64,000 nucleotides of DNA, taken from NCBI GenBank assembly GCA_016650295.1, contig JAENWA010000032.1, positions 62,001 through 126,000 on the forward strand, read 5' to 3'. The translations under genes and the position numbers were made by a program. Shown piece by piece: positions 1-64,000 of the stretch. This DNA is from Desulfuromonadales bacterium. GTDB taxonomy: Bacteria; Desulfobacterota; Desulfuromonadia; Geobacterales; Pseudopelobacteraceae. The notes below the pieces were generated by a model. It saw only the letters and a list, made by a program, of their open reading frames with translations, was not told where the DNA came from and searched no databases. Each line of letters begins with the position of its first letter. Position 1 is the first letter of the stretch.

Positions 1-2055
1 GAAGGCTTCTGCTTTCAATGCCATTAATTCATGAGGAATTTTACTGTCTCTGAATTTTGATTTGTGTGTATCGAGGAGCTGAATGGCTGATGCCAGTTGT
101 TGGGTGTTGAAAGCGGTATAAACGGCAATTCTGACTGCCTCTGCGGTTCCGAATGACAAAATCAGGTCCAAATGCTTGCCGAGAGCGTGCCAGCGACCTG
201 TTGAGGCCAACATTTGTGCTGCTCGCAGCAAGATGGCGGGCGTTGGTTTTAATGACGCAATTTCTTCTAAGAATCCTTCTAATGGCGTCCAGTCCTTTGA
301 TTGGTTGGCGCGCTCTACAAGAACACTCATCTTGCTTGCAACTGTCAGTGCCGCATCACCGCTATTTGAAGCTTCAAACTTTTCACGTGCAGTAAAGTCG
401 GCAAGCCATGTTGCATGTGATTGCTGAAGTTTTGGCGTATTAAACCGGTCTGCATATCGCGTCATTATTTCAATGGCTGCTTGGTTATTTCCGTCAACCA
501 GATTTAGCCATGCGAGAGAAGTAACCTGCTCCGAATCACCATTGCCGCGTTCAAGGCTTTCTTGTAATTGCCGTTTGCTGGCATCGCGATCAAAATCAAA
601 ACCACGCGCCAATGCCCAATCTACAGCTCCGGTATGTGTTGGTTCGTCAGCGAGTATCTGCTTGCACCGAAGCTCCGCGTCATCAAGACGATTACGTAGA
701 TTGCACAGGCACGCTAACGCCCAGGTCTGGTCAATCCGTTTACGTTCATCATCCTGGGCTTGGCTTGCAAGATTTTCAAAACGCTCCAAAGCTTCTGTCA
801 GCAATTCATGGCTGTTGTTATCATCTCTCACCAAATCGAGATCTATTGGATTTGGGTACAGATACCATTCAGATGTGAGAACAGGCGACAACGCAAGCGC
901 ATAGCGTATCATTGCGCCGGCCCGCTGGATGGAAGGCCAGTCGCTTTTCAGTTTTTCAGCATGTCGTATAATCTCAAACGCCCGTTCACGGTCACCTTGC
1001 AACAAGGCGATAAAAGCCTTTAGCCGCTCTGTTTCAGCATGTGGTTCTTCAAAAATGGGACTGTGTTCAATTGTCGTTATGGCATCATCCAACCGACCCG
1101 CGTCAAGTAACATTGCAACGCGTAGCTGCACGCCATCCCTGCTTGCAGGAATCCCCAGAATCTCAAGGCCTTTTTCTGAGCGATCTCGACGGGTTGCAAT
1201 GAGGGCTCTCAAACGCAATTCTTTGGGCACATGAATATGATCTGCTTCATCAGCCAGTTTCTCTGCATAGTCAATATTGCCACGCTGCAAGGCCAGAGAT
1301 GCCTGCAAACGGATAACGCGAGCTTGAACTTCGGGAAGCAATTGTGCCCAAGCTTCTCCAGTGCGGATGTCGAGCAGTTGTGTTTCAACGGCGTTGAGGT
1401 TACCTCGCTGTATCTCTTCGAATGCGGTTTCAAGTTGTTTTTCTGTGCTGCCAGAGAGGTGTTTTTGAAGTGAAGATATCTGGGCGATGATGGAGGCGGA
1501 CATAATGCCTGTATCAGCAACTGACGCGCTAGCTGTATTTTGAGTTGAACCACATAAACGATCGGCCCACCATGGATCAAGATAACGCGAAACTATACCA
1601 CGGTGTTTGTGGAGCTTGTTCTGAAGTTGTCGTGGTCCCCAAACGTCATAGGTGACGCCATATGATTCAAACCGAGCCTTTTCGGCATCGATTTCAATTT
1701 CTCGTTCTTCTGAATTTACGTCACTGGCGACAATAAGTACGATCTTGTGGACTTTTTTTGCCTTCCAGTGGCTATCCCAATGAGTTAGAAAATCCGCTCC
1801 CCATTGTGGGATTTGTCCTTTCTTGATAGTTGAGTAGCACTTACAAGAAGCGACTTCTATACCTGTACCATCAATACGCGTTGCGATAATATCAATGCCA
1901 AATTGACGTTGAAATTTCCGGCGATATAAGTCCGCAGTTGAAATCCTCGACTCCTCTTGATAAAGAGCACAGGACATCTCTTCGAACGCATGTTCGTCCA
2001 TTCGATGGAAATCAGGGGGTATTGAGCGGTTAACGCTTGGAGGTATCTCGTTCAT
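1..2055 (-). CDS. Nuclease-like N-terminal domain fused to TPR-type repeats (partial, runs off left edge)
   Basis: An uninterrupted minus-strand frame of 685 codons starts at the ATG at 2055-2053 and leaves the window still open. Residues about 20-170 resemble the Mrr/restriction-endonuclease fold. There is an FGIDIIA strand with a candidate metal-binding Asp, then EVASCKCY, which sits where PD-(D/E)xK enzymes carry (E/Q)xK. The residue before CK is Ser, so catalysis is uncertain. From about residue 200 the protein is entirely helical, with TPR-like pairs (for example LALQRGNIDYAEKLADEADH). No Walker A motif is visible. The DNA is more A/T-rich than the core genes, and a toxin-antitoxin pair lies just upstream. 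The architecture resembles defence effectors with a nuclease head and a TPR sensor. That role is inferred. Confidence 0.7.
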   Translation of the reverse strand, partial: MNEIPPSVNRSIPPDFHRMDEHAFEEMSCALYQEESRISTADLYRRKFQRQFGIDIIATRIDGTGIEVASCKCYSTIKKGQIPQWGADFLTHWDSHWKAKKVHKIVLIVASDVNSEEREIEIDAEKARFESYGVTYDVWGPRQLQNKLHKHRGIVSRYLDPWWADRLCGSTQNTASASVADTGIMSASIIAQISSLQKHLSGSTEKQLETAFEEIQRGNLNAVETQLLDIRTGEAWAQLLPEVQARVIRLQASLALQRGNIDYAEKLADEADHIHVPKELRLRALIATRRDRSEKGLEILGIPASRDGVQLRVAMLLDAGRLDDAITTIEHSPIFEEPHAETERLKAFIALLQGDRERAFEIIRHAEKLKSDWPSIQRAGAMIRYALALSPVLTSEWYLYPNPIDLDLVRDDNNSHELLTEALERFENLASQAQDDERKRIDQTWALACLCNLRNRLDDAELRCKQILADEPTHTGAVDWALARGFDFDRDASKRQLQESLERGNGDSEQVTSLAWLNLVDGNNQAAIEIMTRYADRFNTPKLQQSHATWLADFTAREKFEASNSGDAALTVASKMSVLVERANQSKDWTPLEGFLEEIASLKPTPAILLRAAQMLASTGRWHALGKHLDLILSFGTAEAVRIAVYTAFNTQQLASAIQLLDTHKSKFRDSKIPHELMALKAEAF

Positions 2056-2337
2056 TGTGCTTATTGGTTACTCCACATTTGAAAGGAAACGTGCTAACCC
2101 CGACAACTTTAGTAGATCGGCCAACTGCGCGCCCACTTTACAACATTTCGTCAATAGCGCCAACTATAAGAAGAACAAATAAAACCGCTCTACGAAAACA
2201 AAAATGGACAGAATCGAAATCCTGCCCCCTCTTCACCTCCACCCCCAAGGCCTCGGTACACTTGCTCCCAGCGAACCGTCATCAAGCTGCACCAGTGGCG
2301 ACTCTTCAAGCAGCGCAGACTCTTTCCAGGAAGAAAA

Positions 2338-2634
2338 TCATGGCAACCTCAACAGCCGTTCACTCCGCCACACCCTGACAATCCAGATTTTGGTTGAATC
2401 AATCCGGTAGACCAGACGAAACGGGGGATGTATCAGTTCGCGGATTGTTTTTACATCAAATTCAGGAACAATTCGGCCGCTTTCAGGAAATTCAGCCAAT
2501 TGCTCCGTTCTGGCAAACAGTTCTTGAACCAGCCGTTCTCCCACATCCGGTACCTGCTGTTCGGCATACCAAGCAAGAATTTCTTCAAGATCACATATCG
2601 CTGATTCGGCGAATTCAACCGGTTTCACAATCAC
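2338..2634 (-). CDS. RelE/ParE-family toxin
   Basis: A 98-residue protein of the RelE/ParE superfamily, probably the toxin of a type II toxin-antitoxin module. The N-terminal helix pair (FAESAICDLEEILAWYAEQ) and the C-terminal strands FRLVYRID and IWIVRVWRSERL fit the ParE fold. ParE proteins poison gyrase and RelE proteins cut mRNA; the sequence alone does not say which applies here. The start overlaps the stop of the upstream antitoxin gene by 4 nt (ATGA), indicating translational coupling. It lies between core genes and the truncated nuclease/TPR gene. Confidence 0.85.
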   Translation of the reverse strand: MIVKPVEFAESAICDLEEILAWYAEQQVPDVGERLVQELFARTEQLAEFPESGRIVPEFDVKTIRELIHPPFRLVYRIDSTKIWIVRVWRSERLLRLP

Positions 2635-2906
2635 ACCAGACCAAGACGTTTTTTGGCATCCGCCAGGCTTACGGTTCGACCCTCTTCTATGTCCGCAATG
2701 CCTTGCAACACCGCCTTCATAAACACCCGTTCCTCTGTCGCCGCTTCATAATCCTTGAGTGATTGCATCACTGCCACACCGCGGCCCCTGTTCGTCAGCA
2801 ATACCGGACGGTGGGTTATATCAACCTGATGCACAACCCGTCCGGGATTGACCTTCAGGTCGCCCAGCGGGACGATGTCTTCGGAAAATATTGTTGTCAT
2901 TGACAT
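2631..2906 (-). CDS. Phd/YefM-family antitoxin
   Basis: A 91-residue antitoxin. The N-terminal half (IVPLGDLKVNPGRVVHQVD, then RPVLLTNRGRGVAVM) is the Phd/YefM DNA-binding fold, and the tail should wrap the toxin. The frame is open further upstream to 3083, but the ATG at 2906 is preceded by AAGGAGG at 5-nt spacing, so I chose it over the longer form. It is first in the operon, ahead of the toxin, with a 4-nt overlap. Members of this family usually repress their own promoter. I did not find a convincing operator. Confidence 0.87.
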   Translation of the reverse strand: MSMTTIFSEDIVPLGDLKVNPGRVVHQVDITHRPVLLTNRGRGVAVMQSLKDYEAATEERVFMKAVLQGIADIEEGRTVSLADAKKRLGLV

Positions 2907-3220
2907 GTTGGCCTCCTTGAAACCATAACTGATACAGATAATAGCACCTGTTAAAAGACCATAAAAGAAAAAACTGCCTCCATGTGGACGCAGTATGACA
3001 TCACAATGCTTCGGATAAATTAAAACTAAAAACGGCTGTTGAAACGCAGAGGTCGCAAAGGTCCGCAGAGAAAACCAATACATATGGATAAAAATCTGGT
3101 TCCTCCAAAAAGTTGAAACGCTTTGCAGTCTTAACCCTTTGATTTTCCTCTGCGTTACTCTGCGTACTCTGCGGTAAATGCTTTTTATAGGTTAAATAAA
3201 GTCCGGCAGGAGAGTTGTTC
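2907..3220. repeat. Intergenic region with an inverted purine-rich repeat (family copy 1)
   Basis: This gap between the antitoxin and selB has no gene. It holds two facing arms of a short repeat. The left arm (about 3041-3074) contains AACGCAGAGG and CCGCAGAGAAAA. The right arm (about 3143-3179) contains the complementary TTTTCCTCTGCG, then CTCTGCG and CTCTGCGG at about 10-nt intervals. The intervening segment includes TTAACCCTTTGATTTT. A related inverted pair lies at 7781-7918 with a similar TTAACCCTT...GATTTT segment. It could fold into a long hairpin as RNA or be a non-autonomous repeat. Confidence 0.6.
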
Positions 3221-5131
3221 CTACTTTCTTCTCGCCACCCGCTTGTCGCCGACCCGGATAGTCAGCTTCTCGCTGTCGAAGTACTCCAGCAGCGGGATCA
3301 GAAACTTGCGCGACAGTCCGGTCAGCTCGCGGTATTCGGTCGGGGTAATCTCCCCCTTTTCCCGAAGATGGGCCACCAGCTTCTCCCGCAGGCCGCTCAG
3401 TGCATCGGCGGAGTAGAACAGGTCGCTGGAGATACGCGTCACCACCGTATTTCTGACCAGCAGGGCCAGGTTGTCGCGCACCGTTTTTTCATCGCAGCGA
3501 AAGTTCTCCATGATCTCCCTGACCGTAGGCGGTTCAATGCCCCCCTCCTGCAAAAACAACGCGATCCTGCCGGACAGGTCCTCCACGGACATGCTTTTAC
3601 GGGTATCCTTGCCGCCCGGCCTGACAATATCCCGGTCCGGGATTACCAGCCCCTCTTTTTCCAGTGCCGAGAGCAGCGGCGTGAAGAAACGCGGGTCGCT
3701 CCGTTTCGGCAGACGGGTCTTGAGTTCCTCCTTACCCATGCCCTCCTTGAGCGGGTTGGCTGCCAGGAAGGCCGCCACTTCGTCCACCAGCCCCTTTTTG
3801 AGGGTTTCAACAGCGGCTTTGGCCAGGAACATACGTGGTTCGCGGAGCAATTGCAGAATCTCGCCCGAGGAAAGCAGCGCCGCCAGGGCCGTTTCGGTAA
3901 CCTTGCGCGGGGCACCGCAGCGCAGCAGGATATCTTCAAAGGCAATCCCGGACAGCAGGCTCTGGGCTATGATCAGGGCAATGGTACGTTGGTGATCCGC
4001 CTGGCCGAAGGCCTCCAGCAGTTCCAATGCCTCGCTGTTTCTGCGCCGGCGGCGCGGCGGGAAGGGGTCCAGCACGATCCCACCTCCGACCGTGGTGGCC
4101 GGCGTAGACATGCGCAGGATGTAACTGTCGCCGGAGAGCAGCAGGGCCGGTTCCTTCAGTCGCAGCTGGACATAGGCGCTTTCTCCCGGCTGCAGCGTAT
4201 CCCGGTCCAGCAGGATCACCTGGGCCGGCACCTCGTAGGTGGCCGAATGGAGCCGCAGGGTGGCGCGGTGCTTCAGCTGGCGCGGGGCCGAGGCCAGATA
4301 GTCCAGTCGCACATCCACGGCCCTCGTGGCCCGGAAGACACCCCGTGGCACCACCACATCGCCGCGCCGGGCCTGGTCCAGGTCGATCCCCTGCAGGTTG
4401 ACCGCCAGACGCTGCCCGGCCTGTCCCTGTTCCGATTTTTCGCCGTGTACCTGAATCCCGCGAACGCGCCCTTCACGGCCCGAAGGAAGCAGTTCCAGTT
4501 CGTCATTGACATGGATCTCGCCCGACAGCAGCGTGCCGGTCACCACCGTGCCGAAACCGGACATGGTGAAAACCCGATCCACCGGCAAGCGAAAATGCCC
4601 ATCGCGGCGCTTTTCGGCCGCCTCGCCGGCCAGTCGGGCCAGCTCCACCCTGAGGGCCTCCAGTCCCGCGCCGGTCCGGGACGAGACCGCTACAATCGGC
4701 GCCCCTTCCAGGAAACTGCCGCTCACGAAATCCCGCACCTCTTCGGTCACCAGTTCCAGCCAGTCCCGGTCGACCAGATCGCGCTTGGTCAGGGCCACCA
4801 GTCCGCTCCGGACATTCAGCAGTCGCAGGATATCCAGGTGTTCGCGGGTCTGAGGCATGATGCCTTCGTCGGCGGCGACCGTCAGCATGACCAGGTCCAT
4901 GCCCCCCACTCCGGCCACCATGGCACGCACGAACCTCTCGTGGCCAGGCACATCCACGATGCCGAAGCGGATACCACCCGGCAGTTCCAGATGGGCAAAG
5001 CCCAGCTCGATGGTGATGCCGCGGGCCTTTTCCTCCTTGAGCCGGTCAGTGTCGATCCCGGTCAGGACCTTGACCAGTGAGGTCTTGCCGTGGTCAATAT
5101 GTCCGGCGGTGCCGAGGATCAGATTTTTCAT
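3221..5131 (-). CDS. selB: Selenocysteine-specific translation elongation factor SelB
   Basis: SelB is a GTPase that brings selenocysteinyl-tRNA to the ribosome at UGA codons followed by a SECIS element. The 636-residue length fits the family. The N-terminal GTPase domain carries [11 protein letters not shown] (residues 7-17), DVPGHE (60-65) and TKRD (115-118). EF-Tu-like barrel domains follow. The last 250 or so residues form winged-helix modules, ending in a typical SelB tail ([20 protein letters not shown]). I chose the ATG at 5131, which begins the conserved domain directly; the frame continues 27 codons upstream without homology. The tRNA-Sec gene is 176 bp upstream on the same strand. 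Confidence 0.97.
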
Positions 5132-5307
5132 GAACGAAACCTTTTGGGAGGTTTGAGATTGATGTCGAGGCTCGATACTGCACTGACTGATGAATATCCA
5201 CCCTGCAGGCAATAGTGGAAAGGGGTTAACAGATTTATCGTTGCACCTAAGACAACGTATAAATTGCCTCCTTACAAAAGGGAGTTAGTGCATTACTGCA
5301 ACAAAAA

Positions 5308-5405
5308 TGGCGGAAGCACATGGGAATCGAACCCACCGAGGAAATTTCTCATCCCCTCCACCGGTTTTGAAGACCGGGCCGCCCACCAGCGACGGACGTG
5401 CTTCC
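5308..5405 (-). tRNA. selC: tRNA-Sec (anticodon UCA)
   Basis: A 98-nt minus-strand tRNA begins GGAAGCACG and ends CGTGCTTCC-complementary with an encoded CCA (CATGTGCTTCCGCCA). The anticodon arm is CCGGT-CTTCAAA-ACCGG, which places UCA at plus-strand positions 5368-5370 (TGA). The long variable arm (about GGAGGGGATGAG...CCTC) and the length above 90 nt are typical of selenocysteine tRNA. GGTTCGATTCC forms the T loop. With selB downstream, it means this genome reads some UGA codons as selenocysteine. No selenoprotein gene was recognised inside the window. Confidence 0.96.
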
Positions 5406-5485
5406 GAAAATGTATATATCGAGGACAATCGAGGACATTAATTGAAACCCTGACCTTTGAAGTGATCGATGTCGCAAAAAAACGT

Positions 5486-6190
5486 CTACCCCTTCCTGCT
5501 GAACCGATACCCAACCCCGCGCACGGTCTGGAAGTGGACCGGGTGGGTCGGATCCGGCTCAAAATACTTTCGCAGCCGGACGATGAAGTTGTCCAGGGTC
5601 CTGGTCTCGGTATCGTTGGCGTAGCCCAATACCGACTGAAGCAGTTCGCCGCGCGGGATGATCTGACCCTCTTTCTGGAAGAACAGCGACAGGACCCGCA
5701 CCTCCATCTCGGTCAGGTCGATCTCCCCCTGGGCGGTCCGGGCGCGGTAGGAGAGCGGAAAGACCTCGTTGCTGCCGAAGCGGTAGCCCTCTTCCACCGG
5801 ATCGGGACGATACCATGAGGAGCGCCTGAGCATCCCCTTGACCCGCAGCAGGAACTCCACCAGGTTGAATGGTTTGGTCAGGTAGTCGTCAGCGCCGTTC
5901 TCCAGACCCTCCACCCGGTCACCATCCTCGGAACGGGCGGTCAGCATCAGGATCGGCACCCGCGGATCAAGCTTGCGGATGGCCCGGCAGATTTGGAAGC
6001 CATCCATACCGGGCAGCATGACATCCAGAATGATCAGCTCGAAATGTTCAACCTCCAGGGCCACCAGGGCCTTTTCACCGGTTTCGAAATGGCTGATGCG
6101 GCAGCCTTCCTCTTCCAGGTTGAAACAGATGCCCCGCGCCAGATGGATCTCGTCCTCGACCAGCATGATGTGTGGTTTTTCGCTGTTCAT
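5486..6190 (-). CDS. OmpR/PhoB-family response regulator
   Basis: A 234-residue two-component regulator. The receiver domain (residues about 6-120) has the acidic pair E12-D13, the phosphoacceptor D56 in LIILDVMLPG, and the conserved Lys in YLTKPF. The C-terminal winged helix (about 135-230) ends RTVRGVGYRFSRKG, the classic OmpR/PhoB signature, so it should bind DNA as a phosphorylated dimer. It follows its histidine kinase with a 5-nt gap on the same strand, so the two form an operon. The stimulus is not evident. tRNA-Sec lies 80 bp downstream. Confidence 0.95.
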   Translation of the reverse strand: MNSEKPHIMLVEDEIHLARGICFNLEEEGCRISHFETGEKALVALEVEHFELIILDVMLPGMDGFQICRAIRKLDPRVPILMLTARSEDGDRVEGLENGADDYLTKPFNLVEFLLRVKGMLRRSSWYRPDPVEEGYRFGSNEVFPLSYRARTAQGEIDLTEMEVRVLSLFFQKEGQIIPRGELLQSVLGYANDTETRTLDNFIVRLRKYFEPDPTHPVHFQTVRGVGYRFSRKG

Positions 6191-6195
6191 AGCTC

Positions 6196-7131
6196 TTACA
6201 CCGCCGGCAGGGTAATGATAAAGGTGCAGCCTTGTCCGAGGCCGACGCTCTCAACCGAGACCTTGCCGCCATAACCTCTGATGATGGAATCAACAATATA
6301 CAGGCCCAGACCGGTTCCACGAACGTTCTCTCCCGTCGGATGGACGCGGTAGAACATCTCGAAAACATGCTTCAGTTCATTTTTATCCAGGCCCCGGCCT
6401 TTGTCCTGGATAGTCAGTTGCACCGAGCTGCCTGTTCTGGACAGCCGAACTGCAATCTCGGGACTTCCGGGCGAATAGAGTACGGCATTCTCAAACAGAT
6501 TTCGCAGCACCATGCCCATCTCTTCCGGATCAATCAGCATCTTTAGTGCCGGCTCCGCCTCCAGCGAAATACTGCCCCCCTGCGGCAAGTGGGCACGTTC
6601 CCGCTCAACATATTCGGCCAGCAGGGCGCTCATATCCGTCAGGCGGCGTTCGGCCGGCTTACGGCGCTGCTCAAGGCGCGCCGCCATGAGCAGGTTATTG
6701 ATCAGGTAATGCAGCCGGTCCGTATCCGCCAGCATGGTGCCGACAAAGGCATCCAGCTTGTCCCCGGACGTACGTCGCAGCCGGATGGTTTCAAGGTGCA
6801 GCTGGATCGAGGCCAGCGGAGATTTCAGTTCGTGGGTGACCTGCGAGATGATGTCACGCTGCTTGGCATACAGGTTGGATTGGCGGTTCCAGTAGACAAA
6901 GATGACGTATACGCCTACCAGTATGACTACCAGCAGCAGCAGCCCCTCGACCATGACCGGCCAGTTGAACCCCGTGCCGAGCAGTTCGGGGCGATATTTT
7001 TCCGCCAGTTCGCGAAATTCGCGATGCTTTCCGACAAACCAGTAGATCCAGAACACCACCAAGGTGATCCAGACCAGCTGGACGGCTATCAGCGCCATGA
7101 CCGGATGAAAAATTTTACGCAGCAGCTTCAT
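6196..7131 (-). CDS. Membrane sensor histidine kinase
   Basis: A 311-residue kinase partnered with the response regulator downstream. Two transmembrane helices (about 9-33 and 62-80) flank a loop of only about 28 residues, so it has little periplasmic sensor and may sense within the membrane. The H box is SQVTHELKSPLASIQ with H100. The ATP-binding domain has an N box (LRNLFENAVLYSPGSP), DKGRGLD and GTGLGLYIV. The frame is open for 45 more codons upstream, but the ATG at 7131 has GAGGA five bases before it and directly starts the first hydrophobic segment. Confidence 0.94.
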   Translation of the reverse strand: MKLLRKIFHPVMALIAVQLVWITLVVFWIYWFVGKHREFRELAEKYRPELLGTGFNWPVMVEGLLLLVVILVGVYVIFVYWNRQSNLYAKQRDIISQVTHELKSPLASIQLHLETIRLRRTSGDKLDAFVGTMLADTDRLHYLINNLLMAARLEQRRKPAERRLTDMSALLAEYVERERAHLPQGGSISLEAEPALKMLIDPEEMGMVLRNLFENAVLYSPGSPEIAVRLSRTGSSVQLTIQDKGRGLDKNELKHVFEMFYRVHPTGENVRGTGLGLYIVDSIIRGYGGKVSVESVGLGQGCTFIITLPAV

Positions 7132-7295
7132 GTATTCCTCGGCCTGCCGTTGTTTGTGCAGCTGAAGCGAAAGAACAGGCCGGATGGGCAGGAAGATGCC
7201 GCCTGTTTTGATTGCTTGCCTGAAACCCTGAAACTCTGTTATAAACGCAGAGCGCTTGTTGCGCAATCAGAGAGTACATTGGAGATACCGCACAC

Positions 7296-7778
7296 ATGCC
7301 CAGTTTCGATTTCAAAAAATTAAACCGTACCATGATCATCTATCGCGTCGTTCAGGCCCTGCTGTTATTAATGCTGATATACGTAGCATACGTATTTCAG
7401 AGCAGGTTCGCCATGATCGGCAGCCCGGAAAAATTCATGTACAGCCTCAAAATTACCATCATGAGTCAGCTCATCGCGATCTATCCCATTTACCGGCTGG
7501 CCTGGCGGGATGCCGGAGTCGAGATCGAGGGCAGCGCAATCGGCCTCACCAAGGAAGAACTGTCTGCCTTGCGCAAAAAACGTCTGCTGGGCGATCTCTG
7601 GAAATTCAGCGCCGTGGCTTTTTTTCTGGCATTTGTCACCATGGTGCCGGATGCAAAGAAAGCCCCCGGCGCGTCCCATGTACTGGCAGGCATCCTGTTC
7701 TCATTCCTGCTGATGTGCCTGAGCTATTTTCAGTGTTTCAACTTCAGCGCCAAGAAACGGATGAAACAGGCCAGCTGA
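7296..7778 (+). CDS. Small integral membrane protein of unknown function
   Basis: A 160-residue protein I do not recognise. Hydrophobic segments are at about 13-34, 52-68, 104-120 and 126-147, suggesting four membrane helices. A charged cytosolic stretch (GLTKEELSALRKKRLLGD) sits between the second and third, and the tail is basic (KKRMKQAS). It is transcribed divergently from the adjacent histidine kinase, so the two may share a control region, but nothing ties their functions together. A repeat hairpin begins just after its stop codon. Confidence 0.7.
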   Translation: MPSFDFKKLNRTMIIYRVVQALLLLMLIYVAYVFQSRFAMIGSPEKFMYSLKITIMSQLIAIYPIYRLAWRDAGVEIEGSAIGLTKEELSALRKKRLLGDLWKFSAVAFFLAFVTMVPDAKKAPGASHVLAGILFSFLLMCLSYFQCFNFSAKKRMKQAS

Positions 7779-7780
7779 AA

Positions 7781-7918
7781 AGCTTTCACCACGGAGGACA
7801 CGGAGGTACACGGAGGAAGTCATAAATTTTTTTTGGGTTAACCCTTAAAGGACTTGATTTTGTTTTTCAGGTTTCCTCCGTTTTTTCTTGTCCTCCGTGT
7901 CCTCCGTGGTAAATCAGC
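7781..7918. repeat. Inverted GGAGGACAC-type repeat (family copy 2)
   Basis: Two facing arms lie between the convergent ends of the membrane-protein gene and the helicase gene. The left arm (7781-7818) includes CCACGGAGGACACGGAGG, then a third ACACGGAGGAA unit. The right arm (7872-7918) contains the exact complement CCTCCGTGTCCTCCGTGG. CGGAGG recurs about every 9-12 nt. The spacer contains TTAACCCTT and GATTTT, as does the spacer of the related element at 2907-3220. The position at converging gene ends is compatible with a transcription barrier or a mobile palindromic unit. Confidence 0.7.
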
Positions 7919-7927
7919 TTTTGACAC

Positions 7928-10447
7928 TTAATTCAGCTTTTCCCCGAAAAACACCGCCATCTTCTCAAACACCGCGTCCGAATCCCCCGTAATCAGCTCC
8001 GTATCCGGCAGCGACCGCAGGAAAATCTTGCCGTAACCCTTGGTAGTTATGCGCCGGTCCAGGATCAGCACCGCCCCGCGATCATCACGACTGCGAATCA
8101 GACGGCCGAAGCCCTGACGGAACTTGATCACCGCCTGGGGGATGGAAAACTCGCGGAACGAATCACCGCCGCCGGCATCGATCTGTTCGGAGCGGGCCTG
8201 CTGGACCGGCTCGGTCGGTACCTGGAACGGAAGGCGGGCGATGATTACCAGTCTGAGCGCCTCGCCCTTCACATCCACCCCTTCCCAGAAGGAATCGGTT
8301 CCGAACAGCACGGCATTACCTTCCTTGCGGAAATGGGCCAGCAGGGCATGCCGGCCTGTCGCGCCCTGCTTGAGCGCCGTCAGTCCCAGCCTGGCCAGCT
8401 CCGGGGCCAGGGAGGCATGCACCTTGTTCAGCAGGTCATAAGAGGTGAACAGAATGAAAGCGCCCCCCCGGGAGACCGCCACGGCCCGCAGGATGCGCTC
8501 CTCCAGCGCCTCGCGGAATCCGGGTGCAGTCGGTTCGGGCATGTCGTCCGGCACCGCCACGAAGACCTGACGGGCATAGTCAAAGGGTGAAGCCAGACGC
8601 AGTTCATTGAAGCGTTCCTTGGGGAGCAGGCTGAAACCGGTCCGCTTTTTGAGGTACTTGAAATCGCCCCCCACGGTCAGGGTGGCCGAGGTGACAATAA
8701 TCGTCTTGAGCCGGTCCAGGATGGTCTCCCTGACTTGGCCCGAGATATCCAGCGGTGCCGCACACAAGCGGGCCTGCACACCACGGTGGCCGGAGGATGT
8801 TTCGATCCAGCGGCAGTAACCTTCCGGGTCGGTAATAAAGAACAACAGGCCGTCGGCCATGGCCTGCAGGCGCCCCTCGATACCGCCCGCATCCAGCAGC
8901 TGGTCGGCCAGCTTTTCCTTGAGCCTGTCGGGCAGGTCCCCGCAACGACGCAGCAGGGTCCGCAGGGCCGAGGTGTAGTCTCCTATGGCATCGGCCAGGG
9001 TCTGCACCCGTTGGCGGCACTCCTGCCAGAACGCCTTGCGCTCCACCTCGGGCGTGATGCGCAGTTTACGCTCGCGCCCTTCAGCCCCGGTCTCACACTC
9101 CAGAGCCAGAGCCATCCAGTCCATGGTTGCTTCCGTCAGATTGGCTACGTCGTGGGCCTTGGGCAGCAAGTGGGTTTCCAGCAGAGCCGAGAGTTCGGTA
9201 TACAAAGCCTCCATGGACTCGGGCAGTTCCCGGGTCAGGCGGCTGGAGATGATCGTCAGCAGTCCGGCCCGGCTGGCCTTCTGGGGGACGAGACGGTTCA
9301 GCTGTTTGAGGATGGCGCCCCGCGAAATGACCAGTGACAGGTGGCTGGTGGCCACATCCTCCAGGTGGTGCCCCTCGTCGAAGATCAGTCGTTCAAAGGG
9401 GGGCAGGATGGCGGTGGCATCGTAGCCGGTCTCCTTGCGCAGGACAATATCCGACAGCAGCAGGGCATGATTGACCACCAGGATCCGGGCGGCCGATGAA
9501 TCCCGTCGGGCACGGTAAAAGAAGCAGCGGTTGAAGTGCTTGCATTTGGAGCGGCTGCACTGGTCGGCCTCGCAGCAGACCTCTTCCCAGGTGCTGCCGC
9601 GTGGTGTAAAGGAAAGGTCACTGCGGCAGCCGTCCTGGCACCCCTTGCTCCACTCGATGATGCTGGTCAGCTCGGCGGTGGCCTCGTCCGGAAACAGGGA
9701 CGGTTCGGCCTCGGCCTGTTCCAGCTTACGCAGACAGGCGTAGTTGCTGCGTCCTTTCACCAGGGCCGCCTTGAATTCCACGGAGGAATTGCGGGCCAGA
9801 AAGGGGAGGTCTTTTTTGATCAGCTGTTCCTGCAGATTGATGGTGTTGGTGGAGATGACCACCCGCTGGTTGTTGCGGACGGCCCACAGGATGGATGGGA
9901 CCAGATAGGCCAGGGACTTGCCGGTACCGGTGCCGGCCTCCACCAGGACAACCTTGTCATTGTTAAAGGCCTCGGCCACGGCGAAGGCCATGCGCAGCTG
10001 TTCATCGCGCTGTTCATAGCCCTTGAGATGCGCCATCATGCCGTCCGGCGCAAAAACCCGGCCGATTTCATCCAGGGAGAGCAGTTCCCCCTTCTGCTCG
10101 GTGAAGGGAGAGACCACCTGGTAGCAGCGATTGCAGTCGTTATCGATGATAGCAAAACCGATGCCCTGGTTGCCGGCCACCGAAGCGATCTCCATGTCGG
10201 CGGCCGAGGGGGTCAGGTCGCCGGAGGGGTGATTGTGAATCACCACATCGCCGCAGGAGGCCCGCGTAAGAATCGCCGGGACCGCCACCTTGCTCCCGCG
10301 GGCGATGACCTCCACTTCGCACACGAGGCCGTCCACATTGCAGCGTCCGATGAAGAACACCTCGTTGCCGGAGGCAGCGCCGATCTCGTGGCGCATCAGG
10401 GCGCGGCAGTCTGAGGTGAAGTTGGTTTCCATAAGGTTCAACACCAT
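7928..10447 (-). CDS. RadC-like JAMM domain fused to a DinG/XPD-type Fe-S helicase
   Basis: An 839-residue fusion. Residues about 8-120 form a RadC-type JAB/JAMM domain with HNHPSGDLTPSAAD at 71-84, giving H71, H73 and D84 as zinc ligands. The rest is an XPD/DinG superfamily-2 helicase: Walker A AGTGTGKS (171-178), a cysteine-rich insert (candidate ligands C238, C297, C302, C308) typical of the [4Fe-4S] domain, DEGH box (357-360), and a C-terminal helicase domain with GTDSFWEGVDVKG and QGFGRLIRS. It should unwind structured DNA in repair. RadC domains normally occur alone or in mobile elements, so the fusion is unusual. The start could also be the ATG five codons downstream; neither has a clear Shine-Dalgarno. 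Confidence 0.92.
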   Translation of the reverse strand: MVLNLMETNFTSDCRALMRHEIGAASGNEVFFIGRCNVDGLVCEVEVIARGSKVAVPAILTRASCGDVVIHNHPSGDLTPSAADMEIASVAGNQGIGFAIIDNDCNRCYQVVSPFTEQKGELLSLDEIGRVFAPDGMMAHLKGYEQRDEQLRMAFAVAEAFNNDKVVLVEAGTGTGKSLAYLVPSILWAVRNNQRVVISTNTINLQEQLIKKDLPFLARNSSVEFKAALVKGRSNYACLRKLEQAEAEPSLFPDEATAELTSIIEWSKGCQDGCRSDLSFTPRGSTWEEVCCEADQCSRSKCKHFNRCFFYRARRDSSAARILVVNHALLLSDIVLRKETGYDATAILPPFERLIFDEGHHLEDVATSHLSLVISRGAILKQLNRLVPQKASRAGLLTIISSRLTRELPESMEALYTELSALLETHLLPKAHDVANLTEATMDWMALALECETGAEGRERKLRITPEVERKAFWQECRQRVQTLADAIGDYTSALRTLLRRCGDLPDRLKEKLADQLLDAGGIEGRLQAMADGLLFFITDPEGYCRWIETSSGHRGVQARLCAAPLDISGQVRETILDRLKTIIVTSATLTVGGDFKYLKKRTGFSLLPKERFNELRLASPFDYARQVFVAVPDDMPEPTAPGFREALEERILRAVAVSRGGAFILFTSYDLLNKVHASLAPELARLGLTALKQGATGRHALLAHFRKEGNAVLFGTDSFWEGVDVKGEALRLVIIARLPFQVPTEPVQQARSEQIDAGGGDSFREFSIPQAVIKFRQGFGRLIRSRDDRGAVLILDRRITTKGYGKIFLRSLPDTELITGDSDAVFEKMAVFFGEKLN

Positions 10448-10699
10448 ACCATATCACAGGAAAAAAGGCACCGCTGAATCCTCCGGGATTTTACCGCCAC
10501 CTTTTCGGCGCATTATGTGCGTCACGATATTTTTTTAATTAATACTGCTCACCAGTGAAATAAATATGTTGAAATTGGAAGCACACTGTAGCAGGATTTC
10601 AAACTGCTGCGTTATCAAGTGCAGAATGAATTTCCGTTTATGGGACAAGAGCGCCCGATTATTCGTTAACGCACGTATTCTATTTATCAGGACTGGAAA

Positions 10700-12838
10700 A
10701 TGGGGAAACACCTGGAAAAGCTGGCTGTCGAGCTCGGTAGTGCACAGACCGGCTGTGTCACGTCCGATGAGGTTCTGATCCCCTTGAAAAAGGCGGTCGA
10801 CATCATGCAACTCGGCGTGACTATTACCGATATGCAACGAAAGATCCTCTACACGAATATTGCTGATGCCAGGATGCACGGATACGAGGTTGCGGAACTG
10901 ATCGGCCGGGATGTGCGTATTTTCGCTCTCGCTTCGTCTCACAATGACCTCGTGCCGGAATATATGCAGAATTTGAGTCACTGGAGCCGTGATACTCTCA
11001 ATTGTCGCAAGGATGGCAGTGTTTTTCCGGTACGGGTGACCTCCGACGTCGTTAAGGAGGTCAAGGATGGCACATTGAGCGGCATTGCAATTGTTGCAAC
11101 CTGCGAGGACATTACCGAGCGGAAGCGCTCGGAAGAAACTCTGCACCTGCGCCAGCAGGTTATCGAATCAAGCACGAATGGTATCATGATCACCGATACA
11201 ACCCAGCCGGAAAACCCGATCGTATACGTTAACCCGGCCTTTGGACGCATCACCGGATATGACCTGCAGGAAGTGATCGGGCGCAGTATAAACTTTCTTC
11301 TCGGTGAGGATCAGGAACAGATCGAATTCATAAAGATCTACGCGGCGATGCATGAACATCGTGAAGGGAACGCCGTTCTGCGCAGCTACCGCAAGGACGG
11401 CAGTCTGTTCTGGAATGAGCTTTCAATCTTCCCGGTACTGGAAGAGGACGGGACGATAGCCCATTTTGTATGGAACATCAATGATGTTACCGAACGCGAA
11501 CAGCATGAAGAGCTGCTTGAGTATCAGGCAAACCACGATGCGCTCACCGGACTTCCCAACCGCAATCTTCTCGCTGACCGGATCACCCAGTCGCTCGCCA
11601 ATGCAAACCGTTACAAACATCAGGTAGCAGTGCTGTTCATTGATCTGGATAATTTCAAATTCGTCAACGACAGCCTGGGGCACGCCCTGGGCGACCGAAT
11701 GCTGGTAATCCTGGCCGACCGGTTGCATAAATGCATTCGCTCCGGGGATACGGTGGCCCGTTACGGAGGAGATGAATTTGTTGTGGTTGTCTCCTATCTG
11801 GAGAAGAGCGAGGATGCTGCCACCGTCGTGCATAATATTCAGGAACAGATGTTCCTGCCTCTTACCATTGACGGACATGAATTCGGTGTGACCTGCAGTA
11901 TCGGCATCAGCGTCTATCCCAAGGACGGGCATGATGTGGACACCTTACTGAAGAATGCGGATGTCGCCATGTACCGGGCCAAGGAGCACAGTCGCAACAC
12001 ATTCCGGTATTACACGAGTGAAATGAACGACAGGGTTGTCGAGCGCATGATAATTGAACGGCATCTGCGCCACGCCCTTGAACGGGAAGAGTTCGAGGTC
12101 CACTACCAGCCGCAGATAGAGTTGATCAACGGTCGTATCACCGGTGTTGAGGCTCTGTTGCGCTGGAACAGCCCGGAGTTGGGGATGGTCTGTCCCGACC
12201 GTTTTATTCCGCTGGCAGAGGAGACCGGTCTGATCGTCCCCATCGGTGAATGGATACTTACAACCAGTTGCCGGCAGAACAAGGCCTGGCAGGAGGCCGG
12301 TCTCCCTCCATTGACCATGGCGGTGAATCTTTCAGCCCGCCAGTTGCAGAAAAAGGATCTGGCCGGTCTCGTTGAGAAGATCCTGCAGGAAACAGGACTT
12401 GATCCACACTTCCTGGAACTGGAGCTTGTTGAAAGCATGGTCATGCGGGACGTGGAAAGTGCGGCTGCAATAATGAAGGAGTTGAAAAAACTGGGAGTTC
12501 AGCTTGCCATGGACGATTTCGGTACCGGCCATTCCAGCTTGAGTTACCTGAAGCGTTTTCCCTTTGACAAACTTAAAATCGACCTCTCGTTTGTTCGGGA
12601 CATTATGACCGATCCCGATAGTGCGGCGATTGCCCGGGCAATTATAGCAATGGCCCACAATCTGAATCTGCGCGCGATTGCGGAAGGTGTCGAGACAGAA
12701 GAACAGCTTGAGTATCTTCGATTACACGGCTGTGATGAGATACAGGGTTTCTATGTCAGCAAACCGGTGCCTGCGCATGTTTTGGAGAAACTGCTCCGCG
12801 AAGACGGACGGCTCTGGAAGCCGTCCGGTCCGAACTGA
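10700..12838 (+). CDS. PAS-PAS-GGDEF-EAL cyclic-di-GMP protein
   Basis: A 712-residue cytosolic protein with no membrane helix. It has two PAS domains (about 28-142 and 148-268), a diguanylate cyclase domain with intact GGDEF at 356-360, and an EAL phosphodiesterase domain with EALLRW at 484-489 and DDFGTGHSSL. An RxxD product-inhibition site (RSGD, 347-350) lies five residues before GGDEF, where the canonical I-site sits. Both catalytic signatures are intact, so the balance between synthesis and breakdown of c-di-GMP is presumably set by PAS ligands. It converges on the HD-GYP gene 15 bp away. AGGA precedes the ATG. Confidence 0.95.
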   Translation: MGKHLEKLAVELGSAQTGCVTSDEVLIPLKKAVDIMQLGVTITDMQRKILYTNIADARMHGYEVAELIGRDVRIFALASSHNDLVPEYMQNLSHWSRDTLNCRKDGSVFPVRVTSDVVKEVKDGTLSGIAIVATCEDITERKRSEETLHLRQQVIESSTNGIMITDTTQPENPIVYVNPAFGRITGYDLQEVIGRSINFLLGEDQEQIEFIKIYAAMHEHREGNAVLRSYRKDGSLFWNELSIFPVLEEDGTIAHFVWNINDVTEREQHEELLEYQANHDALTGLPNRNLLADRITQSLANANRYKHQVAVLFIDLDNFKFVNDSLGHALGDRMLVILADRLHKCIRSGDTVARYGGDEFVVVVSYLEKSEDAATVVHNIQEQMFLPLTIDGHEFGVTCSIGISVYPKDGHDVDTLLKNADVAMYRAKEHSRNTFRYYTSEMNDRVVERMIIERHLRHALEREEFEVHYQPQIELINGRITGVEALLRWNSPELGMVCPDRFIPLAEETGLIVPIGEWILTTSCRQNKAWQEAGLPPLTMAVNLSARQLQKKDLAGLVEKILQETGLDPHFLELELVESMVMRDVESAAAIMKELKKLGVQLAMDDFGTGHSSLSYLKRFPFDKLKIDLSFVRDIMTDPDSAAIARAIIAMAHNLNLRAIAEGVETEEQLEYLRLHGCDEIQGFYVSKPVPAHVLEKLLREDGRLWKPSGPN

Positions 12839-12853
12839 CAACCGGGCTCGGTC

Positions 12854-13927
12854 TTAACCCCGGTTCCTCTCAAAGATCACGTTGAACTCATCCTTTATAA
12901 CCCGGAACGCTCCCAGCGCCCGGGGATCAAAATGTCCCGGCAGGGTCCTCCCGTCTCCATTAAGAATGATGTTGCAGGTCGTAGCGTGGTCAAGGGCTTT
13001 TTTATAGCCGCGGTTACTGCGCAAGGCGTCATACTGATCGACCAGCATGACTATCCGCCCTTCCAGTGGAATTTCCTCCTGTTTCAAGCCATGAGGATAG
13101 CCGCTGCCATCCCAGCGTTCGTGATGTGTCGCCGAAATGGAAGCTGCCATCTGGAGCATGCGGTGCGATGAGCCTTGCAGTATTTTGGCGCCGATCATGG
13201 TGTGCTGCTTGATAATGTCGAACTCATCGCTCGTGAGCGCCCCCTGCTTGAGCAGGACCGAATCAGGAATGCCGATCTTGCCGATATCGTGCATGGCGCT
13301 GGCCACGGAGATATCCTCCGTGAAGTCGTCCGGCAGCCCCATGTACCTGGCAAGCCGGCCGGCGTACATGCCGATACGTGAAATATGGAGTCCGGTGACT
13401 CCGTCCCTGAGTTCGGCGGCTGTGGTAAGCCGTTCGATGACCTCCCTGCTCATCCCGGCCAGTTTGTTGAGCGCCTCGTTCAGCTCTATCGTGCGTTGTG
13501 AAACGGTTTGTTCCAGTTCGAGCTTGTAGTTCTTCTCAATCCGCGTCAGTCGCTTGAAATTTACGCCCTTTTCTATGGTGTGGAGCAGGTAGGGGGGGGT
13601 ATAGGGTTTGATGATGAAGTCATAGGCTCCCTTCTGGATAGCCTGGACCGCAATATCCAGGTCTGCGTAGGCGGTCATCAGGATGACCGGCGTCTCCCGG
13701 TCGAGAAAACAGATTTTTTCCAGCAGCTCGATACCGGTCATTCCGGGCATGTTAATATCCGTCAGGACCAGGTCGACCGGTTCTTTCACGAACTGTTTGA
13801 TGGCATCATATCCATTGTCGAATGGAATGACATGGAAACCGCACCCGGTGAGTAATGCGGAAACGCTGTCCAGCACATAATGGTCATCATCGATTATAAA
13901 TACCGTTCCTTGCGTATCAGGGGACAT
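12854..13927 (-). CDS. HD-GYP response regulator (c-di-GMP phosphodiesterase type)
   Basis: A 357-residue protein with an N-terminal receiver (FIIDDDHY acidic pocket, VLTDINMPG phosphoacceptor, KPYTPP switch Lys) and a C-terminal HD-GYP domain. The latter has [38 protein letters not shown] and other conserved metal ligands. It probably hydrolyses c-di-GMP once phosphorylated. The ATG at 13927 has GAGG at 9-nt spacing; a TTG two codons earlier would be too close. It overlaps the end of the upstream hybrid kinase by 11 nt, indicating translational coupling and suggesting that kinase is its partner. Confidence 0.95.
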
Positions 13928-16900
13928 CTTCAAGTACCTCTTTAATCTTCATGAGCAGTTCTTTGGGCTTTATCGGCTTGTTGATGAAATACAGCCCGGT
14001 ATCTGATAACCACGAACTTTCCAAGGGAATCGAATCATCTGCGCCTGCGCACATGAGCACACGTATATCAGGATTGAGCCCCCTGACCCTTTGATACACA
14101 GCCTTTCCCCATATGTCCGGCAGGTCCATGTCGAGAATTGCCAGGCGGACTGTGTTGAGACATCCCCGATACTTTTCAAGGGCATGCTCACCATTTTCGG
14201 CTTCCAAAATCTTGTAGCCAAACTCCTGTAAAAGGTCTCGGGTCAGTTCGCGGTTTGCCGAGCAGTCATCTACAAGCAGTATGACGTCGCTGATTTCATG
14301 ACCTGCTTCTGCCGTCTTTTGCAACACCGCATCCTCAGGCACGTCGGAAAGAGGAAGATATATGCTGAATGTGGTCCCTTCATTCGGGCTGCTGTGACAG
14401 AAGATGTAACCGCCATGAGTCTTGATGATGCCATAGGCGATTGAAAGCCCGAGCCCGGTACCTTTTCCGGTCTCCTTGGTGGTGTAGAATGGCTCGAAGA
14501 TGTGTTTGATCGTTTCAGCACTGATGCCCTGGCCGGTGTCGGAGACTGTCAGCAGGGCGAAGCGTCCCACTGACCCGTATCCGTGAGTTGCGACGAAATG
14601 GGCGTCGAGTGATGCCGATTTTGTTGTAATGGTTATGATGCCTTCGCCAGGCAGTGCATCGCGGGCATTGGTGACCAGGTTCATCAATACCTGTTCTATC
14701 TGCATGGTGTCGGCCATGATCGGCAGTGGCTGTGCCGACAACTCGATTATAAACCGGGAATTCTCATCCAGCAGGCGCCGGAGAAGTTTTTCAATGCCTT
14801 CGACGATCATGTTCACGTCAGTGAGCCTGGGATTTCTGGGCTGCTTGCGACTGAAGGAAAGCAGCCCTTGGGTAAGGCTGGAACCGCGCCGCGTTGCGCC
14901 GAGCAACTGGTCGAACATTGCCCGGTAAGGACTATCGGCAGGCATTTCCTTTTGCATGACGGTTGCGTATCCGATAATCGCTGTCAGGATATTGTTGAAA
15001 TCGTGGGCAATACCGCCCGCCAGTTGGCCGACAGCCTCCAGTTTCTGTGAATGGAGCAGCTGGTTCTCCATGCTTTTGCGCTCGGTGATGTCCTCTTTTA
15101 TGGCGATGAAGTGTATGATCTGGCCGGACTGGTTCCGGAGCGGCGATATCGTGGCCAGCTCCCAGTAAAGGTCGCCGTTTTTCTTGATGTTCTGGAATTC
15201 ACCGGACCATTTACCTCCCGCCAGGATGGTTTGCCAAAGGTCTACGTACTCGGACTGGCTGGTAAATCCTGATTTAAGAAGGCTCGGATTCTGACCGAGC
15301 AGTTCTTGCAGCGTATAACCGGTCAGGTTTGTAACGTGTGGGTTAGCGTATTCGATAGTGCCTCGCAGATCGGTGATCATAATGGAAACGGGACTCTGTT
15401 CGACGACGTGAGAGAGTTTTCGCCAGCTTTCTTCGATTCTGTTACGTTCCTCAAGTTCCTTCTGAGCAGCCTCATAGAGGCGGGCGTTGTCCAGTGCCAG
15501 AGAGGCCAGTTTAGCGAAGCTGCATAATAAATCCATATTGGCTTCACTAAAGCGCATACCGGGATCGATGAAGGCAACACCGATTACCCCGACAATCTCG
15601 CCTCCGGATGTTAGCGGCACTCCGGCCATGGCGTGGAGACTGTTGCGCTTGGGGTCAGGCAACCGTCCGGGCCAGCTGTTATAATCATCGACGTGGTACG
15701 GTTTTCCGCTCTTCCAGACGTGACCGGCCAGGCCTTCACCCGGCTGAAGCGAGTGCTGGTCGAAGGTTGCGAAGATGCCGATCTGAACCTGTGTAATCAT
15801 GGTGTTCGTGTTTTTGTCATGCAGGTAAATATAACCATGCTCAGTCTGCATTAACGTTGCGGCGCGGCTGATAATTGCGGAAAGCAGGCTATGAAGTTCA
15901 AGGCGGCTGATCAGCCCAAGGGTTGTTTCATGGAGCGCCAGCAGATATTTGTTTTGCAGATCCATGGCTTGCTGCTGGCTGTCAAGCTCGGCGATCAGCT
16001 GATTGAAGGTTGTTTCAAGGGTGCTTATTTCGCTGATCCCCGATTCCGGATAGAGGCGGTCACTGCCGGTCTTGGTTTGCAGCTGTTTGACATGAGAAGT
16101 GAAATCAAGCAGCGGCTTTGAAATGTTCCCGAAAAAATTTCGCATGATGAAGAACAGGACCAACAGCAGCGGAATGATGCCGGCTGTGAAAACATTCCTT
16201 AAGCGGGTAATAGAAGTAAAGGCCTCTGCCGTGGGGTAGGACGCGCCGAGGATCCAGTTTTTGGAACGGAGCCTTTTGAAAGATGTCAGGGATTGAATGC
16301 CGTCGGAATTGACAGCTATCTCGGTCCCCTCAAACCCTTTGATGGCCCGGTCCAGGAGCTGGTTGGCGCCAGGAAGGGCCGCCGGTTTACTGATGCGGGC
16401 GGGGTCAGGGTGAGAGATTATCACGCGGTTTGTGTCAACAAGGAACAGATAGCCGGTTTTTCCGATTTTGCGCGAATTGAGCCGGCCCGGAAAATTGGCT
16501 TTAGTGAGGTCAGTGCTACCGCCCAGTACGGCAACAAGATTGCCCAGTGAATCGAAGATTGGTGCCGTCAGCATGATGACCGGGTTGTGATGATCCTGGG
16601 AAGAGATGTACGGATCGGATATGTGGGGTGCTTGTGTCGCAAGGGTCACGCGGAGGTAGTCCCGGAAGGAAAAGTCCTTTCCGGTGCGGGAGACGCCGAG
16701 CGGCAGTTCCGCCACCATTTGTCCCCGCTGGTTAAAGAGAAACATACCGTTGTCGAAGAGACTTGTGAACTCGGTTCGTTCCAGCAGGAATGCAAGCGCT
16801 TCGTCGGGATCGGAAATCTGTTCGGGGGTGAGTTTACTGGCAAGCGCAGTCAGCGGTTGCTGGGTGTTCAGGAGTTTCTGGTCAATCTCGTCGGCTAGAA

Positions 16901-17051
16901 TGGAAACGGTCAGGTTCTGTTGGGTAGTAATGGTTTCCTTGATAGTCCCTTCAAAATAAAAGAGGATGGAAAGCAAGACTACAGCCAGGAGGATGCAGAT
17001 TGAAACCGGGAGCAGCACCGTTATTCTTGTTTTAAGAGATAGTCTTTTCAT
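13917..17051 (-). CDS. Large hybrid sensor histidine kinase (Cache-GAF-PAS-HK-REC)
   Basis: A 1044-residue membrane sensor. Transmembrane helices at about 11-33 and 287-309 enclose a periplasmic double-Cache-like domain. Then come a GAF domain (about 380-520), a PAS domain with PAC (about 545-665), a kinase core with [16 protein letters not shown] as H box, [15 protein letters not shown] box and [13 protein letters not shown] box, and a C-terminal receiver with VDDCSANRE and [10 protein letters not shown]. The stimulus is unknown; Cache domains often bind small organic acids or amino acids. The 3' end overlaps the HD-GYP regulator, so it likely steers c-di-GMP level. Confidence 0.94.
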
Positions 17052-17263
17052 AACGTCGCTGGGTTTTGGTCTGGCAGAAAACGATAACTACGGATCATGA
17101 CTGCGACTTTAATGTAACATAATATTGTGTATTGGTGGCAGATTTTGTCTGCAACTCACCATATTTATAGCTGCTCAATGCGGTTCCGGGACACATTTCC
17201 CTTTTACAACTACGGGGGCATGGGCTACTATGTTTCCACTTTTATTATCAAGGGTGGCTTTAC

Positions 17264-18517
17264 GTGGATAAACTCATAATCAATGGCGGCAAAAAGCTGA
17301 AAGGCGAAGTGCAGGTCAGCGGCTCCAAGAACGCCGCGCTGCCGATTTTTGTCGCCACCATTCTGGCGCCGGGGCTGAACCAGATCAGCAATGTGCCGTT
17401 TCTGCGCGATATCAATACCACCATCAAGGTGCTGGAGTCTCTCGGCGCCAGAGTGGAGGGCAACGGCCATGTGGTCAAAATAGATACCTCCGATATCAAC
17501 AGCCATGAGGCTACCTACGATCTGGTCAAGACCATGCGCGCCTCGGTGCTGGTGTTGGGACCGCTGCTGGCACGTTTCGGCCAGGCGCGGGTCTCCCTTC
17601 CGGGCGGCTGCGCCATCGGTGCCCGCCCCATCGACCTGCATCTCAAAGGTCTCCAGGCCTTGGGGGCTGAGATCACTCTTGAACACGGTTACGTGGAGGC
17701 CACGTGCAAGAAATTGAAGGGTGCCCGCATCAATTTTGACGTCTCCACCGTCGGCGGCACGGAACACCTGATGATGGCGGCCGCCACCGCCAAAGGCGAA
17801 ACCGTTCTTGAAAATGCCGCCCGGGAGCCGGAGATCGTTGACCTTGGTCTTTATTTGAACCGGATGGGGGCCAGGATCGAGGGAGCCGGCACAGATACCA
17901 TCCGTATCCAGGGCGTGTCGGAGCTTTCCGCCGCCAGCTACGAAGTCATGCCGGACCGTATCGAGGCCGGCACCTTCATGATCGCGGCCGCCATGACTGG
18001 CGGCGATATCAGGATCAACGGTATGAAGCTGGAGCATCTCGACGCACTGGCCTTCAAAATGCAGGATGCCGGAGTCGAGATCACCAGCCGCGACGGCGTG
18101 GTGCGGGTCAAGGGCCCCAAACGGCTCAAGAGCGTCAACATCAAGACCCGTCCCTATCCCGGTTTTCCGACCGACATGCAGGCCCAGTTCATGGCGATGA
18201 TGTGCGTGGCCGACGGGGCCAGCGTCATCAGCGAAAACATCTTCGAGAACCGCTTCATGCATGTCTCGGAACTGCTCCGTTTCGGCGCCGACATCATCAT
18301 CGAAGGCAACACCGCCACGGTCAAGGGCATCAAGAAACTCTCCGGGGCACCATCCATGGCCACCGATCTGCGCGCTTCGGCTTCACTGATCCTGGCCGGA
18401 CTGGCGGCGGAGGGCACATCGGAGGTCACCCGGATCTACCATCTGGACCGCGGCTATGAATCCATAGAGAAGAAACTGGCAGGTTTGGGTGCCGACATTG
18501 TGAGAGTAAAGGAGTGA
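17264..18517 (+). CDS. murA: UDP-N-acetylglucosamine 1-carboxyvinyltransferase
   Basis: MurA transfers enolpyruvate from phosphoenolpyruvate to UDP-GlcNAc, the first committed step of peptidoglycan synthesis in the cytosol. The 417-residue length is standard. K22-N23 in SGSKNAALP and the catalytic Cys C116 in [15 protein letters not shown] are present; a Cys rather than Asp here predicts fosfomycin sensitivity. The start is GTG at 17264 with AGGGTGG about 8 nt upstream. hisG follows after 79 bp, hinting at co-transcription. The leader contains a small hairpin (GCAGATTTTGTCTGC) of unknown significance. Confidence 0.98.
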
Positions 18518-18596
18518 GGAGGCAGGGATCAGGGACTAGGGACCAGGGATCAGAAAAAGATCCGGCCCCCGTTCTCCGGTCCCCGATCCCGGAATT
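18518..18596 (+). repeat. Short GGGATCAGGGAC-type repeat between murA and hisG
   Basis: The gap contains four near-tandem units of the form AGGGA(C/T)CA (around 18526-18553: GGGATCAGGGACTAGGGACC, then AGGGATCAG), followed by partly complementary CCGGTCCCCGATCCCGG just before the hisG start. It can fold into a hairpin that would sit over the hisG ribosome-binding region, and no clear Shine-Dalgarno is visible for hisG. It may be a recombining intergenic repeat rather than a specific regulator. Confidence 0.4.
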
Positions 18597-19244
18597 ATGA
18601 ACGACTGGATTACCATAGCAATCCCCAAGGGGCGTATCCTGGAAGAGTCGGTGGAACTGTTCGGCACAATCGGCATCGACTGCCGTGAGCTGCTCTCCGA
18701 TTCCCGCAAGCTGATCTTCGAGAATCCTCAGCAGCGCATGCGCTACATGATCGTGCGGGCCACCGACGTGCCGACCTATGTGGAGTACGGCAGTGCCGAT
18801 CTCGGTATTGTCGGCAAGGATACGCTGATGGAGCAGGGCAAGGACGTCTATGAGCCGCTGGACTTGAAATTCGGTTACTGCCGGATGATGGTGGCCGAGC
18901 CGGCGGGGCTGGCCAAGAACGACGATCCCGCCGGATGGTCGCATATCCGCATCGCCACCAAGTATCCGCACGTGGCCGAGAGTTACTTTGCCGCCAAAGG
19001 CATCCAGGTGGAGATCATCAAGCTGTACGGTTCCATCGAACTGGCGCCGCTGGTGGGACTGTCCGAGCGGATTGTGGATCTGGTCTCCACCGGCGAGACG
19101 CTCAAGCAAAACGGACTGGTGGAGGTGGAAACCATCGCCGAGATCACCACCCGCCTGATCGTCAACCGAGCCAGCCTGAAGACCAAACACAAACGGATTA
19201 CCGAAATCATACAGGGGTTGGAGCGGGTGCTCCAGTCTATATAG
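18597..19244 (+). CDS. hisG: ATP phosphoribosyltransferase, short form
   Basis: HisG joins ATP and phosphoribosyl pyrophosphate in the first step of histidine synthesis. At 215 residues it is the short form (HisGS), which lacks the C-terminal regulatory domain and works with HisZ. No hisZ is seen here. The protein begins with TIAIPKGRILEE and has the PRPP-binding region DLVSTGETLKQNGL, both characteristic. The TAG stop codon at 19242-19244 is formed partly by the adjoining inverted-repeat element, whose first G supplies the third base. Confidence 0.97.
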   Translation: MNDWITIAIPKGRILEESVELFGTIGIDCRELLSDSRKLIFENPQQRMRYMIVRATDVPTYVEYGSADLGIVGKDTLMEQGKDVYEPLDLKFGYCRMMVAEPAGLAKNDDPAGWSHIRIATKYPHVAESYFAAKGIQVEIIKLYGSIELAPLVGLSERIVDLVSTGETLKQNGLVEVETIAEITTRLIVNRASLKTKHKRITEIIQGLERVLQSI

Positions 19245-19408
19245 GAGCCTGTCGGACTTAGGAGAAATCTACTGCAAATCCGCCGATGCGGTCCATATTT
19301 CACCGCTTTCTTGGTCAATAGAACAAACTATTGACCTGCAAAATCGGCAAAATCTGTCCTCGCCCAGTCGAATTTTCGCTACGATTTCCTAAGTCCGACA
19401 GACTCCTA
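19242..19408. mobile_element. MITE-like element, 163 bp, TA-flanked
   Basis: Terminal inverted repeats GGAGCCTGTCGGACTTAGGA (19244-19263) and TCCTAAGTCCGACAGACTCC (19387-19406) match at 19 of 20 positions, and similarity continues into AAATC. TA flanks both ends (19242-19243 and 19407-19408), as expected for a TA target duplication of Tc1/mariner (IS630)-type elements. The family assignment is inferred. The 163-bp interior has no coding frame, but it contains a perfect 9-bp hairpin (GGTCAATAG...CTATTGACC, about 19314-19336). It sits between hisG and hisD and ends about 15 bp before the hisD start. Confidence 0.8.
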
Positions 19409-19421
19409 GGCGAGGTGAACA

Positions 19422-20711
19422 ATGCTTTTTCTTGATATACACGATAATGATTTTACAGCACGCTTCGACACCATCCTCTCCCGCGGAGAAGAATCCGGCC
19501 GTGAAGTTGAGCAGGTTGTCCTCGATATTATTGCCGATGTGCGAAAGCGGGGTGATGCAGCCGTGCTGGAGCTGACCCGGCGCTTTGATCGCCTGGAAGC
19601 GACTGATCTGACGGCCCTGGAAGTCACTGAGGCCGAGCTGGCGGACGCCTTCAACCAGGTGGAGGAAGCCGACGTTGCCGCCCTGAAGCTGGCAGTAGAG
19701 CGGGTGGCCCGTTTCCACGAAAAGCAGAAGCAGCAGACCTGGCTTTCCACGGAAGAACCGGACGTCATGCTGGGTCAGAAGGTGACGCCGCTGGCGCGAG
19801 TCGGCATCTACGTTCCGGGCGGAAAGGCCAGCTATCCCAGCAGTGTCATTATGAACGCCGTGCCGGCGCGGGTGGCCGGTGTGGGCGAGATCATCATGGT
19901 GGCACCTACGCCGGGCGGAGAAATCAACTCTCATGTGCTGGTGGCTGCCAGCCTGTCCGGCGTGGACCGCATCTTCCGTATCGGCGGCGCCCAGGCGGTG
20001 GCAGCCCTGGCCTACGGCACAGCAACAATCCCGAAGGTGGACAAGATCACCGGGCCGGGCAACATCTACGTTGCCACGGCCAAAAAACTGGTCTTCGGTC
20101 AGGTGGGTATCGACATGATCGCCGGACCGAGCGAGATCCTGGTAATCAGCGACGGCAGCGGCAACCCTGCTCACATTGCTGCCGACCTGCTCTCTCAGGC
20201 TGAACATGATGAACTGGCTTCCTCGATCCTGATAACCACGAACCGCGGATTCGGAGAGCTGGTGGCGTCCGAGGTGGAGCGCCAGCTGGCACAGCTTTCC
20301 CGCGAGTCCATCGCGCGGGCGTCCTGGGACAAGTATGGCGCAATTATCGTGGCCGAGACACTGGACGAGGTGATTGCCTTCTCCAACCGTATTGCACCGG
20401 AACACCTGGAACTGGCAGTGGCTGATCCGTTTGCCATCCTGCCGCAAATAACCAACGCCGGGGCGATCTTCATGGGGCACTGGACGCCCGAGGCGGCCGG
20501 TGATTATCTGGCCGGTCCCAACCACACGCTCCCCACCGGCGGCACAGCCCGCTTCTTTTCGCCGCTGTCAGTAGATGACTTCGTCAAGAAATCATCGATT
20601 GTTTACTTCTCCAAGGAAGGCCTGCAGCGATTGGGGGCGGACATCGTCAGGATTGCCGGTCTGGAAGGGCTGGAGGCGCACGGCAAGTCGGTCAGTATCC
20701 GGTTGAGATGA
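19422..20711 (+). CDS. hisD: Histidinol dehydrogenase
   Basis: HisD is a zinc enzyme that oxidises L-histidinol to histidine in two NAD-dependent steps. The 429-residue length fits. Characteristic stretches include YVPGGKASYPSSVIMN, KITGPGNIYVATAK, AGPSEILVISD, AEHDELASSIL and the C-terminal GPNHTLPTGGTARF. The ATG has GAGGTGA upstream, located immediately outside the inverted-repeat element that separates it from hisG. A hairpin terminator follows at 20857-20886. Confidence 0.98.
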   Translation: MLFLDIHDNDFTARFDTILSRGEESGREVEQVVLDIIADVRKRGDAAVLELTRRFDRLEATDLTALEVTEAELADAFNQVEEADVAALKLAVERVARFHEKQKQQTWLSTEEPDVMLGQKVTPLARVGIYVPGGKASYPSSVIMNAVPARVAGVGEIIMVAPTPGGEINSHVLVAASLSGVDRIFRIGGAQAVAALAYGTATIPKVDKITGPGNIYVATAKKLVFGQVGIDMIAGPSEILVISDGSGNPAHIAADLLSQAEHDELASSILITTNRGFGELVASEVERQLAQLSRESIARASWDKYGAIIVAETLDEVIAFSNRIAPEHLELAVADPFAILPQITNAGAIFMGHWTPEAAGDYLAGPNHTLPTGGTARFFSPLSVDDFVKKSSIVYFSKEGLQRLGADIVRIAGLEGLEAHGKSVSIRLR

Positions 20712-20856
20712 TTGTGTTGAACGTTGGTGATCAGGGTATCTGGCCGGTTATCAGCCAGGGAGAGATACTGGAACAGATGACTTGAGCCGCAGAATGTATT
20801 TGCGTTATTGCTGAAAAGATGGATCAGATGATGTCTGACGTGATGTTGATCGGGGA

Positions 20857-20895
20857 GGGGATGCGCAGTGGATAGTGCGCATCCCCTCTTTTCTT
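20857..20895 (+). terminator. Rho-independent terminator after hisD
   Basis: A perfect 11-bp stem, GGGGATGCGCA (20857-20867) with TGCGCATCCCC (20876-20886), an 8-nt loop, then TCTTTTCTT on the plus strand. It ends the murA-hisG-hisD unit and faces the convergent amidohydrolase gene. Confidence 0.85.
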
Positions 20896-20909
20896 ATTTA
20901 GAATCGGAA

Positions 20910-21686
20910 TTACAGTGACACCCGGTAAAACTTCGCCGCATTTTCGTAGAAAACCGCCCGGGCCGCCTCATCCTCCAGCGTATCCGCCACCAGCAGGAAG
21001 TCTTTGTCACAATAGGGACGCGGGGCGCGGGTGGAGGGGAGGTCGGTGCCGAACATCAGGCAGGCCGGATTTACGCTGTACAGCTCCCGCAGAGCGGTCC
21101 GCACGTCGAAATCGACCCGGCCGAAACCGGTGGCCTTAACTCTGACACCCCTTTCCGCCAGCCGAAGCAATGTGCTGAAACCCACTTTGGCCAGTCCCAG
21201 GTGATCGACGCTGACCGAAGGCAGACTGATGAGCATATCGTACAGGCCGTCCAGTTCCCGCGAATCCACATACAACTCCACATGCCAGCCGGCCAGTTCA
21301 TGGACCCGCCGGGCCATGGTCTCCAGGTGGCGCACATCCTCGGAGCCGCCCCGTTTGAGGTTGAAGCGCACCGCCCGCACCCCGGCGCCGTCCAGGTCCA
21401 GGATTTCCTGATCAGTGACCGATGCCGGCAGTTGGGTTACGCCGACGAAGAGCGGCCCGAGGGTGTGCAGTGCATCCAGCAGATAGGACTGGTCAAAGGC
21501 CTGGAACGAGCCGGAGACGATGGCCCCGCCCCGCAGATAGTACTGCGCCACCTGCGCCCGGTAATCCTCGCAGGTCAGATCGTCCGGCAGATAGCCGTTG
21601 TTGGGGGTTAGCGGAAAACGGCGATCGATGATGTGGAAATGGCTGTCGAAGAGCGGGAAGCGCTTGAGTGGTGAAGTTTCAGGCAT
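20910..21686 (-). CDS. Amidohydrolase-2 family metal-dependent hydrolase
   Basis: A 258-residue TIM-barrel hydrolase. The metal-binding start FDSHFHIID (HxH), the central VDHLGL (His on strand 5 or 6), and the FGTDLPS Asp near the C-terminus follow the amidohydrolase-2 (PF04909) pattern. The substrate is unknown; relatives act on lactones, carboxylates or cyclic amides. The ATG at 21686 has AAGGAG at 9-nt spacing, so I prefer it to the frame's earlier ATG. It overlaps the end of the upstream Nudix gene by 8 nt, so the two are coupled. Confidence 0.85.
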   Translation of the reverse strand: MPETSPLKRFPLFDSHFHIIDRRFPLTPNNGYLPDDLTCEDYRAQVAQYYLRGGAIVSGSFQAFDQSYLLDALHTLGPLFVGVTQLPASVTDQEILDLDGAGVRAVRFNLKRGGSEDVRHLETMARRVHELAGWHVELYVDSRELDGLYDMLISLPSVSVDHLGLAKVGFSTLLRLAERGVRVKATGFGRVDFDVRTALRELYSVNPACLMFGTDLPSTRAPRPYCDKDFLLVADTLEDEAARAVFYENAAKFYRVSL

Positions 21687-22122
21687 GCAGTTCAGCTCCT
21701 TGGATGGCTTCTTCATCGTTCAGCCGCGCATAGGACTCCAGCACCGGCCAGTCGGCCTCGGCCCAATCGAGGGTGTGCAGCTCCTCCGGCGGCAGCCAGA
21801 CCACGGCGGCGTGTTCATGCAGGGTGATAGTGTCCGATTCGATGGAACAGACGAACGGGTAGAGTGTGACCGTGAAGGTGTCGTAGGAATGAGTGTGCTG
21901 CGGCAGCGGATGTCCGACAGCGATGGTAACACCCATCTCTTCGACCAGCTCCCGCTGCAGGCATTCGGTGGGAGTCTCCCCCGCTTCCAGCTTGCCGCCG
22001 GGGAACTCCCATTTCAGCGGCAGGTTCATGGCAGCGCTGCGCTGGGCGGCCAGCACCAGTCCGTCGCGCTCGATCAGGGCGCAGGCGACGTGGATATGTT
22101 TTTTCGGGGAGGTTATGTTCAT
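21679..22122 (-). CDS. MutT-like Nudix hydrolase
   Basis: A 147-residue protein with a complete Nudix box, GGKLEAGETPTECLQRELVEEMGV (GX5EX7REUXEEXGU), after LKWEFP. Length and the N-terminus VACALIERDGLVLAAQRS match MutT, which hydrolyses 8-oxo-dGTP to keep oxidised guanine out of DNA. Other nucleotide substrates are possible. I use the ATG at 22122; earlier codons in frame translate the intergenic repeat (22190-22283) and are unlikely to be coding. It is translationally coupled to the amidohydrolase downstream. Confidence 0.88.
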   Translation of the reverse strand: MNITSPKKHIHVACALIERDGLVLAAQRSAAMNLPLKWEFPGGKLEAGETPTECLQRELVEEMGVTIAVGHPLPQHTHSYDTFTVTLYPFVCSIESDTITLHEHAAVVWLPPEELHTLDWAEADWPVLESYARLNDEEAIQGAELHA

Positions 22123-22189
22123 GAAGTGAATGTGCTCCGCAGGGTTAGTGTTTGATTTTGTTGCAATAAGATAATCAGCAGCTTTACTC

Positions 22190-22283
22190 ACCCCCTCCAA
22201 CCTCCCCTCGCTGGGTGGAGGCTTTAATTCCCTCCCCAAGCGGACCCAACGGGCCTAAAGGGGAGGGCTAGGGAGGGGGATAA
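22190..22283. repeat. C/G-rich intergenic repeat with paired arms
   Basis: Between mutT and moeA, CCTCCAACC pairs imperfectly with GGGTGGAGG, and CCCTCCCC pairs with GGGGAGGG further on, followed by CTAGGGAGGGGGA. These form adjacent hairpins. The run resembles widespread TCCCTCCCC/CTAACCCCC intergenic repeats. A shorter related piece (AAATCCCCCCTAACCCCC) occurs near 58300. No coding content. Confidence 0.5.
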
Positions 22284-22402
22284 TGTAATGTGACAAAGTA
22301 GACGGACAGCATTATACGTATCCCCGCATTGTTGGCAATCGTATTGTGTTTTTGGGCGCTTACCGTTATTGTGTGCCATAATTATCATCCTGGAGGAACA
22401 GC

Positions 22403-23617
22403 ATGGTTTCATTTGAAGAAGCCCGCTCGATCATACTGAACAGCGTACAGCTGGTCGGCACGGAACGAATCCATCTTCTGGAGGCGACCGGCAGGGTCCT
22501 GGCGGAGGATGTGACGGCTCCCTGGGATCTGCCGCTGTGGGACAATTCGGCCATGGACGGCTATGCCGTGCGGGCCGGTGACTGCCGGACAATACCGTGC
22601 AAACTACGTGTGACCGGTTTTCTGCCGGCCGGGGCCCGGGCCGATGGCGTGACAGTCGAGCCGGGCTGCGCCGTGCGGATCATGACCGGTGCGCCGGTCC
22701 CGGCCGGCTGTGATGCGGTGGTGCCGGTGGAGGAAACCGATGACGGCCAACAGGAGGTATCGCTGCTGGAGCCGGTCAAAAAGGGGCAGCATTTCCGCTT
22801 CCGGGGCGAGGACGTGGCCGCCGGTGTGACCTTTGCCCGGGCCGGAACGATCATCCGTCCGCCGGAGATCAACATGCTGGCCGGATTCGGTCTGGCGCTG
22901 GTGCCGATCTACCGCCGTCCGATCGTGGCGATCCTCTCCACCGGTGACGAGCTGGTGGAACTGGGGCGGACACCGGGTCCGGGAGAGATCATCAACAGCA
23001 ATACCCTTTCGCTGGCGGCCGCAGTGACGGAGTGCGGCGCGATCCCGCGTATCATCGGCATTGCCAGCGACAACCGCGCGAGTCACCTGGAGAAACTTGG
23101 CGAAGGGCTTAAAGCCGATGTGCTGATCACCTCGGCCGGTGTATCGGCCGGTGACTGCGACCTCGTGCGGGATATCCTGGAAGAGCTGGGTGCGAAACAG
23201 GTCTTCTGGAAGATTGGCATCAAGCCGGGCGGGCCGACAGCCTTTGCTCTGCATGGCTCGACGCCGGTCTTTTCCCTGCCGGGCAATCCGGTTTCGACCA
23301 TGATCACCTTCGAGGAGTTCGTTCGTCCGGCCCTGCTCAGGATGCAGGGGCAGCAGCAGGTCGTCCGGCCGCTTTTCAAGGCCGTTCTGCGGGATGCGCT
23401 GAAGAAGAAGTCGGGCAAGGTGCAGATCGTCCGTCTTCTTCTGGAAAAGGAGGACGGGCGCTGGTACGCCACCTCGGCCGGAAACCAGCAGACCGCCATC
23501 CTCAAGACCATGGTCGATGCCCGGGCCATTGCCGTGTTGCCGGCCAATAGCACGGATTTTGCCGCCGGGGATGAGGTGGACGTGCATTTTTATGGAAATC
23601 ATATTGAACTGGAGTAA
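22403..23617 (+). CDS. moeA: Molybdopterin molybdenumtransferase
   Basis: MoeA inserts the metal into molybdopterin, the last common step of molybdenum/tungsten cofactor synthesis. The 404 residues include the N-terminal WDNSAMDGYAV, the MTGAPVPAGCDAVVPVE barrel, the catalytic-domain motif LSTGDEL, a central TSAGVSAGDCDLV, and PVFSLPGNPVST. The start is well set by GGAGG before the ATG. The product is relevant to the tungsten-type aldehyde oxidoreductase encoded at 58601. nfo follows after 4 bp. Confidence 0.97.
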   Translation: MVSFEEARSIILNSVQLVGTERIHLLEATGRVLAEDVTAPWDLPLWDNSAMDGYAVRAGDCRTIPCKLRVTGFLPAGARADGVTVEPGCAVRIMTGAPVPAGCDAVVPVEETDDGQQEVSLLEPVKKGQHFRFRGEDVAAGVTFARAGTIIRPPEINMLAGFGLALVPIYRRPIVAILSTGDELVELGRTPGPGEIINSNTLSLAAAVTECGAIPRIIGIASDNRASHLEKLGEGLKADVLITSAGVSAGDCDLVRDILEELGAKQVFWKIGIKPGGPTAFALHGSTPVFSLPGNPVSTMITFEEFVRPALLRMQGQQQVVRPLFKAVLRDALKKKSGKVQIVRLLLEKEDGRWYATSAGNQQTAILKTMVDARAIAVLPANSTDFAAGDEVDVHFYGNHIELE

Positions 23618-23621
23618 TACC

Positions 23622-24473
23622 ATGAACGACTATCTTGGTGCCCATATGTCCATCGCCGGCGGCCTGCACCTGGCCATTGACCGGGCCGTTGCCGCCGGTT
23701 GCGGCGTGCTGCAGATCTTTACCCGCAACTCCAACCAGTGGAAGGGCAAACCGGTCAGTGAGGCCGATACTGCCCTCTTCAAAGAGAAATTTACCGCCTC
23801 GGGCCTGCATGAGGTCATCTCCCACGACATCTACCTGATCAACCTGGCCGCCCCGCCGGGCGAGACCCGCGACAAGAGCCTGGCCGCTTTTCGGGACGAG
23901 TTGGAGACCTGCGCCCGGCTCGGCATAAAAAAAGTAGTCATGCACCCCGGCTCACATCTGGCCGACAGCCCGGAGACAGGCCTGGCGCGGGTGGTCGCGG
24001 CCTTTGACCAGCTCTTCAGCGAGGTGCCGCAGTTCGAGGGGCGGGTCCTGATCGAGACCACCGCCGGGCAGGGGAGCAACCTGGGACGGACCTTCGAGGA
24101 GTTGCAGACCATCATCAGCGGTTCTAAATTTCCGGACAAATTCGCCGTCTGCTTCGACACCTGCCACACCTTTGCCGCCGGCTACGACACCGCCACGGCA
24201 GAGGGTTACGCCGATACCATGGCGCAGTTCGACCGCCTGATCGGGCTGGAGCGGCTGCAATGCTTTCACTTCAACGATTCCAAGAAGGGGCTCGGCTCCC
24301 GTGTTGACCGCCACGAGCATATCGGCCAGGGGGCATTGGGGCTGAACCCGTTCAGGTTCATCCTCAACGATCCGCGCTTTGTGAAGATCCCCAAGATACT
24401 GGAGACCCCCAAGGGAGACAATGAGGAGATGGATGGGGTTAATCTGGGGATTTTAAGAGGGCTGGTTGGGTAG
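23622..24473 (+). CDS. nfo: Endonuclease IV (AP endonuclease)
   Basis: A 283-residue zinc AP endonuclease that incises DNA 5' of abasic sites. The protein starts at YLGAHMSIAGGLHLAID and contains the ligand motifs HPGSH, IETTAGQG, CFDTCHTFAAGYD and HFNDSKKGLGSRVDRHEHIGQG, all intact. I selected the ATG at 23622, which begins the conserved domain; the frame is open upstream within moeA. It is probably co-transcribed with moeA and converges on the TIR/WD40 gene. Confidence 0.98.
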   Translation: MNDYLGAHMSIAGGLHLAIDRAVAAGCGVLQIFTRNSNQWKGKPVSEADTALFKEKFTASGLHEVISHDIYLINLAAPPGETRDKSLAAFRDELETCARLGIKKVVMHPGSHLADSPETGLARVVAAFDQLFSEVPQFEGRVLIETTAGQGSNLGRTFEELQTIISGSKFPDKFAVCFDTCHTFAAGYDTATAEGYADTMAQFDRLIGLERLQCFHFNDSKKGLGSRVDRHEHIGQGALGLNPFRFILNDPRFVKIPKILETPKGDNEEMDGVNLGILRGLVG

Positions 24474-24553
24474 AAATAAAAGGCTGCATTACTGACCGCA
24501 CGGATATCATCATTATCGTCCGTCGGAAAAGTCAATGTTGCTCCAATCTTTAA

Positions 24554-27500
24554 TTATTTCGCCTCAATTGTATTGTTCCTCCATCGATAGATACTTTCCA
24601 TATCCAGTCGCTCACCCCTGAACTCGATCTGCTTCACCGGTTTCGTGCCGTCCCTGCTCTCCCGTTTCAGGTAGCTGCTGATCTCCATCCAGCGCACGTC
24701 GGCAAACTCAAGTTTATCCCTTCCGGAAAACCGTATATTCTCTTCGGAAAATGTACCGATCACCAGCATTACCGGATTCGGCTGTTTCAGCCAGTACTCA
24801 ACCCATCGCTGCTCCTCGATTTTGAAGATTTCGACGCCGTCTTTTTTACGTGTTTTCAAATGCGAGTTCCCCGATTTCAGTTGTAGGTAAATGCGCTTTC
24901 CAGTGCCTTTGCCGTCGTCATCGGTGAATTCCAGTTCCATGTCTATACCCTCATCTTCCGTGGCAGGAATCTCGAAACACTTCTGGTCGGCGCTGGTGAT
25001 GCGAGCCCCCACCTCCAAGGCGAGCAGCTTGCCTTTCCGACGTGAATCCAAGCGGATTGCGTCACCGGCTTGCAGCCCCTCCACCTGCTCTCGCACGGCC
25101 TTGTCAGCAAATAGTTTCTCCAGATCATCCCAGAGGTCGAAGCGTTTCTCGCAGTTGTCGCACTCCACCGTGGCCTGCTCCTTCTTAGCAATCAACTTCT
25201 GCATCAGAACCAGCGGGTTGCCTTTCGGAGTGTGGCAATGCGGACAGACGTAATATCGCAGACGTTCCACCTGTATGCAACGATCCTGCAAGTGGGCATG
25301 TATGTAGTTGGCAAATATCACCTGCTCCTGCTTTGTTACGCTTGGCCCAAAATACACACTGATCTCACCACTGTCGGCACTTTCCCGCACGAGCTTGATC
25401 CCCAAGCGATGGGCACCCGTCAGAGTATCAAAATCCGCCGCATCGCGCCAAGGTTCCTTGAGTTTAAAGGAGTCACTATCGGCCAGTTTGACAACCAGCG
25501 TGGCGTATATGTCATCCAGATATCCTTTTACCTTGTAACTGACGATTATCGACGGATGCTCGACAGCTGTCGGGCGTTCTCGTCCACAATGGCTTGGAAA
25601 GACGAGCTTGTCTCCCTGACGCAGGCACAGACCACGCTCCTCCATCTGCCGTTCCATTTCACGCAGCACCACGCGCTCCTCGGTCTCCGGTAGCCTCTTC
25701 ATTTCCAGAATGCTGCCATCACGCTCGACACTCTGAAACAAGAGCCTCCCTTCGGCGATACTACGTAATGGTATACAGCCAAGTTCTAACGGGTCCTGGC
25801 GCAGTGTTCGGATCACAGCTTGGGCATAGGCATTGACCCACTCCGGTTGCAACAGGATGTAGGTACCGTAGTCCAAGTCCTTTACTGCACCCGGACCATC
25901 CAGCAGACCTAACACTGTCTTCAGCGTATTGTCAGTAAAACGTGATTCCTCGGTCATGCGCCGCCAGAGCAGTTCGCGCAATTCCTTGAAGGTGTGTAGC
26001 ACCTGCCCCTCATCCCGCAGCTTCAGAATCTGGTCCTTGATTAGTTTGAAGATGCGAGGCGATGTGCGCTGTTCCATCAACCCCCAAGGGATGCCTTCAG
26101 TGATTGCCTCACTCAATTCCTCACAGCCTGTGCCGTCCTTGGCGCTGGTTTCAAAGTATCTAAAGCCCTGCTCTTCAGCAAAGCTCCTTAGCTTTGCACG
26201 ACTAGCTTTGAATCCAGCATCGATGCGACCAGCCACAAGAATTAACGGCGTATTGGCAGGTACGCAACGTCGTAGAGCTGTCTGCCACTCGCGGAGCCCC
26301 GGAAGCACATTCTCCTTGTCTGCGTCGAAAAGCAACAGAATCAACGCGGAACGATCCATATAGAGCTGGTGTACCAATCGTTGGTCAGCCTGTCCGCCAA
26401 AGTCCCAGAGCCAGATTTCCTTTTCCAGCTTTTGGGCAACAGCGACTCCAGGTAAAGGCCACTGCGTTGACCAGGCTCCCACAGTGGAACCGTCGCTCGG
26501 TTTCCACTCACCTGTTGCCAACCGGTGCGCCAATCCGGTCTTGCCGGAACTTGTATCACCCACAAGAAGAACCTTAGCGTTCGTGTATTGGACCTGGTCC
26601 TGTGCAGGGCCAAAGGACACGTTACTTACTGCAACTGGCCTCGCCCCGACAACAAACTCCGAGAGGTCCCAGACTAGGATTGTGCCTTTATGATCACCAG
26701 AGAAAGCATGACGTTGATCAGAGCCCCACGCCACGTTCTCGACTTCATCCGTATGACCTTTGAGTACTTGAATACAACGCCCTGTCTCCACGTCCCACAA
26801 CCGTAAAGTTTTGTCCCATGAAGCTGAAAGGACAAAGCGGTTATCAGCGGTCCACGCCAAACTCCTGATCAAGTTCGTGTGGCCTTCAAACACACGTAGA
26901 CAGACTCCCTCCTCTACATTCCACAGTCGCAAGGTTAGGTCATCGGAGCAAGAGAGCGCGAAGTGTTGATTTGCACTCCATACAACACTTCTAATAGGTT
27001 TTGTGTGGCCTTTAAGAACACGCAGGCATCGACCAGTTTTCAAATCCCAAAGTCTAATTGTCGTGTCATGGGAGCCAGAAAGGGCTCGACTATAATCGGC
27101 AGTCCACGATACCGTCCATAGTGAAGCTTTGTGGCCCTTGAACACGCGCAAGCAACGCCCTGAGTTCACATCCCACAACCGCATAGAATTGTCACATGAT
27201 CCAGACAGAGCGTAACGCTGATCCGAACTCCACTCCAAGCTTGGAATGGCATCCTTGTGCCCTTCGAGAACACGCAGGCAGTCACCCGTCTCCACATCTA
27301 AAAGTCGGATCATCCCGTCCGAACAGCCAAAAAGTGCGAGACGTTGGTCAGCGCTCCAAGCTATATTATGATAAGCGCTCGATTTGACTTTGATCACACG
27401 TAGACATCGCCCCGTTTCCAGATTGCATAGCCTTATATTCTCGTCATTACTACCGGAGAGCGCGAGCTTTCCATCCGGACTGAATGCGTAGGATAAGTTA

Positions 27501-28027
27501 CGTTCACGAATGATTAGGTCGAGTTGGATGACTTTTTCTGGAACCTGCTCGCGGTTGGCCTGTAGCTCCCCCTTCGCTGAGAGGTTTTGACGCGTAATGC
27601 CTGCCCCACGTAACTTCACGGGAGGTCGACAGGCTTCAATGAGCTTTGAGTATGCCTGCTCACGCTCTTCCACCAGCCAATTGATGTAAAGAAATTGCGC
27701 CAGAGAGCCTTTGATGGGGGCGTCGTCAAGTCGCAGGGGGATGAAGCGGCGCTCCTTGTTCAGCGGATCGCGAAAACGGAACGTGCCGGCCTCCAACTGC
27801 GCCCACTCCGAGCCGAATGCATCCGCCGACATGCAGAACATGAGCACGCGGGAGCGCTCCAGCCCCTCCTCTATTTTCGCCGGGATGCTGTCGCCCGGCT
27901 TTATTTCCCACTCATCAAACCAGACACTCAGTCCATCCCCACGCAACCGCTCTGCAAGTGGGCGCACGACTTCCTTGTCCTTCGAACTGTGGCTGAGGAA
28001 AACATCATGGGTAAATGTGTCGGGCAT
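24554..28027 (-). CDS. TIR - WD40(x7) - Roc-like GTPase - COR-like - Zn ribbon - DUF4365 protein
   Basis: A 1157-residue multidomain protein. The TIR domain (about 6-140) opens DVFLSHSSKD and keeps a WxxxE pair (W75, E79) at the position of the NADase catalytic Glu. Seven WD40 repeats (about 170-455) form one propeller, with RLWD-type ends. A Ras/Roc-like GTPase (about 480-650) has P-loop GDTSSGKT and DFGGQ switch; the G4 site reads GRID instead of NKxD. A COR-like region follows, then a zinc ribbon (CPHC at 928-931, CDNC at 956-959). The C-terminal domain (about 1015-1100) matches DUF4365, with D1029 and QLK (1049-1051) as candidate nuclease residues. ATG 28027 has AGGTG upstream; an in-frame TTG lies six codons earlier. 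An immune or signalling role is inferred from the TIR and nuclease-like ends. Confidence 0.93.
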   Translation of the reverse strand: MPDTFTHDVFLSHSSKDKEVVRPLAERLRGDGLSVWFDEWEIKPGDSIPAKIEEGLERSRVLMFCMSADAFGSEWAQLEAGTFRFRDPLNKERRFIPLRLDDAPIKGSLAQFLYINWLVEEREQAYSKLIEACRPPVKLRGAGITRQNLSAKGELQANREQVPEKVIQLDLIIRERNLSYAFSPDGKLALSGSNDENIRLCNLETGRCLRVIKVKSSAYHNIAWSADQRLALFGCSDGMIRLLDVETGDCLRVLEGHKDAIPSLEWSSDQRYALSGSCDNSMRLWDVNSGRCLRVFKGHKASLWTVSWTADYSRALSGSHDTTIRLWDLKTGRCLRVLKGHTKPIRSVVWSANQHFALSCSDDLTLRLWNVEEGVCLRVFEGHTNLIRSLAWTADNRFVLSASWDKTLRLWDVETGRCIQVLKGHTDEVENVAWGSDQRHAFSGDHKGTILVWDLSEFVVGARPVAVSNVSFGPAQDQVQYTNAKVLLVGDTSSGKTGLAHRLATGEWKPSDGSTVGAWSTQWPLPGVAVAQKLEKEIWLWDFGGQADQRLVHQLYMDRSALILLLFDADKENVLPGLREWQTALRRCVPANTPLILVAGRIDAGFKASRAKLRSFAEEQGFRYFETSAKDGTGCEELSEAITEGIPWGLMEQRTSPRIFKLIKDQILKLRDEGQVLHTFKELRELLWRRMTEESRFTDNTLKTVLGLLDGPGAVKDLDYGTYILLQPEWVNAYAQAVIRTLRQDPLELGCIPLRSIAEGRLLFQSVERDGSILEMKRLPETEERVVLREMERQMEERGLCLRQGDKLVFPSHCGRERPTAVEHPSIIVSYKVKGYLDDIYATLVVKLADSDSFKLKEPWRDAADFDTLTGAHRLGIKLVRESADSGEISVYFGPSVTKQEQVIFANYIHAHLQDRCIQVERLRYYVCPHCHTPKGNPLVLMQKLIAKKEQATVECDNCEKRFDLWDDLEKLFADKAVREQVEGLQAGDAIRLDSRRKGKLLALEVGARITSADQKCFEIPATEDEGIDMELEFTDDDGKGTGKRIYLQLKSGNSHLKTRKKDGVEIFKIEEQRWVEYWLKQPNPVMLVIGTFSEENIRFSGRDKLEFADVRWMEISSYLKRESRDGTKPVKQIEFRGERLDMESIYRWRNNTIEAK

Positions 28028-28110
28028 AAAAGGCACCTGTGTCAATTTGGAGTTTTATTCAGCAATTAATGGAAATACCTCCTCGAACTCCGGAGGGCTA
28101 AACACCTTAC

Positions 28111-28854
28111 TTACATCAACCCAAGCTGCACTTGCCTCTGATGTTGCCTGACTTTCGGCATCTGTTCCCACGTCCTACCCTGCAATTCCTTACCAGCCTT
28201 TTTCTTGCGAAAGCCTCCCCACTGCTTGAAAAAGAAAGGAACCTGCGCTTGCAGGCACTGGTCTTTGATCTCCACCACCCACTCTTCCTGCATCGGTCGC
28301 GCGCCAGGACCGGACTCTCCACCGACAATGACCCAATCAATCCCTTGCAGATCAAGTGAGTTCACAGGCCCAAGCAACGGCTCCATGGACAGAAATTTCA
28401 CCTGTGCCCCGGTTGCCCGCAGGTTATCAACACGATATGTGTAGTCGGCATTTTCGACGCTCACCCCCATCCAGATATTGGGTGACCACACAAGTTCCGG
28501 GCTGAGTTCCATCAACCGTTTGGAACGCTTTGTAAGAACCTGAAACGTATGCCAGTGCGCCCGGCGCATGACGTCAAAGATCTGTTTGATGAACTCTGTC
28601 GGCACTTGATCCAAAAACAGATCCGACATGGAATTGACAAAGATGGTTTGCGGTTTTTTCCAGGACAGCGGCAATTCCAGTGAACGGGGATGTAGGGCAA
28701 GCTCGAAACCCGTGACATAGTTCGGCTGCCCCATCGCCTTGAGACGTTTTGCCATACGCTCGGCATAGCAGTGCGTGCAGCCGGGACTTATCTTGGTACA
28801 GCCGGTTACCGGATTCCAGGTGCTGCCGGTCCATTCGATAGCCGATTTGGCCAT
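28111..28854 (-). CDS. Three-Cys-motif protein (DUF5131, phage Gp37/Gp68 family)
   Basis: A 247-residue protein of the Gp37/Gp68 family (DUF5131, PF07505). The N-terminus [14 protein letters not shown] continues to the three-cysteine motif [12 protein letters not shown] (CX6CX2C), which resembles a radical SAM cluster site. [29 protein letters not shown] and [14 protein letters not shown] are the other family blocks. Its molecular activity is not established. It lies 1 nt after the stop of the tcmP frame and 83 bp ahead of the TIR/WD40 gene, all minus strand. AAGGA precedes the ATG at 7 nt. Confidence 0.9.
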
Positions 28855-28855
28855 T

Positions 28856-29740
28856 TTATTTTCCTTTCAAAATGTGCCCCGCGATTTTCAAGGCAATCGG
28901 TGCGCCCTTTTTGTTTCCGCAGGCAAAGCACAATAGGTACAACGGGTTGTTTTTCGAGTTATACAGTGGCAACGGCTTCTTCGCAACGCCCGCAAATACC
29001 GATTCCAGGCGCTTTACAAAATAATCGGCAATCTGCTTCAAGTCGCCGGTCTTTCGCGTGACCTCCACGTCATCAAACAGGCCGGGCATTACTTCCTTCT
29101 TGTAAAACATTTCTCGCCATCCCGGCTCACCGAAAATCGAGTCGAGCTTCTTCTGCCAAGCCTCTGGAATGTTTCCGTCCTATGTCAACAGGCGGTTGAC
29201 ACCGACTCCCAGAGGAAACAGATACCACATATCTATGGCTTCAATCTTGGCCACTGTCTCTATGGTTTGCCATGTAACATTCATGCCGAACGGGTCCAGA
29301 AAAAGGACTCCTCGCAGGTTCCTACGTCTTGTCCAACTTTTGCAAATATGCCTTATAGCTGTGTTGGCATCCTCATTGACAACATAAATGTCTTTCGCTT
29401 TGTCGGGATAATCAAGTTTCAGTTTCTCCAATTCTGCGCATTTTATGGCGTCCTGTTCAATAAAATAATACTCTGCAAAACGAGGCGATGTCTCCAGTGC
29501 GATTCTTGCTGAACCAGCGTGAAGCGCTTCAGCATCTTCGTCAAGCAGATCGAAAGACCAAAGTCCCTGTTTTTTGTCGTCACTCTTGACGTTTCTATAT
29601 CCGGTACCGGCAAAGGCGTCGATGTATATCAGGCTGAAGGTAGTATTCTTGAGAGCGTTAGTGTAGGCGGTCAGATAGCTGCTGACACGGGCCAGTTTCT
29701 CTTGTGTCCAGTCGCCGCCGAAATTCTGAAGGTCAGCCAT
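28856..29740 (-). pseudogene. tcmP: Three-Cys-motif partner protein TcmP, split by an in-frame amber codon
   Basis: The frame 29740-28856 (295 codons) reads as one TcmP-like protein except for a single TAG at 29182-29180. The first 186 residues (start ADLQNFGGDWTQEKLARV, with YIDAFAGTGY and GVLFLDPFGMNVTW, a methyltransferase-like nucleotide fold) run to GVGVNRLLT. After the stop the same frame continues DGNIPEAWQKKLD and about 95 further residues to the natural end. Family members have a sense codon here, often Lys or similar. GGAGG precedes the ATG at 5 nt. Either a recent nonsense mutation, a sequencing error, or amber read-through explains it. An ATG at 29110 could restart an 84-residue C-terminal piece. 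Confidence 0.85.
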
Positions 29741-29880
29741 TATCGCCTCCGAAACATCCCGTTCACCATTTATAATCCACTAAGGTTTCGACTATATACA
29801 CCACACCCTGCCAGTCGTGCCATCAAATTCAGATCGCGTAACGAGGAGAACATCATTAGAATTTTTACAAGACAGTTTAA

Positions 29881-30966
29881 TCACCTATCCACCCACTCCC
29901 CCAGATACGGACTCACCTTCATCAACATCCCGCGCAGGTTTTTGTAATCCACCAGTTGCTCATGCTGCAACCGGCCGAGCACAATGCCGGGATGGCGGCC
30001 CTGGCTTACTGCAAAACGGGTAATTACGGACTTGGAGAAATACGGCTTGGCCTCGCTGACAAAGGCCTTGAACGCCCGATCATCCAGCAGCCATCCTCCT
30101 GCCAGCCGGTTGGCGTCTTTCTCCTCGCCGTCCACATGATCGCCGCCGTACAGATCGTCCAGATAGCTGCCCTTGTGTTTGAGGAAGATATGGGCCAGTT
30201 CGTGGAGCAGGGTGAACCAGAAGGAGTCGATGCGGTCATAGCGCAGGGTGAGGGCAATGATCGGATTTTTACCGCACATCAACTTGGCGCCGTCCAGAAA
30301 GGTCTTGTCCAGGTGTCCCACGATGACGAAGTGCACCCCGGCATCGGCCAGCAGTCCGGGCAGACGGGCCACATCCTGCTCGTGAGCGCTGCAGGCCAGG
30401 ATTGCAGGGAGTATTTTCTCAAGACGTGCTTGGTCGAATCTGGCCACCGTCCGGGCTGCCGCCGCCTGTTCAACCCGGCGGACCCAGGCAATTTGGGCAT
30501 TCAGCTCCGGGCCTCTCTGCACGGCATGACGGAAGCTGACCGCCAGCTTGCCCATTTCGTCGGGCGAGGAGATGCCCATGAAGGCATACACCGCCTGTTC
30601 CAGCTCCTCGAAGGATGATCCCGGCCGTATCCAGCCGCGCTTGAGCAATTCCGTCACCGGAGCGAGTGAATACAGACGGCTCTTGCGGGCTATGTCCTTG
30701 CCGTCCTTGGCGGAGCGGGCCAATGCCAGCCGGAAATTAGCCTCCAGATTGATCCAGAGTTCCGCCGACGTGCCGAAGGCCTCGGCCAGCTCCAGGGCCG
30801 TTTCAGGGGTAATTTGCTTGCTCCCCTTTACAATCTCGTTGATAGCCTGGGGAGGGCGTCCCATGATTCCGGCCAGGTCTTTCTGGGTCCAGCCCCGCGC
30901 TTCCAGTTCACGCGTCAGAATCCATCCCGGTGCTATGGCGCGGGCAGGCTGAATCGTTGTCTCCAT
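29881..30966 (-). CDS. higA: HigA-type antitoxin fused to an ImmA/IrrE metallopeptidase domain
   Basis: A 361-residue protein. Residues about 10-85 are a HigA/XRE helix-turn-helix (GWILTRELEARGWTQKDLAG, ETALELAEAFGTSAELWINL). The C-terminal half is an M78 (ImmA/IrrE) peptidase with the zinc motif LLHELAHIF, HExxH, and a downstream Glu-rich region. HigA would neutralise HigB and repress the operon; the peptidase domain suggests regulated self-cleavage or cleavage of a partner, as in phage and stress-response switches. The ATG at 30966 has AAAGGA upstream; a TTG six codons earlier is in frame. higB ends 14 nt before. Confidence 0.92.
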   Translation of the reverse strand: METTIQPARAIAPGWILTRELEARGWTQKDLAGIMGRPPQAINEIVKGSKQITPETALELAEAFGTSAELWINLEANFRLALARSAKDGKDIARKSRLYSLAPVTELLKRGWIRPGSSFEELEQAVYAFMGISSPDEMGKLAVSFRHAVQRGPELNAQIAWVRRVEQAAAARTVARFDQARLEKILPAILACSAHEQDVARLPGLLADAGVHFVIVGHLDKTFLDGAKLMCGKNPIIALTLRYDRIDSFWFTLLHELAHIFLKHKGSYLDDLYGGDHVDGEEKDANRLAGGWLLDDRAFKAFVSEAKPYFSKSVITRFAVSQGRHPGIVLGRLQHEQLVDYKNLRGMLMKVSPYLGEWVDR

Positions 30967-30980
30967 CTGAAATTCCTTTC

Positions 30981-31277
30981 TCAATGGTAATCCTCGATTG
31001 AGATTACCAGCACATACGTGCCGTTTCTGTCCTTTTCCAGCGTCACAATCAGGCGGAACTGCCGGTTGAGACGTAGCGAATGTTCGTGCTTCCGTTTCCC
31101 GGAAAGTTTCTCGAAATGGAAACCCTTTTGCGCGTACAGGTCGCGTTCGTCACGGGCAGCGGCAATGACGGCCATGGTTTCAAAGAATGCGTCGACCACC
31201 TCGGGCTCATAGCGGTGTGCGCCCTTTTCAGAGGTGTAAAGCTCTTCCAGCCTTTTTGTCTTGAAGTGAAAACGCAT
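30981..31277 (-). CDS. higB: HigB-type RelE/ParE superfamily toxin
   Basis: A 98-residue HigB-like toxin preceding its antitoxin, the order typical of higBA. Family features are the FKTKRLEELYTSEKGAHRY start, GFHFEKLSGKRKHEHSLRLN, FRLIVTL and the C-terminal strand YVLVISIEDYH. HigB toxins cleave translated mRNA on the ribosome. The start has AGG at 9-nt spacing within the short leader after the predicted -10 box, so the transcript would have almost no 5' leader. Confidence 0.9.
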   Translation of the reverse strand: MRFHFKTKRLEELYTSEKGAHRYEPEVVDAFFETMAVIAAARDERDLYAQKGFHFEKLSGKRKHEHSLRLNRQFRLIVTLEKDRNGTYVLVISIEDYH

Positions 31278-31280
31278 AAT

Positions 31281-31342
31281 TACAACCTATTGTATCCTGA
31301 ACCGCATTTATTTCAACTGTAAAATTCACCCAAAGGGTGAAT
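31281..31342 (-). promoter_or_regulatory. higBA promoter with two candidate operators
   Basis: On the minus strand TTGAAA (31316-31311) and TACAAT (31294-31289) are separated by 16 nt, both 5/6 matches to sigma-70 boxes. The palindrome TACAACCTATTGTA (31281-31294) covers the -10 box, and is of the kind HigA repressors bind. A second perfect palindrome, ATTCACCCAAAGGGTGAAT (31324-31342), lies just upstream of the -35 box. Autoregulation by HigA is inferred. Confidence 0.55.
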
Positions 31343-31361
31343 ATAATACTTTTATTCACAC

Positions 31362-31390
31362 AAAAAAAGCCGGAATCTCTCGATACCGGC
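31362..31390 (-). terminator. Terminator after the YhaM-like gene
   Basis: The minus strand shows GCCGGTATC, a 4-nt loop and GATTCCGGC (31390-31369, one mismatch), then seven T residues (31368-31362). It ends the transcript of the YhaM-like gene and insulates higBA. Confidence 0.8.
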
Positions 31391-31417
31391 CTCGCCCAAT
31401 AGTCACACACATCCTTA

Positions 31418-32518
31418 CTAAAACAGATCCAGATTCCCCAGCGTTTTGAAGGGCTGATTGCCGAAGTCCTTACGCTCCTGCTTTGCCTCCGGCGCTTGCG
31501 CGGGCTGTTCCTTGCGCAACGGTTCGCAGGTCTCATCACACACCTGCACCACCTCCAATTCCTCTTCCATGCCGTTGCTCTTGAAGAAATAGCGGTCGTA
31601 CAGCCGGTGATAGGCCGTCCAGCGTGAGGTGCTGACGCTTTCCTTGGCGATGTGGGCCTGGATGCCGTTGATCTTGGAGTCCATGTCGTCCAGGTAGTTG
31701 AGGATCGTGGCTTCGACCGTCTTGGGGCGCTTGGGCGAGCCGTATTCGTACAGGCCGTGGTGGGAGAGCAGCATGTGTTTGAGCAGCAAGGCCAGTTCAC
31801 GGGGAAAACCCTCGATCAACCGAATCTGCTCGCTGACCATCTCGACCCCGATAGTGATATGCCCGATCAGTTTGCCCTCGTCGGTATAATCGAAGGCCCG
31901 TTCATAGCTCATCTCATGAATCTTGCCGACATCGTGCAGCAGGGCCCCGACGATAAGCAGGTCTTCATTGATGCCGCTGTAGAGCGGGACAATGGTTTTT
32001 ACCAGCCTAACCAACGCCAGGGAATGCTCCAGCAGCCCGCCCAGGTAGACATGGTGCATCCCCTTGGCAGCCGGCGCCATGCAGTACAGATCCATGAAGG
32101 CCGCATCAGCTGAAAATGACTCCATCAGACGCTGCAGATGGGGGTTGCCGAGCCCGGCGATGACCTCTAGTAGTTCCCGGCGCATCTCTTGGTTATCACG
32201 GGGGGATTCCGGCAGGAAATCGGCCAGGTTGACCTGCTCTTCAGGAATTTTGGTGATCTCGGCCACCACCACCTGCATCTTGTTCATGTAGACCGAGGCC
32301 TTGCCGCGCACCTGGACGAAGTCGTCCTTGTCGAACTGCTTGTCCAGCAGGTCCACATTGTCCCAGACCTTGGCCTCGATATCGCCGCTCTTGTCCATGA
32401 AGCGCAGGTTCATATAGGGCTTGCCGTTCTTGGCCATGGCCATGATCTTGTCCTTGACCAGAAAGACGGCATTGACCGAATCGCGATCCTTAATTTCCGC
32501 CACAAACTGTTTTGCCAT
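31418..32518 (-). CDS. YhaM-like OB-fold/HD-domain 3'-5' exoribonuclease
   Basis: A 366-residue protein. An N-terminal OB-fold (FVAEIKDRDSVNAVFLVKDK through about 95) binds nucleic acid, and an HD domain (about 155-300) carries LLEHSLALV, LLHDVGKIHE and HHGLYEYGSPKRPKTVEA. This is the architecture of YhaM/CBF1-type 3'-5' exoribonucleases, about 315 residues in Bacillus; the longer tail here is charged and probably flexible. It would trim RNA or single-stranded DNA in the cytosol. AAAGGAG precedes the ATG. Confidence 0.9.
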   Translation of the reverse strand: MAKQFVAEIKDRDSVNAVFLVKDKIMAMAKNGKPYMNLRFMDKSGDIEAKVWDNVDLLDKQFDKDDFVQVRGKASVYMNKMQVVVAEITKIPEEQVNLADFLPESPRDNQEMRRELLEVIAGLGNPHLQRLMESFSADAAFMDLYCMAPAAKGMHHVYLGGLLEHSLALVRLVKTIVPLYSGINEDLLIVGALLHDVGKIHEMSYERAFDYTDEGKLIGHITIGVEMVSEQIRLIEGFPRELALLLKHMLLSHHGLYEYGSPKRPKTVEATILNYLDDMDSKINGIQAHIAKESVSTSRWTAYHRLYDRYFFKSNGMEEELEVVQVCDETCEPLRKEQPAQAPEAKQERKDFGNQPFKTLGNLDLF

Positions 32519-32529
32519 GTCGTGCTCCT

Positions 32530-34116
32530 TTACTGCTCTTTTATCTTTCCGGCAATCATATCAGCAATCCTCACCCCATCCACCGCCGCGCTCATGATGC
32601 CGCCGGCGTATCCGGCCCCTTCTCCGGCCGGATACAGGCCCGGCAGACCGATGGATTCCAGCTGTTCGTTGCGCAGTACCCGTAGCGGAGCCGAGGTGCG
32701 CGATTCGATACCAATCAGGGTCGCTTCGGCGCTGACAAAACCGCGCATCTTGCGTCCGAATTCAGGGATTCCCTCCCGCAGGGTCTGGATGATAAATGGC
32801 GGCAGGACCGGGTCCAGTTCCGTTTCGACGATGCCGGGGCGATAGCTGCTTGAGGCGGAGCCTCTGCCGGGCTGACGCAGGAACGCCAGCAGGTTCTGGG
32901 CCGGAGCGCTGTAGCCGCTGCCGCCGGCCAGGAAGGCCCGCTGTTCCCAATAACGCTGGAAGCGGACACCGGCCAGGGGATCATCTCCAACAAAATCAGC
33001 CGTAGTTACGTTGACGACCAGGGCGCTGTTGGCAAAAGGCGAGTTCCGCTTTTGACCGCTCATGCCGTTGGTGACCACGCCCCCTTCTTCGGAAGCGCCT
33101 CCGATAACAATGCCGCCGGGACACATGCAGAACGAGTAGGCGCTCCGGCCGCTGGCTGTGTTGTTGTAGGTGACGGCGTAATCCGCAACCGGCAGGTTCG
33201 GATGACGTGCGCCGCCGTACTGGATCCGGTCGATCAGCTCCTGGGGATGCTCAACCCGCAGTCCCATGGCAAAGGGCTTACGCTCCAGGGGGACGCCTTT
33301 TTGCGCCAGCATCTCGTAGGTGTCACGGGCACTGTGGCCGGTCGCCAGGATCAGGCGTTCGCAGGGCAGCTCCTCCCGGTTATTGACGATGGCCGAGGAA
33401 ACAGCCCCGTTGTGCACAGCAATGTCGCTCAGGCGGCAGCCGAAACGGATGCTGAAGCCGCGCTCCAGAAGATACGCCCGGATGGCGCATACGACAAGAC
33501 GCAAACGGTCGGTTCCGATATGCGGTTTGGCCAGGTAGCGGATTTCCGGCGGCGCCCCGAAATCAGTCAGCCGTTCCAGTATCCAGGGGACCAGAGGGTC
33601 TTTGGAGCGGCAGGTCAGCTTGCCGTCGGAGAAGGTTCCGGCCCCCCCCTCGCCGAACTGGACGTTGCTCTCCGGGTTGAGTTGTCCCTTTTCCCAGAAC
33701 TGCTGGACATCCAGCGCACGCTGCTCCACCGGCTGTCCCCGCTCGATAATCGTGGCAATCAGCCCGTATTCCGCCAGGCGCAAGGCGGTGAACAGCCCGG
33801 CCGGGCCGCTGCCGGCTATGATGATCCGCTGTTCGGAGCGAAATGGAGATATTACGACCGGCTGCTGATCCGCCTGCCATTCTAGCCCCGGAATCTGGTT
33901 GATTCGGGATACGAGGGCGTCTCTTTCCAAGATCCTGAACGAGACGGTGTAAATCAGTTTGATGCGGGGTTTGCGGCGGGCGTCAACACCTTTGCGGATG
34001 ATCCGGAAATCGAAGAGGCTTGCCTCGGAAAGTCCGATCTGGGAGGCCACCAACGACAACAGGTTTTCTTCCCCGATCTGCGGAGAGACTGCAAGATTAC
34101 GGAAAATATACGGCAT
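32530..34116 (-). CDS. FAD-dependent oxidoreductase (COG2509-type)
   Basis: A 528-residue flavoprotein. After an N-terminal domain of about 90 residues, an FAD-binding Rossmann motif appears (IIIAGSGPAGLFTALRLAE, then a terminal Glu). VQFGEGGAGTFSDGKLTCR, LATGHSARDTYEML, FCMCPGGIVIGGASEEGGVV and LYPAGEGAGYAGGIMSAAVDG are the COG2509 signatures. The physiological reaction is unknown. It sits 6 nt after a single-domain response regulator on the same strand, an unusual pairing that suggests co-expression only. Confidence 0.9.
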   Translation of the reverse strand: MPYIFRNLAVSPQIGEENLLSLVASQIGLSEASLFDFRIIRKGVDARRKPRIKLIYTVSFRILERDALVSRINQIPGLEWQADQQPVVISPFRSEQRIIIAGSGPAGLFTALRLAEYGLIATIIERGQPVEQRALDVQQFWEKGQLNPESNVQFGEGGAGTFSDGKLTCRSKDPLVPWILERLTDFGAPPEIRYLAKPHIGTDRLRLVVCAIRAYLLERGFSIRFGCRLSDIAVHNGAVSSAIVNNREELPCERLILATGHSARDTYEMLAQKGVPLERKPFAMGLRVEHPQELIDRIQYGGARHPNLPVADYAVTYNNTASGRSAYSFCMCPGGIVIGGASEEGGVVTNGMSGQKRNSPFANSALVVNVTTADFVGDDPLAGVRFQRYWEQRAFLAGGSGYSAPAQNLLAFLRQPGRGSASSSYRPGIVETELDPVLPPFIIQTLREGIPEFGRKMRGFVSAEATLIGIESRTSAPLRVLRNEQLESIGLPGLYPAGEGAGYAGGIMSAAVDGVRIADMIAGKIKEQ

Positions 34117-34122
34117 GGAAGG

Positions 34123-34524
34123 TCAGTTCTGCTGGAATCGTTTTCGAGCCAGGAGCTGTTCGATGATAATGACGATATCCATGGGCTTGGTGGACTTGGG
34201 GATATGAACCTTGGCCCCCATTTCAGGGACATCATGTTCATGGGGAGATTCCTGAAACATGGAGGTGAGCAGTGCAATAATCGGAGGGTTATCCTCACCG
34301 GCCAGGCGAGCGATCTCTATACAGGTGCTGACGCCGCCCATGCGTGGCATGACCAGGTCGGATATAACCGCGTCGGGAGCTTTCTCCATGAATTCCTTGA
34401 CGCCTTCGATGCCGTCATTTGCGTAGAACACGATAAAGCCGTTTTCAACAAAGGCATCGCCGAGCACCTTCAGAAAAAAAGGGTCATCATCTATGATCAG
34501 AACTTTACCGGGAGAAGTAGGCAT
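34123..34524 (-). CDS. Single-domain response regulator (CheY-like)
   Basis: A 133-residue stand-alone receiver domain. IIDDDPFFLK supplies the acidic pocket, VISDLVMPRMG the phosphoacceptor Asp, and HIPKSTKP the conserved Lys. There is no output domain, so it must act by protein contact. No kinase is adjacent. It is followed directly by the FAD oxidoreductase gene. The Shine-Dalgarno is weak. Confidence 0.92.
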   Translation of the reverse strand: MPTSPGKVLIIDDDPFFLKVLGDAFVENGFIVFYANDGIEGVKEFMEKAPDAVISDLVMPRMGGVSTCIEIARLAGEDNPPIIALLTSMFQESPHEHDVPEMGAKVHIPKSTKPMDIVIIIEQLLARKRFQQN

Positions 34525-34651
34525 GGGCTATCTCATGAGCAGGAAATAAAATGGGATACTACACTAAACCCGGTCAAAAAGGAAAGGGGAATAAGTTTTA
34601 GTGACGATATGCCGGAGAGATCGGGCAGTCTCAACACGTTTCTTCTGACCG

Positions 34652-34681
34652 CAAAAAAAGGGGGAGCGCGTACGCTCCCCC
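34652..34681 (-). terminator. Terminator after the multihaem cytochrome gene
   Basis: The 9-bp stem GGGGGAGCG / CGCTCCCCC with a 4-nt loop (34660-34681) is followed on the minus strand by seven T residues (34659-34653). It lies about 30 nt after the stop of the cytochrome gene. Confidence 0.85.
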
Positions 34682-34710
34682 GGTATCAGACCCTCAATGC
34701 ATGATTCCGA

Positions 34711-36567
34711 TCAGTGTCCCCCGCCGCTCATGAACGCCAGGATCATCAGCATCAGCAGCCCGATTCCGATGGTCAGCGCGGTAAATCCAAAACCCTTGAC
34801 CAGGAAGTCGTAGACCACGCCACTGGTGTGCTTGCAGGCGAATTTCTCGGTTATGCCCTCTTCTTCATAGCGTTTCCACTGGTCGCCACGCTCCTCGAGC
34901 ATCTCTTCCTTGCCGATCTGCCCGTTGAAGATGACGAAGTCCATCGGGAACTTCTCGGGGCGTCCATGGGTGTTGAAGAAATGGACCGAGAAGATGAAGC
35001 CGGTGGCCAGGAGCGCCTCGTCCGAGTGGACAATGGTTGCCACGTTGAATGCCCAGCCGGGCAGGAACATGCCGAAGAGTTCCGGGAACCAGAGCATCAG
35101 GCCCGAGCCGCCGATGGCAAACATACCCCAGAAGACCGCGACGAAGTCGAATTTTTCCCAGTAGGTCCAGCGTTCGAAGGTCGGCTTCTGACCCTTGAAA
35201 AAGAACCACCTGACCATGCGATAGACATCGACGATATCGCGCAGATTGAAACAGAGCGAATCCGGCCCGAACAGGCGCTGGATCGGATTGCCCTTGATGT
35301 CCTTCCGGATGAACAGGAAGTTGATACTCATGGCCAGGGCCATGCCGAAGTAGACAAAGGTGATTCCGGCGCCGATACGATGCAGGAAACCGGCATTGGC
35401 CGACCCGCCATACAAATTCATCAGGACCTCTGCCCAGTGCTGGGTGTTGAACTTGAGCGGCAGGCCGGTCAGCGACAGCAGCAGGAAGCTGGTGATGACC
35501 AGAATGTGCATGAAGATGTGAATACGATTGAAACGGCGATACTGTTTGTGGGCATCCGGCATGACATGGTGATGGGTTCCGGCTGCCAGCAGGACGGCCT
35601 TCTCACGATTTTCCACGAAGCCGCGGAACATCCAGAGCAGGGTGTGGATCCAGAAAACGGCAAAGGTCGAAAGCAGCAGGCCGGTCATGGCGACGAACGT
35701 GTAGAACATGATCGGATATTTCTCACGGTCGGTCATCTCGCCATGGGCGTAGAACTTGGTGAAAAGTGCTGTAGCACTGGAATGACACTGCTGGCAGGTT
35801 TTGGTCAGGTTGGCCGGGTTGACGCTGGAAGCCGGGTCGGATTTCGGCAGGACCGAATGGGCTGTGTGGCAGTCGGCACAGCCGGCCACCTTCTCCGGGA
35901 AGCCGAGGCGGTAATTCTTGCCGTGGTAGCTCTCCATGTATGATTTGACTGCAACGGTGGTGACTTTGTTCCTGGCCATCATCTTTTGATCGCTGTGACA
36001 CTTCATGCAAACTTTGGTGTGGAATTCACGAGATTTGTGATCATTTCCCCCAGTCAATTTATCGATAGCGTGGAGATTGTGGCAGTCATGGCAGGCAGCA
36101 GAATCCATGTTACCGGCTGCAACGGCCTTGCCGTGTACGGACTTCTGATAGACCGCTTCCTTGTCGTGGCACTGGACGCACTTGGCCACGGCAACGCGCT
36201 TATCATTTTTCCAGTAGGTGTGAGTGTGGACATCGGTATGGCACTGGGCACAGGTGACGCCCTTCTCGGCATGTACGCTGGCATAGTGCTCTGCCGTCTG
36301 TTTCTTGTGGCAGCGTTCGCACTGGACCTTCTGGACCTTTATCTGGCCTTTCATGTGTTTGAGGAGATCGGTGATGTCTACGTGACAGCTGGTACAGGCG
36401 TTCTTGCCATGAACCGATGCTGCAAAGTCATGAACCGAGAACTTGTTGCTGTGGCAGCCCAAACAGGTAGCCGGGTCGATGGCCATTCCCTGTTCCGCAA
36501 AGGCAGACGCAGAAAAGGAGACCAGCATAACAAGTAACACCAACAAATGTTTTCCGTACAAGAACAT
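34711..36567 (-). CDS. cbcL: Inner-membrane nine-haem c-type / b-type cytochrome (CbcL-like)
   Basis: A 618-residue cytochrome. The signal peptide is MFLYGKHLLVLLVMLVSF..SAFA. Nine CXXCH haem sites follow in the periplasmic part: CLGCH, CTSCH, CERCH, CAQCH, CVQCH, CHDCH, CMKCH, CADCH and CQQCH. From about residue 300 there are membrane helices of a cytochrome b561/HydB-like domain with conserved His (FNRIHIFMHILVI, FLHRIGAGITFVY, HSDEALLATGF, HFFNTHGRPEKFP). Nine c haems plus a diheme b domain is the layout of Geobacter CbcL, a menaquinol oxidase used for low-potential metal and electrode reduction. GGGAGG at 6 nt supports the ATG at 36567 over earlier ones. Confidence 0.9.
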   Translation of the reverse strand: MFLYGKHLLVLLVMLVSFSASAFAEQGMAIDPATCLGCHSNKFSVHDFAASVHGKNACTSCHVDITDLLKHMKGQIKVQKVQCERCHKKQTAEHYASVHAEKGVTCAQCHTDVHTHTYWKNDKRVAVAKCVQCHDKEAVYQKSVHGKAVAAGNMDSAACHDCHNLHAIDKLTGGNDHKSREFHTKVCMKCHSDQKMMARNKVTTVAVKSYMESYHGKNYRLGFPEKVAGCADCHTAHSVLPKSDPASSVNPANLTKTCQQCHSSATALFTKFYAHGEMTDREKYPIMFYTFVAMTGLLLSTFAVFWIHTLLWMFRGFVENREKAVLLAAGTHHHVMPDAHKQYRRFNRIHIFMHILVITSFLLLSLTGLPLKFNTQHWAEVLMNLYGGSANAGFLHRIGAGITFVYFGMALAMSINFLFIRKDIKGNPIQRLFGPDSLCFNLRDIVDVYRMVRWFFFKGQKPTFERWTYWEKFDFVAVFWGMFAIGGSGLMLWFPELFGMFLPGWAFNVATIVHSDEALLATGFIFSVHFFNTHGRPEKFPMDFVIFNGQIGKEEMLEERGDQWKRYEEEGITEKFACKHTSGVVYDFLVKGFGFTALTIGIGLLMLMILAFMSGGGH

Positions 36568-36861
36568 GAACATCCTCCCGAATCTACAAAATTTAGCCAC
36601 ACTAAAACTGGCGTAGTGTATACATAAAGTCGATGGCACGCAATAGAAAAATTGAGCACAGTATACAGATTCATTCAAAAAAAAATATGGTTTTCAATAT
36701 GTTACTTGATTATACCTCGAACCGTAATAATACATTTATTCATACGGGAATCAAATATGTAAACCCATAAGACAGATATGGCTTACTTGACTTTGCAGTT
36801 GCCATTTGCTAGCGTCTCCTGAATATGTCATCATAAAGCATCAGGACGTTTCGGAGTCACC

Positions 36862-37935
36862 ATGCATAAAAAACTCTTCATTCCCGGGCCCGTTGAGGTT
36901 CATCCGGATATCCTGGCTGCCATGGCAAGCCCCATGATCGGCCATCGCATGAAGGAATATGCCGAACTGCACGGCAGGGTCACCTCGGGACTGAAAAAAC
37001 TGCTCTTCACACAGGGAAAGGTTTTTCTGGCCACCTCCAGCGCCTTCGGTGTCATGGAAGGTGCTATCCGTAACCTGGTCGGCACCCGTTGCGCAAACTT
37101 CTGCAACGGCGCCTTCTCCGACAAATGGCATGACGTCACCCTGCGCTGCGGCAAGCAGGCCGATGCCATCCGTTTTGACTGGGGCCGGCCGGTCACACCG
37201 GAGGCGGTTGAGCAGGCCTTGTCCACCGGCAAGTACGACAGCATGACCATGATCCATAACGAGACCTCGACCGGGGTCATGTCGCCCCTGCCTGAAATCG
37301 CCGAGGTCATGAGGAAATTCCCGGATGTCATGTTCATCGTTGACACCGTCTCGTCCATGAGTGCCTTGGAGGTGCCGGTTGACGAACTGGGAATCGACAG
37401 CTGCATCTTCGGCGTCCAGAAGGCCTTTGCATTGCCGCCGGGACTGACGGTGTTCACTGCCAGCGAGAAGGCCCTTCAGCGGGCAGCCGGGATGGAGGGG
37501 CGCGGCTACTATTTCGATTATCTGGAATTTGCCGCTAATGATGCCAAGGACAACACCCCTTCCACCCCCTGCATCTCACTGATCTATGCCATGGATCGAC
37601 AACTGGAGCGCATCTTCGCCGAAGGCCTGGAGGCCCGCTGGGCCAGGCACGCCGACCTGGCTGAGTATGTCCGTAGCTGGGTTCTTGCCCGGGGATTCGA
37701 GCTCTTTCCGGAAGCCCGTTACTGCTCACAGACGCTGACCTGCAGCCGCAACAGCCGTAGTATCGATCTGGCGGCACTCAAGAAAAAACTGGGCGAAGCC
37801 GGATTCGCTTTTGATGACGGATATGGAAAGATCAAGGGGCAGACCTTCCGCATCGCCCATATGGGAGATATGACCAGAGCCGACCTTGACGGGCTTTTTG
37901 ACGCAATAATAGCCATCATGCCCGATTTGGCATAA
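36862..37935 (+). CDS. Class V aminotransferase (alanine-glyoxylate type)
   Basis: A 357-residue PLP enzyme of fold type I. FIPGPVEVHPDIL is the usual class V start, NETSTGVMSPLPEI and FIVDTVSSMSALEVPVDELGID contain the PLP-contacting Asp, and GVQKAFALPPGL holds the Schiff-base Lys. Relatives convert alanine or serine with glyoxylate or pyruvate; the substrate here is not determined. GGAG precedes the ATG. A 59-residue zinc-ribbon gene begins 33 bp downstream. The 294-bp gap to the divergent cytochrome gene holds the two promoters, but I could not resolve them. Confidence 0.88.
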   Translation: MHKKLFIPGPVEVHPDILAAMASPMIGHRMKEYAELHGRVTSGLKKLLFTQGKVFLATSSAFGVMEGAIRNLVGTRCANFCNGAFSDKWHDVTLRCGKQADAIRFDWGRPVTPEAVEQALSTGKYDSMTMIHNETSTGVMSPLPEIAEVMRKFPDVMFIVDTVSSMSALEVPVDELGIDSCIFGVQKAFALPPGLTVFTASEKALQRAAGMEGRGYYFDYLEFAANDAKDNTPSTPCISLIYAMDRQLERIFAEGLEARWARHADLAEYVRSWVLARGFELFPEARYCSQTLTCSRNSRSIDLAALKKKLGEAGFAFDDGYGKIKGQTFRIAHMGDMTRADLDGLFDAIIAIMPDLA

Positions 37936-37968
37936 ATAACACGCAGTATATACTATGGAGGTAGTGCC

Positions 37969-38148
37969 ATGAAGTGCCCACAATGCGGCGATAGAACAGC
38001 GGTGGATCTGGATACTCATTCGAGCGGATTTACATCAGATGAGTCACCGGTAAAAGAATGCGGGGCCTGCGGACTGGTCTGGCGGGTCGTAATGGAGAGC
38101 GGTGAAGCGAAGGTCGATATCATCAAGCCGGCGGATAAAAAAAAGTAG
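37969..38148 (+). CDS. Small zinc-ribbon protein
   Basis: A 59-residue protein with two CxxC knuckles, CPQC near the start and CGAC mid-way (CPQCGDRTAVDLD ... ECGACGLVWR), so it should bind one zinc. The tail is lysine-rich. Shine-Dalgarno GGAGG stands 7 nt before the ATG. It follows the aminotransferase gene by 33 bp in the same direction. Its stop codon lies within the hairpin used as terminator by the opposing rubredoxin gene. Function unknown. Confidence 0.75.
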   Translation: MKCPQCGDRTAVDLDTHSSGFTSDESPVKECGACGLVWRVVMESGEAKVDIIKPADKKK

Positions 38149-38172
38149 AGACGCACCATGTTGCGTCTCTAC
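38137..38172 (-). terminator. Terminator after rubredoxin
   Basis: An 11-bp perfect stem GTAGAGACGCA / TGCGTCTCTAC (38145-38172) with a 6-nt loop is followed on the minus strand by eight T residues (38144-38137). On the plus strand it overlaps the stop of the zinc-ribbon gene. Confidence 0.85.
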
Positions 38173-38183
38173 CGGGTGAGTGG

Positions 38184-38342
38184 CTATTCTTTTTCGAAGA
38201 CGTCCTTGCCGGCGCCGCACAGGGGGCAGCACCAGTCATCGGGCAGTGACTCGAACGGGGTCCCGGCCGGGATTCCCTTGTCGGGGTCGCCTGTGGCGGG
38301 GTCGTAAACATACTGACAGATGGTGCAGATCCAACGATCCAT
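38184..38342 (-). CDS. Rubredoxin
   Basis: A 52-residue rubredoxin, a one-iron electron carrier common in anaerobes for oxygen and peroxide detoxification. The iron ligands C6, C9, C39 and C42 appear in [12 protein letters not shown] and [11 protein letters not shown], and the [19 protein letters not shown] centre is typical. AAAGGAG precedes the ATG. The gene was found by direct reading of the minus strand. Ferredoxin is 92 bp upstream on the same strand. Confidence 0.96.
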
Positions 38343-38434
38343 GATGTAGCTCCTTTTTTAGTAAGTTAGAGGTTGTTTTCTGGGGGTTCTGACAGAAAAC
38401 AACTTCGTTAACGCACGCATCCTGTTTGTCCGGG

Positions 38435-38629
38435 TTAGTTAATTTTCCAGCTGATGCACTGAACCGGGCAGCCGTCGATTGCCTGCTGAATGTCCTTTTC
38501 CGGGGCGCCGGATGGATTGAAACATTCGGATTTTCCGGCTTTGTTGAAACGGAAAACGCCAGGGCAGGTGGATATGCAGAGACCGCAGCTGATGCAGTTT
38601 TCCTGGTCAACAAATGGTTTCTTGTTCAT
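38435..38629 (-). CDS. 4Fe-4S ferredoxin
   Basis: A 64-residue single-cluster ferredoxin. C12, C15 and C18 (CISCGLC) and C54 (GCPVQC) are probable ligands, while C22, C36 or C58 may form a disulfide as in related monocluster ferredoxins. It presumably shuttles electrons in the cytosol, possibly with the rubredoxin encoded 92 bp downstream. A 30-nt sequence resembling one at 10662-10691 begins right at its end (38404-38433). Confidence 0.93.
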   Translation of the reverse strand: MNKKPFVDQENCISCGLCISTCPGVFRFNKAGKSECFNPSGAPEKDIQQAIDGCPVQCISWKIN

Positions 38630-38699
38630 TCTGGTCTCCTTGTTAGCGGTGGCCTATTGTACCAGCTTCAGAATAGATGTCAATCACGTGGAGAATCCA

Positions 38700-39323
38700 A
38701 TGATATTTGAAACCCTGGAAGTCGGGCCATTGGGAGTTAACTGCTTCATACTTGGGTGTGCAGCTACCCGGGAAGGGGTGGTGATTGATCCGGGCGGCGA
38801 TGTAGGAAAAATCGCTGATATTGTCCGGAAACATGACCTTAAAATCCGCTACATCATCAACACTCATGGCCATTTTGACCATGTGGGGGGGAATCTTCAG
38901 GCGGTCAGGGCCTTTGGCGCCCGGCTTCTGATTCATGAAAGCGACGCCGCCATGCTCGGCCGGGCGGCCGAGGTCGCACAGATGTATGGCATGCCGGGAG
39001 AAAATTCACCGGCTCCCGACAGCTTTCTTTTGGATGATATGAATATTGTCTTCGGTTCCCATCGTATGAAGGTTCTACATACCCCGGGGCATACCCCGGG
39101 CGGCTGCTGTCTCTACCTTGAGGCTGAAAACAAGGTCATCACGGGCGACACCCTCTTTGTCGATTCCATCGGCAGGACAGACCTGCCGGGCGGGTCTCAG
39201 GAACAGCTGCTGCAATCGATCCGCAGCAAACTCTTTACCCTGCCGGATGGTGTGACAGCCTATCCGGGCCATGGACCGCACACAACCATCGGGCATGAGA
39301 AGCGTAATAACCCGTATTTTTAA
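38700..39323 (+). CDS. MBL-fold metallohydrolase (glyoxalase II-like)
   Basis: A 207-residue metallo-beta-lactamase-fold hydrolase. It has the metal motif THGHFDHVGG, then HTPGHTPGG, GDTLFVDSIGRTDLPGG and YPGHGPHTTIGHEK, the pattern of hydroxyacylglutathione hydrolase-like proteins. The thioester substrate is not known, and Geobacter-type bacteria may not use glutathione. The ATG at 38700 has GGAG at 6 nt. It is divergent from ferredoxin, and coaBC follows after 79 bp. Confidence 0.93.
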   Translation: MIFETLEVGPLGVNCFILGCAATREGVVIDPGGDVGKIADIVRKHDLKIRYIINTHGHFDHVGGNLQAVRAFGARLLIHESDAAMLGRAAEVAQMYGMPGENSPAPDSFLLDDMNIVFGSHRMKVLHTPGHTPGGCCLYLEAENKVITGDTLFVDSIGRTDLPGGSQEQLLQSIRSKLFTLPDGVTAYPGHGPHTTIGHEKRNNPYF

Positions 39324-39402
39324 CTAGATCGGTGAATATCAGCTTTTTTGCAATGTGATTGCAGGTACACTTTAAGCAATTCAGGGACAGGGCTCACACC
39401 GT

Positions 39403-40608
39403 ATGCTCAAGGAAAAACAGATAGTACTGGGAGTCACAGGCGGTATTGCTGCCTACAAGGCCGTTGAACTGCTCCGGCTGCTCACCAAGGCCGGCGCTGA
39501 TGTTCATGTTATCATGACCAGCTCGGCTCAGGAATTCGTTGCCCCGCTTACCTTTCAAACCCTCTCGGCCAACCCGGTCCATACCGAGCTTTTCAATCTG
39601 ATTGCAGAGCGTGAAATCGGGCACATAGCCCTGGCTGATCGGGCTGACCTGTTTGTCATCGCCCCGGCCACGGCCAATGTGATTGGCAAGATCGCTTCCG
39701 GCATCGCCGACGACATGCTTACCACCACCATCATGGCCACCAAGGCGCCCGTATTGTTTGCTCCCGCCATGAATGTCAACATGTACACCAACCCGATTTA
39801 TCGAGAAAATGAGGAGAGGCTGCGAAAACACGGTTACCTGTTCGTACCGCCGGAAAAGGGCGCACTGGCCTGCGGTTGGGAGGGAGAAGGCAAGCTGGCG
39901 GCGCCCGAAACGATCTTTGAAGCGATTGTAGCGGCACTCTCACCCCAGGATCTCCGAGGGCAGACCATCATGATCACCGCCGGGCCGACCCGCGAGGAGA
40001 TTGATCCGGTCCGGTTTATCAGCAACCATTCTTCCGGCAAGATGGGCTATGCCCTGGCGATGAACGCACAGCGGCGGGGGGCACGGGTGATCCTTGTCAG
40101 CGGGCCGGTCAATCTTTCGGCGCCAGACGGGGTCGAACTGCAGTCTGTGGCAAGTGCCCGGGAGATGCAGGCGGCAGTCATGGGACGGGTCGGCGAGTGC
40201 ACGGCAGTCATCAAGGCGGCTGCAGTGGCCGATTACTCTCCAGCGCGGCGCAGCGGGGTAAAAATCAAAAAGAAAAATGCCGAACTATCGCTGGAGCTGG
40301 TCAAGACCCCCGATATTCTGGCCGGATTGGGTGCGCTGGAAACGCGTCCGTTTCTGGTAGGATTTGCGGCTGAGACCGGCAATCTCGCTGAGTTCGCCGC
40401 CGGGAAACTGAAGGACAAGAATGCGGATATGATCGTGGCTAATGATGTCAGCCAGGCCGATGCCGGTTTTCATGTGGACACCAACCGGGCCATGCTGCTC
40501 TTCCGGGATGGACGGATCCTGGAATGCCCTTTGATGACCAAGGATGCCCTGGCGGCAATCATCCTTGACCATGTCGCTGCAGAAACGGCTGCACGGAAGA
40601 ACGACTGA
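39403..40608 (+). CDS. coaBC: Bifunctional phosphopantothenoylcysteine decarboxylase / phosphopantothenate-cysteine ligase
   Basis: CoaBC carries out the two middle steps of coenzyme A synthesis from 4'-phosphopantothenate. The 401 residues split into an FMN-dependent CoaC half ([41 protein letters not shown]) and a CoaB half ([43 protein letters not shown]). The ATG has only a weak Shine-Dalgarno. The palindrome at 40654-40684 follows its stop. Confidence 0.97.
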
Positions 40609-40653
40609 CCTGCTTATTCCGCATTGCATCAAGATGACAGTAAAATGAGGCAA

Positions 40654-40684
40654 GACCTCCGAGGTTTTCGAAACCTCGGAGGTC
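40654..40684. repeat. Perfect 14-bp palindrome
   Basis: GACCTCCGAGGTTT-TCG-AAACCTCGGAGGTC lies between the convergent coaBC and phospholipase-like genes. The hairpin is strong, but neither side has a T-run, so a rho-independent terminator is unproven. The form matches repetitive palindromic intergenic units. Confidence 0.6.
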
Positions 40685-40715
40685 TACAAAATGTCAACTT
40701 GAAAGCGAAATGGAG

Positions 40716-41624
40716 TTATCCGTTGTAGATCTCATCCAGCAGCTCCGGCTTATCCAACGCCTGACGGAGCTTGACCCTCAATATCTCTACCTGTTCCAGC
40801 CCCTCCGCTTTTGTCAGCCTCCCGTTTTTATACAACAACCGCAGGTTTTTCCGTACCGCCTCGGCCATGGCCAGCGCGCGCTCACCGGTCGGGTCAGCCA
40901 GCAGCAATTCCGACTCCTGCGGCTGCTGCAGAAAACCGTACACCGCTTCCTCGGCCAGCCTCAGGTATTCATCCCGGTCACTATCCGCCAGTACATAACG
41001 TGATTTGTCGGACAGCGTCAGCATCACCTTCTGCCATTTTTCCAGACGCGACACCAGCATGATCGAGTTGAAGATGCGCTTGTTGGTGCCGAATGAAAAA
41101 ATGGTATTTGTCAGCACACCTCGCATGAGAGCATCGTTGGCGCGCTGATCCGTTCGGCACACGTCCTGGGCCGTTTCCCAGATCTCCCGGCTCACAAAGG
41201 TTTCAAAGCGCATCTCCCAGTAGGCATGCTTCATGGTCACCGACGAAAAGGAGCGCATGATTTTGTAGGGTACGTAGTAGTTGTGGGCAATCACATCTGC
41301 CGCCAGATGACAGAGATAACCATAGGCGCAGGCCCGTTCGCTGTCTGTGCGGGCCGCCTGCAGCACCTTCCTTCCGATCCGCCAACGATGGCAGTTCAGC
41401 ATTTCGTGGGTGAATTTCTTGCCGAGCGTGATGTCTGCGGATATGCAGCCATACAGAAAATCGCGCGGATGGCTCGCCAGCAGCGCCGACACATCAGGCG
41501 CCAATGCCGAGAGGTTGTTCAGAACGGACACCCCCAACTGCAGGTGTATCCCGCCGCCCCAGGCATAGGCCTGATCAGGAATCAACAGGGTGATAAGTAC
41601 TGTGATCAGTAGACAGAGCGTCAT
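40716..41624 (-). CDS. Secreted zinc-dependent phospholipase C-like protein
   Basis: A 302-residue protein with a signal peptide (LLITVLITLLIPDQAYA-W). The mature part opens AWGGGIHLQLG, then FLYGCISADITLGK, MLNCHRWRIG and YLCHLAADVIAHNYYVP, in line with the zinc-dependent phospholipase C/D family (PF00882). In that family the N-terminal Trp and several His/Asp bind three zinc ions. The substrate is unconfirmed. The ATG at 41624 is chosen because it starts the signal peptide; the frame is open for 100 further codons upstream without resemblance to anything. Shine-Dalgarno weak. Confidence 0.8.
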   Translation of the reverse strand: MTLCLLITVLITLLIPDQAYAWGGGIHLQLGVSVLNNLSALAPDVSALLASHPRDFLYGCISADITLGKKFTHEMLNCHRWRIGRKVLQAARTDSERACAYGYLCHLAADVIAHNYYVPYKIMRSFSSVTMKHAYWEMRFETFVSREIWETAQDVCRTDQRANDALMRGVLTNTIFSFGTNKRIFNSIMLVSRLEKWQKVMLTLSDKSRYVLADSDRDEYLRLAEEAVYGFLQQPQESELLLADPTGERALAMAEAVRKNLRLLYKNGRLTKAEGLEQVEILRVKLRQALDKPELLDEIYNG

Positions 41625-41723
41625 AGTGTTTCTTTCATTTTGACAGATGCGGGAACTTGCTGTTAGAGTCCCTGATCTGATGGTACTCCAGTTCGTGTAA
41701 TGATTCAACAGGAGCAAACTACC

Positions 41724-42506
41724 GTGATCCCCAATCCTGATCCGGCAATACTTCGAGCGTCTCTCAACGCCTATCTGGAAGAACTCCGCGACAGCGGTCT
41801 GGATGGCTTCCCTTGCGATGTTTCTCAGGATTCTTCGCAACCGCCAACCCGCGCCGCAACCTGCGGGGATATACAGCTGCATCAGGGCGTGACCAAGCCC
41901 TCGGCGGACTCCGCCGATCACCATGAAACCCTTGAGAACATCAGGCGAAACCTGGGTGACTGCCAGCGCTGCAAACTGGGCAGGACGAGGAAGAATCTGG
42001 TGTTCGGAGTCGGCAATCCAAATGCCCGGCTGGTATTTGTGGGCGAAGGCCCGGGAGCGGATGAGGATGAAAAGGGAGAACCCTTTGTAGGAGATGCAGG
42101 ACGGATGCTCAATCGCATCATCACGGCCATGGGGATCACGCGGGAAGAGGTCTACATCTGCAACGTGGTCAAGTGCCGCCCCCCGGGAAACCGCAATCCC
42201 GAGGCGGATGAAATCGAGTCCTGCTCACCATTTCTGATGCGCCAGCTGAAATCAATTAAACCGGAAGTCATCGTGGCTCTGGGAAAATTCGCTGCCCAGA
42301 CCCTGTTGGAAACCAGGGAGCCTATATCAAAACTGCGCGGCAGGTTCCGTAACTTCCACGGGATTCCGCTCATGCCGACCTACCATCCCTCCTATCTGCT
42401 GCGTAGCGGAGGGAACTCGGATTCGTTCTGGGACGTGTGGGAGGATATGACCCAAGTGCTGCAGTTGCTCAAACTGCCGGTGCCTGACAAGAGCAGGAAA
42501 AAATAG
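41724..42506 (+). CDS. Family 4-type uracil-DNA glycosylase
   Basis: A 260-residue Fe-S uracil-DNA glycosylase that removes uracil from DNA. It has [16 protein letters not shown], motif [23 protein letters not shown], the [13 protein letters not shown] and later CSPF cluster cysteines, and motif [11 protein letters not shown]. The N-terminal 65 residues are polar and probably disordered. I prefer the GTG at 41724, with AGGAG 9 nt before it, over the upstream ATG at 41700, which has no Shine-Dalgarno. Confidence 0.93.
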
Positions 42507-42513
42507 CCCGTTC

Positions 42514-43395
42514 TTAGGGTGTAATCCATCGCCGCACCACAAAGATATCCCGCTCTTTTCCGGCGGTCGGCCAGATGTCCACCGGCCGGCGGGTTCGCAG
42601 GATCTCCCGCAGCCGCTGCCGGAGCGGGGTTACCATCACTCCGCCGTTGCCCGGCTTGCCGCACTCCAGCCTGCTTTCAATAATCGTTTCCCGGTCCAGC
42701 ACAACCAGCACGTGCCCGTTCCAGGTGATCAGGTCCAGCGGCTTCAACAGCCCGGCAATTTCATCAAGCGGCTTACCTGCCATCGGCACAGCCCTTCCAA
42801 ATGAAATCAGCTGAGAGGTATTGCGAGGCGTCCAGCCGCCGGTGGCCTGATACAACAGACCCGAACAGTCCAGACCTGCCAGGGTCAGCCGGTTTCTGCC
42901 CGCGGCTGATATTCCGCTGCCGTAAAACAGCCCGACCAGTTCAGGCACTCCAGCCTGAAGATTCCCCCCCCACACATACGGGCTGCCAACAGAGTTCTTC
43001 AGGGCCGCAATAATCTCCGGGGGGCTCGGCAGAGTCCGGCCACGTTGTGGGGGCTTTTCCTCGCGGGGTTCGATGAAGCGGCTGTCAACGTAGAGCTTCA
43101 CTCCGGCCGGCCCCGGATAGTCATCCGTCACTACCTGGAGAACTGTTGCTGAACCATGATTCCAGACGTCGAGAATCGTGAACACCGTCCCCGGCAGGGC
43201 TAGGAACTCCAGCTCTCGCACCTGTCCGCAACGGTCTGTTTTCAGTGTCTTGCCGTCGCTGCCGCCGAAGATGGTACTGTAGGCAGCTGTATTGAGAATC
43301 GGGGCGGCACTGCGGGCAGCACCGTAGGTTGCCGCATCAACTGTCACTAAACAGCAGCAGGCCCACAATAGTATCAGCAGCACATATTTTATCAC
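42514..43395 (-). CDS. Secreted NlpC/P60 endopeptidase-like protein with SH3-type domain
   Basis: A 293-residue exported protein. The signal peptide is KYVLLILLWACCCLVTVDA. An SH3-like segment (about 50-110) precedes an NlpC/P60 domain with catalytic Cys in LAGLDCSGLLYQATGGW and His in WNGHVLVVLD. Such enzymes cut peptidoglycan stem peptides. The start is GTG at 43395, overlapping the stop of the upstream gene (GTGA), so the two are translationally coupled. It converges on the uracil-DNA glycosylase gene. Confidence 0.9.
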   Translation of the reverse strand: MIKYVLLILLWACCCLVTVDAATYGAARSAAPILNTAAYSTIFGGSDGKTLKTDRCGQVRELEFLALPGTVFTILDVWNHGSATVLQVVTDDYPGPAGVKLYVDSRFIEPREEKPPQRGRTLPSPPEIIAALKNSVGSPYVWGGNLQAGVPELVGLFYGSGISAAGRNRLTLAGLDCSGLLYQATGGWTPRNTSQLISFGRAVPMAGKPLDEIAGLLKPLDLITWNGHVLVVLDRETIIESRLECGKPGNGGVMVTPLRQRLREILRTRRPVDIWPTAGKERDIFVVRRWITP

Positions 43396-44192
43396 AGGTT
43401 GGACCGCCCACCGACCAATGCCTGTCGGACCAGTTCTTTTTGGACAGATGTCAGCCGCGGTACGGAAAGCAATTCCTTGATCGTGCTCTGTGGCAGTCCC
43501 GGCAGGAACAGTGTGTACCAGATGGCCGGAGTGCGCGGGTTTTTAAGGATAGCCAGGCGGATATTGGGCCGTCCTTTCCAGCGGCCGTTGCGGGCAACCA
43601 TCGAGATCGTCTCGGCCGTGGAAGTGGGTGCGGTTATAAACTGGTGCACGGAGCCTTCTTTCAAGCGGGGATTGTCAAGGCAGGCTTCTACCAGTTGCGG
43701 CACCCCTTCGCGCAGGAGCGACGCGACTATGGCGGAAGTCCCGCGCCGGGCCAGGGTTATCTTGTTTCCCAGGGGCTGGGCCGGAATGCGCTGAATAACG
43801 ATCCGTTCCGCCACCATGCGTTGATCGGGTGCAATACCGGGTATCAGACAGATTTTCAGAAGCTCGAAAATCGTGAGCTGCGGCAGCAGCGTTGCGGCTA
43901 TGTGAGATGGGATTTCCGGGTTGATAATCAGGGCGAATTTGACCTGAGTGCCTGCGATCAGATGCTTGTGGGCATATATCGCGTTAAAAACCTCCTCCGT
44001 CAGACCCCGCTGCTTCAGAAGCGCCAGCAGGTGGCGCTCATCAAAAGCAGGATTTCGAAAAGCCGCCAACAATGCCTCGACAGGTGCTCCCTGCAGTATC
44101 AGAAACAATTCATCCTTGTCTGCGGTCAGGGCGAGTTGCAGGCGTTGTGACAGAATTTGATCAATCACCGCAATTTTTGCAGAATCTGTCAT
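43392..44192 (-). CDS. Helical-repeat protein of unknown function
   Basis: A 266-residue protein I do not recognise. It is almost all helix, with repeated units that start with N-P (for example FRNPAFDERHLLALL, INPEIPSHIAATLL, LDNPRLKEGSVHQFI, LKNPRTPAIWYTLF), spaced about 35-45 residues. This looks like HEAT or leucine-rich-variant repeats, hence a binding scaffold. No signal peptide or membrane helix. The stop overlaps the GTG of the NlpC/P60 gene by 4 nt. Confidence 0.75.
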   Translation of the reverse strand: MTDSAKIAVIDQILSQRLQLALTADKDELFLILQGAPVEALLAAFRNPAFDERHLLALLKQRGLTEEVFNAIYAHKHLIAGTQVKFALIINPEIPSHIAATLLPQLTIFELLKICLIPGIAPDQRMVAERIVIQRIPAQPLGNKITLARRGTSAIVASLLREGVPQLVEACLDNPRLKEGSVHQFITAPTSTAETISMVARNGRWKGRPNIRLAILKNPRTPAIWYTLFLPGLPQSTIKELLSVPRLTSVQKELVRQALVGGRSNL

Positions 44193-44429
44193 GAGGGTTT
44201 CAGCGCTCCGAAAAGCCGATGTAAAGCATTACGACGGTCTCCTGATGACCGGTTACGCTTTTGATGCTTACGAGTGCAAACACCTTGCCATCATGTCAAC
44301 AGCATCTGACTGTTGCACCCGCAACACCTTCGTGGTAGAGATACTGATAGAACTATGCGATAATAATCGGGTGAGAAACTTGCATGATAGTAACGTTTTT
44401 CAACGGTCCCGGCAAAAAGGACGCCTCGT

Positions 44430-45284
44430 GTGGTGGTAGCCCGAGTAGAAAATAGTCCGCCGCTGCATGCAGAGATCAGTGACGACGAACTGACGGAGAT
44501 CGGCACGATTCTGAGCATGTGGCGCCCGATCAACATGTCTGTCTACAAGGACAAGTGCATGAAGCGGCGGGTTGCCATCCGGATGCGTTCCACGCGCTGC
44601 AGTGATGCGGGCGAATACTGCAACCTGTTGCGGCAGAGCCCGCAGGAACTGGACCTGCTCCAGAAAACGCTTACCATCCATGTCAGCCAGTTTTTTCGCA
44701 ACCCGTCCATGTTCGAAAAGCTGCGCTCGGATGTGCTGCCCGGGTTGTTTGGTTCCTGTAAAAATAGCGGCAATAACAGGCTGCGAATCTGGTGTCTGGG
44801 CTGCGCCGGCGGCGAAGAACCGTTCAGCCTGGCAATTCTCCTGCGAGAACATTTCAGCAAGGAACTTCGTACGGTACAGACCATTATTCACGGCACCGAC
44901 ATCGATGCGGAAACGATCACGGCTGCGCGGCGGGCTGAATATGGCGAGGAGCGCCTCAAGGATGTTTCCGCCCCTCTCATGGCCAGCTATTTTCGTCAGA
45001 ACGGGTCCCGCTTTCGACTGGTGTCGGAGATACGTGACATGGTGACATTTCTGCAGGGCGATATCACCAAGACGTCGGCGTTTGAACCAAGCAATCTGGT
45101 CGTGTGCCGCAACACCCTGATCTACTTTACCCGGACTGATCAGGAAAAAATCCTGCATGGTGTTGCCGATATCCTGCCGATTGGCGGTATACTTGTTCTG
45201 GGCAAGTCCGAGACCCTGGTAGGAGATGTTCGAAGACGCTTTGAATCAGTCTGTCCGGTGGAACGGATTTACCGCAAGTTATGA
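44430..45284 (+). CDS. cheR: Chemoreceptor methyltransferase CheR
   Basis: A 284-residue CheR that methylates glutamates of chemoreceptors using S-adenosylmethionine. It has HVSQFFRNPSMF, the SAM motif WCLGCAGGEEPFSLAI, GTDIDAETITAARRAEY, and VVCRNTLIYF. The start is GTG, with AAGGA upstream. Receptor and CheW genes follow in the same direction, 48 bp away. No cheA, cheB or cheY lies here, so the cluster is partial. Confidence 0.95.
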   Translation: MVVARVENSPPLHAEISDDELTEIGTILSMWRPINMSVYKDKCMKRRVAIRMRSTRCSDAGEYCNLLRQSPQELDLLQKTLTIHVSQFFRNPSMFEKLRSDVLPGLFGSCKNSGNNRLRIWCLGCAGGEEPFSLAILLREHFSKELRTVQTIIHGTDIDAETITAARRAEYGEERLKDVSAPLMASYFRQNGSRFRLVSEIRDMVTFLQGDITKTSAFEPSNLVVCRNTLIYFTRTDQEKILHGVADILPIGGILVLGKSETLVGDVRRRFESVCPVERIYRKL

Positions 45285-45332
45285 TCCAGTCCGGCTTACC
45301 AAACTGGAATTGAATGTGGAGGGACAAACACA

Positions 45333-46613
45333 ATGAGGGTTCCCATAGGTTATAAATTCATTATCGGATTTATTGTTGTCATTGCCGCCGCGATATTCAG
45401 TCCGCAGCTGGTGGGAGCTCTCGGGTATTCTGCCGAAATGTCCGGCCTTCTGGCCTACGCCGTTGCCATGACGTTCGGTCTCATCCTGGGCTGGCTCTTC
45501 TCCAAAGGCTTTACCAGCAACATTGCCAAACTGGCCGAATCAGCCGATGCCATCAGCCGCGGAGATCTGACACGCGTTGTTGCCCTGCGGACGTCGATTG
45601 TCCCGGATGAAACCCACGAACTGGCAGAGCTCATCAATATGATGGTTCAAAATCTGCGTGATCTGGTGGGGCACATCAAGAAAACCTCCGGGCAGTTATC
45701 GGCATCGGCCCAGGAAATCAACTCGACCGCACTGGAAATCAATGCCTCCACCGAGGAGGTGGCCCAGGCCATCGAATCTATCTCGCGCGGCGCTGAAACC
45801 CAGGCCGAAATGGCAGAGAAAAGCTCCAATACCATCCGCGAGATGGCTATCTCGATCGATCTGGTCGCCACCCGTGCCCGTGAAACGGCTAAAGCCGCCC
45901 GTGAAACAAGCATGACCGCTCAACAGGGCGGCAGTCTTGCCAGTAACTCCCTGGAGCGGATGAAAGACTTTTTCGAAAAACAGGAGACGATCGCCAGTCA
46001 GTTTGTGGTCTTCAACAGCAAGCTGCAAAAGGTCGGGAAAATTGCCGATTTTATCGGTGATGTGGCCCGACAGACCAATCTGCTGGCTTTGAATGCCTCT
46101 ATCGAAGCTGCCCGTGCCGGCGAATACGGCAAGGGATTTGCCGTGGTGGCCGACGAGGTGCGAAAACTGGCCGACGGTTCCGCAAAATCGGCTTCTGAAA
46201 TCATCGAGATGATCGGTGATTTGCGTGAAGAGAGCCGCCATGTTCACGACGTGATTCTAGAGAGTTCGCGTACCATCAAGGAAGGTAAAAAGAACATTGA
46301 TGTCACTGCCAGCGCCTTTCAGGAAATCCTCAAGACTGTTCTGGAAACAGAGCGCAAGGCTTCCAGCATCGCCGATCTTTCCCAGATGCAGCGGGAAGGG
46401 TCGGAAAAAATGGTTAAAGCGGTGGATGAGATTGCCAAGGTGGCCGATGACAATGCCGCCTCCACCGAGCAGGTTTCTGCAGCGACCGAACAGCAGCTGG
46501 CCGCCATGCAGGATATGGCCCTGGCGACCAAGGAGTTGACCCAGCTGGCGGAAGAACTCCTGACTGTCGTGGAGCGTTTTCAGGTTAATCCGGGTGAACA
46601 GCGTCAGGTATGA
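45333..46613 (+). CDS. Methyl-accepting chemotaxis protein without a sizeable periplasmic domain
   Basis: A 426-residue receptor. Two hydrophobic helices (about 8-30 and 36-57) are separated by only about six residues, so there is no periplasmic ligand domain. A HAMP segment ([22 protein letters not shown]) leads into a long coiled coil with the CheA/CheW contact hairpin ([20 protein letters not shown]). It may sense membrane or cytoplasmic state. Shine-Dalgarno GGAGG is present. The stop overlaps the cheW start (ATGA). Confidence 0.95.
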
Positions 46614-47038
46614 AGGATGACGTACGCAAATATCTGATATTCACATTGGCAGGCCGACGTTATGCCTTTGATCTGACGCAGGTGGCAGAGGTGGTGGAAC
46701 AGCCCGCAACCTGGCCGATTCCGCTTGCCCCGCCCTGTTATCCCGGTGCAATGAACTTTCACGGCACCATCGTTGCAGTCATGGACCTGGCTATGTTCCT
46801 CGGTCTTCCCGACGGCCATGGCGCGGAGAAAGTAATTGTTCTCGACACCCGCATTGCCGCACTGGCCTTTGTTGTAGAGTCTGTCATCAGGATCACTCTG
46901 ATGAATCAGGCCGGTCTTTCCGTACCTGCCGGCGACGAAATCTTTGTCATCGGGGAGTTGAACCTGCCCGAAGGAAAGGTTACCCTGCTGGATGCTTCAG
47001 CCATTGCAGTACATACTGCCGAGACTATCAACTGCTGA
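46610..47038 (+). CDS. cheW: CheW-like adaptor
   Basis: A 142-residue single-domain CheW that couples chemoreceptors to Che[42 protein letters not shown] and [15 protein letters not shown] follow the family plan. It is translationally coupled to the receptor gene by a 4-nt overlap, so it likely serves that receptor. Confidence 0.92.
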
Positions 47039-47124
47039 AGCATCGGTCGCCAAGCACCTCCCGCCCACGAAACAACCTCTTCTCAACCATGCAGGTATAA
47101 TTATACAGCAACAGGAGCAAGACA

Positions 47125-48333
47125 ATGGAGCGCTCAGGTAATTGGGGGATCGGTCCGGAATCCGTCAGAATGGTGGAATTGGGGCATCCCTGGATCATAG
47201 CTGACAGCTATACGAAACGCTGGCCAACGGGTCAGGCTGGTCAGGTCGTGGAATTGACCGATAATGCAGGACGTTTCCTTGCATCGGCCCTGCTTGATCC
47301 CCAGGAGCGCATCGTGGCACGGGTGCTGGCACGAGAGCGGATGAGGCTTGATCTGGCCTGGCTGACCACACGCGTTCAGGCAGCCGTGGATCTTCGCAGT
47401 CAGCATGCCGGGCTTGGCGATACAAATGCATTCCGGCTGGTAAACGGTGAAGGTGATGGCCTGCCCGGCCTGACGGTGGACCGCTACGGCGATTACCTGA
47501 TGGTGCAGATCTACTGCAACGGCTGGCGTGCACACCTGAAGCTGATAACCCAGGTTCTGCAGAATCTGCTGCAACCGTCAGGTATCTATGAAAAAGCCCG
47601 CCCGCAGAATACCCGTGAACTGGAGGCCTCCAGCGAAACCAAGCGCTACGGACGTCTGCTGGCAGGAACTCCCGCGCCGCAGCAGCTGGAGGTGCGGGAA
47701 AACGGGCTCATTTTTCTGGTCAGCCTGGAGACCGGTTTGAATACCGGTCTGTTTCTGGACCAGCGCAGCAACCGTTGTGACCTGATGAAGCGGGCCGATG
47801 GCAAGCGTGTGCTGAACCTGTTTGCCTATACCGGGGCCTTTTCCGTTGCCGCCGCTGCCGCCGGAGCAAGCCTGGTGACCAGTGTGGATGCCTCGCCCGG
47901 GTATACCGAATGGTCCAAGGCCAATTTCGGGGCCAACCGGCTCAATCCCAAGCGGCATGAATTCATCGTGGGGGACTGTCTGGAGGCCCTGGCTGACCTG
48001 GCGCGCCGGAAAAATCAGTATGATATTATCCTGATGGACCCGCCATCCTTTTCCACCACCGCCAAAAGCCGCTTCACCACCCGCGGCGGTACCTCCGACC
48101 TCGTAGCAGCCTCTCTGCCGCTTTTAACTGCCGGAGGACTTCTGATCGCCTCATCCAATCATCAGAAGGTGGATGTGGCCGATTATCTCAAGGAATTGCG
48201 CCGTGGAGCACTTCAGTCCAACAGTGACCTGCGTGTCATCTCCCTGGTTGGTCAAGCGGAGGATTTTCCCTATCTGGTCACGTTTCCCGAGGGACGTTAT
48301 CTGAAATACGCGCTCTGCGTAAAGTCTGCCTGA
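47125..48333 (+). CDS. RlmI-like 23S rRNA cytosine-C5 methyltransferase
   Basis: A 402-residue class I methyltransferase with an N-terminal PUA domain (GHPWIIADSYTKR...GQVVELTDN). The catalytic domain has FLDQRSNRC, VLNLFAYTGAFSVAA (SAM site), SVDASPGYTEW, DIILMDPPSFS and SSNHQKVD. RlmI methylates 23S rRNA C1962 (E. coli number). Close paralogues have other targets. GGAG precedes the ATG. Confidence 0.9.
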   Translation: MERSGNWGIGPESVRMVELGHPWIIADSYTKRWPTGQAGQVVELTDNAGRFLASALLDPQERIVARVLARERMRLDLAWLTTRVQAAVDLRSQHAGLGDTNAFRLVNGEGDGLPGLTVDRYGDYLMVQIYCNGWRAHLKLITQVLQNLLQPSGIYEKARPQNTRELEASSETKRYGRLLAGTPAPQQLEVRENGLIFLVSLETGLNTGLFLDQRSNRCDLMKRADGKRVLNLFAYTGAFSVAAAAAGASLVTSVDASPGYTEWSKANFGANRLNPKRHEFIVGDCLEALADLARRKNQYDIILMDPPSFSTTAKSRFTTRGGTSDLVAASLPLLTAGGLLIASSNHQKVDVADYLKELRRGALQSNSDLRVISLVGQAEDFPYLVTFPEGRYLKYALCVKSA

Positions 48334-48352
48334 AATGCCAACAAATGGTTTA

Positions 48353-48392
48353 TAAAAAACAAAAGCGCCCCGATCCGGGGCGCTTTTGTTTG
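48353..48392. terminator. Bidirectional terminator between the methyltransferase and asd genes
   Basis: AAAAGCGCCCCG (48361-48372), loop ATC, CGGGGCGCTTTT (48376-48387). The stem ends in A/T on both sides, giving TTTTGTTT on plus and TTTTGTTTTTTA on minus. Confidence 0.9.
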
Positions 48393-48411
48393 CAAGGGAC
48401 TTTTGGCAGTC

Positions 48412-49509
48412 CTATTTATCAGTCAAGATTCTCATCATGCGGCGCAGAGGTTCGGCTGCGCCCCACAAGAGCTGGTCGCCGCAGGTAAAGGCCGACAGGT
48501 ACTGCGGCCCCATCTTCATCTTGCGCAGACGACCGACCGGCACGGTCAGGGTGCCGGAAACCGCCGCCGGTGTGAGGCCGGCCAGGGTCTCGGCCTTGGT
48601 GTTGGGAATCACCTTGGCCCACTGGTTGTCGTTCTTGATCAGCTCTTCTATATCGGCCAGCGGCACGTCCTTGTTCAGCTTGATGGTCAGGGCCTGGCTG
48701 TGGCAGCGCATGGCGCCGACCCGGACACAGATGCCGTCAACCGGGATCGGAGAAGTTGTGCCGAGGATCTTGTTGGTCTCGACAAAGCCCTTCCACTCTT
48801 CGCGGCTCTGGCCATCCTCCACTTCGCGGTCGATCCAGGGCAGGACATTGCCGGCCAGCGGGAAGCCGAATTCCTTGATCGGCATACTGTCACCCCGCAA
48901 GGTGGCAGTAACCTGGCGGTCGATCTCAAGGATGGCCGATTTGGGGTCTTTGAGCAGGTGTGCAACCGAACCGTGCAGGACACCCTTCTGCGAGAGCAGT
49001 TCGCGCATGTTGGGAGCACCGGCGCCGGAGGCGGCCTGATAGGTCATGGACGAAATCCACTCCACCAGTCCGGCACGGAACAAGCCGCCCAAACCCATCA
49101 GCATCAGGCTGACGGTACAGTTGCCGCCGATGAAGTCCTTCTGGCCATTGGCCAGTGCCTTGTCGATCACGTTGCGGTTGACCGGATCGATGATGATGAC
49201 CGCGTTGTCCTCCATGCGCAGGGTGCTGGCCGCATCGATCCAGTAACCGTTCCAGCCCTGTTTGCGCAGTTCCGGGTGGACCGCCTTGGTATAATCGCCA
49301 CCCTGGCAGGTGATGATGATATCAAGTTTTTTCAGCTCAGCGATGTCCGAGGCATTCTTCAGTGTCCCGGCATTCATGGGGGCTGTCTCCCCAGCTTGGG
49401 AGGTGGAAAAGAAGACCGGTTCAATACCGGCGAAATCGTTCTCCTCTACCATCCTCTGGAGGAGAACCGAGCCTACCATGCCGCGCCAACCGACGATTCC
49501 GACTTTCAT
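48412..49509 (-). CDS. asd: Aspartate-semialdehyde dehydrogenase
   Basis: Asd reduces aspartyl phosphate to aspartate semialdehyde, feeding lysine, threonine, methionine and diaminopimelate synthesis. The 365 residues have [14 protein letters not shown] (NADP), IDAASTLRM, the catalytic Cys in [20 protein letters not shown] and [15 protein letters not shown]. This is the Gram-negative long type. AAGGA precedes the ATG. leuB and metK lie upstream on the same strand. Confidence 0.98.
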
Positions 49510-49541
49510 GATCTGTGTTCCTTTTCTGACGTAGATGTAAT

Positions 49542-50630
49542 TTATAGGGCCGCGATAATTGCGTCGCCTATTTCCTTGGTATTGACCAGCTTCTCTTCAG
49601 CCTTGTTCTGATAGATGTCGCGTGTCCGGTAGCCCTGATCAAGAACTGTGGCCACGGCATTGTCGATGGCCTCGGCCGCTTCCAGCATGCCGAAGGAGAA
49701 CTTGAGCATCATCCCCATGGAGAGGATCTGGGCGATGGGGTTGGCGATGCCCTGGCCGGCAATGTCCGGCGCCGAACCGCCCGAGGGCTCGTACATGCCG
49801 AAGGTGCCTTCGGCCAGCGAGGCGGAAGGGAGCATCCCCAGGGAGCCGGTCAGCATGGCGGCCTCGTCGGAGAGGATGTCGCCGAACATATTCTCGCACA
49901 GGATCACGTCAAACTGTTTGGGCCACTTGACCAACTGCATGGCGGCGTTGTCCACGTACATATGGCTCAGCTCCACATCCGGATATTCCTTGGCAATACC
50001 GATAACCACCTCGCGCCAGAGCACCGAGGTGGAAAGGACGTTGGCCTTGTCGATGGAACAGACCTTGCTGCCACGCTTGCGGGCGGCCTGGAAGGCCACA
50101 TGGGTGATACGTTCGATCTCCGGCACCGAGTATCGCATGGTATCAACACCGACCCGCTCACGTCCGACTCCGTCGATACCTTTGGGCTGGGAAAAGTAGA
50201 TACCGCCGGTCAGTTCGCGGATCACCAGAATATTAAAGCCGCCGGCGATGATCTCTTCCTTGAGCGACGAGGCGCCGGTCAGGGAGGGAAAGATAATGGC
50301 CGGGCGCAGGTTGGCGTACAGGCCGAAGATCTTGCGCAGCGGCAGCAGTGCGCCACGTTCGGGTTGCTCGTCCGGCGGCAGGCTCTCCCACTTGGGCCCA
50401 CCCACCGAGCCGAACAGGATGGCGTCACTGGCCTTACAGATGTTAACGGTCGTATCGGGCAGGGCCTTGCCCTCGTTGTCGATGCCGGCGCCCCCCACAT
50501 TGGCGTGGGTGCGCTCAAATGTGACACTGTATTTAGCTTCGACGGCATCCAGCACACGCAACGCCTCGGCCATAACCTCCGGACCGATGCCGTCACCCGG
50601 CAGGACCGCTATCTTGAATGTTTTGGACAT
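49542..50630 (-). CDS. leuB: 3-isopropylmalate dehydrogenase
   Basis: LeuB oxidatively decarboxylates 3-isopropylmalate in leucine synthesis. It is 362 residues with [75 protein letters not shown] and [14 protein letters not shown]. It is separated from asd by 32 bp and from metK by 40 bp, so a metK-leuB-asd transcript is likely. AGGAG stands before the ATG. Confidence 0.98.
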
Positions 50631-50670
50631 GAACTTCTCCTGAAATAAAAAATAAAAATCAAATTACAAA

Positions 50671-51837
<1,167 letters not shown>

Positions 51838-51927
51838 GGTGTAGCTCCTCTCATTCCTGCTTCTATCGTGGTTTTTGGATTAACTTCTGTGCAGTAAACC
51901 CGTTTGAATTGCGTCTGAATTACTGAA

Positions 51928-51954
51928 TTTATAGTCAGGTGCCTGATTTGTCAA
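51928..51954 (-). promoter_or_regulatory. Candidate sigma-70 promoter of metK
   Basis: Minus strand TTGACA (51954-51949) and TATAAA (51933-51928) with a 15-nt spacer, or TAAATT two bases later with a 17-nt spacer. This gives a leader of about 85 nt before metK. The rest of the 51838-52137 gap shows no gene or recognised RNA motif. Confidence 0.45.
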
Positions 51955-52137
51955 GCAAAGATAGCTTTGCAGCACATGGGGTGATCGAACGCTCTTTGTG
52001 CAGGCCGGGACTCCGCCCCGAATCCTGTTCCATGCGGGCTTACAGGGAAATAAATTATTGAAGTTTGCAGCTAAACCCCGTAGAGTACCGCTGTTTTCAG
52101 CACTGTAGCACCCATGACAAAGAGGGAGGAACAGACA

Positions 52138-53004
52138 ATGTCAGATCAGAATACCATCGGTGTTATCGGCGGAAGCGGACTGTATGATATGGAAGGGCTT
52201 GAGGAGGTCCGGCGGATTCGGGTGACGACTCCTTTCGGTGACCCTTCGGACGAATATGTCACCGGCGTGCTGAACGGTGTGAAAATGGTGTTCCTCCCAC
52301 GTCACGGTCGCGGCCACCGCTACCTGCCGTCAGAGGTCAACTATCGCGCCAACATCTATGGCATGAAACAGCTGGGCGTACAGCGGATCATCTCCGTCTC
52401 GGCGGTCGGCAGCCTGAAAGATGCCATCGCCCCCGGACATATCGTCATCCCCGACCAGTTTTACGACCGCACCAAGGGCATCCGCAAGGATACCTTTTTC
52501 GGAGACGGCATCGTGGCCCACGCCGGCTTTGCCGATCCGGTCTGTGCCTGCCTTTCGGAGACGCTCTACCGTGCGGCCCTGAAAGCCGGGGCCACCACCC
52601 ACAAGGGTGGCACCTACATCTGCATGGAAGGGCCGGCCTTTTCAACGCGGGCGGAATCCTTTTCGTATCTCGCCCTGGGGGCGTCGGTGATCGGCATGAC
52701 CAACCTGACCGAGGCCAAGCTGGCCCGGGAGGCCGAGATCTGCTACGGCATCATCGCCCTCTCCACCGACTATGACTGCTGGCACGAGCACCATGACGAC
52801 GTCACCGTCGAGGCGATTATCCAGATCATCCACCAGAATGTGGCCATGGCCAAAAACATCATCCGCCACGCCGTGGCCGATATCTCCGCTGACCGGAGCT
52901 GCGCCTGCGGCAGCGCCATGCAGTATGCCATCATTACCGACAAGACGGTTATCCCGGCCGAGACGAGACAGAAGCTGGAACCGATTATCGGCAAGTATTT
53001 GTAG
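52138..53004 (+). CDS. mtnP: S-methyl-5'-thioadenosine phosphorylase
   Basis: MtnP phosphorolyses methylthioadenosine to adenine and methylthioribose-1-phosphate, recycling the by-product of SAM-dependent polyamine synthesis. The 288 residues include IGVIGGSGLYDMEG, PRHGRGHRYLPSEVNYRANI, CMEGPAFSTRAES and IGMTNLTEAKLAREAEICY. The ATG at 52138 has GGGAGG upstream; the in-frame ATG at 52114 does not. Other purine nucleosides such as inosine derivatives are possible substrates. Confidence 0.93.
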   Translation: MSDQNTIGVIGGSGLYDMEGLEEVRRIRVTTPFGDPSDEYVTGVLNGVKMVFLPRHGRGHRYLPSEVNYRANIYGMKQLGVQRIISVSAVGSLKDAIAPGHIVIPDQFYDRTKGIRKDTFFGDGIVAHAGFADPVCACLSETLYRAALKAGATTHKGGTYICMEGPAFSTRAESFSYLALGASVIGMTNLTEAKLAREAEICYGIIALSTDYDCWHEHHDDVTVEAIIQIIHQNVAMAKNIIRHAVADISADRSCACGSAMQYAIITDKTVIPAETRQKLEPIIGKYL

Positions 53005-53421
53005 GTTCCATGTTGACGTGCCTGCAACAGACTCCATACTGCTGATAATGAATGTATTCTGATCGCCTCCGGTCAGTTGATGACAATCAGCCTGCCGGAG
53101 GGCTCCAAAATAAATTCTCATCGCCTTCCTTCCCAGATTCAAGTCCCGTATTTGAACATTGCATGACAGAGTACTACTATTTTCTCGGCATGGCCCTGAC
53201 CGTCTCACTGTTCGGCAAGCGGATCATCTGAATGAGTCAGCAGGAGCACATGGAGAAAGGTATTCCCAACCATATCCACTGGCCGGAACAATCCTCTGTA
53301 AAACCTCACTGATTCAACTTTCGGGCCGATCAACCTTCATGATTGCAAAACAGTACGGTTTTGTATATCGTTACGTCCTGAATTGCCAGCGCACTCTATG
53401 ACAGAGACAGGAGAAATCGGA
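53005..53421. other. 417-bp gap with no recognised gene
   Basis: Between mtnP and the PfkB kinase I see no gene, terminator or RNA structure I can support. A 22-codon frame starts at 53163 (MTEYYYFLGMALTVSLFGKRII, hydrophobic) but lacks a Shine-Dalgarno. A second short frame follows it immediately. Upstream sequence includes CAGGAG that serves the kinase start at 53422. Confidence 0.5.
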
Positions 53422-54339
53422 ATGAGCATCGTTGTTGTCGGTACCGTGGCCTTTGATACGGTAGAAACCCCCTTTGGCAAGGGAGAAAATGTTTTGGGGG
53501 GCTCGGCCACCTATTTTGCCACCTCGGCCAGTTTCTTTACCGATGTCTCGCTGGTTGCGGTGGTTGGCGAGGACTTTCCCGACGAGCATGTCAGGTTTTT
53601 GCAGTCCCGCGACATCAACACCGACGGCCTGCAGCGCATCCCCGGCAAGACCTTTCACTGGTCCGGTAAATACGGCTACGACCTGAATGAAGCCCAGACG
53701 CTGGATACCCAGCTCAACGTGCTGATGGAGTTCAAACCGGACCTGCCCGAATCATACCGGGATGCCGAGTACGTTTTTCTGGCCAATATAGATCCGGACC
53801 TTCAAATGGAAGTGCTGGAGCAGGTCCGCTCACCGAAGCTGGTGGCCTGCGATACCATGAATTTCTGGATCTCCTCCAAGCCCGAGGCCCTGCGCAAGGT
53901 CTTGCAAAAGGTCGATATCGTCGTGATCAACGAGGGGGAGGCGCGCCAGTTTACCGGTGAAGCCAATCTGGTCAAGGCGGCCCGCCAGATTATCGCGCTG
54001 GGATGCAAACGACTGGTTGTCAAGCGTGGCGAATACGGTGTGCTGATGTTCACGGCAGAGACGGTCTTTGCTGCCCCGGCCTATCCGCTGGAGACGGTTT
54101 TTGATCCGACCGGCGCCGGCGACACCTTTGCCGGTGGTTTCATGGGGTATCTCGCCAATACCGGTGACCTCTCCGAAGAGGGTATTCGCCAGGCGATCGT
54201 GTTCGGTTCGGTCATGGCATCCTTCAACGTGGAGGATTTCAGTCTCGATCGTATGAAGCGACTGGATTACAATGAAATTGAGGCCCGCTACAAGAGCTTC
54301 AAGGCGCTGACCAGTTTCCGTGACATCATCCAGCTCTAA
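53422..54339 (+). CDS. PfkB-family sugar/nucleoside kinase
   Basis: A 305-residue ribokinase-like protein. It has GGSATYFATSASFFTDVSLVA, VINEGEARQFTGE, VVKRGEYGVLMF and the catalytic signature DPTGAGDTFAGGFMGYL. The substrate is uncertain. Its place after mtnP suggests a nucleoside or methylthioribose-type sugar, but no mtnK-like feature (a different fold) is involved. The ATG at 53422 has AGGAG at 8 nt. Confidence 0.9.
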   Translation: MSIVVVGTVAFDTVETPFGKGENVLGGSATYFATSASFFTDVSLVAVVGEDFPDEHVRFLQSRDINTDGLQRIPGKTFHWSGKYGYDLNEAQTLDTQLNVLMEFKPDLPESYRDAEYVFLANIDPDLQMEVLEQVRSPKLVACDTMNFWISSKPEALRKVLQKVDIVVINEGEARQFTGEANLVKAARQIIALGCKRLVVKRGEYGVLMFTAETVFAAPAYPLETVFDPTGAGDTFAGGFMGYLANTGDLSEEGIRQAIVFGSVMASFNVEDFSLDRMKRLDYNEIEARYKSFKALTSFRDIIQL

Positions 54340-54434
54340 CTCGCTGATTTATTGACATTGTGTGGTTGATTTGCTACGTTTTACCAGCATTCAGGGCAGA
54401 TTTCCTCCCGATCGGGAAACTCAGGAACCAGCGC

Positions 54435-55190
54435 ATGAAACGTGTCATCACCCTCCTTCTTCTCTTGGTCATAGCGGGCTGTGCCAGCGGGCGTGACCAG
54501 CAGCCGCGATTCGGCAAGAATAACCCTGCCGCATATCATTACCAGATGGGACTTTCCTACCTGGGGGAGCGTAATTTCACGGGGGCATTGATTGAGTTGA
54601 CCGAGGCTGAAAAGCTTGACCCGGACAATCCCGAACTTCTCTATAATCTGGGTCTGGCCTATATCGGTAAACGGCGCCCTGATCTGGCGGAGCAGCGACT
54701 GCAGAAAGCGATCATGCTCAAGCCGAACTATTCGGTTGCCCGCAATGACCTGGGAGTTGCCTATCTTGAGCTCAAACGATGGGACAGCGCCATTCAGCAG
54801 TTCAAGATCGTCAAGGACGACATCTTTTACGAAAACAGTGAGAGCGCCACCATCAATCTTGGACTGGCCTACCTGGGCAAGGGAGACTATCCCAAAGCGC
54901 TGGTAGAGTTGCGAAGCGTTGCCGCCGGCAATCCGCGTAATCCGGTTGTTCACCTCTCGATCGGCAGGGTCTTGTTTGCCATGGACAAGACGGAACAAGC
55001 CGTCGCCGAATACAGGAAAGCGCTTGATATATACAGCGACTATGGTTCCGCTCACTACAACATCGGTCTGGCCTACCTCAAGCTTAATGATAAAGCTGCA
55101 GCCCGAGCCTCATTCAAGGAAACGGTCCGCGTCATGCCTGAGACGGATCAGGGGCGCTCCGCCTTGGAATATCTGGATCTTCTGAAGTAG
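54435..55190 (+). CDS. TPR lipoprotein (PilF/PilW-like)
   Basis: A 251-residue lipoprotein. Signal peptide with lipobox VIAGC (KRVITLLLLLVIAGCASG). About five or six TPR motifs follow (YHYQMGLSYLGERNFTGALIEL, LLYNLGLAYIGKRRPDLAEQ and others). PilF/PilW proteins assist type IV pilus secretin assembly, but TPR lipoproteins have various roles. The ATG at 54435 has AGGA upstream. A RodZ-like gene follows 11 bp downstream, supporting an envelope or cell-shape role. Confidence 0.88.
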   Translation: MKRVITLLLLLVIAGCASGRDQQPRFGKNNPAAYHYQMGLSYLGERNFTGALIELTEAEKLDPDNPELLYNLGLAYIGKRRPDLAEQRLQKAIMLKPNYSVARNDLGVAYLELKRWDSAIQQFKIVKDDIFYENSESATINLGLAYLGKGDYPKALVELRSVAAGNPRNPVVHLSIGRVLFAMDKTEQAVAEYRKALDIYSDYGSAHYNIGLAYLKLNDKAAARASFKETVRVMPETDQGRSALEYLDLLK

Positions 55191-55201
55191 ACGAGGAACA
55201 T

Positions 55202-56062
55202 GTGTCAGAAATAGATACAAACAGGGTTGACCCTTCCGCGTCATCTCCGGGCGCCATTCTCAAGCGTTGTCGTGAATACCACGATCTGTCGCTGGAGGAG
55301 GCCGAGGAGGCGACCAAGATCGGTGCAAACTATCTTAAAGCTCTTGAAGAAGACCAGGTCGGCCAATTTGCAAATCCGGCCTACCTCAAGGGTTTTTTGC
55401 GGATCTATGCCACCTATCTCGGCCTCAACCCTGATGACATGATCCGCTTGTATGACAAACTTGAGGCCTCCAGCAACGGGCGGGCCGGCCACAAGAACAG
55501 CGCGGCCGACACCGTCGGCCAGGCCCCCCGCAAAAAGTTCCCGCTCCAGAAACTGGCCATGCCGGCCGTCCTCCTGGTGCTGATCCTTATTACCTCAGCC
55601 ATCGTCAACCGGTCACCCGCCCCTCCCGTTCGTCAAAATCCGCCGATACCTGCCCCGCTTTCGACACCAGTGTCAGTCGTACAGCAGAAACATTCCTCGG
55701 CCAGACCGGTTCAGACGACTAAAAAAACGGATGAGGTCGTTGTCGAGCAGGCACAGGGTGACGCGTCTCCTGCAAAAACCGGAGCACAGAAGGCCTTAAC
55801 TGAACATTCAAGGGGAGTCATTATTCGCCTGAAAGTCACACAAGGCGGGACACTGTCGGTCGCCATCGACGGTTCCGCATCGCAGGCATACGACCTGGGC
55901 GTCGGTGACAGCATCGAGTGGAAAGCAGATCGCACGATCACCCTGGAACTGTCCAATGCCGGCGGGGTTGAAGCCGAACTGAACGGCCGGCAACTGAAAC
56001 CCTTTGGTCCGTCCGGCACACCAGCCAGTATCATTCTTGACTCCGAAGGAGTCAGGCAATAA
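55202..56062 (+). CDS. RodZ-like helix-turn-helix membrane protein
   Basis: A 286-residue protein. It has an N-terminal HTH (SPGAILKRCREYHDLSLEEA ... NPAYLKGFLRIYATYLGL), a membrane helix (about 120-138, LAMPAVLLVLILITSAIV), a Pro-rich linker, and a C-terminal DUF4115 domain (IRLKVTQGGTLSVAIDG). This is the plan of RodZ, which links MreB to the cell wall machinery. The start is GTG. It is next to a TPR lipoprotein. Confidence 0.85.
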   Translation: MSEIDTNRVDPSASSPGAILKRCREYHDLSLEEAEEATKIGANYLKALEEDQVGQFANPAYLKGFLRIYATYLGLNPDDMIRLYDKLEASSNGRAGHKNSAADTVGQAPRKKFPLQKLAMPAVLLVLILITSAIVNRSPAPPVRQNPPIPAPLSTPVSVVQQKHSSARPVQTTKKTDEVVVEQAQGDASPAKTGAQKALTEHSRGVIIRLKVTQGGTLSVAIDGSASQAYDLGVGDSIEWKADRTITLELSNAGGVEAELNGRQLKPFGPSGTPASIILDSEGVRQ

Positions 56063-56186
56063 GTTCTCCTCCATCAAGCTCCAGCAGAAAACGGCCGCCC
56101 GATAAACACGATAAAAATATGTCTGCAGCTTGACACTGTTTCGCTCCGTGTTAGACTTTTTACTAAAGTCAGAGCAGGAGCACTTC

Positions 56187-56600
56187 GTGGCAAAAGTGAT
56201 GAAACGAATTCTGGTGGTGGACGATGAGGAGAATGCCCGTATCGCCCTCTCCAAGATATTGACCCGCCAGGGGTACGATGTCGCTTCAGCCGGCAACGGC
56301 TATGAAGCACTCAATTATCTTCGGGGCAAAGAGGTGGAGCTGATCATAACCGATATCAACATGCCGGAAATGAACGGTATGGCCTTTCTGAGGGAGTTGA
56401 ACCGCAGCTACCCGGCCAGCAACGTGATCATGATCACCGCCTATGGCGAGGTGGAGTCCTATATTGAGGCCATGAATCTGGGCGCCTTTGAATATATCAA
56501 TAAACCGGTCAAGCTCGAAGAGCTCAACAAGATCATCAATAAAATTTTCAAGCATACAGCAAATAGTCACCCTAAGGAGATTCGACATGAAACCGTTTGA
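56187..56600 (+). CDS. Stand-alone receiver protein (CheY-like)
   Basis: A 137-residue response regulator without an output domain. RILVVDDEENAR, LIITDINMPEMNG and EYINKPVK carry the acidic pocket, phosphoacceptor Asp and switch Lys. The GTG start at 56187 has GGAG at 6 nt; the frame begins earlier but without homology. Its 3' end overlaps the start of the universal stress protein gene by 14 nt. Confidence 0.92.
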   Translation: MAKVMKRILVVDDEENARIALSKILTRQGYDVASAGNGYEALNYLRGKEVELIITDINMPEMNGMAFLRELNRSYPASNVIMITAYGEVESYIEAMNLGAFEYINKPVKLEELNKIINKIFKHTANSHPKEIRHETV

Positions 56601-57042
56601 AAAGATTCTGACCGCCATCGATTTCTCGGAAAGTTCCGACTTTGCCTTTGAGTATGCCTTGACGCTGGCCACGCAGTTCCAGGCCGAACTTACCATCCTG
56701 CACGTCATCAACGAACCGGTTGATCTGAGAGGATTCTATGTCCCGCACATCTCGTTCGAACAATTGGAAAAAGAGATCGAAGAGGGTGCTGAAAAAATGA
56801 TGGAGAAGTTTTGCCAGACAAAAATGGGTGATTTTACCAGCTATAAGACCGCCATAGTCACCGGTATTCCCTACGAAGAAATCATCAGAAAAGCAGAAGA
56901 GACCGGAGCTTCACTGGTCGTGCTTGGAACGCATGGCCGCACCGGGATCGATCATCTCATTTTCGGCAGTACCGCGGAACGCGTCGTCCGCAGTGCGGCC
57001 AGTCCCGTCCTCACAATTCGCATGCCCGGTACCGCAGCATAA
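56587..57042 (+). CDS. Universal stress protein (UspA family)
   Basis: A 151-residue USP with ILTAIDFSESSDFAFEYAL and the ATP-binding C-terminal motif GTHGRTGIDHLIFGSTAERV (GX2GX9GS). It may bind ATP and help in stress survival. AAGGAG precedes the ATG at 56587. It is sandwiched between a receiver and a REC-histidine kinase, indicating co-expression with that signalling pair. Confidence 0.94.
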   Translation: MKPFEKILTAIDFSESSDFAFEYALTLATQFQAELTILHVINEPVDLRGFYVPHISFEQLEKEIEEGAEKMMEKFCQTKMGDFTSYKTAIVTGIPYEEIIRKAEETGASLVVLGTHGRTGIDHLIFGSTAERVVRSAASPVLTIRMPGTAA

Positions 57043-57076
57043 ACGTCCGTATGCTTATCCCGCGAAACGGCACACC

Positions 57077-58264
57077 ATGACCGAAACCACACAGCAGGCC
57101 GACAAGGCGACAATCGTCGTCATAGATGATGACGTCCATATTCTTGAACTGGCCGCCCTGGTCCTCTCGCGACGGGGTTACCAGGTATTCACCGCTTCTA
57201 CGGCACGCGCCGGCACGGAGATCATAGCGCAACGGCTGCCGGAACTGGTTCTGCTTGACTACATGATGCCCGGAACTGACGGGCTGACGGCTCTCCACGA
57301 AATTCGTACCCGCTTCCCGAATACCTATGTTGTCATGTTCACCGGGAAAGGCAGTGAGGAGATCGCGGTCGAACTGATGAAGGGCGGCGCTTCGGAATAT
57401 ATCCTCAAGCCTTTCAATAATCGGGATCTGGTCGATCGTCTGGACAATGTCCTGCGTATCCGCGAGATAGAGCTCCACAACAGGTCGCTCCAGCAGGAGC
57501 AGGTCCGTCTTCTCCAGGAGATAGACAACTGGAACCAGGATCTGCAGAAGAGGGTCCGCGAAAAGACCGACGCGCTTCAGAGGGCCCAGTCGGAGATAGC
57601 GCAGTCCGACAAGCTGGCGGCCATGGGGTATCTCTCTGCCGGCATGGCCCACGAAATCCGCAATCCGCTCAATTCGATCTCGCTCTTTATCCAGCTGATG
57701 CTTCAGAATACAACCGATCCGGAGCAGCTGGAATACCAGGGCAAAATCCTCAAGGAAATTGACCGGATCGACGCCATTATCCGCAAATTGCTGGATGCCT
57801 CCCGTCGTGCCCGCACCATTACGAACGATATTTCAATTGACCGCGTCATCGACAATGCCCTGGAGGTATTTTCTCCGCAGATCGAAACCGGCAAGATCAG
57901 AGTGACACGCAGCTACTGCGATTCTCTGCCTCCCATTAAAGCCGACGCAACAGAACTGGAACAGATTTTTACCAACCTGTTCCTTAACGCACTGGATGAA
58001 ATGCCCTCGGGCGGACAGCTTGACCTGCGGACCTGCGAAGAGAATGGTCGGGTGGTTGTCAGGGTCGCTGACAGCGGCGGCGTGATACCGGCCGAAACAT
58101 TGGCCTGTATCTTTGACCCCTTTTTCAGTACCAAGGCGCGCGGTACCGGCATGGGACTGCCGGTAGTTCAGCGCATCGCACGCATTTATGAAGGAAATAT
58201 CACCGTCGAGAAAACCTCGCCGGCCGGAACCGTTTTTCGTCTCGATTTTCCCGCATGCGTGTAA
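57077..58264 (+). CDS. REC-fused soluble histidine kinase
   Basis: A 395-residue cytosolic protein. A receiver (about 13-130; [31 protein letters not shown]) is joined by a coiled coil to a kinase core: H box [16 protein letters not shown] box [35 protein letters not shown]. No membrane helix. It may pass phosphate to the receiver protein encoded at 56187. The Shine-Dalgarno is weak. Confidence 0.93.
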
Positions 58265-58600
58265 TTTTATTTTGTCAGATTACGGCGCCTGACGGCAAAT
58301 CCCCCCTAACCCCCTTTTGAAAAGGTGAGATTGTAAGCCTTCCGCAGACCAACCGCTTCGCTCCATCCGGATATTTTTTTTGTAACCTTTCTAACTCGCC
58401 GTGCCGCATAATATTTTCTGATTGTCTGCAACACACACGTCGTAATCTGAAATAAGTCCCCTGTCCTTGACAAACGCCGATCCTCTATGGCATTTTTATC
58501 TGATTTCCCAAGCTTATCCCCAGATACAATTTCGATGCTGCATCACTATAACGCTACTCGCCGGTCTTGCGACCGGCAACACTGCTACGAAGGGATTGCA
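58265..58600. other. Leader region of the tungsten-type oxidoreductase gene
   Basis: 336 bp with no gene. Contents: the repeat fragment AAATCCCCCCTAACCCCC (about 58299-58316); a TTGACA near 58468 without a clear -10 at normal spacing; and a perfect 7-bp GC hairpin GCCGGTC-TTGC-GACCGGC (58560-58577) ending 23 nt before the start codon, close to the ribosome-binding site. I recognise no known riboswitch, including the Moco/Tuco type. Confidence 0.5.
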
Positions 58601-60784
58601 ATGAACTACAGCAAAACGAAGCTCCAGCACGGATATGCCAACCAGATTCTGACAATCGATGTTACCAGTCGCAGTTGTGCCACCCCGGCGCTCGACCCGC
58701 AGGTCAGGGATTTTTTCCTGGGTGGCCGCGGCCTGGGCCTGTATCTGCTGCACCAAGGCATTACCTCGCAGACACGGGCCAGTGACCCGGAAAACCCGCT
58801 GATCCTGGCTAACGGTCCCTTGGGAGGCATTCCCCAGTTTCCCGGCACCGCCAAGGCAATGGCTATTTCGCTCTCGCCCCTGACCGGCATTGCCGGAGTT
58901 TCCAACTTCGGCGGTTATTTCGGAGCCTTTCTCAAGTACGCCGGCTTTGATGCCCTACAGATCACCGGCAAGGCCGACGACAACATCATGATCGTTATCG
59001 ACGGCATCAAAAACGAGGTCACGATCACCGATATCCCGGCTACGGATCAGGTTTTTGATATGGAGCAGGAGATCATCGCTCGTTTCACCGCCGCCGGTCA
59101 CGACAAGCGCCACCTGGCCTTCATGACCACCGGCAAGGGGGCTGCCACCACCCGCTTCGGCTGCATCAACAGCCATTACTACGATGTCACCAAGCCGGCC
59201 CAGGACGGCAGCAAGGGGGTCTGGCGCACCAAGCAGGCCGGTCGGACCGGCCTCGGCACGGTCATGATCAACAAGAATATTCGTGCCATTGTGGTGCTGG
59301 CCGACTATCCCCACGGGGAAAACCCTTACGGCGCTGCTGACTGGGAAAAGGCCAAACAGGCCGGCAAACGGCTTCACTCGGTGGTCAAGGAGGTCGATCC
59401 CACTCACCTCAAGATGGCCCGCAAGGGGAGCGCCGGGTTGATCCCCTTCATGAACAAACACGAATACCAGTCCCTGCCGGTCAACAACTACCAGGCCGGC
59501 TGCGACCCGCGCGCCGACCAGATCTCCGGCAAGTTTTACGCCGAACACCTCTTCGAGCATCGCGGCATGGATGGATGCTTTCCCGGCTGCAACCTGATGT
59601 GCACCAAGGGGGGCTGGGTCACGCTGAAGACCGGTAATCACGCCGGGAAGAAGGTCTGGGTGGACGGTCCGGAATACGAGACCGCCGCAGGGTTCGGCTC
59701 CAACATCGGAGTCTGGGATGCGGAGTTCATCATGGAGGCCAACTGGCACTGTGACAACTACGGCATCGACACCATTACCTCCTGCGTGCTGATCTCGTTC
59801 CTGATGGAGTGTTTCCAGCGCGGCTTCCTGACAAAAGACGAGGCCGACGGTCTGGAGCTGACCTTCGGCAACGCTGATGCGGCCATGACCTTCCTGCACC
59901 GCATCGCCCTGGGCGAGGGCGAGTTGGCCCGCACCGCTGGCAGCGGCATGAGTGCCGTTGTTGATCGGGTCGTGGAGGGCTACAAAGTACGGACCGGCAT
60001 CGATGCCCGCCTGGAACTGGAGCGCTTCGCCATGCAGACCAAGGGGCTGCCCTTCTCCCTGTACCGCACCCACCGTTCGCTCTCCATGCAGGGCTCCTAT
60101 GCCGCAGCCAGCGACATCGGTGCGCACCACGCCGCGGCCTGGCTGATCAAGGTCGATCTGCTGGGGGCCTTCCCGACCTTCGAGGACAAGGCCAAGGCGC
60201 TGATGACCTATCCGCGGGTACGGCTGGGCAACGACAATCTGGGGTTGTGCAAACTTCCTTGGGTGGATGTATTCAACCCCGAATCGGCCCTCAAGCTGGG
60301 CACGGATGTCCACATCAATCCGGCCTCGCAGGAGATCTATGCCGATTTTTATAACGCCATGCTCGGCACGGATCTGACCTGGCAGGAGATCTTTGCCCAG
60401 ACCGATCGTGATATCAACCTGCAGCGGGTCATGAACGTGATGCGCTTCGGCAGGCAGACCGCGCAGAAGGACTGGATTCCGGAGCGCGCCATCGGGCCGA
60501 CCGAGGATGCCCTCTATGACACGGAAGCCGAGTACAACGACGTCCAGCTGGCCAGGATTCTGGCAAAGCCGCTGACCGAGATACAGGCCATGCCGACCGC
60601 CGGGAAACGTAAAATTCTGATGGATGAGCGGGTGGCTGACCTGAAGAAGCTGGTCAAGGTCTACTACGAAGAACGCGGCTGGAACGAGTCCGGCATCCCG
60701 ACCGTGGCCACCCTGCAGGGGCTGGGTGTCTGGGGCTTCCTGACCGACGAGGCCCGGGCGCGGATCACGGAATTGGAAGCTTGA
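58601..60784 (+). CDS. Tungsten-type aldehyde ferredoxin oxidoreductase family protein
   Basis: A 727-residue AOR-family enzyme. It has GGRGLGLYLLHQ near the N-terminus, PLTGIAGVSNFGGYFGAFLK with the typical AOR fold, and a CX3CX3C cluster motif (CFPGCNLMC) with a fourth Cys in NLGLCKLPW. These enzymes oxidise aldehydes to acids with ferredoxin, using tungstopterin. Relatives include the benzoyl-CoA reductase subunit BamB, but no bam genes are nearby. The ATG at 58601 has AAGGG upstream; earlier in-frame codons look non-coding. Confidence 0.93.
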   Translation: MNYSKTKLQHGYANQILTIDVTSRSCATPALDPQVRDFFLGGRGLGLYLLHQGITSQTRASDPENPLILANGPLGGIPQFPGTAKAMAISLSPLTGIAGVSNFGGYFGAFLKYAGFDALQITGKADDNIMIVIDGIKNEVTITDIPATDQVFDMEQEIIARFTAAGHDKRHLAFMTTGKGAATTRFGCINSHYYDVTKPAQDGSKGVWRTKQAGRTGLGTVMINKNIRAIVVLADYPHGENPYGAADWEKAKQAGKRLHSVVKEVDPTHLKMARKGSAGLIPFMNKHEYQSLPVNNYQAGCDPRADQISGKFYAEHLFEHRGMDGCFPGCNLMCTKGGWVTLKTGNHAGKKVWVDGPEYETAAGFGSNIGVWDAEFIMEANWHCDNYGIDTITSCVLISFLMECFQRGFLTKDEADGLELTFGNADAAMTFLHRIALGEGELARTAGSGMSAVVDRVVEGYKVRTGIDARLELERFAMQTKGLPFSLYRTHRSLSMQGSYAAASDIGAHHAAAWLIKVDLLGAFPTFEDKAKALMTYPRVRLGNDNLGLCKLPWVDVFNPESALKLGTDVHINPASQEIYADFYNAMLGTDLTWQEIFAQTDRDINLQRVMNVMRFGRQTAQKDWIPERAIGPTEDALYDTEAEYNDVQLARILAKPLTEIQAMPTAGKRKILMDERVADLKKLVKVYYEERGWNESGIPTVATLQGLGVWGFLTDEARARITELEA

Positions 60785-60812
60785 GGAAGTAGGACCACAG
60801 ACAGTAGTGCAG

Positions 60813-60851
60813 GCGGGTTTGGGAATGATTCTCGAACCCGCTTTTGTTTTT
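60813..60851 (+). terminator. Terminator after the AOR gene
   Basis: GCGGGTTTGGGAAT pairs with ATTCTCGAACCCGC (60813-60841, two wobble or mismatched positions), then CTTTTGTTTTT. Confidence 0.8.
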
Positions 60852-60969
60852 AGTTGACAGCCGGTGCCGGCTCTTGAATATAGAGTGCATATGCAATATC
60901 TGGTGGCGAACGATCAAAATCAAAACATCTCTGTTCAAAGAAGACGGAAAAATCGCGGAGAGAGCATAC

Positions 60970-62169
60970 ATGGGTCTGTTGCAAGGAATCTCCGGCAATG
61001 TGCTGATTCTGGGGATGGTAAGTTTTCTGACCGATGTCTCCAGCGAGATGATCTACCCGCTCCTGCCGTTGTTCGTGGCAACCCTGCCGGGTGGTAGCGC
61101 GGCCTTCCTGGGGTTGATCGAGGGGGCGGCCGAGACGACGGCGTCACTGCTCAAACTGCTGTCCGGCACCTGGTCGGATCGGACCGGCAACCGCAAGGGG
61201 CTGGTGCTGGCCGGTTATGGGCTATCCTCGATTGCCCGGCCGCTGATAGCATTGGCTGTCTCACCACTGGGGGTGCTGCTGGTTCGCATGAGTGACCGGG
61301 TCGGCAAGGGGGTGCGCACCTCGCCGCGCGATGCACTGATCGCCGATTCGAGTCCGTCTGACGGACACGGTAAAGCCTTCGGGTTTCACCGTTCCATGGA
61401 TCACGCCGGTGCAGTGGTCGGACCGCTGCTGGCTACCGCCGCCCTGTATTTCTGGGTCAACGACCTGCGCACGGTCTTCTGGTTGGCAGGCATCCCCGGC
61501 ATCCTGGCGGTGATTCTGATCATCCTCAAGGTGCGTGAGGTCCCTCGCGAGCCCTCCCCGCTTGCCACTGCCCGAAAACTGCTGCCGGGGTCGTTGCCCC
61601 GCGGTCCGATCCGTGGTTACCTGGCGATTCTGTTGATCTTTACCCTGGGTAATTCCTCGGACGCTTTTCTGCTGCTCAAGGCCAGTCAGGCCGGCATGTC
61701 GGCCTCGCGGGTGGCGCTGCTATGGACCTCCTTCCATGTAGTCAAGATGCTGGCGACCATGCCGTTCGGCGCCTTCTCCGACCGGATCGGTCGCAAAAGA
61801 GTCATCATCTGCGGCTGGGGGGTCTATGCACTGGCCTATGCCGGTTTTGCCCTGGCCGACAGCCAGTGGCAGATCTGGTGCGTGTTCCTGTTCTATGGGA
61901 TCTTCTACGGGTTAACCGAAGGGGTCGAGAAGGCCTTGGTGGCTGATTTGGCCCTGGTCGGGCAGAGCGGGACAGCCTTCGGCTGGTACAACCTGGCCAT
62001 CGGGGTGGGGGCCTTGCCGGCCAGTCTGATCTTCGGGGCGATCTGGACCTGGGCCAGTCCTGCGGCGGCCTTCACGTTCGGCGCCGGTCTGGCGGCGGTC
62101 GCGGCCCTGCTGCTGACCATGTTGCCGGTGCCAACCAATACCGCCGCACAGGAAATTCAACATGCCTGA
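60970..62169 (+). CDS. MFS transporter
   Basis: A 399-residue major facilitator with about 12 hydrophobic segments. It starts VLILGMVSFLTDVSSEMIYP and has the motif A-like RVGKGVRTSPRDALIAD and a second half with FSDRIGRKRVI. Tandem MFS proteins of this form (often near Tag) are poorly characterised; the substrate is unknown. I chose the ATG at 60970, with GGAGA upstream, which begins the first helix. It overlaps tag by 8 nt. Confidence 0.9.
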   Translation: MGLLQGISGNVLILGMVSFLTDVSSEMIYPLLPLFVATLPGGSAAFLGLIEGAAETTASLLKLLSGTWSDRTGNRKGLVLAGYGLSSIARPLIALAVSPLGVLLVRMSDRVGKGVRTSPRDALIADSSPSDGHGKAFGFHRSMDHAGAVVGPLLATAALYFWVNDLRTVFWLAGIPGILAVILIILKVREVPREPSPLATARKLLPGSLPRGPIRGYLAILLIFTLGNSSDAFLLLKASQAGMSASRVALLWTSFHVVKMLATMPFGAFSDRIGRKRVIICGWGVYALAYAGFALADSQWQIWCVFLFYGIFYGLTEGVEKALVADLALVGQSGTAFGWYNLAIGVGALPASLIFGAIWTWASPAAAFTFGAGLAAVAALLLTMLPVPTNTAAQEIQHA

Positions 62170-62749
62170 TCAGACAGCTGAATCGTTTGTCCGTTGCCCC
62201 TGGTGCGGCAGCGATCCGCTCTATATGGCCTATCACGACCGGGAGTGGGGCGTGCCGCTGCATGATGAGCGGCGACTGTTCGAGATGCTGACCCTGGAGG
62301 GGGCCCAGGCCGGGTTGTCCTGGCTGACGATCCTGCGTAAGCGGGAGGGCTACTGCCGGGCCTTTGCCGGATTCGATCCGCAACAGGTGGCACTCTTCAA
62401 CGATGCCGATGTGGCCCGGCTGCTGGCCGATCCCGGCATTGTCCGCAACCGGCTCAAGGTCGCTTCTGCGATCTCAAATGCCCGCGCCGTGCTGGAGGTG
62501 CAGGCCCGTTACGGCAGCCTGGATGCATTCCTGTGGCGGTTTGTCGATGGAGTGCCGATCCGCAACAGCTGGAAGATCCTGGCCGAGATCCCGGCCTCCA
62601 CCCCGTTGTCGGACAGGATCAGCAAGGAACTGAAACGTCACGGCTTCCGCTTTGTCGGCTCGACCATCTGTTATGCCCACATGCAGGCCACCGGCATGGT
62701 CAATGACCATCTGACGGGTTGTTTCCGGTATGCTGAAATTAATGCATAA
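62162..62749 (+). CDS. tag: DNA-3-methyladenine glycosylase I
   Basis: Tag excises 3-methyladenine from alkylated DNA. The 195-residue protein has CPWCGSDPLYMAYHDREWGVP, LEGAQAGLSWLTILRKREGY, GVPIRNSW, and the zinc-binding tail FVGSTICYAHMQATGMVNDH. It overlaps the MFS gene by 8 nt and so is translationally coupled to it. Confidence 0.97.
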   Translation: MPDQTAESFVRCPWCGSDPLYMAYHDREWGVPLHDERRLFEMLTLEGAQAGLSWLTILRKREGYCRAFAGFDPQQVALFNDADVARLLADPGIVRNRLKVASAISNARAVLEVQARYGSLDAFLWRFVDGVPIRNSWKILAEIPASTPLSDRISKELKRHGFRFVGSTICYAHMQATGMVNDHLTGCFRYAEINA

Positions 62750-62802
62750 TCCGGTTTGACTCTGCACAACAGGACACGCTTTAGCATATCAAAGGGGAAT
62801 TG

Positions 62803-64000
62803 ATGAACACGGATGACCACCAGAATATACTGATTGACGCCAACCGCCGGGAATACGGCCGCCACTATGATTTCCTGCAATTTCCGACGCCGGAGCAGGC
62901 GGCGGCAGCGCAGACCGAGCGAGACGGGCTGCTGGCCTGGCTGCGGGAACATGCCGAGTTCGGCTGCAGCGATACCAAGGTCGATTGTCGCCGGCTTTCG
63001 CCCGGCTGCCGGACCTGTGCGCTTGGCGGCTGGTCGTGCCTGTTCATCAACGGCCGCTGCAACGCCACCTGCTTTTATTGTCCCACCCCGCAGGACGAGA
63101 CCGGCGATCCGCTGACCAACGGCATCCCCTTTGCGACCCCCGAGGATTATGCCGAGTATGTGGCCCTGTTCGGGTTCAGCGGGGCCAGCATCAGCGGGGG
63201 GGAGCCGCTCCTGACCCCGGACCGGACCCTTGCGTATCTGGACGCCGTTCGGCGGCGCTGCGGTGATGCGGTTCATCTCTGGATGTACACCAACGGCACG
63301 CTGCTGACCGGAGAGATGGCCGGAGATCTGCGCGCGGCCGGTCTGGACGAGATCCGTTTCGACATCGGTGCGACCAACTATGACCTTACCAAGCTTCGTC
63401 TGGCGGTTGGCGTGATTCCGACGGTGACGGTTGAAATTCCGACCGTCCCGGAAGAAGAGAGGCTGTTGCGGGAGAAACTGGTCGAGATGGCCGCAGCCGG
63501 GGTTCAACATCTGAATCTGCACCAACTGCGCCTGACTCCCCACAATTTCCGGCACCTGGCCGGCCGGGACTACACCTTTGTACATGGCGAGAAGGTGACG
63601 GTGCTGGAGTCGGAACTCAGCGCCCTGCGGCTGGTACGCTATGGGATAGAAAAGGGGATTGATCTGCCGGTCAATTACTGTTCCTTCCCCTATAAACGGC
63701 GCTTTCAGCATGCGGCCGCCCGTCGCCGAGGGATTCCGTTTATCCAGGGCGAAGGCGAATCCGTCACGGAAGCCGGTTATCTGCGGGTGATCAGCAAAGC
63801 GAGTGTGCAGTATTTCGAGGCGGTTACCCTGCCGGCCGGCAGCAATCGTTCAGAGGCGGTCGAGATCCCGCTCCCCTCGGGACGCCGGATCGTTGTGGAA
63901 AAACGCCCGGTTTCTCCGCTGATACCCGTGGATTCATTGCTCTTTACCGATTTTACCCCGCAAACACCTCTGCCGGAGGAAGTGTGCCGGTTTGAACGGA
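62803..64000 (+). CDS. Radical SAM protein, partial (runs off right edge)
   Basis: The frame opens at the ATG at 62803 (AAAGGGG upstream) and is uninterrupted to the window end, 399 codons. The radical SAM motif CNATCFYC follows FINGR. Before it lies an unusual cysteine-rich segment (GCSDTKVDCRRLSPGCRTC, then WSC), probably an additional cluster site. SISGGEPLLTPDRTL is the GGE motif. Function unknown. It follows tag by 53 bp in the same direction. Confidence 0.85.
   Translation, partial: MNTDDHQNILIDANRREYGRHYDFLQFPTPEQAAAAQTERDGLLAWLREHAEFGCSDTKVDCRRLSPGCRTCALGGWSCLFINGRCNATCFYCPTPQDETGDPLTNGIPFATPEDYAEYVALFGFSGASISGGEPLLTPDRTLAYLDAVRRRCGDAVHLWMYTNGTLLTGEMAGDLRAAGLDEIRFDIGATNYDLTKLRLAVGVIPTVTVEIPTVPEEERLLREKLVEMAAAGVQHLNLHQLRLTPHNFRHLAGRDYTFVHGEKVTVLESELSALRLVRYGIEKGIDLPVNYCSFPYKRRFQHAAARRRGIPFIQGEGESVTEAGYLRVISKASVQYFEAVTLPAGSNRSEAVEIPLPSGRRIVVEKRPVSPLIPVDSLLFTDFTPQTPLPEEVCRFER

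What the first reader, a model, noticed from the sequence alone, without database searches (positions are those of the whole stretch)
24554..28027. TIR-WD40-Roc/COR-zinc-DUF4365 megaprotein
One gene joins a TIR domain that keeps its catalytic-position Glu, a full seven-blade WD40 propeller, a Ras/Roc-like GTPase, a COR-like region, a zinc ribbon and a PD-(D/E)xK-like DUF4365 domain. TIR domains in bacteria consume NAD in abortive-infection systems, WD40 and Roc parts suit sensing and switching, and DUF4365 suggests a second nucleic-acid-directed effector. A protein with both effector types and a GTPase switch in between would be a new architecture for immunity if confirmed. The G4 site is GRID rather than NKxD, which may alter nucleotide choice.
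Basis: partly seen in the sequence, partly recalled or inferred. Interest (0 to 1): 0.85.

Follow-up and report, generated by a model that had tools for sequence, protein, structure and literature searches.

The report
Two-weapon bacterial immune-receptor-like protein family
One bacterial gene encodes a single chain that looks like an animal or plant immune receptor: a seven-bladed sensor, a Parkinson-kinase-type GTPase switch and two killing enzymes (a NAD-destroying domain at the front, a DNA/RNA-cutting domain at the back). Many unrelated bacteria and some archaea carry the same chain with both active sites kept, so it is probably an unnamed self-contained anti-phage suicide system, though nobody has tested it.

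Summary
ORF 28027-24554 (-), 1157 aa, is TIR – seven-bladed WD40 propeller – Roc GTPase – divergent COR – Cys4 zinc ribbon – DUF4365. The order is not a one-off: 42 of the 79 nearest GTPase-core relatives carry TIR and DUF4365 in one ORF, across many bacterial phyla and archaea. The TIR catalytic Glu is invariant (52/52), and the D, Q and K that make the DUF4365 (DREN) nuclease of SPARDA work are kept (73/74, 69/74, 73/74). The propeller is the fast-evolving part. In members with near-identical repeats, the four most variable of 42 repeat positions are exactly those under positive selection in the fungal receptor HET-E. The gene sits in a 6.9-kb insert with two defence-candidate genes and a HigBA-like pair; three same-genus genomes have the empty site. 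Best reading: a self-contained NLR-like abortive-infection receptor whose Roc-COR switch assembles both effectors. The GRID G4 site is family-wide, not special. Against: no activity was tested, defence genes are not enriched beside homologues, and GTPase-COR (AP-GTPase) conflict proteins with swappable effectors are already described. The WD40-sensor, dual-effector version is a new variant of that known kind.

The parts
24554..28027 (-). whole gene, 1157 aa, ATG start at 28027 (TTG at 28045 also in frame)
27638..28003 (-). TIR domain, residues ~9-130
   Evidence: Pfam TIR_2 E 5e-29; best solved relatives are AbTIR-type NADases
27791..27793 (-). TIR catalytic-position Glu, E79, in SxWxxxE
   Evidence: 52/52 homologues
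26648..27541 (-). seven-bladed WD40 propeller, residues ~163-460 (putative sensor)
   Evidence: fastest-evolving part
26072..26587 (-). Roc/Ras-like GTPase, residues 481-652
   Evidence: Pfam Roc/Ras; Rab-like fold Z 24
26537..26560 (-). P-loop GDTSSGKT (residues 490-497)
   Evidence: G490, G495, K496 in 82/82
26219..26230 (-). G4 site GRID (residues 600-603)
   Evidence: family form [GSA][RQ]xD, Asp 85/86
25268..26071 (-). divergent COR-like region, residues 653-920
   Evidence: fold match to CtRoco, LRRK2, MbRoco2; hhalign to COR; no Pfam COR hit
25151..25246 (-). Cys4 zinc ribbon (C928, C931, C956, C959)
   Evidence: conserved in at least 77/81 at each position
24575..25075 (-). DUF4365 / DREN PD-(D/E)xK-like nuclease domain, residues ~985-1151
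   Evidence: Pfam 2e-17; profile match to solved DUF4365 and DREN-APAZ chains
24875..24943 (-). DUF4365 catalytic residues D1029, Q1049, K1051
   Evidence: 73/74, 69/74, 73/74; equivalents of D41/Q60/K62 of NbaSPARDA
24474..31417 (.). 6.9-kb island between nfo and a yhaM-like gene
   Evidence: nfo and yhaM-like genes are adjacent in three same-genus genomes
28111..28854 (-). DUF5131 gene (PADLOC candidate PDC-M41B), 84 bp upstream, same strand
28858..29740 (-). TcmP (PDC-M41A) reading frame interrupted by an in-frame TAG after residue 186
29881..30984 (-). HigA-like antitoxin with M78 peptidase domain (PADLOC PD-Lambda-2_B, 4.5e-48)
30981..31277 (-). HigB-like toxin

Best explanation
A self-contained, single-gene, NLR-like abortive-infection receptor. 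The seven-bladed propeller recognises a phage- or invader-associated protein through the upper-face positions that diversify. Recognition changes the Roc-COR GTPase switch (nucleotide state and dimerisation, as in other Roco proteins), which brings chains together. Clustering turns on the N-terminal TIR (NAD+ hydrolysis or conversion) and the C-terminal DUF4365/DREN nuclease (collateral DNA/RNA cutting), so the infected cell dies or stops growing. Shown here: domain order, conserved active sites, fold, fast-evolving propeller, hypervariable positions, scattered distribution over phyla, insertion of the island. Inferred: ligand, oligomerisation, that both enzymes are active and fire together, and that phage is the target.
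For: Both active sites are kept over deep divergence: TIR E79 52/52; DUF4365 D1029 73/74, Q1049 69/74, K1051 73/74; Roc P-loop 82/82 and DxxGQ 86/86. The DUF4365 profile matches solved SPARDA nuclease chains, and D41/Q60/K62 are catalytic in NbaSPARDA, where tetramerisation switches the nuclease on (PMC12205087). The TIR profile's best solved matches include AbTIR, a NAD+ hydrolase. The propeller evolves faster than every other domain: window vs L037 TIR 77, WD40 42, Roc 86, COR 81, DUF4365 79% identity, and it is lowest in nearly all other close pairs. In 20 members with similar repeats, positions 5, 7, 23 and 25 are the top four of 42 (1 of 111,930 sets), the same sites, two residues out of register, as 7, 9, 25, 27 of HET-E, which are under positive selection at the binding face (PMC2873952). 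Phyla are intermixed on the tree. The island has an empty site in three relatives. No conserved partner gene, which fits a one-gene system.
Against: No activity or phage phenotype was tested. Defence-type genes are not visibly enriched among immediate neighbours compared with genes 4.5-10 kb away (member counts are approximate). About 11 of the 79 relatives have an apparently complete start and no N-terminal TIR, so TIR is not essential to the machine. Ligand-binding positions of WD40 repeats vary in many families, so the hypervariable pattern is suggestive rather than unique. Inter-domain arrangement in the full model is uncertain (pTM 0.52).
Confidence: 0.62

Rival explanations
1. Only the DUF4365 nuclease executes; the TIR is mainly an oligomerisation scaffold or an optional accessory that is exchanged between lineages.
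For: DUF4365 identity tracks Roc-COR (rank correlations 0.78-0.82) while TIR tracks it less well (0.50-0.53). About 11 relatives with an apparently complete N-terminus lack TIR but nearly all keep DUF4365.
Against: The catalytic-position Glu is invariant in 52/52 TIRs, which a pure scaffold would not need.
Confidence: 0.18
2. A regulated cell-death, kin-recognition or signalling protein not aimed at phage (for example colony-level or stress-triggered death).
For: Related predicted conflict systems are most common in multicellular bacteria (PMC7159879, PMC8195603); no strong defence-island signal across the family.
Against: Many carriers are not known for multicellular life; the gene sits in an island with phage-defence candidates here and directly before a type I restriction operon in L025.
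Confidence: 0.15
3. An intracellular anti-plasmid or anti-mobile-element system: the zinc ribbon and DUF4365 sense and cut invading DNA directly, and the propeller is only a scaffold.
For: DUF4365 nucleases in short-Argonaute systems act against invading DNA (PMC10810196); a conserved Cys4 ribbon lies next to the nuclease.
Against: The propeller, not the nuclease or ribbon, is the diversifying part.
Confidence: 0.05

Closest known systems
Prokaryotic AP-GTPase (Roc)-COR conflict systems (Kaur et al. 2021, PMC8195603; also Kaur et al. 2020, PMC7159879)
   Same: Ras-like Roc GTPase plus COR, swappable effector domains including TIR, sporadic distribution
   Different: Described with N-terminal leucine-rich repeats and one variable C-terminal domain; here a WD40 propeller, an N-terminal TIR, a zinc ribbon and a near-constant DUF4365
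Bacterial and eukaryotic Roco proteins (CtRoco, MbRoco2, LRRK2, DAPK1)
   Same: Roc followed by a COR-like fold
   Different: COR too divergent for Pfam PF16095; prokaryotic Rocos reviewed so far are LRR-RocCOR (PMC6337361)
SPARDA DREN/DUF4365-APAZ nucleases
   Same: DUF4365 with matching catalytic D, Q, K
   Different: No Argonaute or APAZ; activation by a GTPase receptor rather than a guide RNA is inferred
Fungal HNWD receptors HET-E/D/R
   Same: WD40 sensor with high internal conservation and the same four hypervariable positions; NTPase switch; N-terminal death effector
   Different: NACHT not Roc; HET domain not TIR; no nuclease
Short-Argonaute proteins with REase-TIR double effectors
   Same: TIR and PD-(D/E)xK-type nuclease in one chain (PMC10810196; PADLOC Aga_REase-TIR-PNTD1-PNTD2 hit)
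   Different: Different recognition module

Membership tests
Roco / AP-GTPase-COR proteins | Roc GTPase with P-loop, DxxG and G4 Asp | tested here: met
   Pfam Roc 6e-19; P-loop 82/82, DxxGQ 86/86, G4 Asp 85/86
Roco / AP-GTPase-COR proteins | COR domain directly after Roc | tested here: inconclusive
   No Pfam COR hit; fold alignment over 520 columns to CtRoco RocCOR; hhalign 48%, E 2e-4, collinear
Roco / AP-GTPase-COR proteins | N-terminal leucine-rich repeats (prokaryotic Rocos as described) | tested here: not met
   WD40 propeller instead
Catalytic TIR NADase | conserved catalytic Glu | tested here: met
   E79, 52/52; aligns to AbTIR
Catalytic TIR NADase | NAD+ hydrolysis or conversion | not testable with these tools
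   needs an assay
DUF4365/DREN nuclease | Asp, Gln, Lys active site of the PD-(D/E)xK-like fold | tested here: met
   D1029, Q1049, K1051 conserved; profile match to 9qbq, 9qbp, 9jsb; residues as in NbaSPARDA
SPARDA | short Argonaute and APAZ domain | tested here: not met
   neither in the protein nor in the four neighbouring island genes
NLR / STAND receptors | NACHT or NB-ARC ATPase | tested here: not met
   Roc GTPase instead; one distant relative, L063, has an NB-ARC-like domain fused after DUF4365
Experimentally proven anti-phage system | phage protection | not testable with these tools
   needs plaque assays

The most novel reading that the evidence does not exclude
A widespread, unnamed class of one-gene bacterial and archaeal immune receptor in which one Roco GTPase switch fires two chemically different effectors at once (TIR NAD depletion and DREN collateral nuclease), sensing through a propeller that diversifies at the same four sites as fungal HET-E. 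To my knowledge it would be the first prokaryotic Roco with a known immune job.
Probability: 0.4. Interest if true: 0.8.

Novelty: new variant of a known kind. Interest (0 to 1): 0.58.

Why it matters
The physiological role of bacterial Roco proteins, relatives of the switch in the Parkinson kinase LRRK2, is an open question (PMC6337361). This family offers a concrete and testable answer: immune receptors with a readable output (NAD loss, nucleic acid cutting). It would also be a case of one switch controlling two orthogonal killing enzymes, which would make phage escape by blocking one effector harder. The matching hypervariable sites in bacterial and fungal propellers would point to a common way of making recognition repertoires from WD40 repeats.

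Tried and rejected
Fusion or assembly artefact: rejected, order recurs in 42 relatives with both effectors in one ORF. GRID as unusual nucleotide specificity: rejected, family-wide with Asp kept. Conserved operon partner: none found among 713 neighbour ORFs; TcmP/DUF5131 is not shared with other loci. Defence-island enrichment: near neighbours and far neighbours both give scattered PADLOC hits; 20 near neighbours scanned singly gave one weak hit. Presence in the window's own family via G021 (L004, L008): set aside, the contig carrying L004 is probably Chlorobiaceae contamination (asd 95% identical to Chlorobiaceae, GC 0.49), and L008 lies on another short contig of the same assembly. Viral contigs: no relative found with a 480-aa query. 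The pdb_via run listed only Rab-like GTPases and so says nothing about COR or DUF4365. L046, where a WD40-Roc-DUF4365 protein lies behind VMAP-C and AAA genes, may be a MoxR-VMAP ternary system but could be a repeat-driven misassembly, so it is not used as evidence.

Full report
Observation. The minus-strand ORF 28027-24554 encodes 1157 residues from an ATG that matches the start of its homologues; residue numbers below count from that ATG. Pfam finds TIR_2, WD40, Roc/Ras and DUF4365 well above cut-off. COR was not found by Pfam. AlphaFold2 with 41 sequences gives a good model of every domain (mean pLDDT 84) but an uncertain arrangement between them (pTM 0.52). The propeller has 28 strands, seven blades, and superposes on a seven-bladed bacterial propeller (TM 0.95 to 5yzv). 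A second model of Roc to the C-terminus (677 residues, pLDDT 88, pTM 0.76) has LRRK2, the Roc-COR of Chlorobium CtRoco and MbRoco2 among its best solved matches, over 345-563 columns, so the region after Roc is COR-like although divergent; a profile comparison with canonical bacterial CORs is collinear but weak.

The family. A search of 97 genomes related to the window's and a broader search of 395 genomes of its phylum found only a few relatives of this length; G183 (L025) is a full-length match, 51% identical over Roc to DUF4365. A scan of 84,980 species genomes with the Roc-COR-zinc region found 295 relatives, 79 loci kept. TIR and Roc share an ORF in 46; in 42 of those the ORF also holds DUF4365; in 8 more a TIR lies in a neighbouring frame just upstream; 14 are cut at their start by the contig end; about 11 with an apparently complete start have no N-terminal TIR (counts by reading those tables). 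Where the C-terminus can be seen, DUF4365 is there in all but two: L107 has a metallophosphoesterase and L110 a C-terminal TIR. More distant members carry a metallophosphoesterase (L005; Nostoc C057, apparently with a CHAT-like tail, by eye) or a C-terminal TIR (Calothrix NIES-4101). The 79 kept are the best of 295 and were found with a DUF4365-rich alignment, so these fractions are not family-wide frequencies. On a maximum-likelihood tree the phyla are thoroughly mixed; the window's nearest relatives are an acidobacterium, Nitrotoga, a gemmatimonad and a planctomycete. MAG contamination may explain some placements: the L004/L098 contig is one such case.

Active sites. TIR E79 is invariant (52/52) in SxWxxxE, and the best solved relatives are AbTIR and other bacterial TIRs. 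DUF4365 keeps D1029 (73/74), Q1049 (69/74) and K1051 (73/74) and matches solved DUF4365 and DREN-APAZ chains. In NbaSPARDA the equivalents D41, Q60 and K62 are catalytic and the domain becomes active when it tetramerises (PMC12205087); Q62/K64 are the corresponding residues in TmuRE (PMC10810196). Roc keeps its P-loop (82/82), DxxG with the following Gln (86/86), and the G4 Asp (85/86).

Sensor. Per-domain identity between the window and its closest relative L037 is TIR 77, WD40 42, Roc 86, COR 81, DUF4365 79%; the propeller is the least conserved domain in nearly all other close pairs too, and 42% is not far above the 31% seen between distant members. DUF4365 distances follow Roc and COR (rank correlation 0.78-0.82) better than TIR distances do (0.50-0.53), suggesting that the nuclease belongs to the core and that TIR is exchanged more often. 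Several members have nearly identical repeats inside one propeller. In 20 of them the four most variable positions of the 42-residue repeat, counted from GH, are 5, 7, 23 and 25: the best of all 111,930 possible sets. In Podospora HET-E and its relatives the four positions under positive selection are 7, 9, 25 and 27, at the interaction face (PMC2873952); the spacing is the same and the register differs by two residues. Variation at the ligand face is common in WD40 proteins, so this supports a sensor but does not prove immunity.

Context. The window gene lies in a 6.9-kb stretch (24474-31417) with DUF5131 and TcmP (PADLOC candidate PDC-M41) and a HigBA-like pair, all on the same strand. In three same-genus genomes the flanking nfo and yhaM-like genes are neighbours, 40-92 bp apart, so the stretch is an insertion here or a loss there; three empty relatives favour insertion. 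The TcmP frame is broken by an in-frame TAG. In G183 the homologue is followed by an AAA_13 ATPase and a complete type I restriction system. Across the family no partner gene recurs, and immediate neighbours show PADLOC hits about as scattered as genes 4.5-10 kb away. Defence context is therefore suggestive locally and not shown generally.

Mechanism. From established knowledge, TIR and DREN effectors are both activated by clustering, and Roco proteins change their oligomeric state with nucleotide. The simplest model is ligand binding by the propeller, a Roc-COR switch, clustering, then NAD loss and collateral nucleic-acid cutting. Conservation of both active sites in dozens of distant members argues that both are used. 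Ligand, assembly and phage as the target are inference.

Relation to known systems. Kaur and colleagues described prokaryotic AP-GTPase (Roc)-COR conflict systems with LRRs and at least 24 alternative C-terminal domains (PMC8195603), and AP-GTPases with COR in MoxR-vWA systems (PMC7159879). The reviewed prokaryotic Rocos are LRR-RocCOR (PMC6337361). Text searches of the open library found no description of a WD40 Roco with TIR and DUF4365; subscription papers, most preprints and figure panels were not searched. No PADLOC, NCBIfam or Pfam model names the whole protein. I therefore call it a new variant of a known kind.

Noticed in passing
window 28858-29740 (-): TcmP gene of a PDC-M41 (TcmP-DUF5131) defence candidate is interrupted by a single in-frame TAG after residue 186; pseudogene, sequencing error or recent inactivation
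   Followed up: partly
L028:4468-7893 (-) = G000:C32 about 30.5-33.9 kb, 54 kb from the window gene on the same contig: A canonical LRR-Roc-COR-A-COR-B Roco in the same genome, so two different Roc-COR proteins are carried close together
   Followed up: partly
L046:3078-11061: TIR-WD40 fragment, then Mrr-like/VMAP-C, AAA and a 1517-aa protein with an unknown 530-aa N-terminus plus WD40-Roc-COR-DUF4365: possible MoxR-VMAP ternary system or a misassembly
   Followed up: partly
L063:2-4156: WD40-Roc-COR-DUF4365 fused to a further NB-ARC/AAA-like domain at the C-terminus (two NTPase switches in one chain)
   Followed up: partly
L023:5956-10287 (Nostoc sp. C057 plasmid): WD40-Roc-COR protein with a metallophosphoesterase followed by a CHAT-like (caspase-type) region, again apparently two effectors
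   Followed up: partly
L026 / L098 (G021:C25): Geobacteraceae MAG contig with asd 95% identical to Chlorobiaceae: probable binning contamination; in three Chlorobiaceae loci the receptor gene also lies downstream of asd
   Followed up: yes
L092, L100, L102, L110: A second related gene lies next to the receptor gene (34-784 bp away), suggesting tandem duplication
   Followed up: no
window 5308-5405 (-): tRNA-Sec gene: the organism probably makes selenoproteins
   Followed up: no
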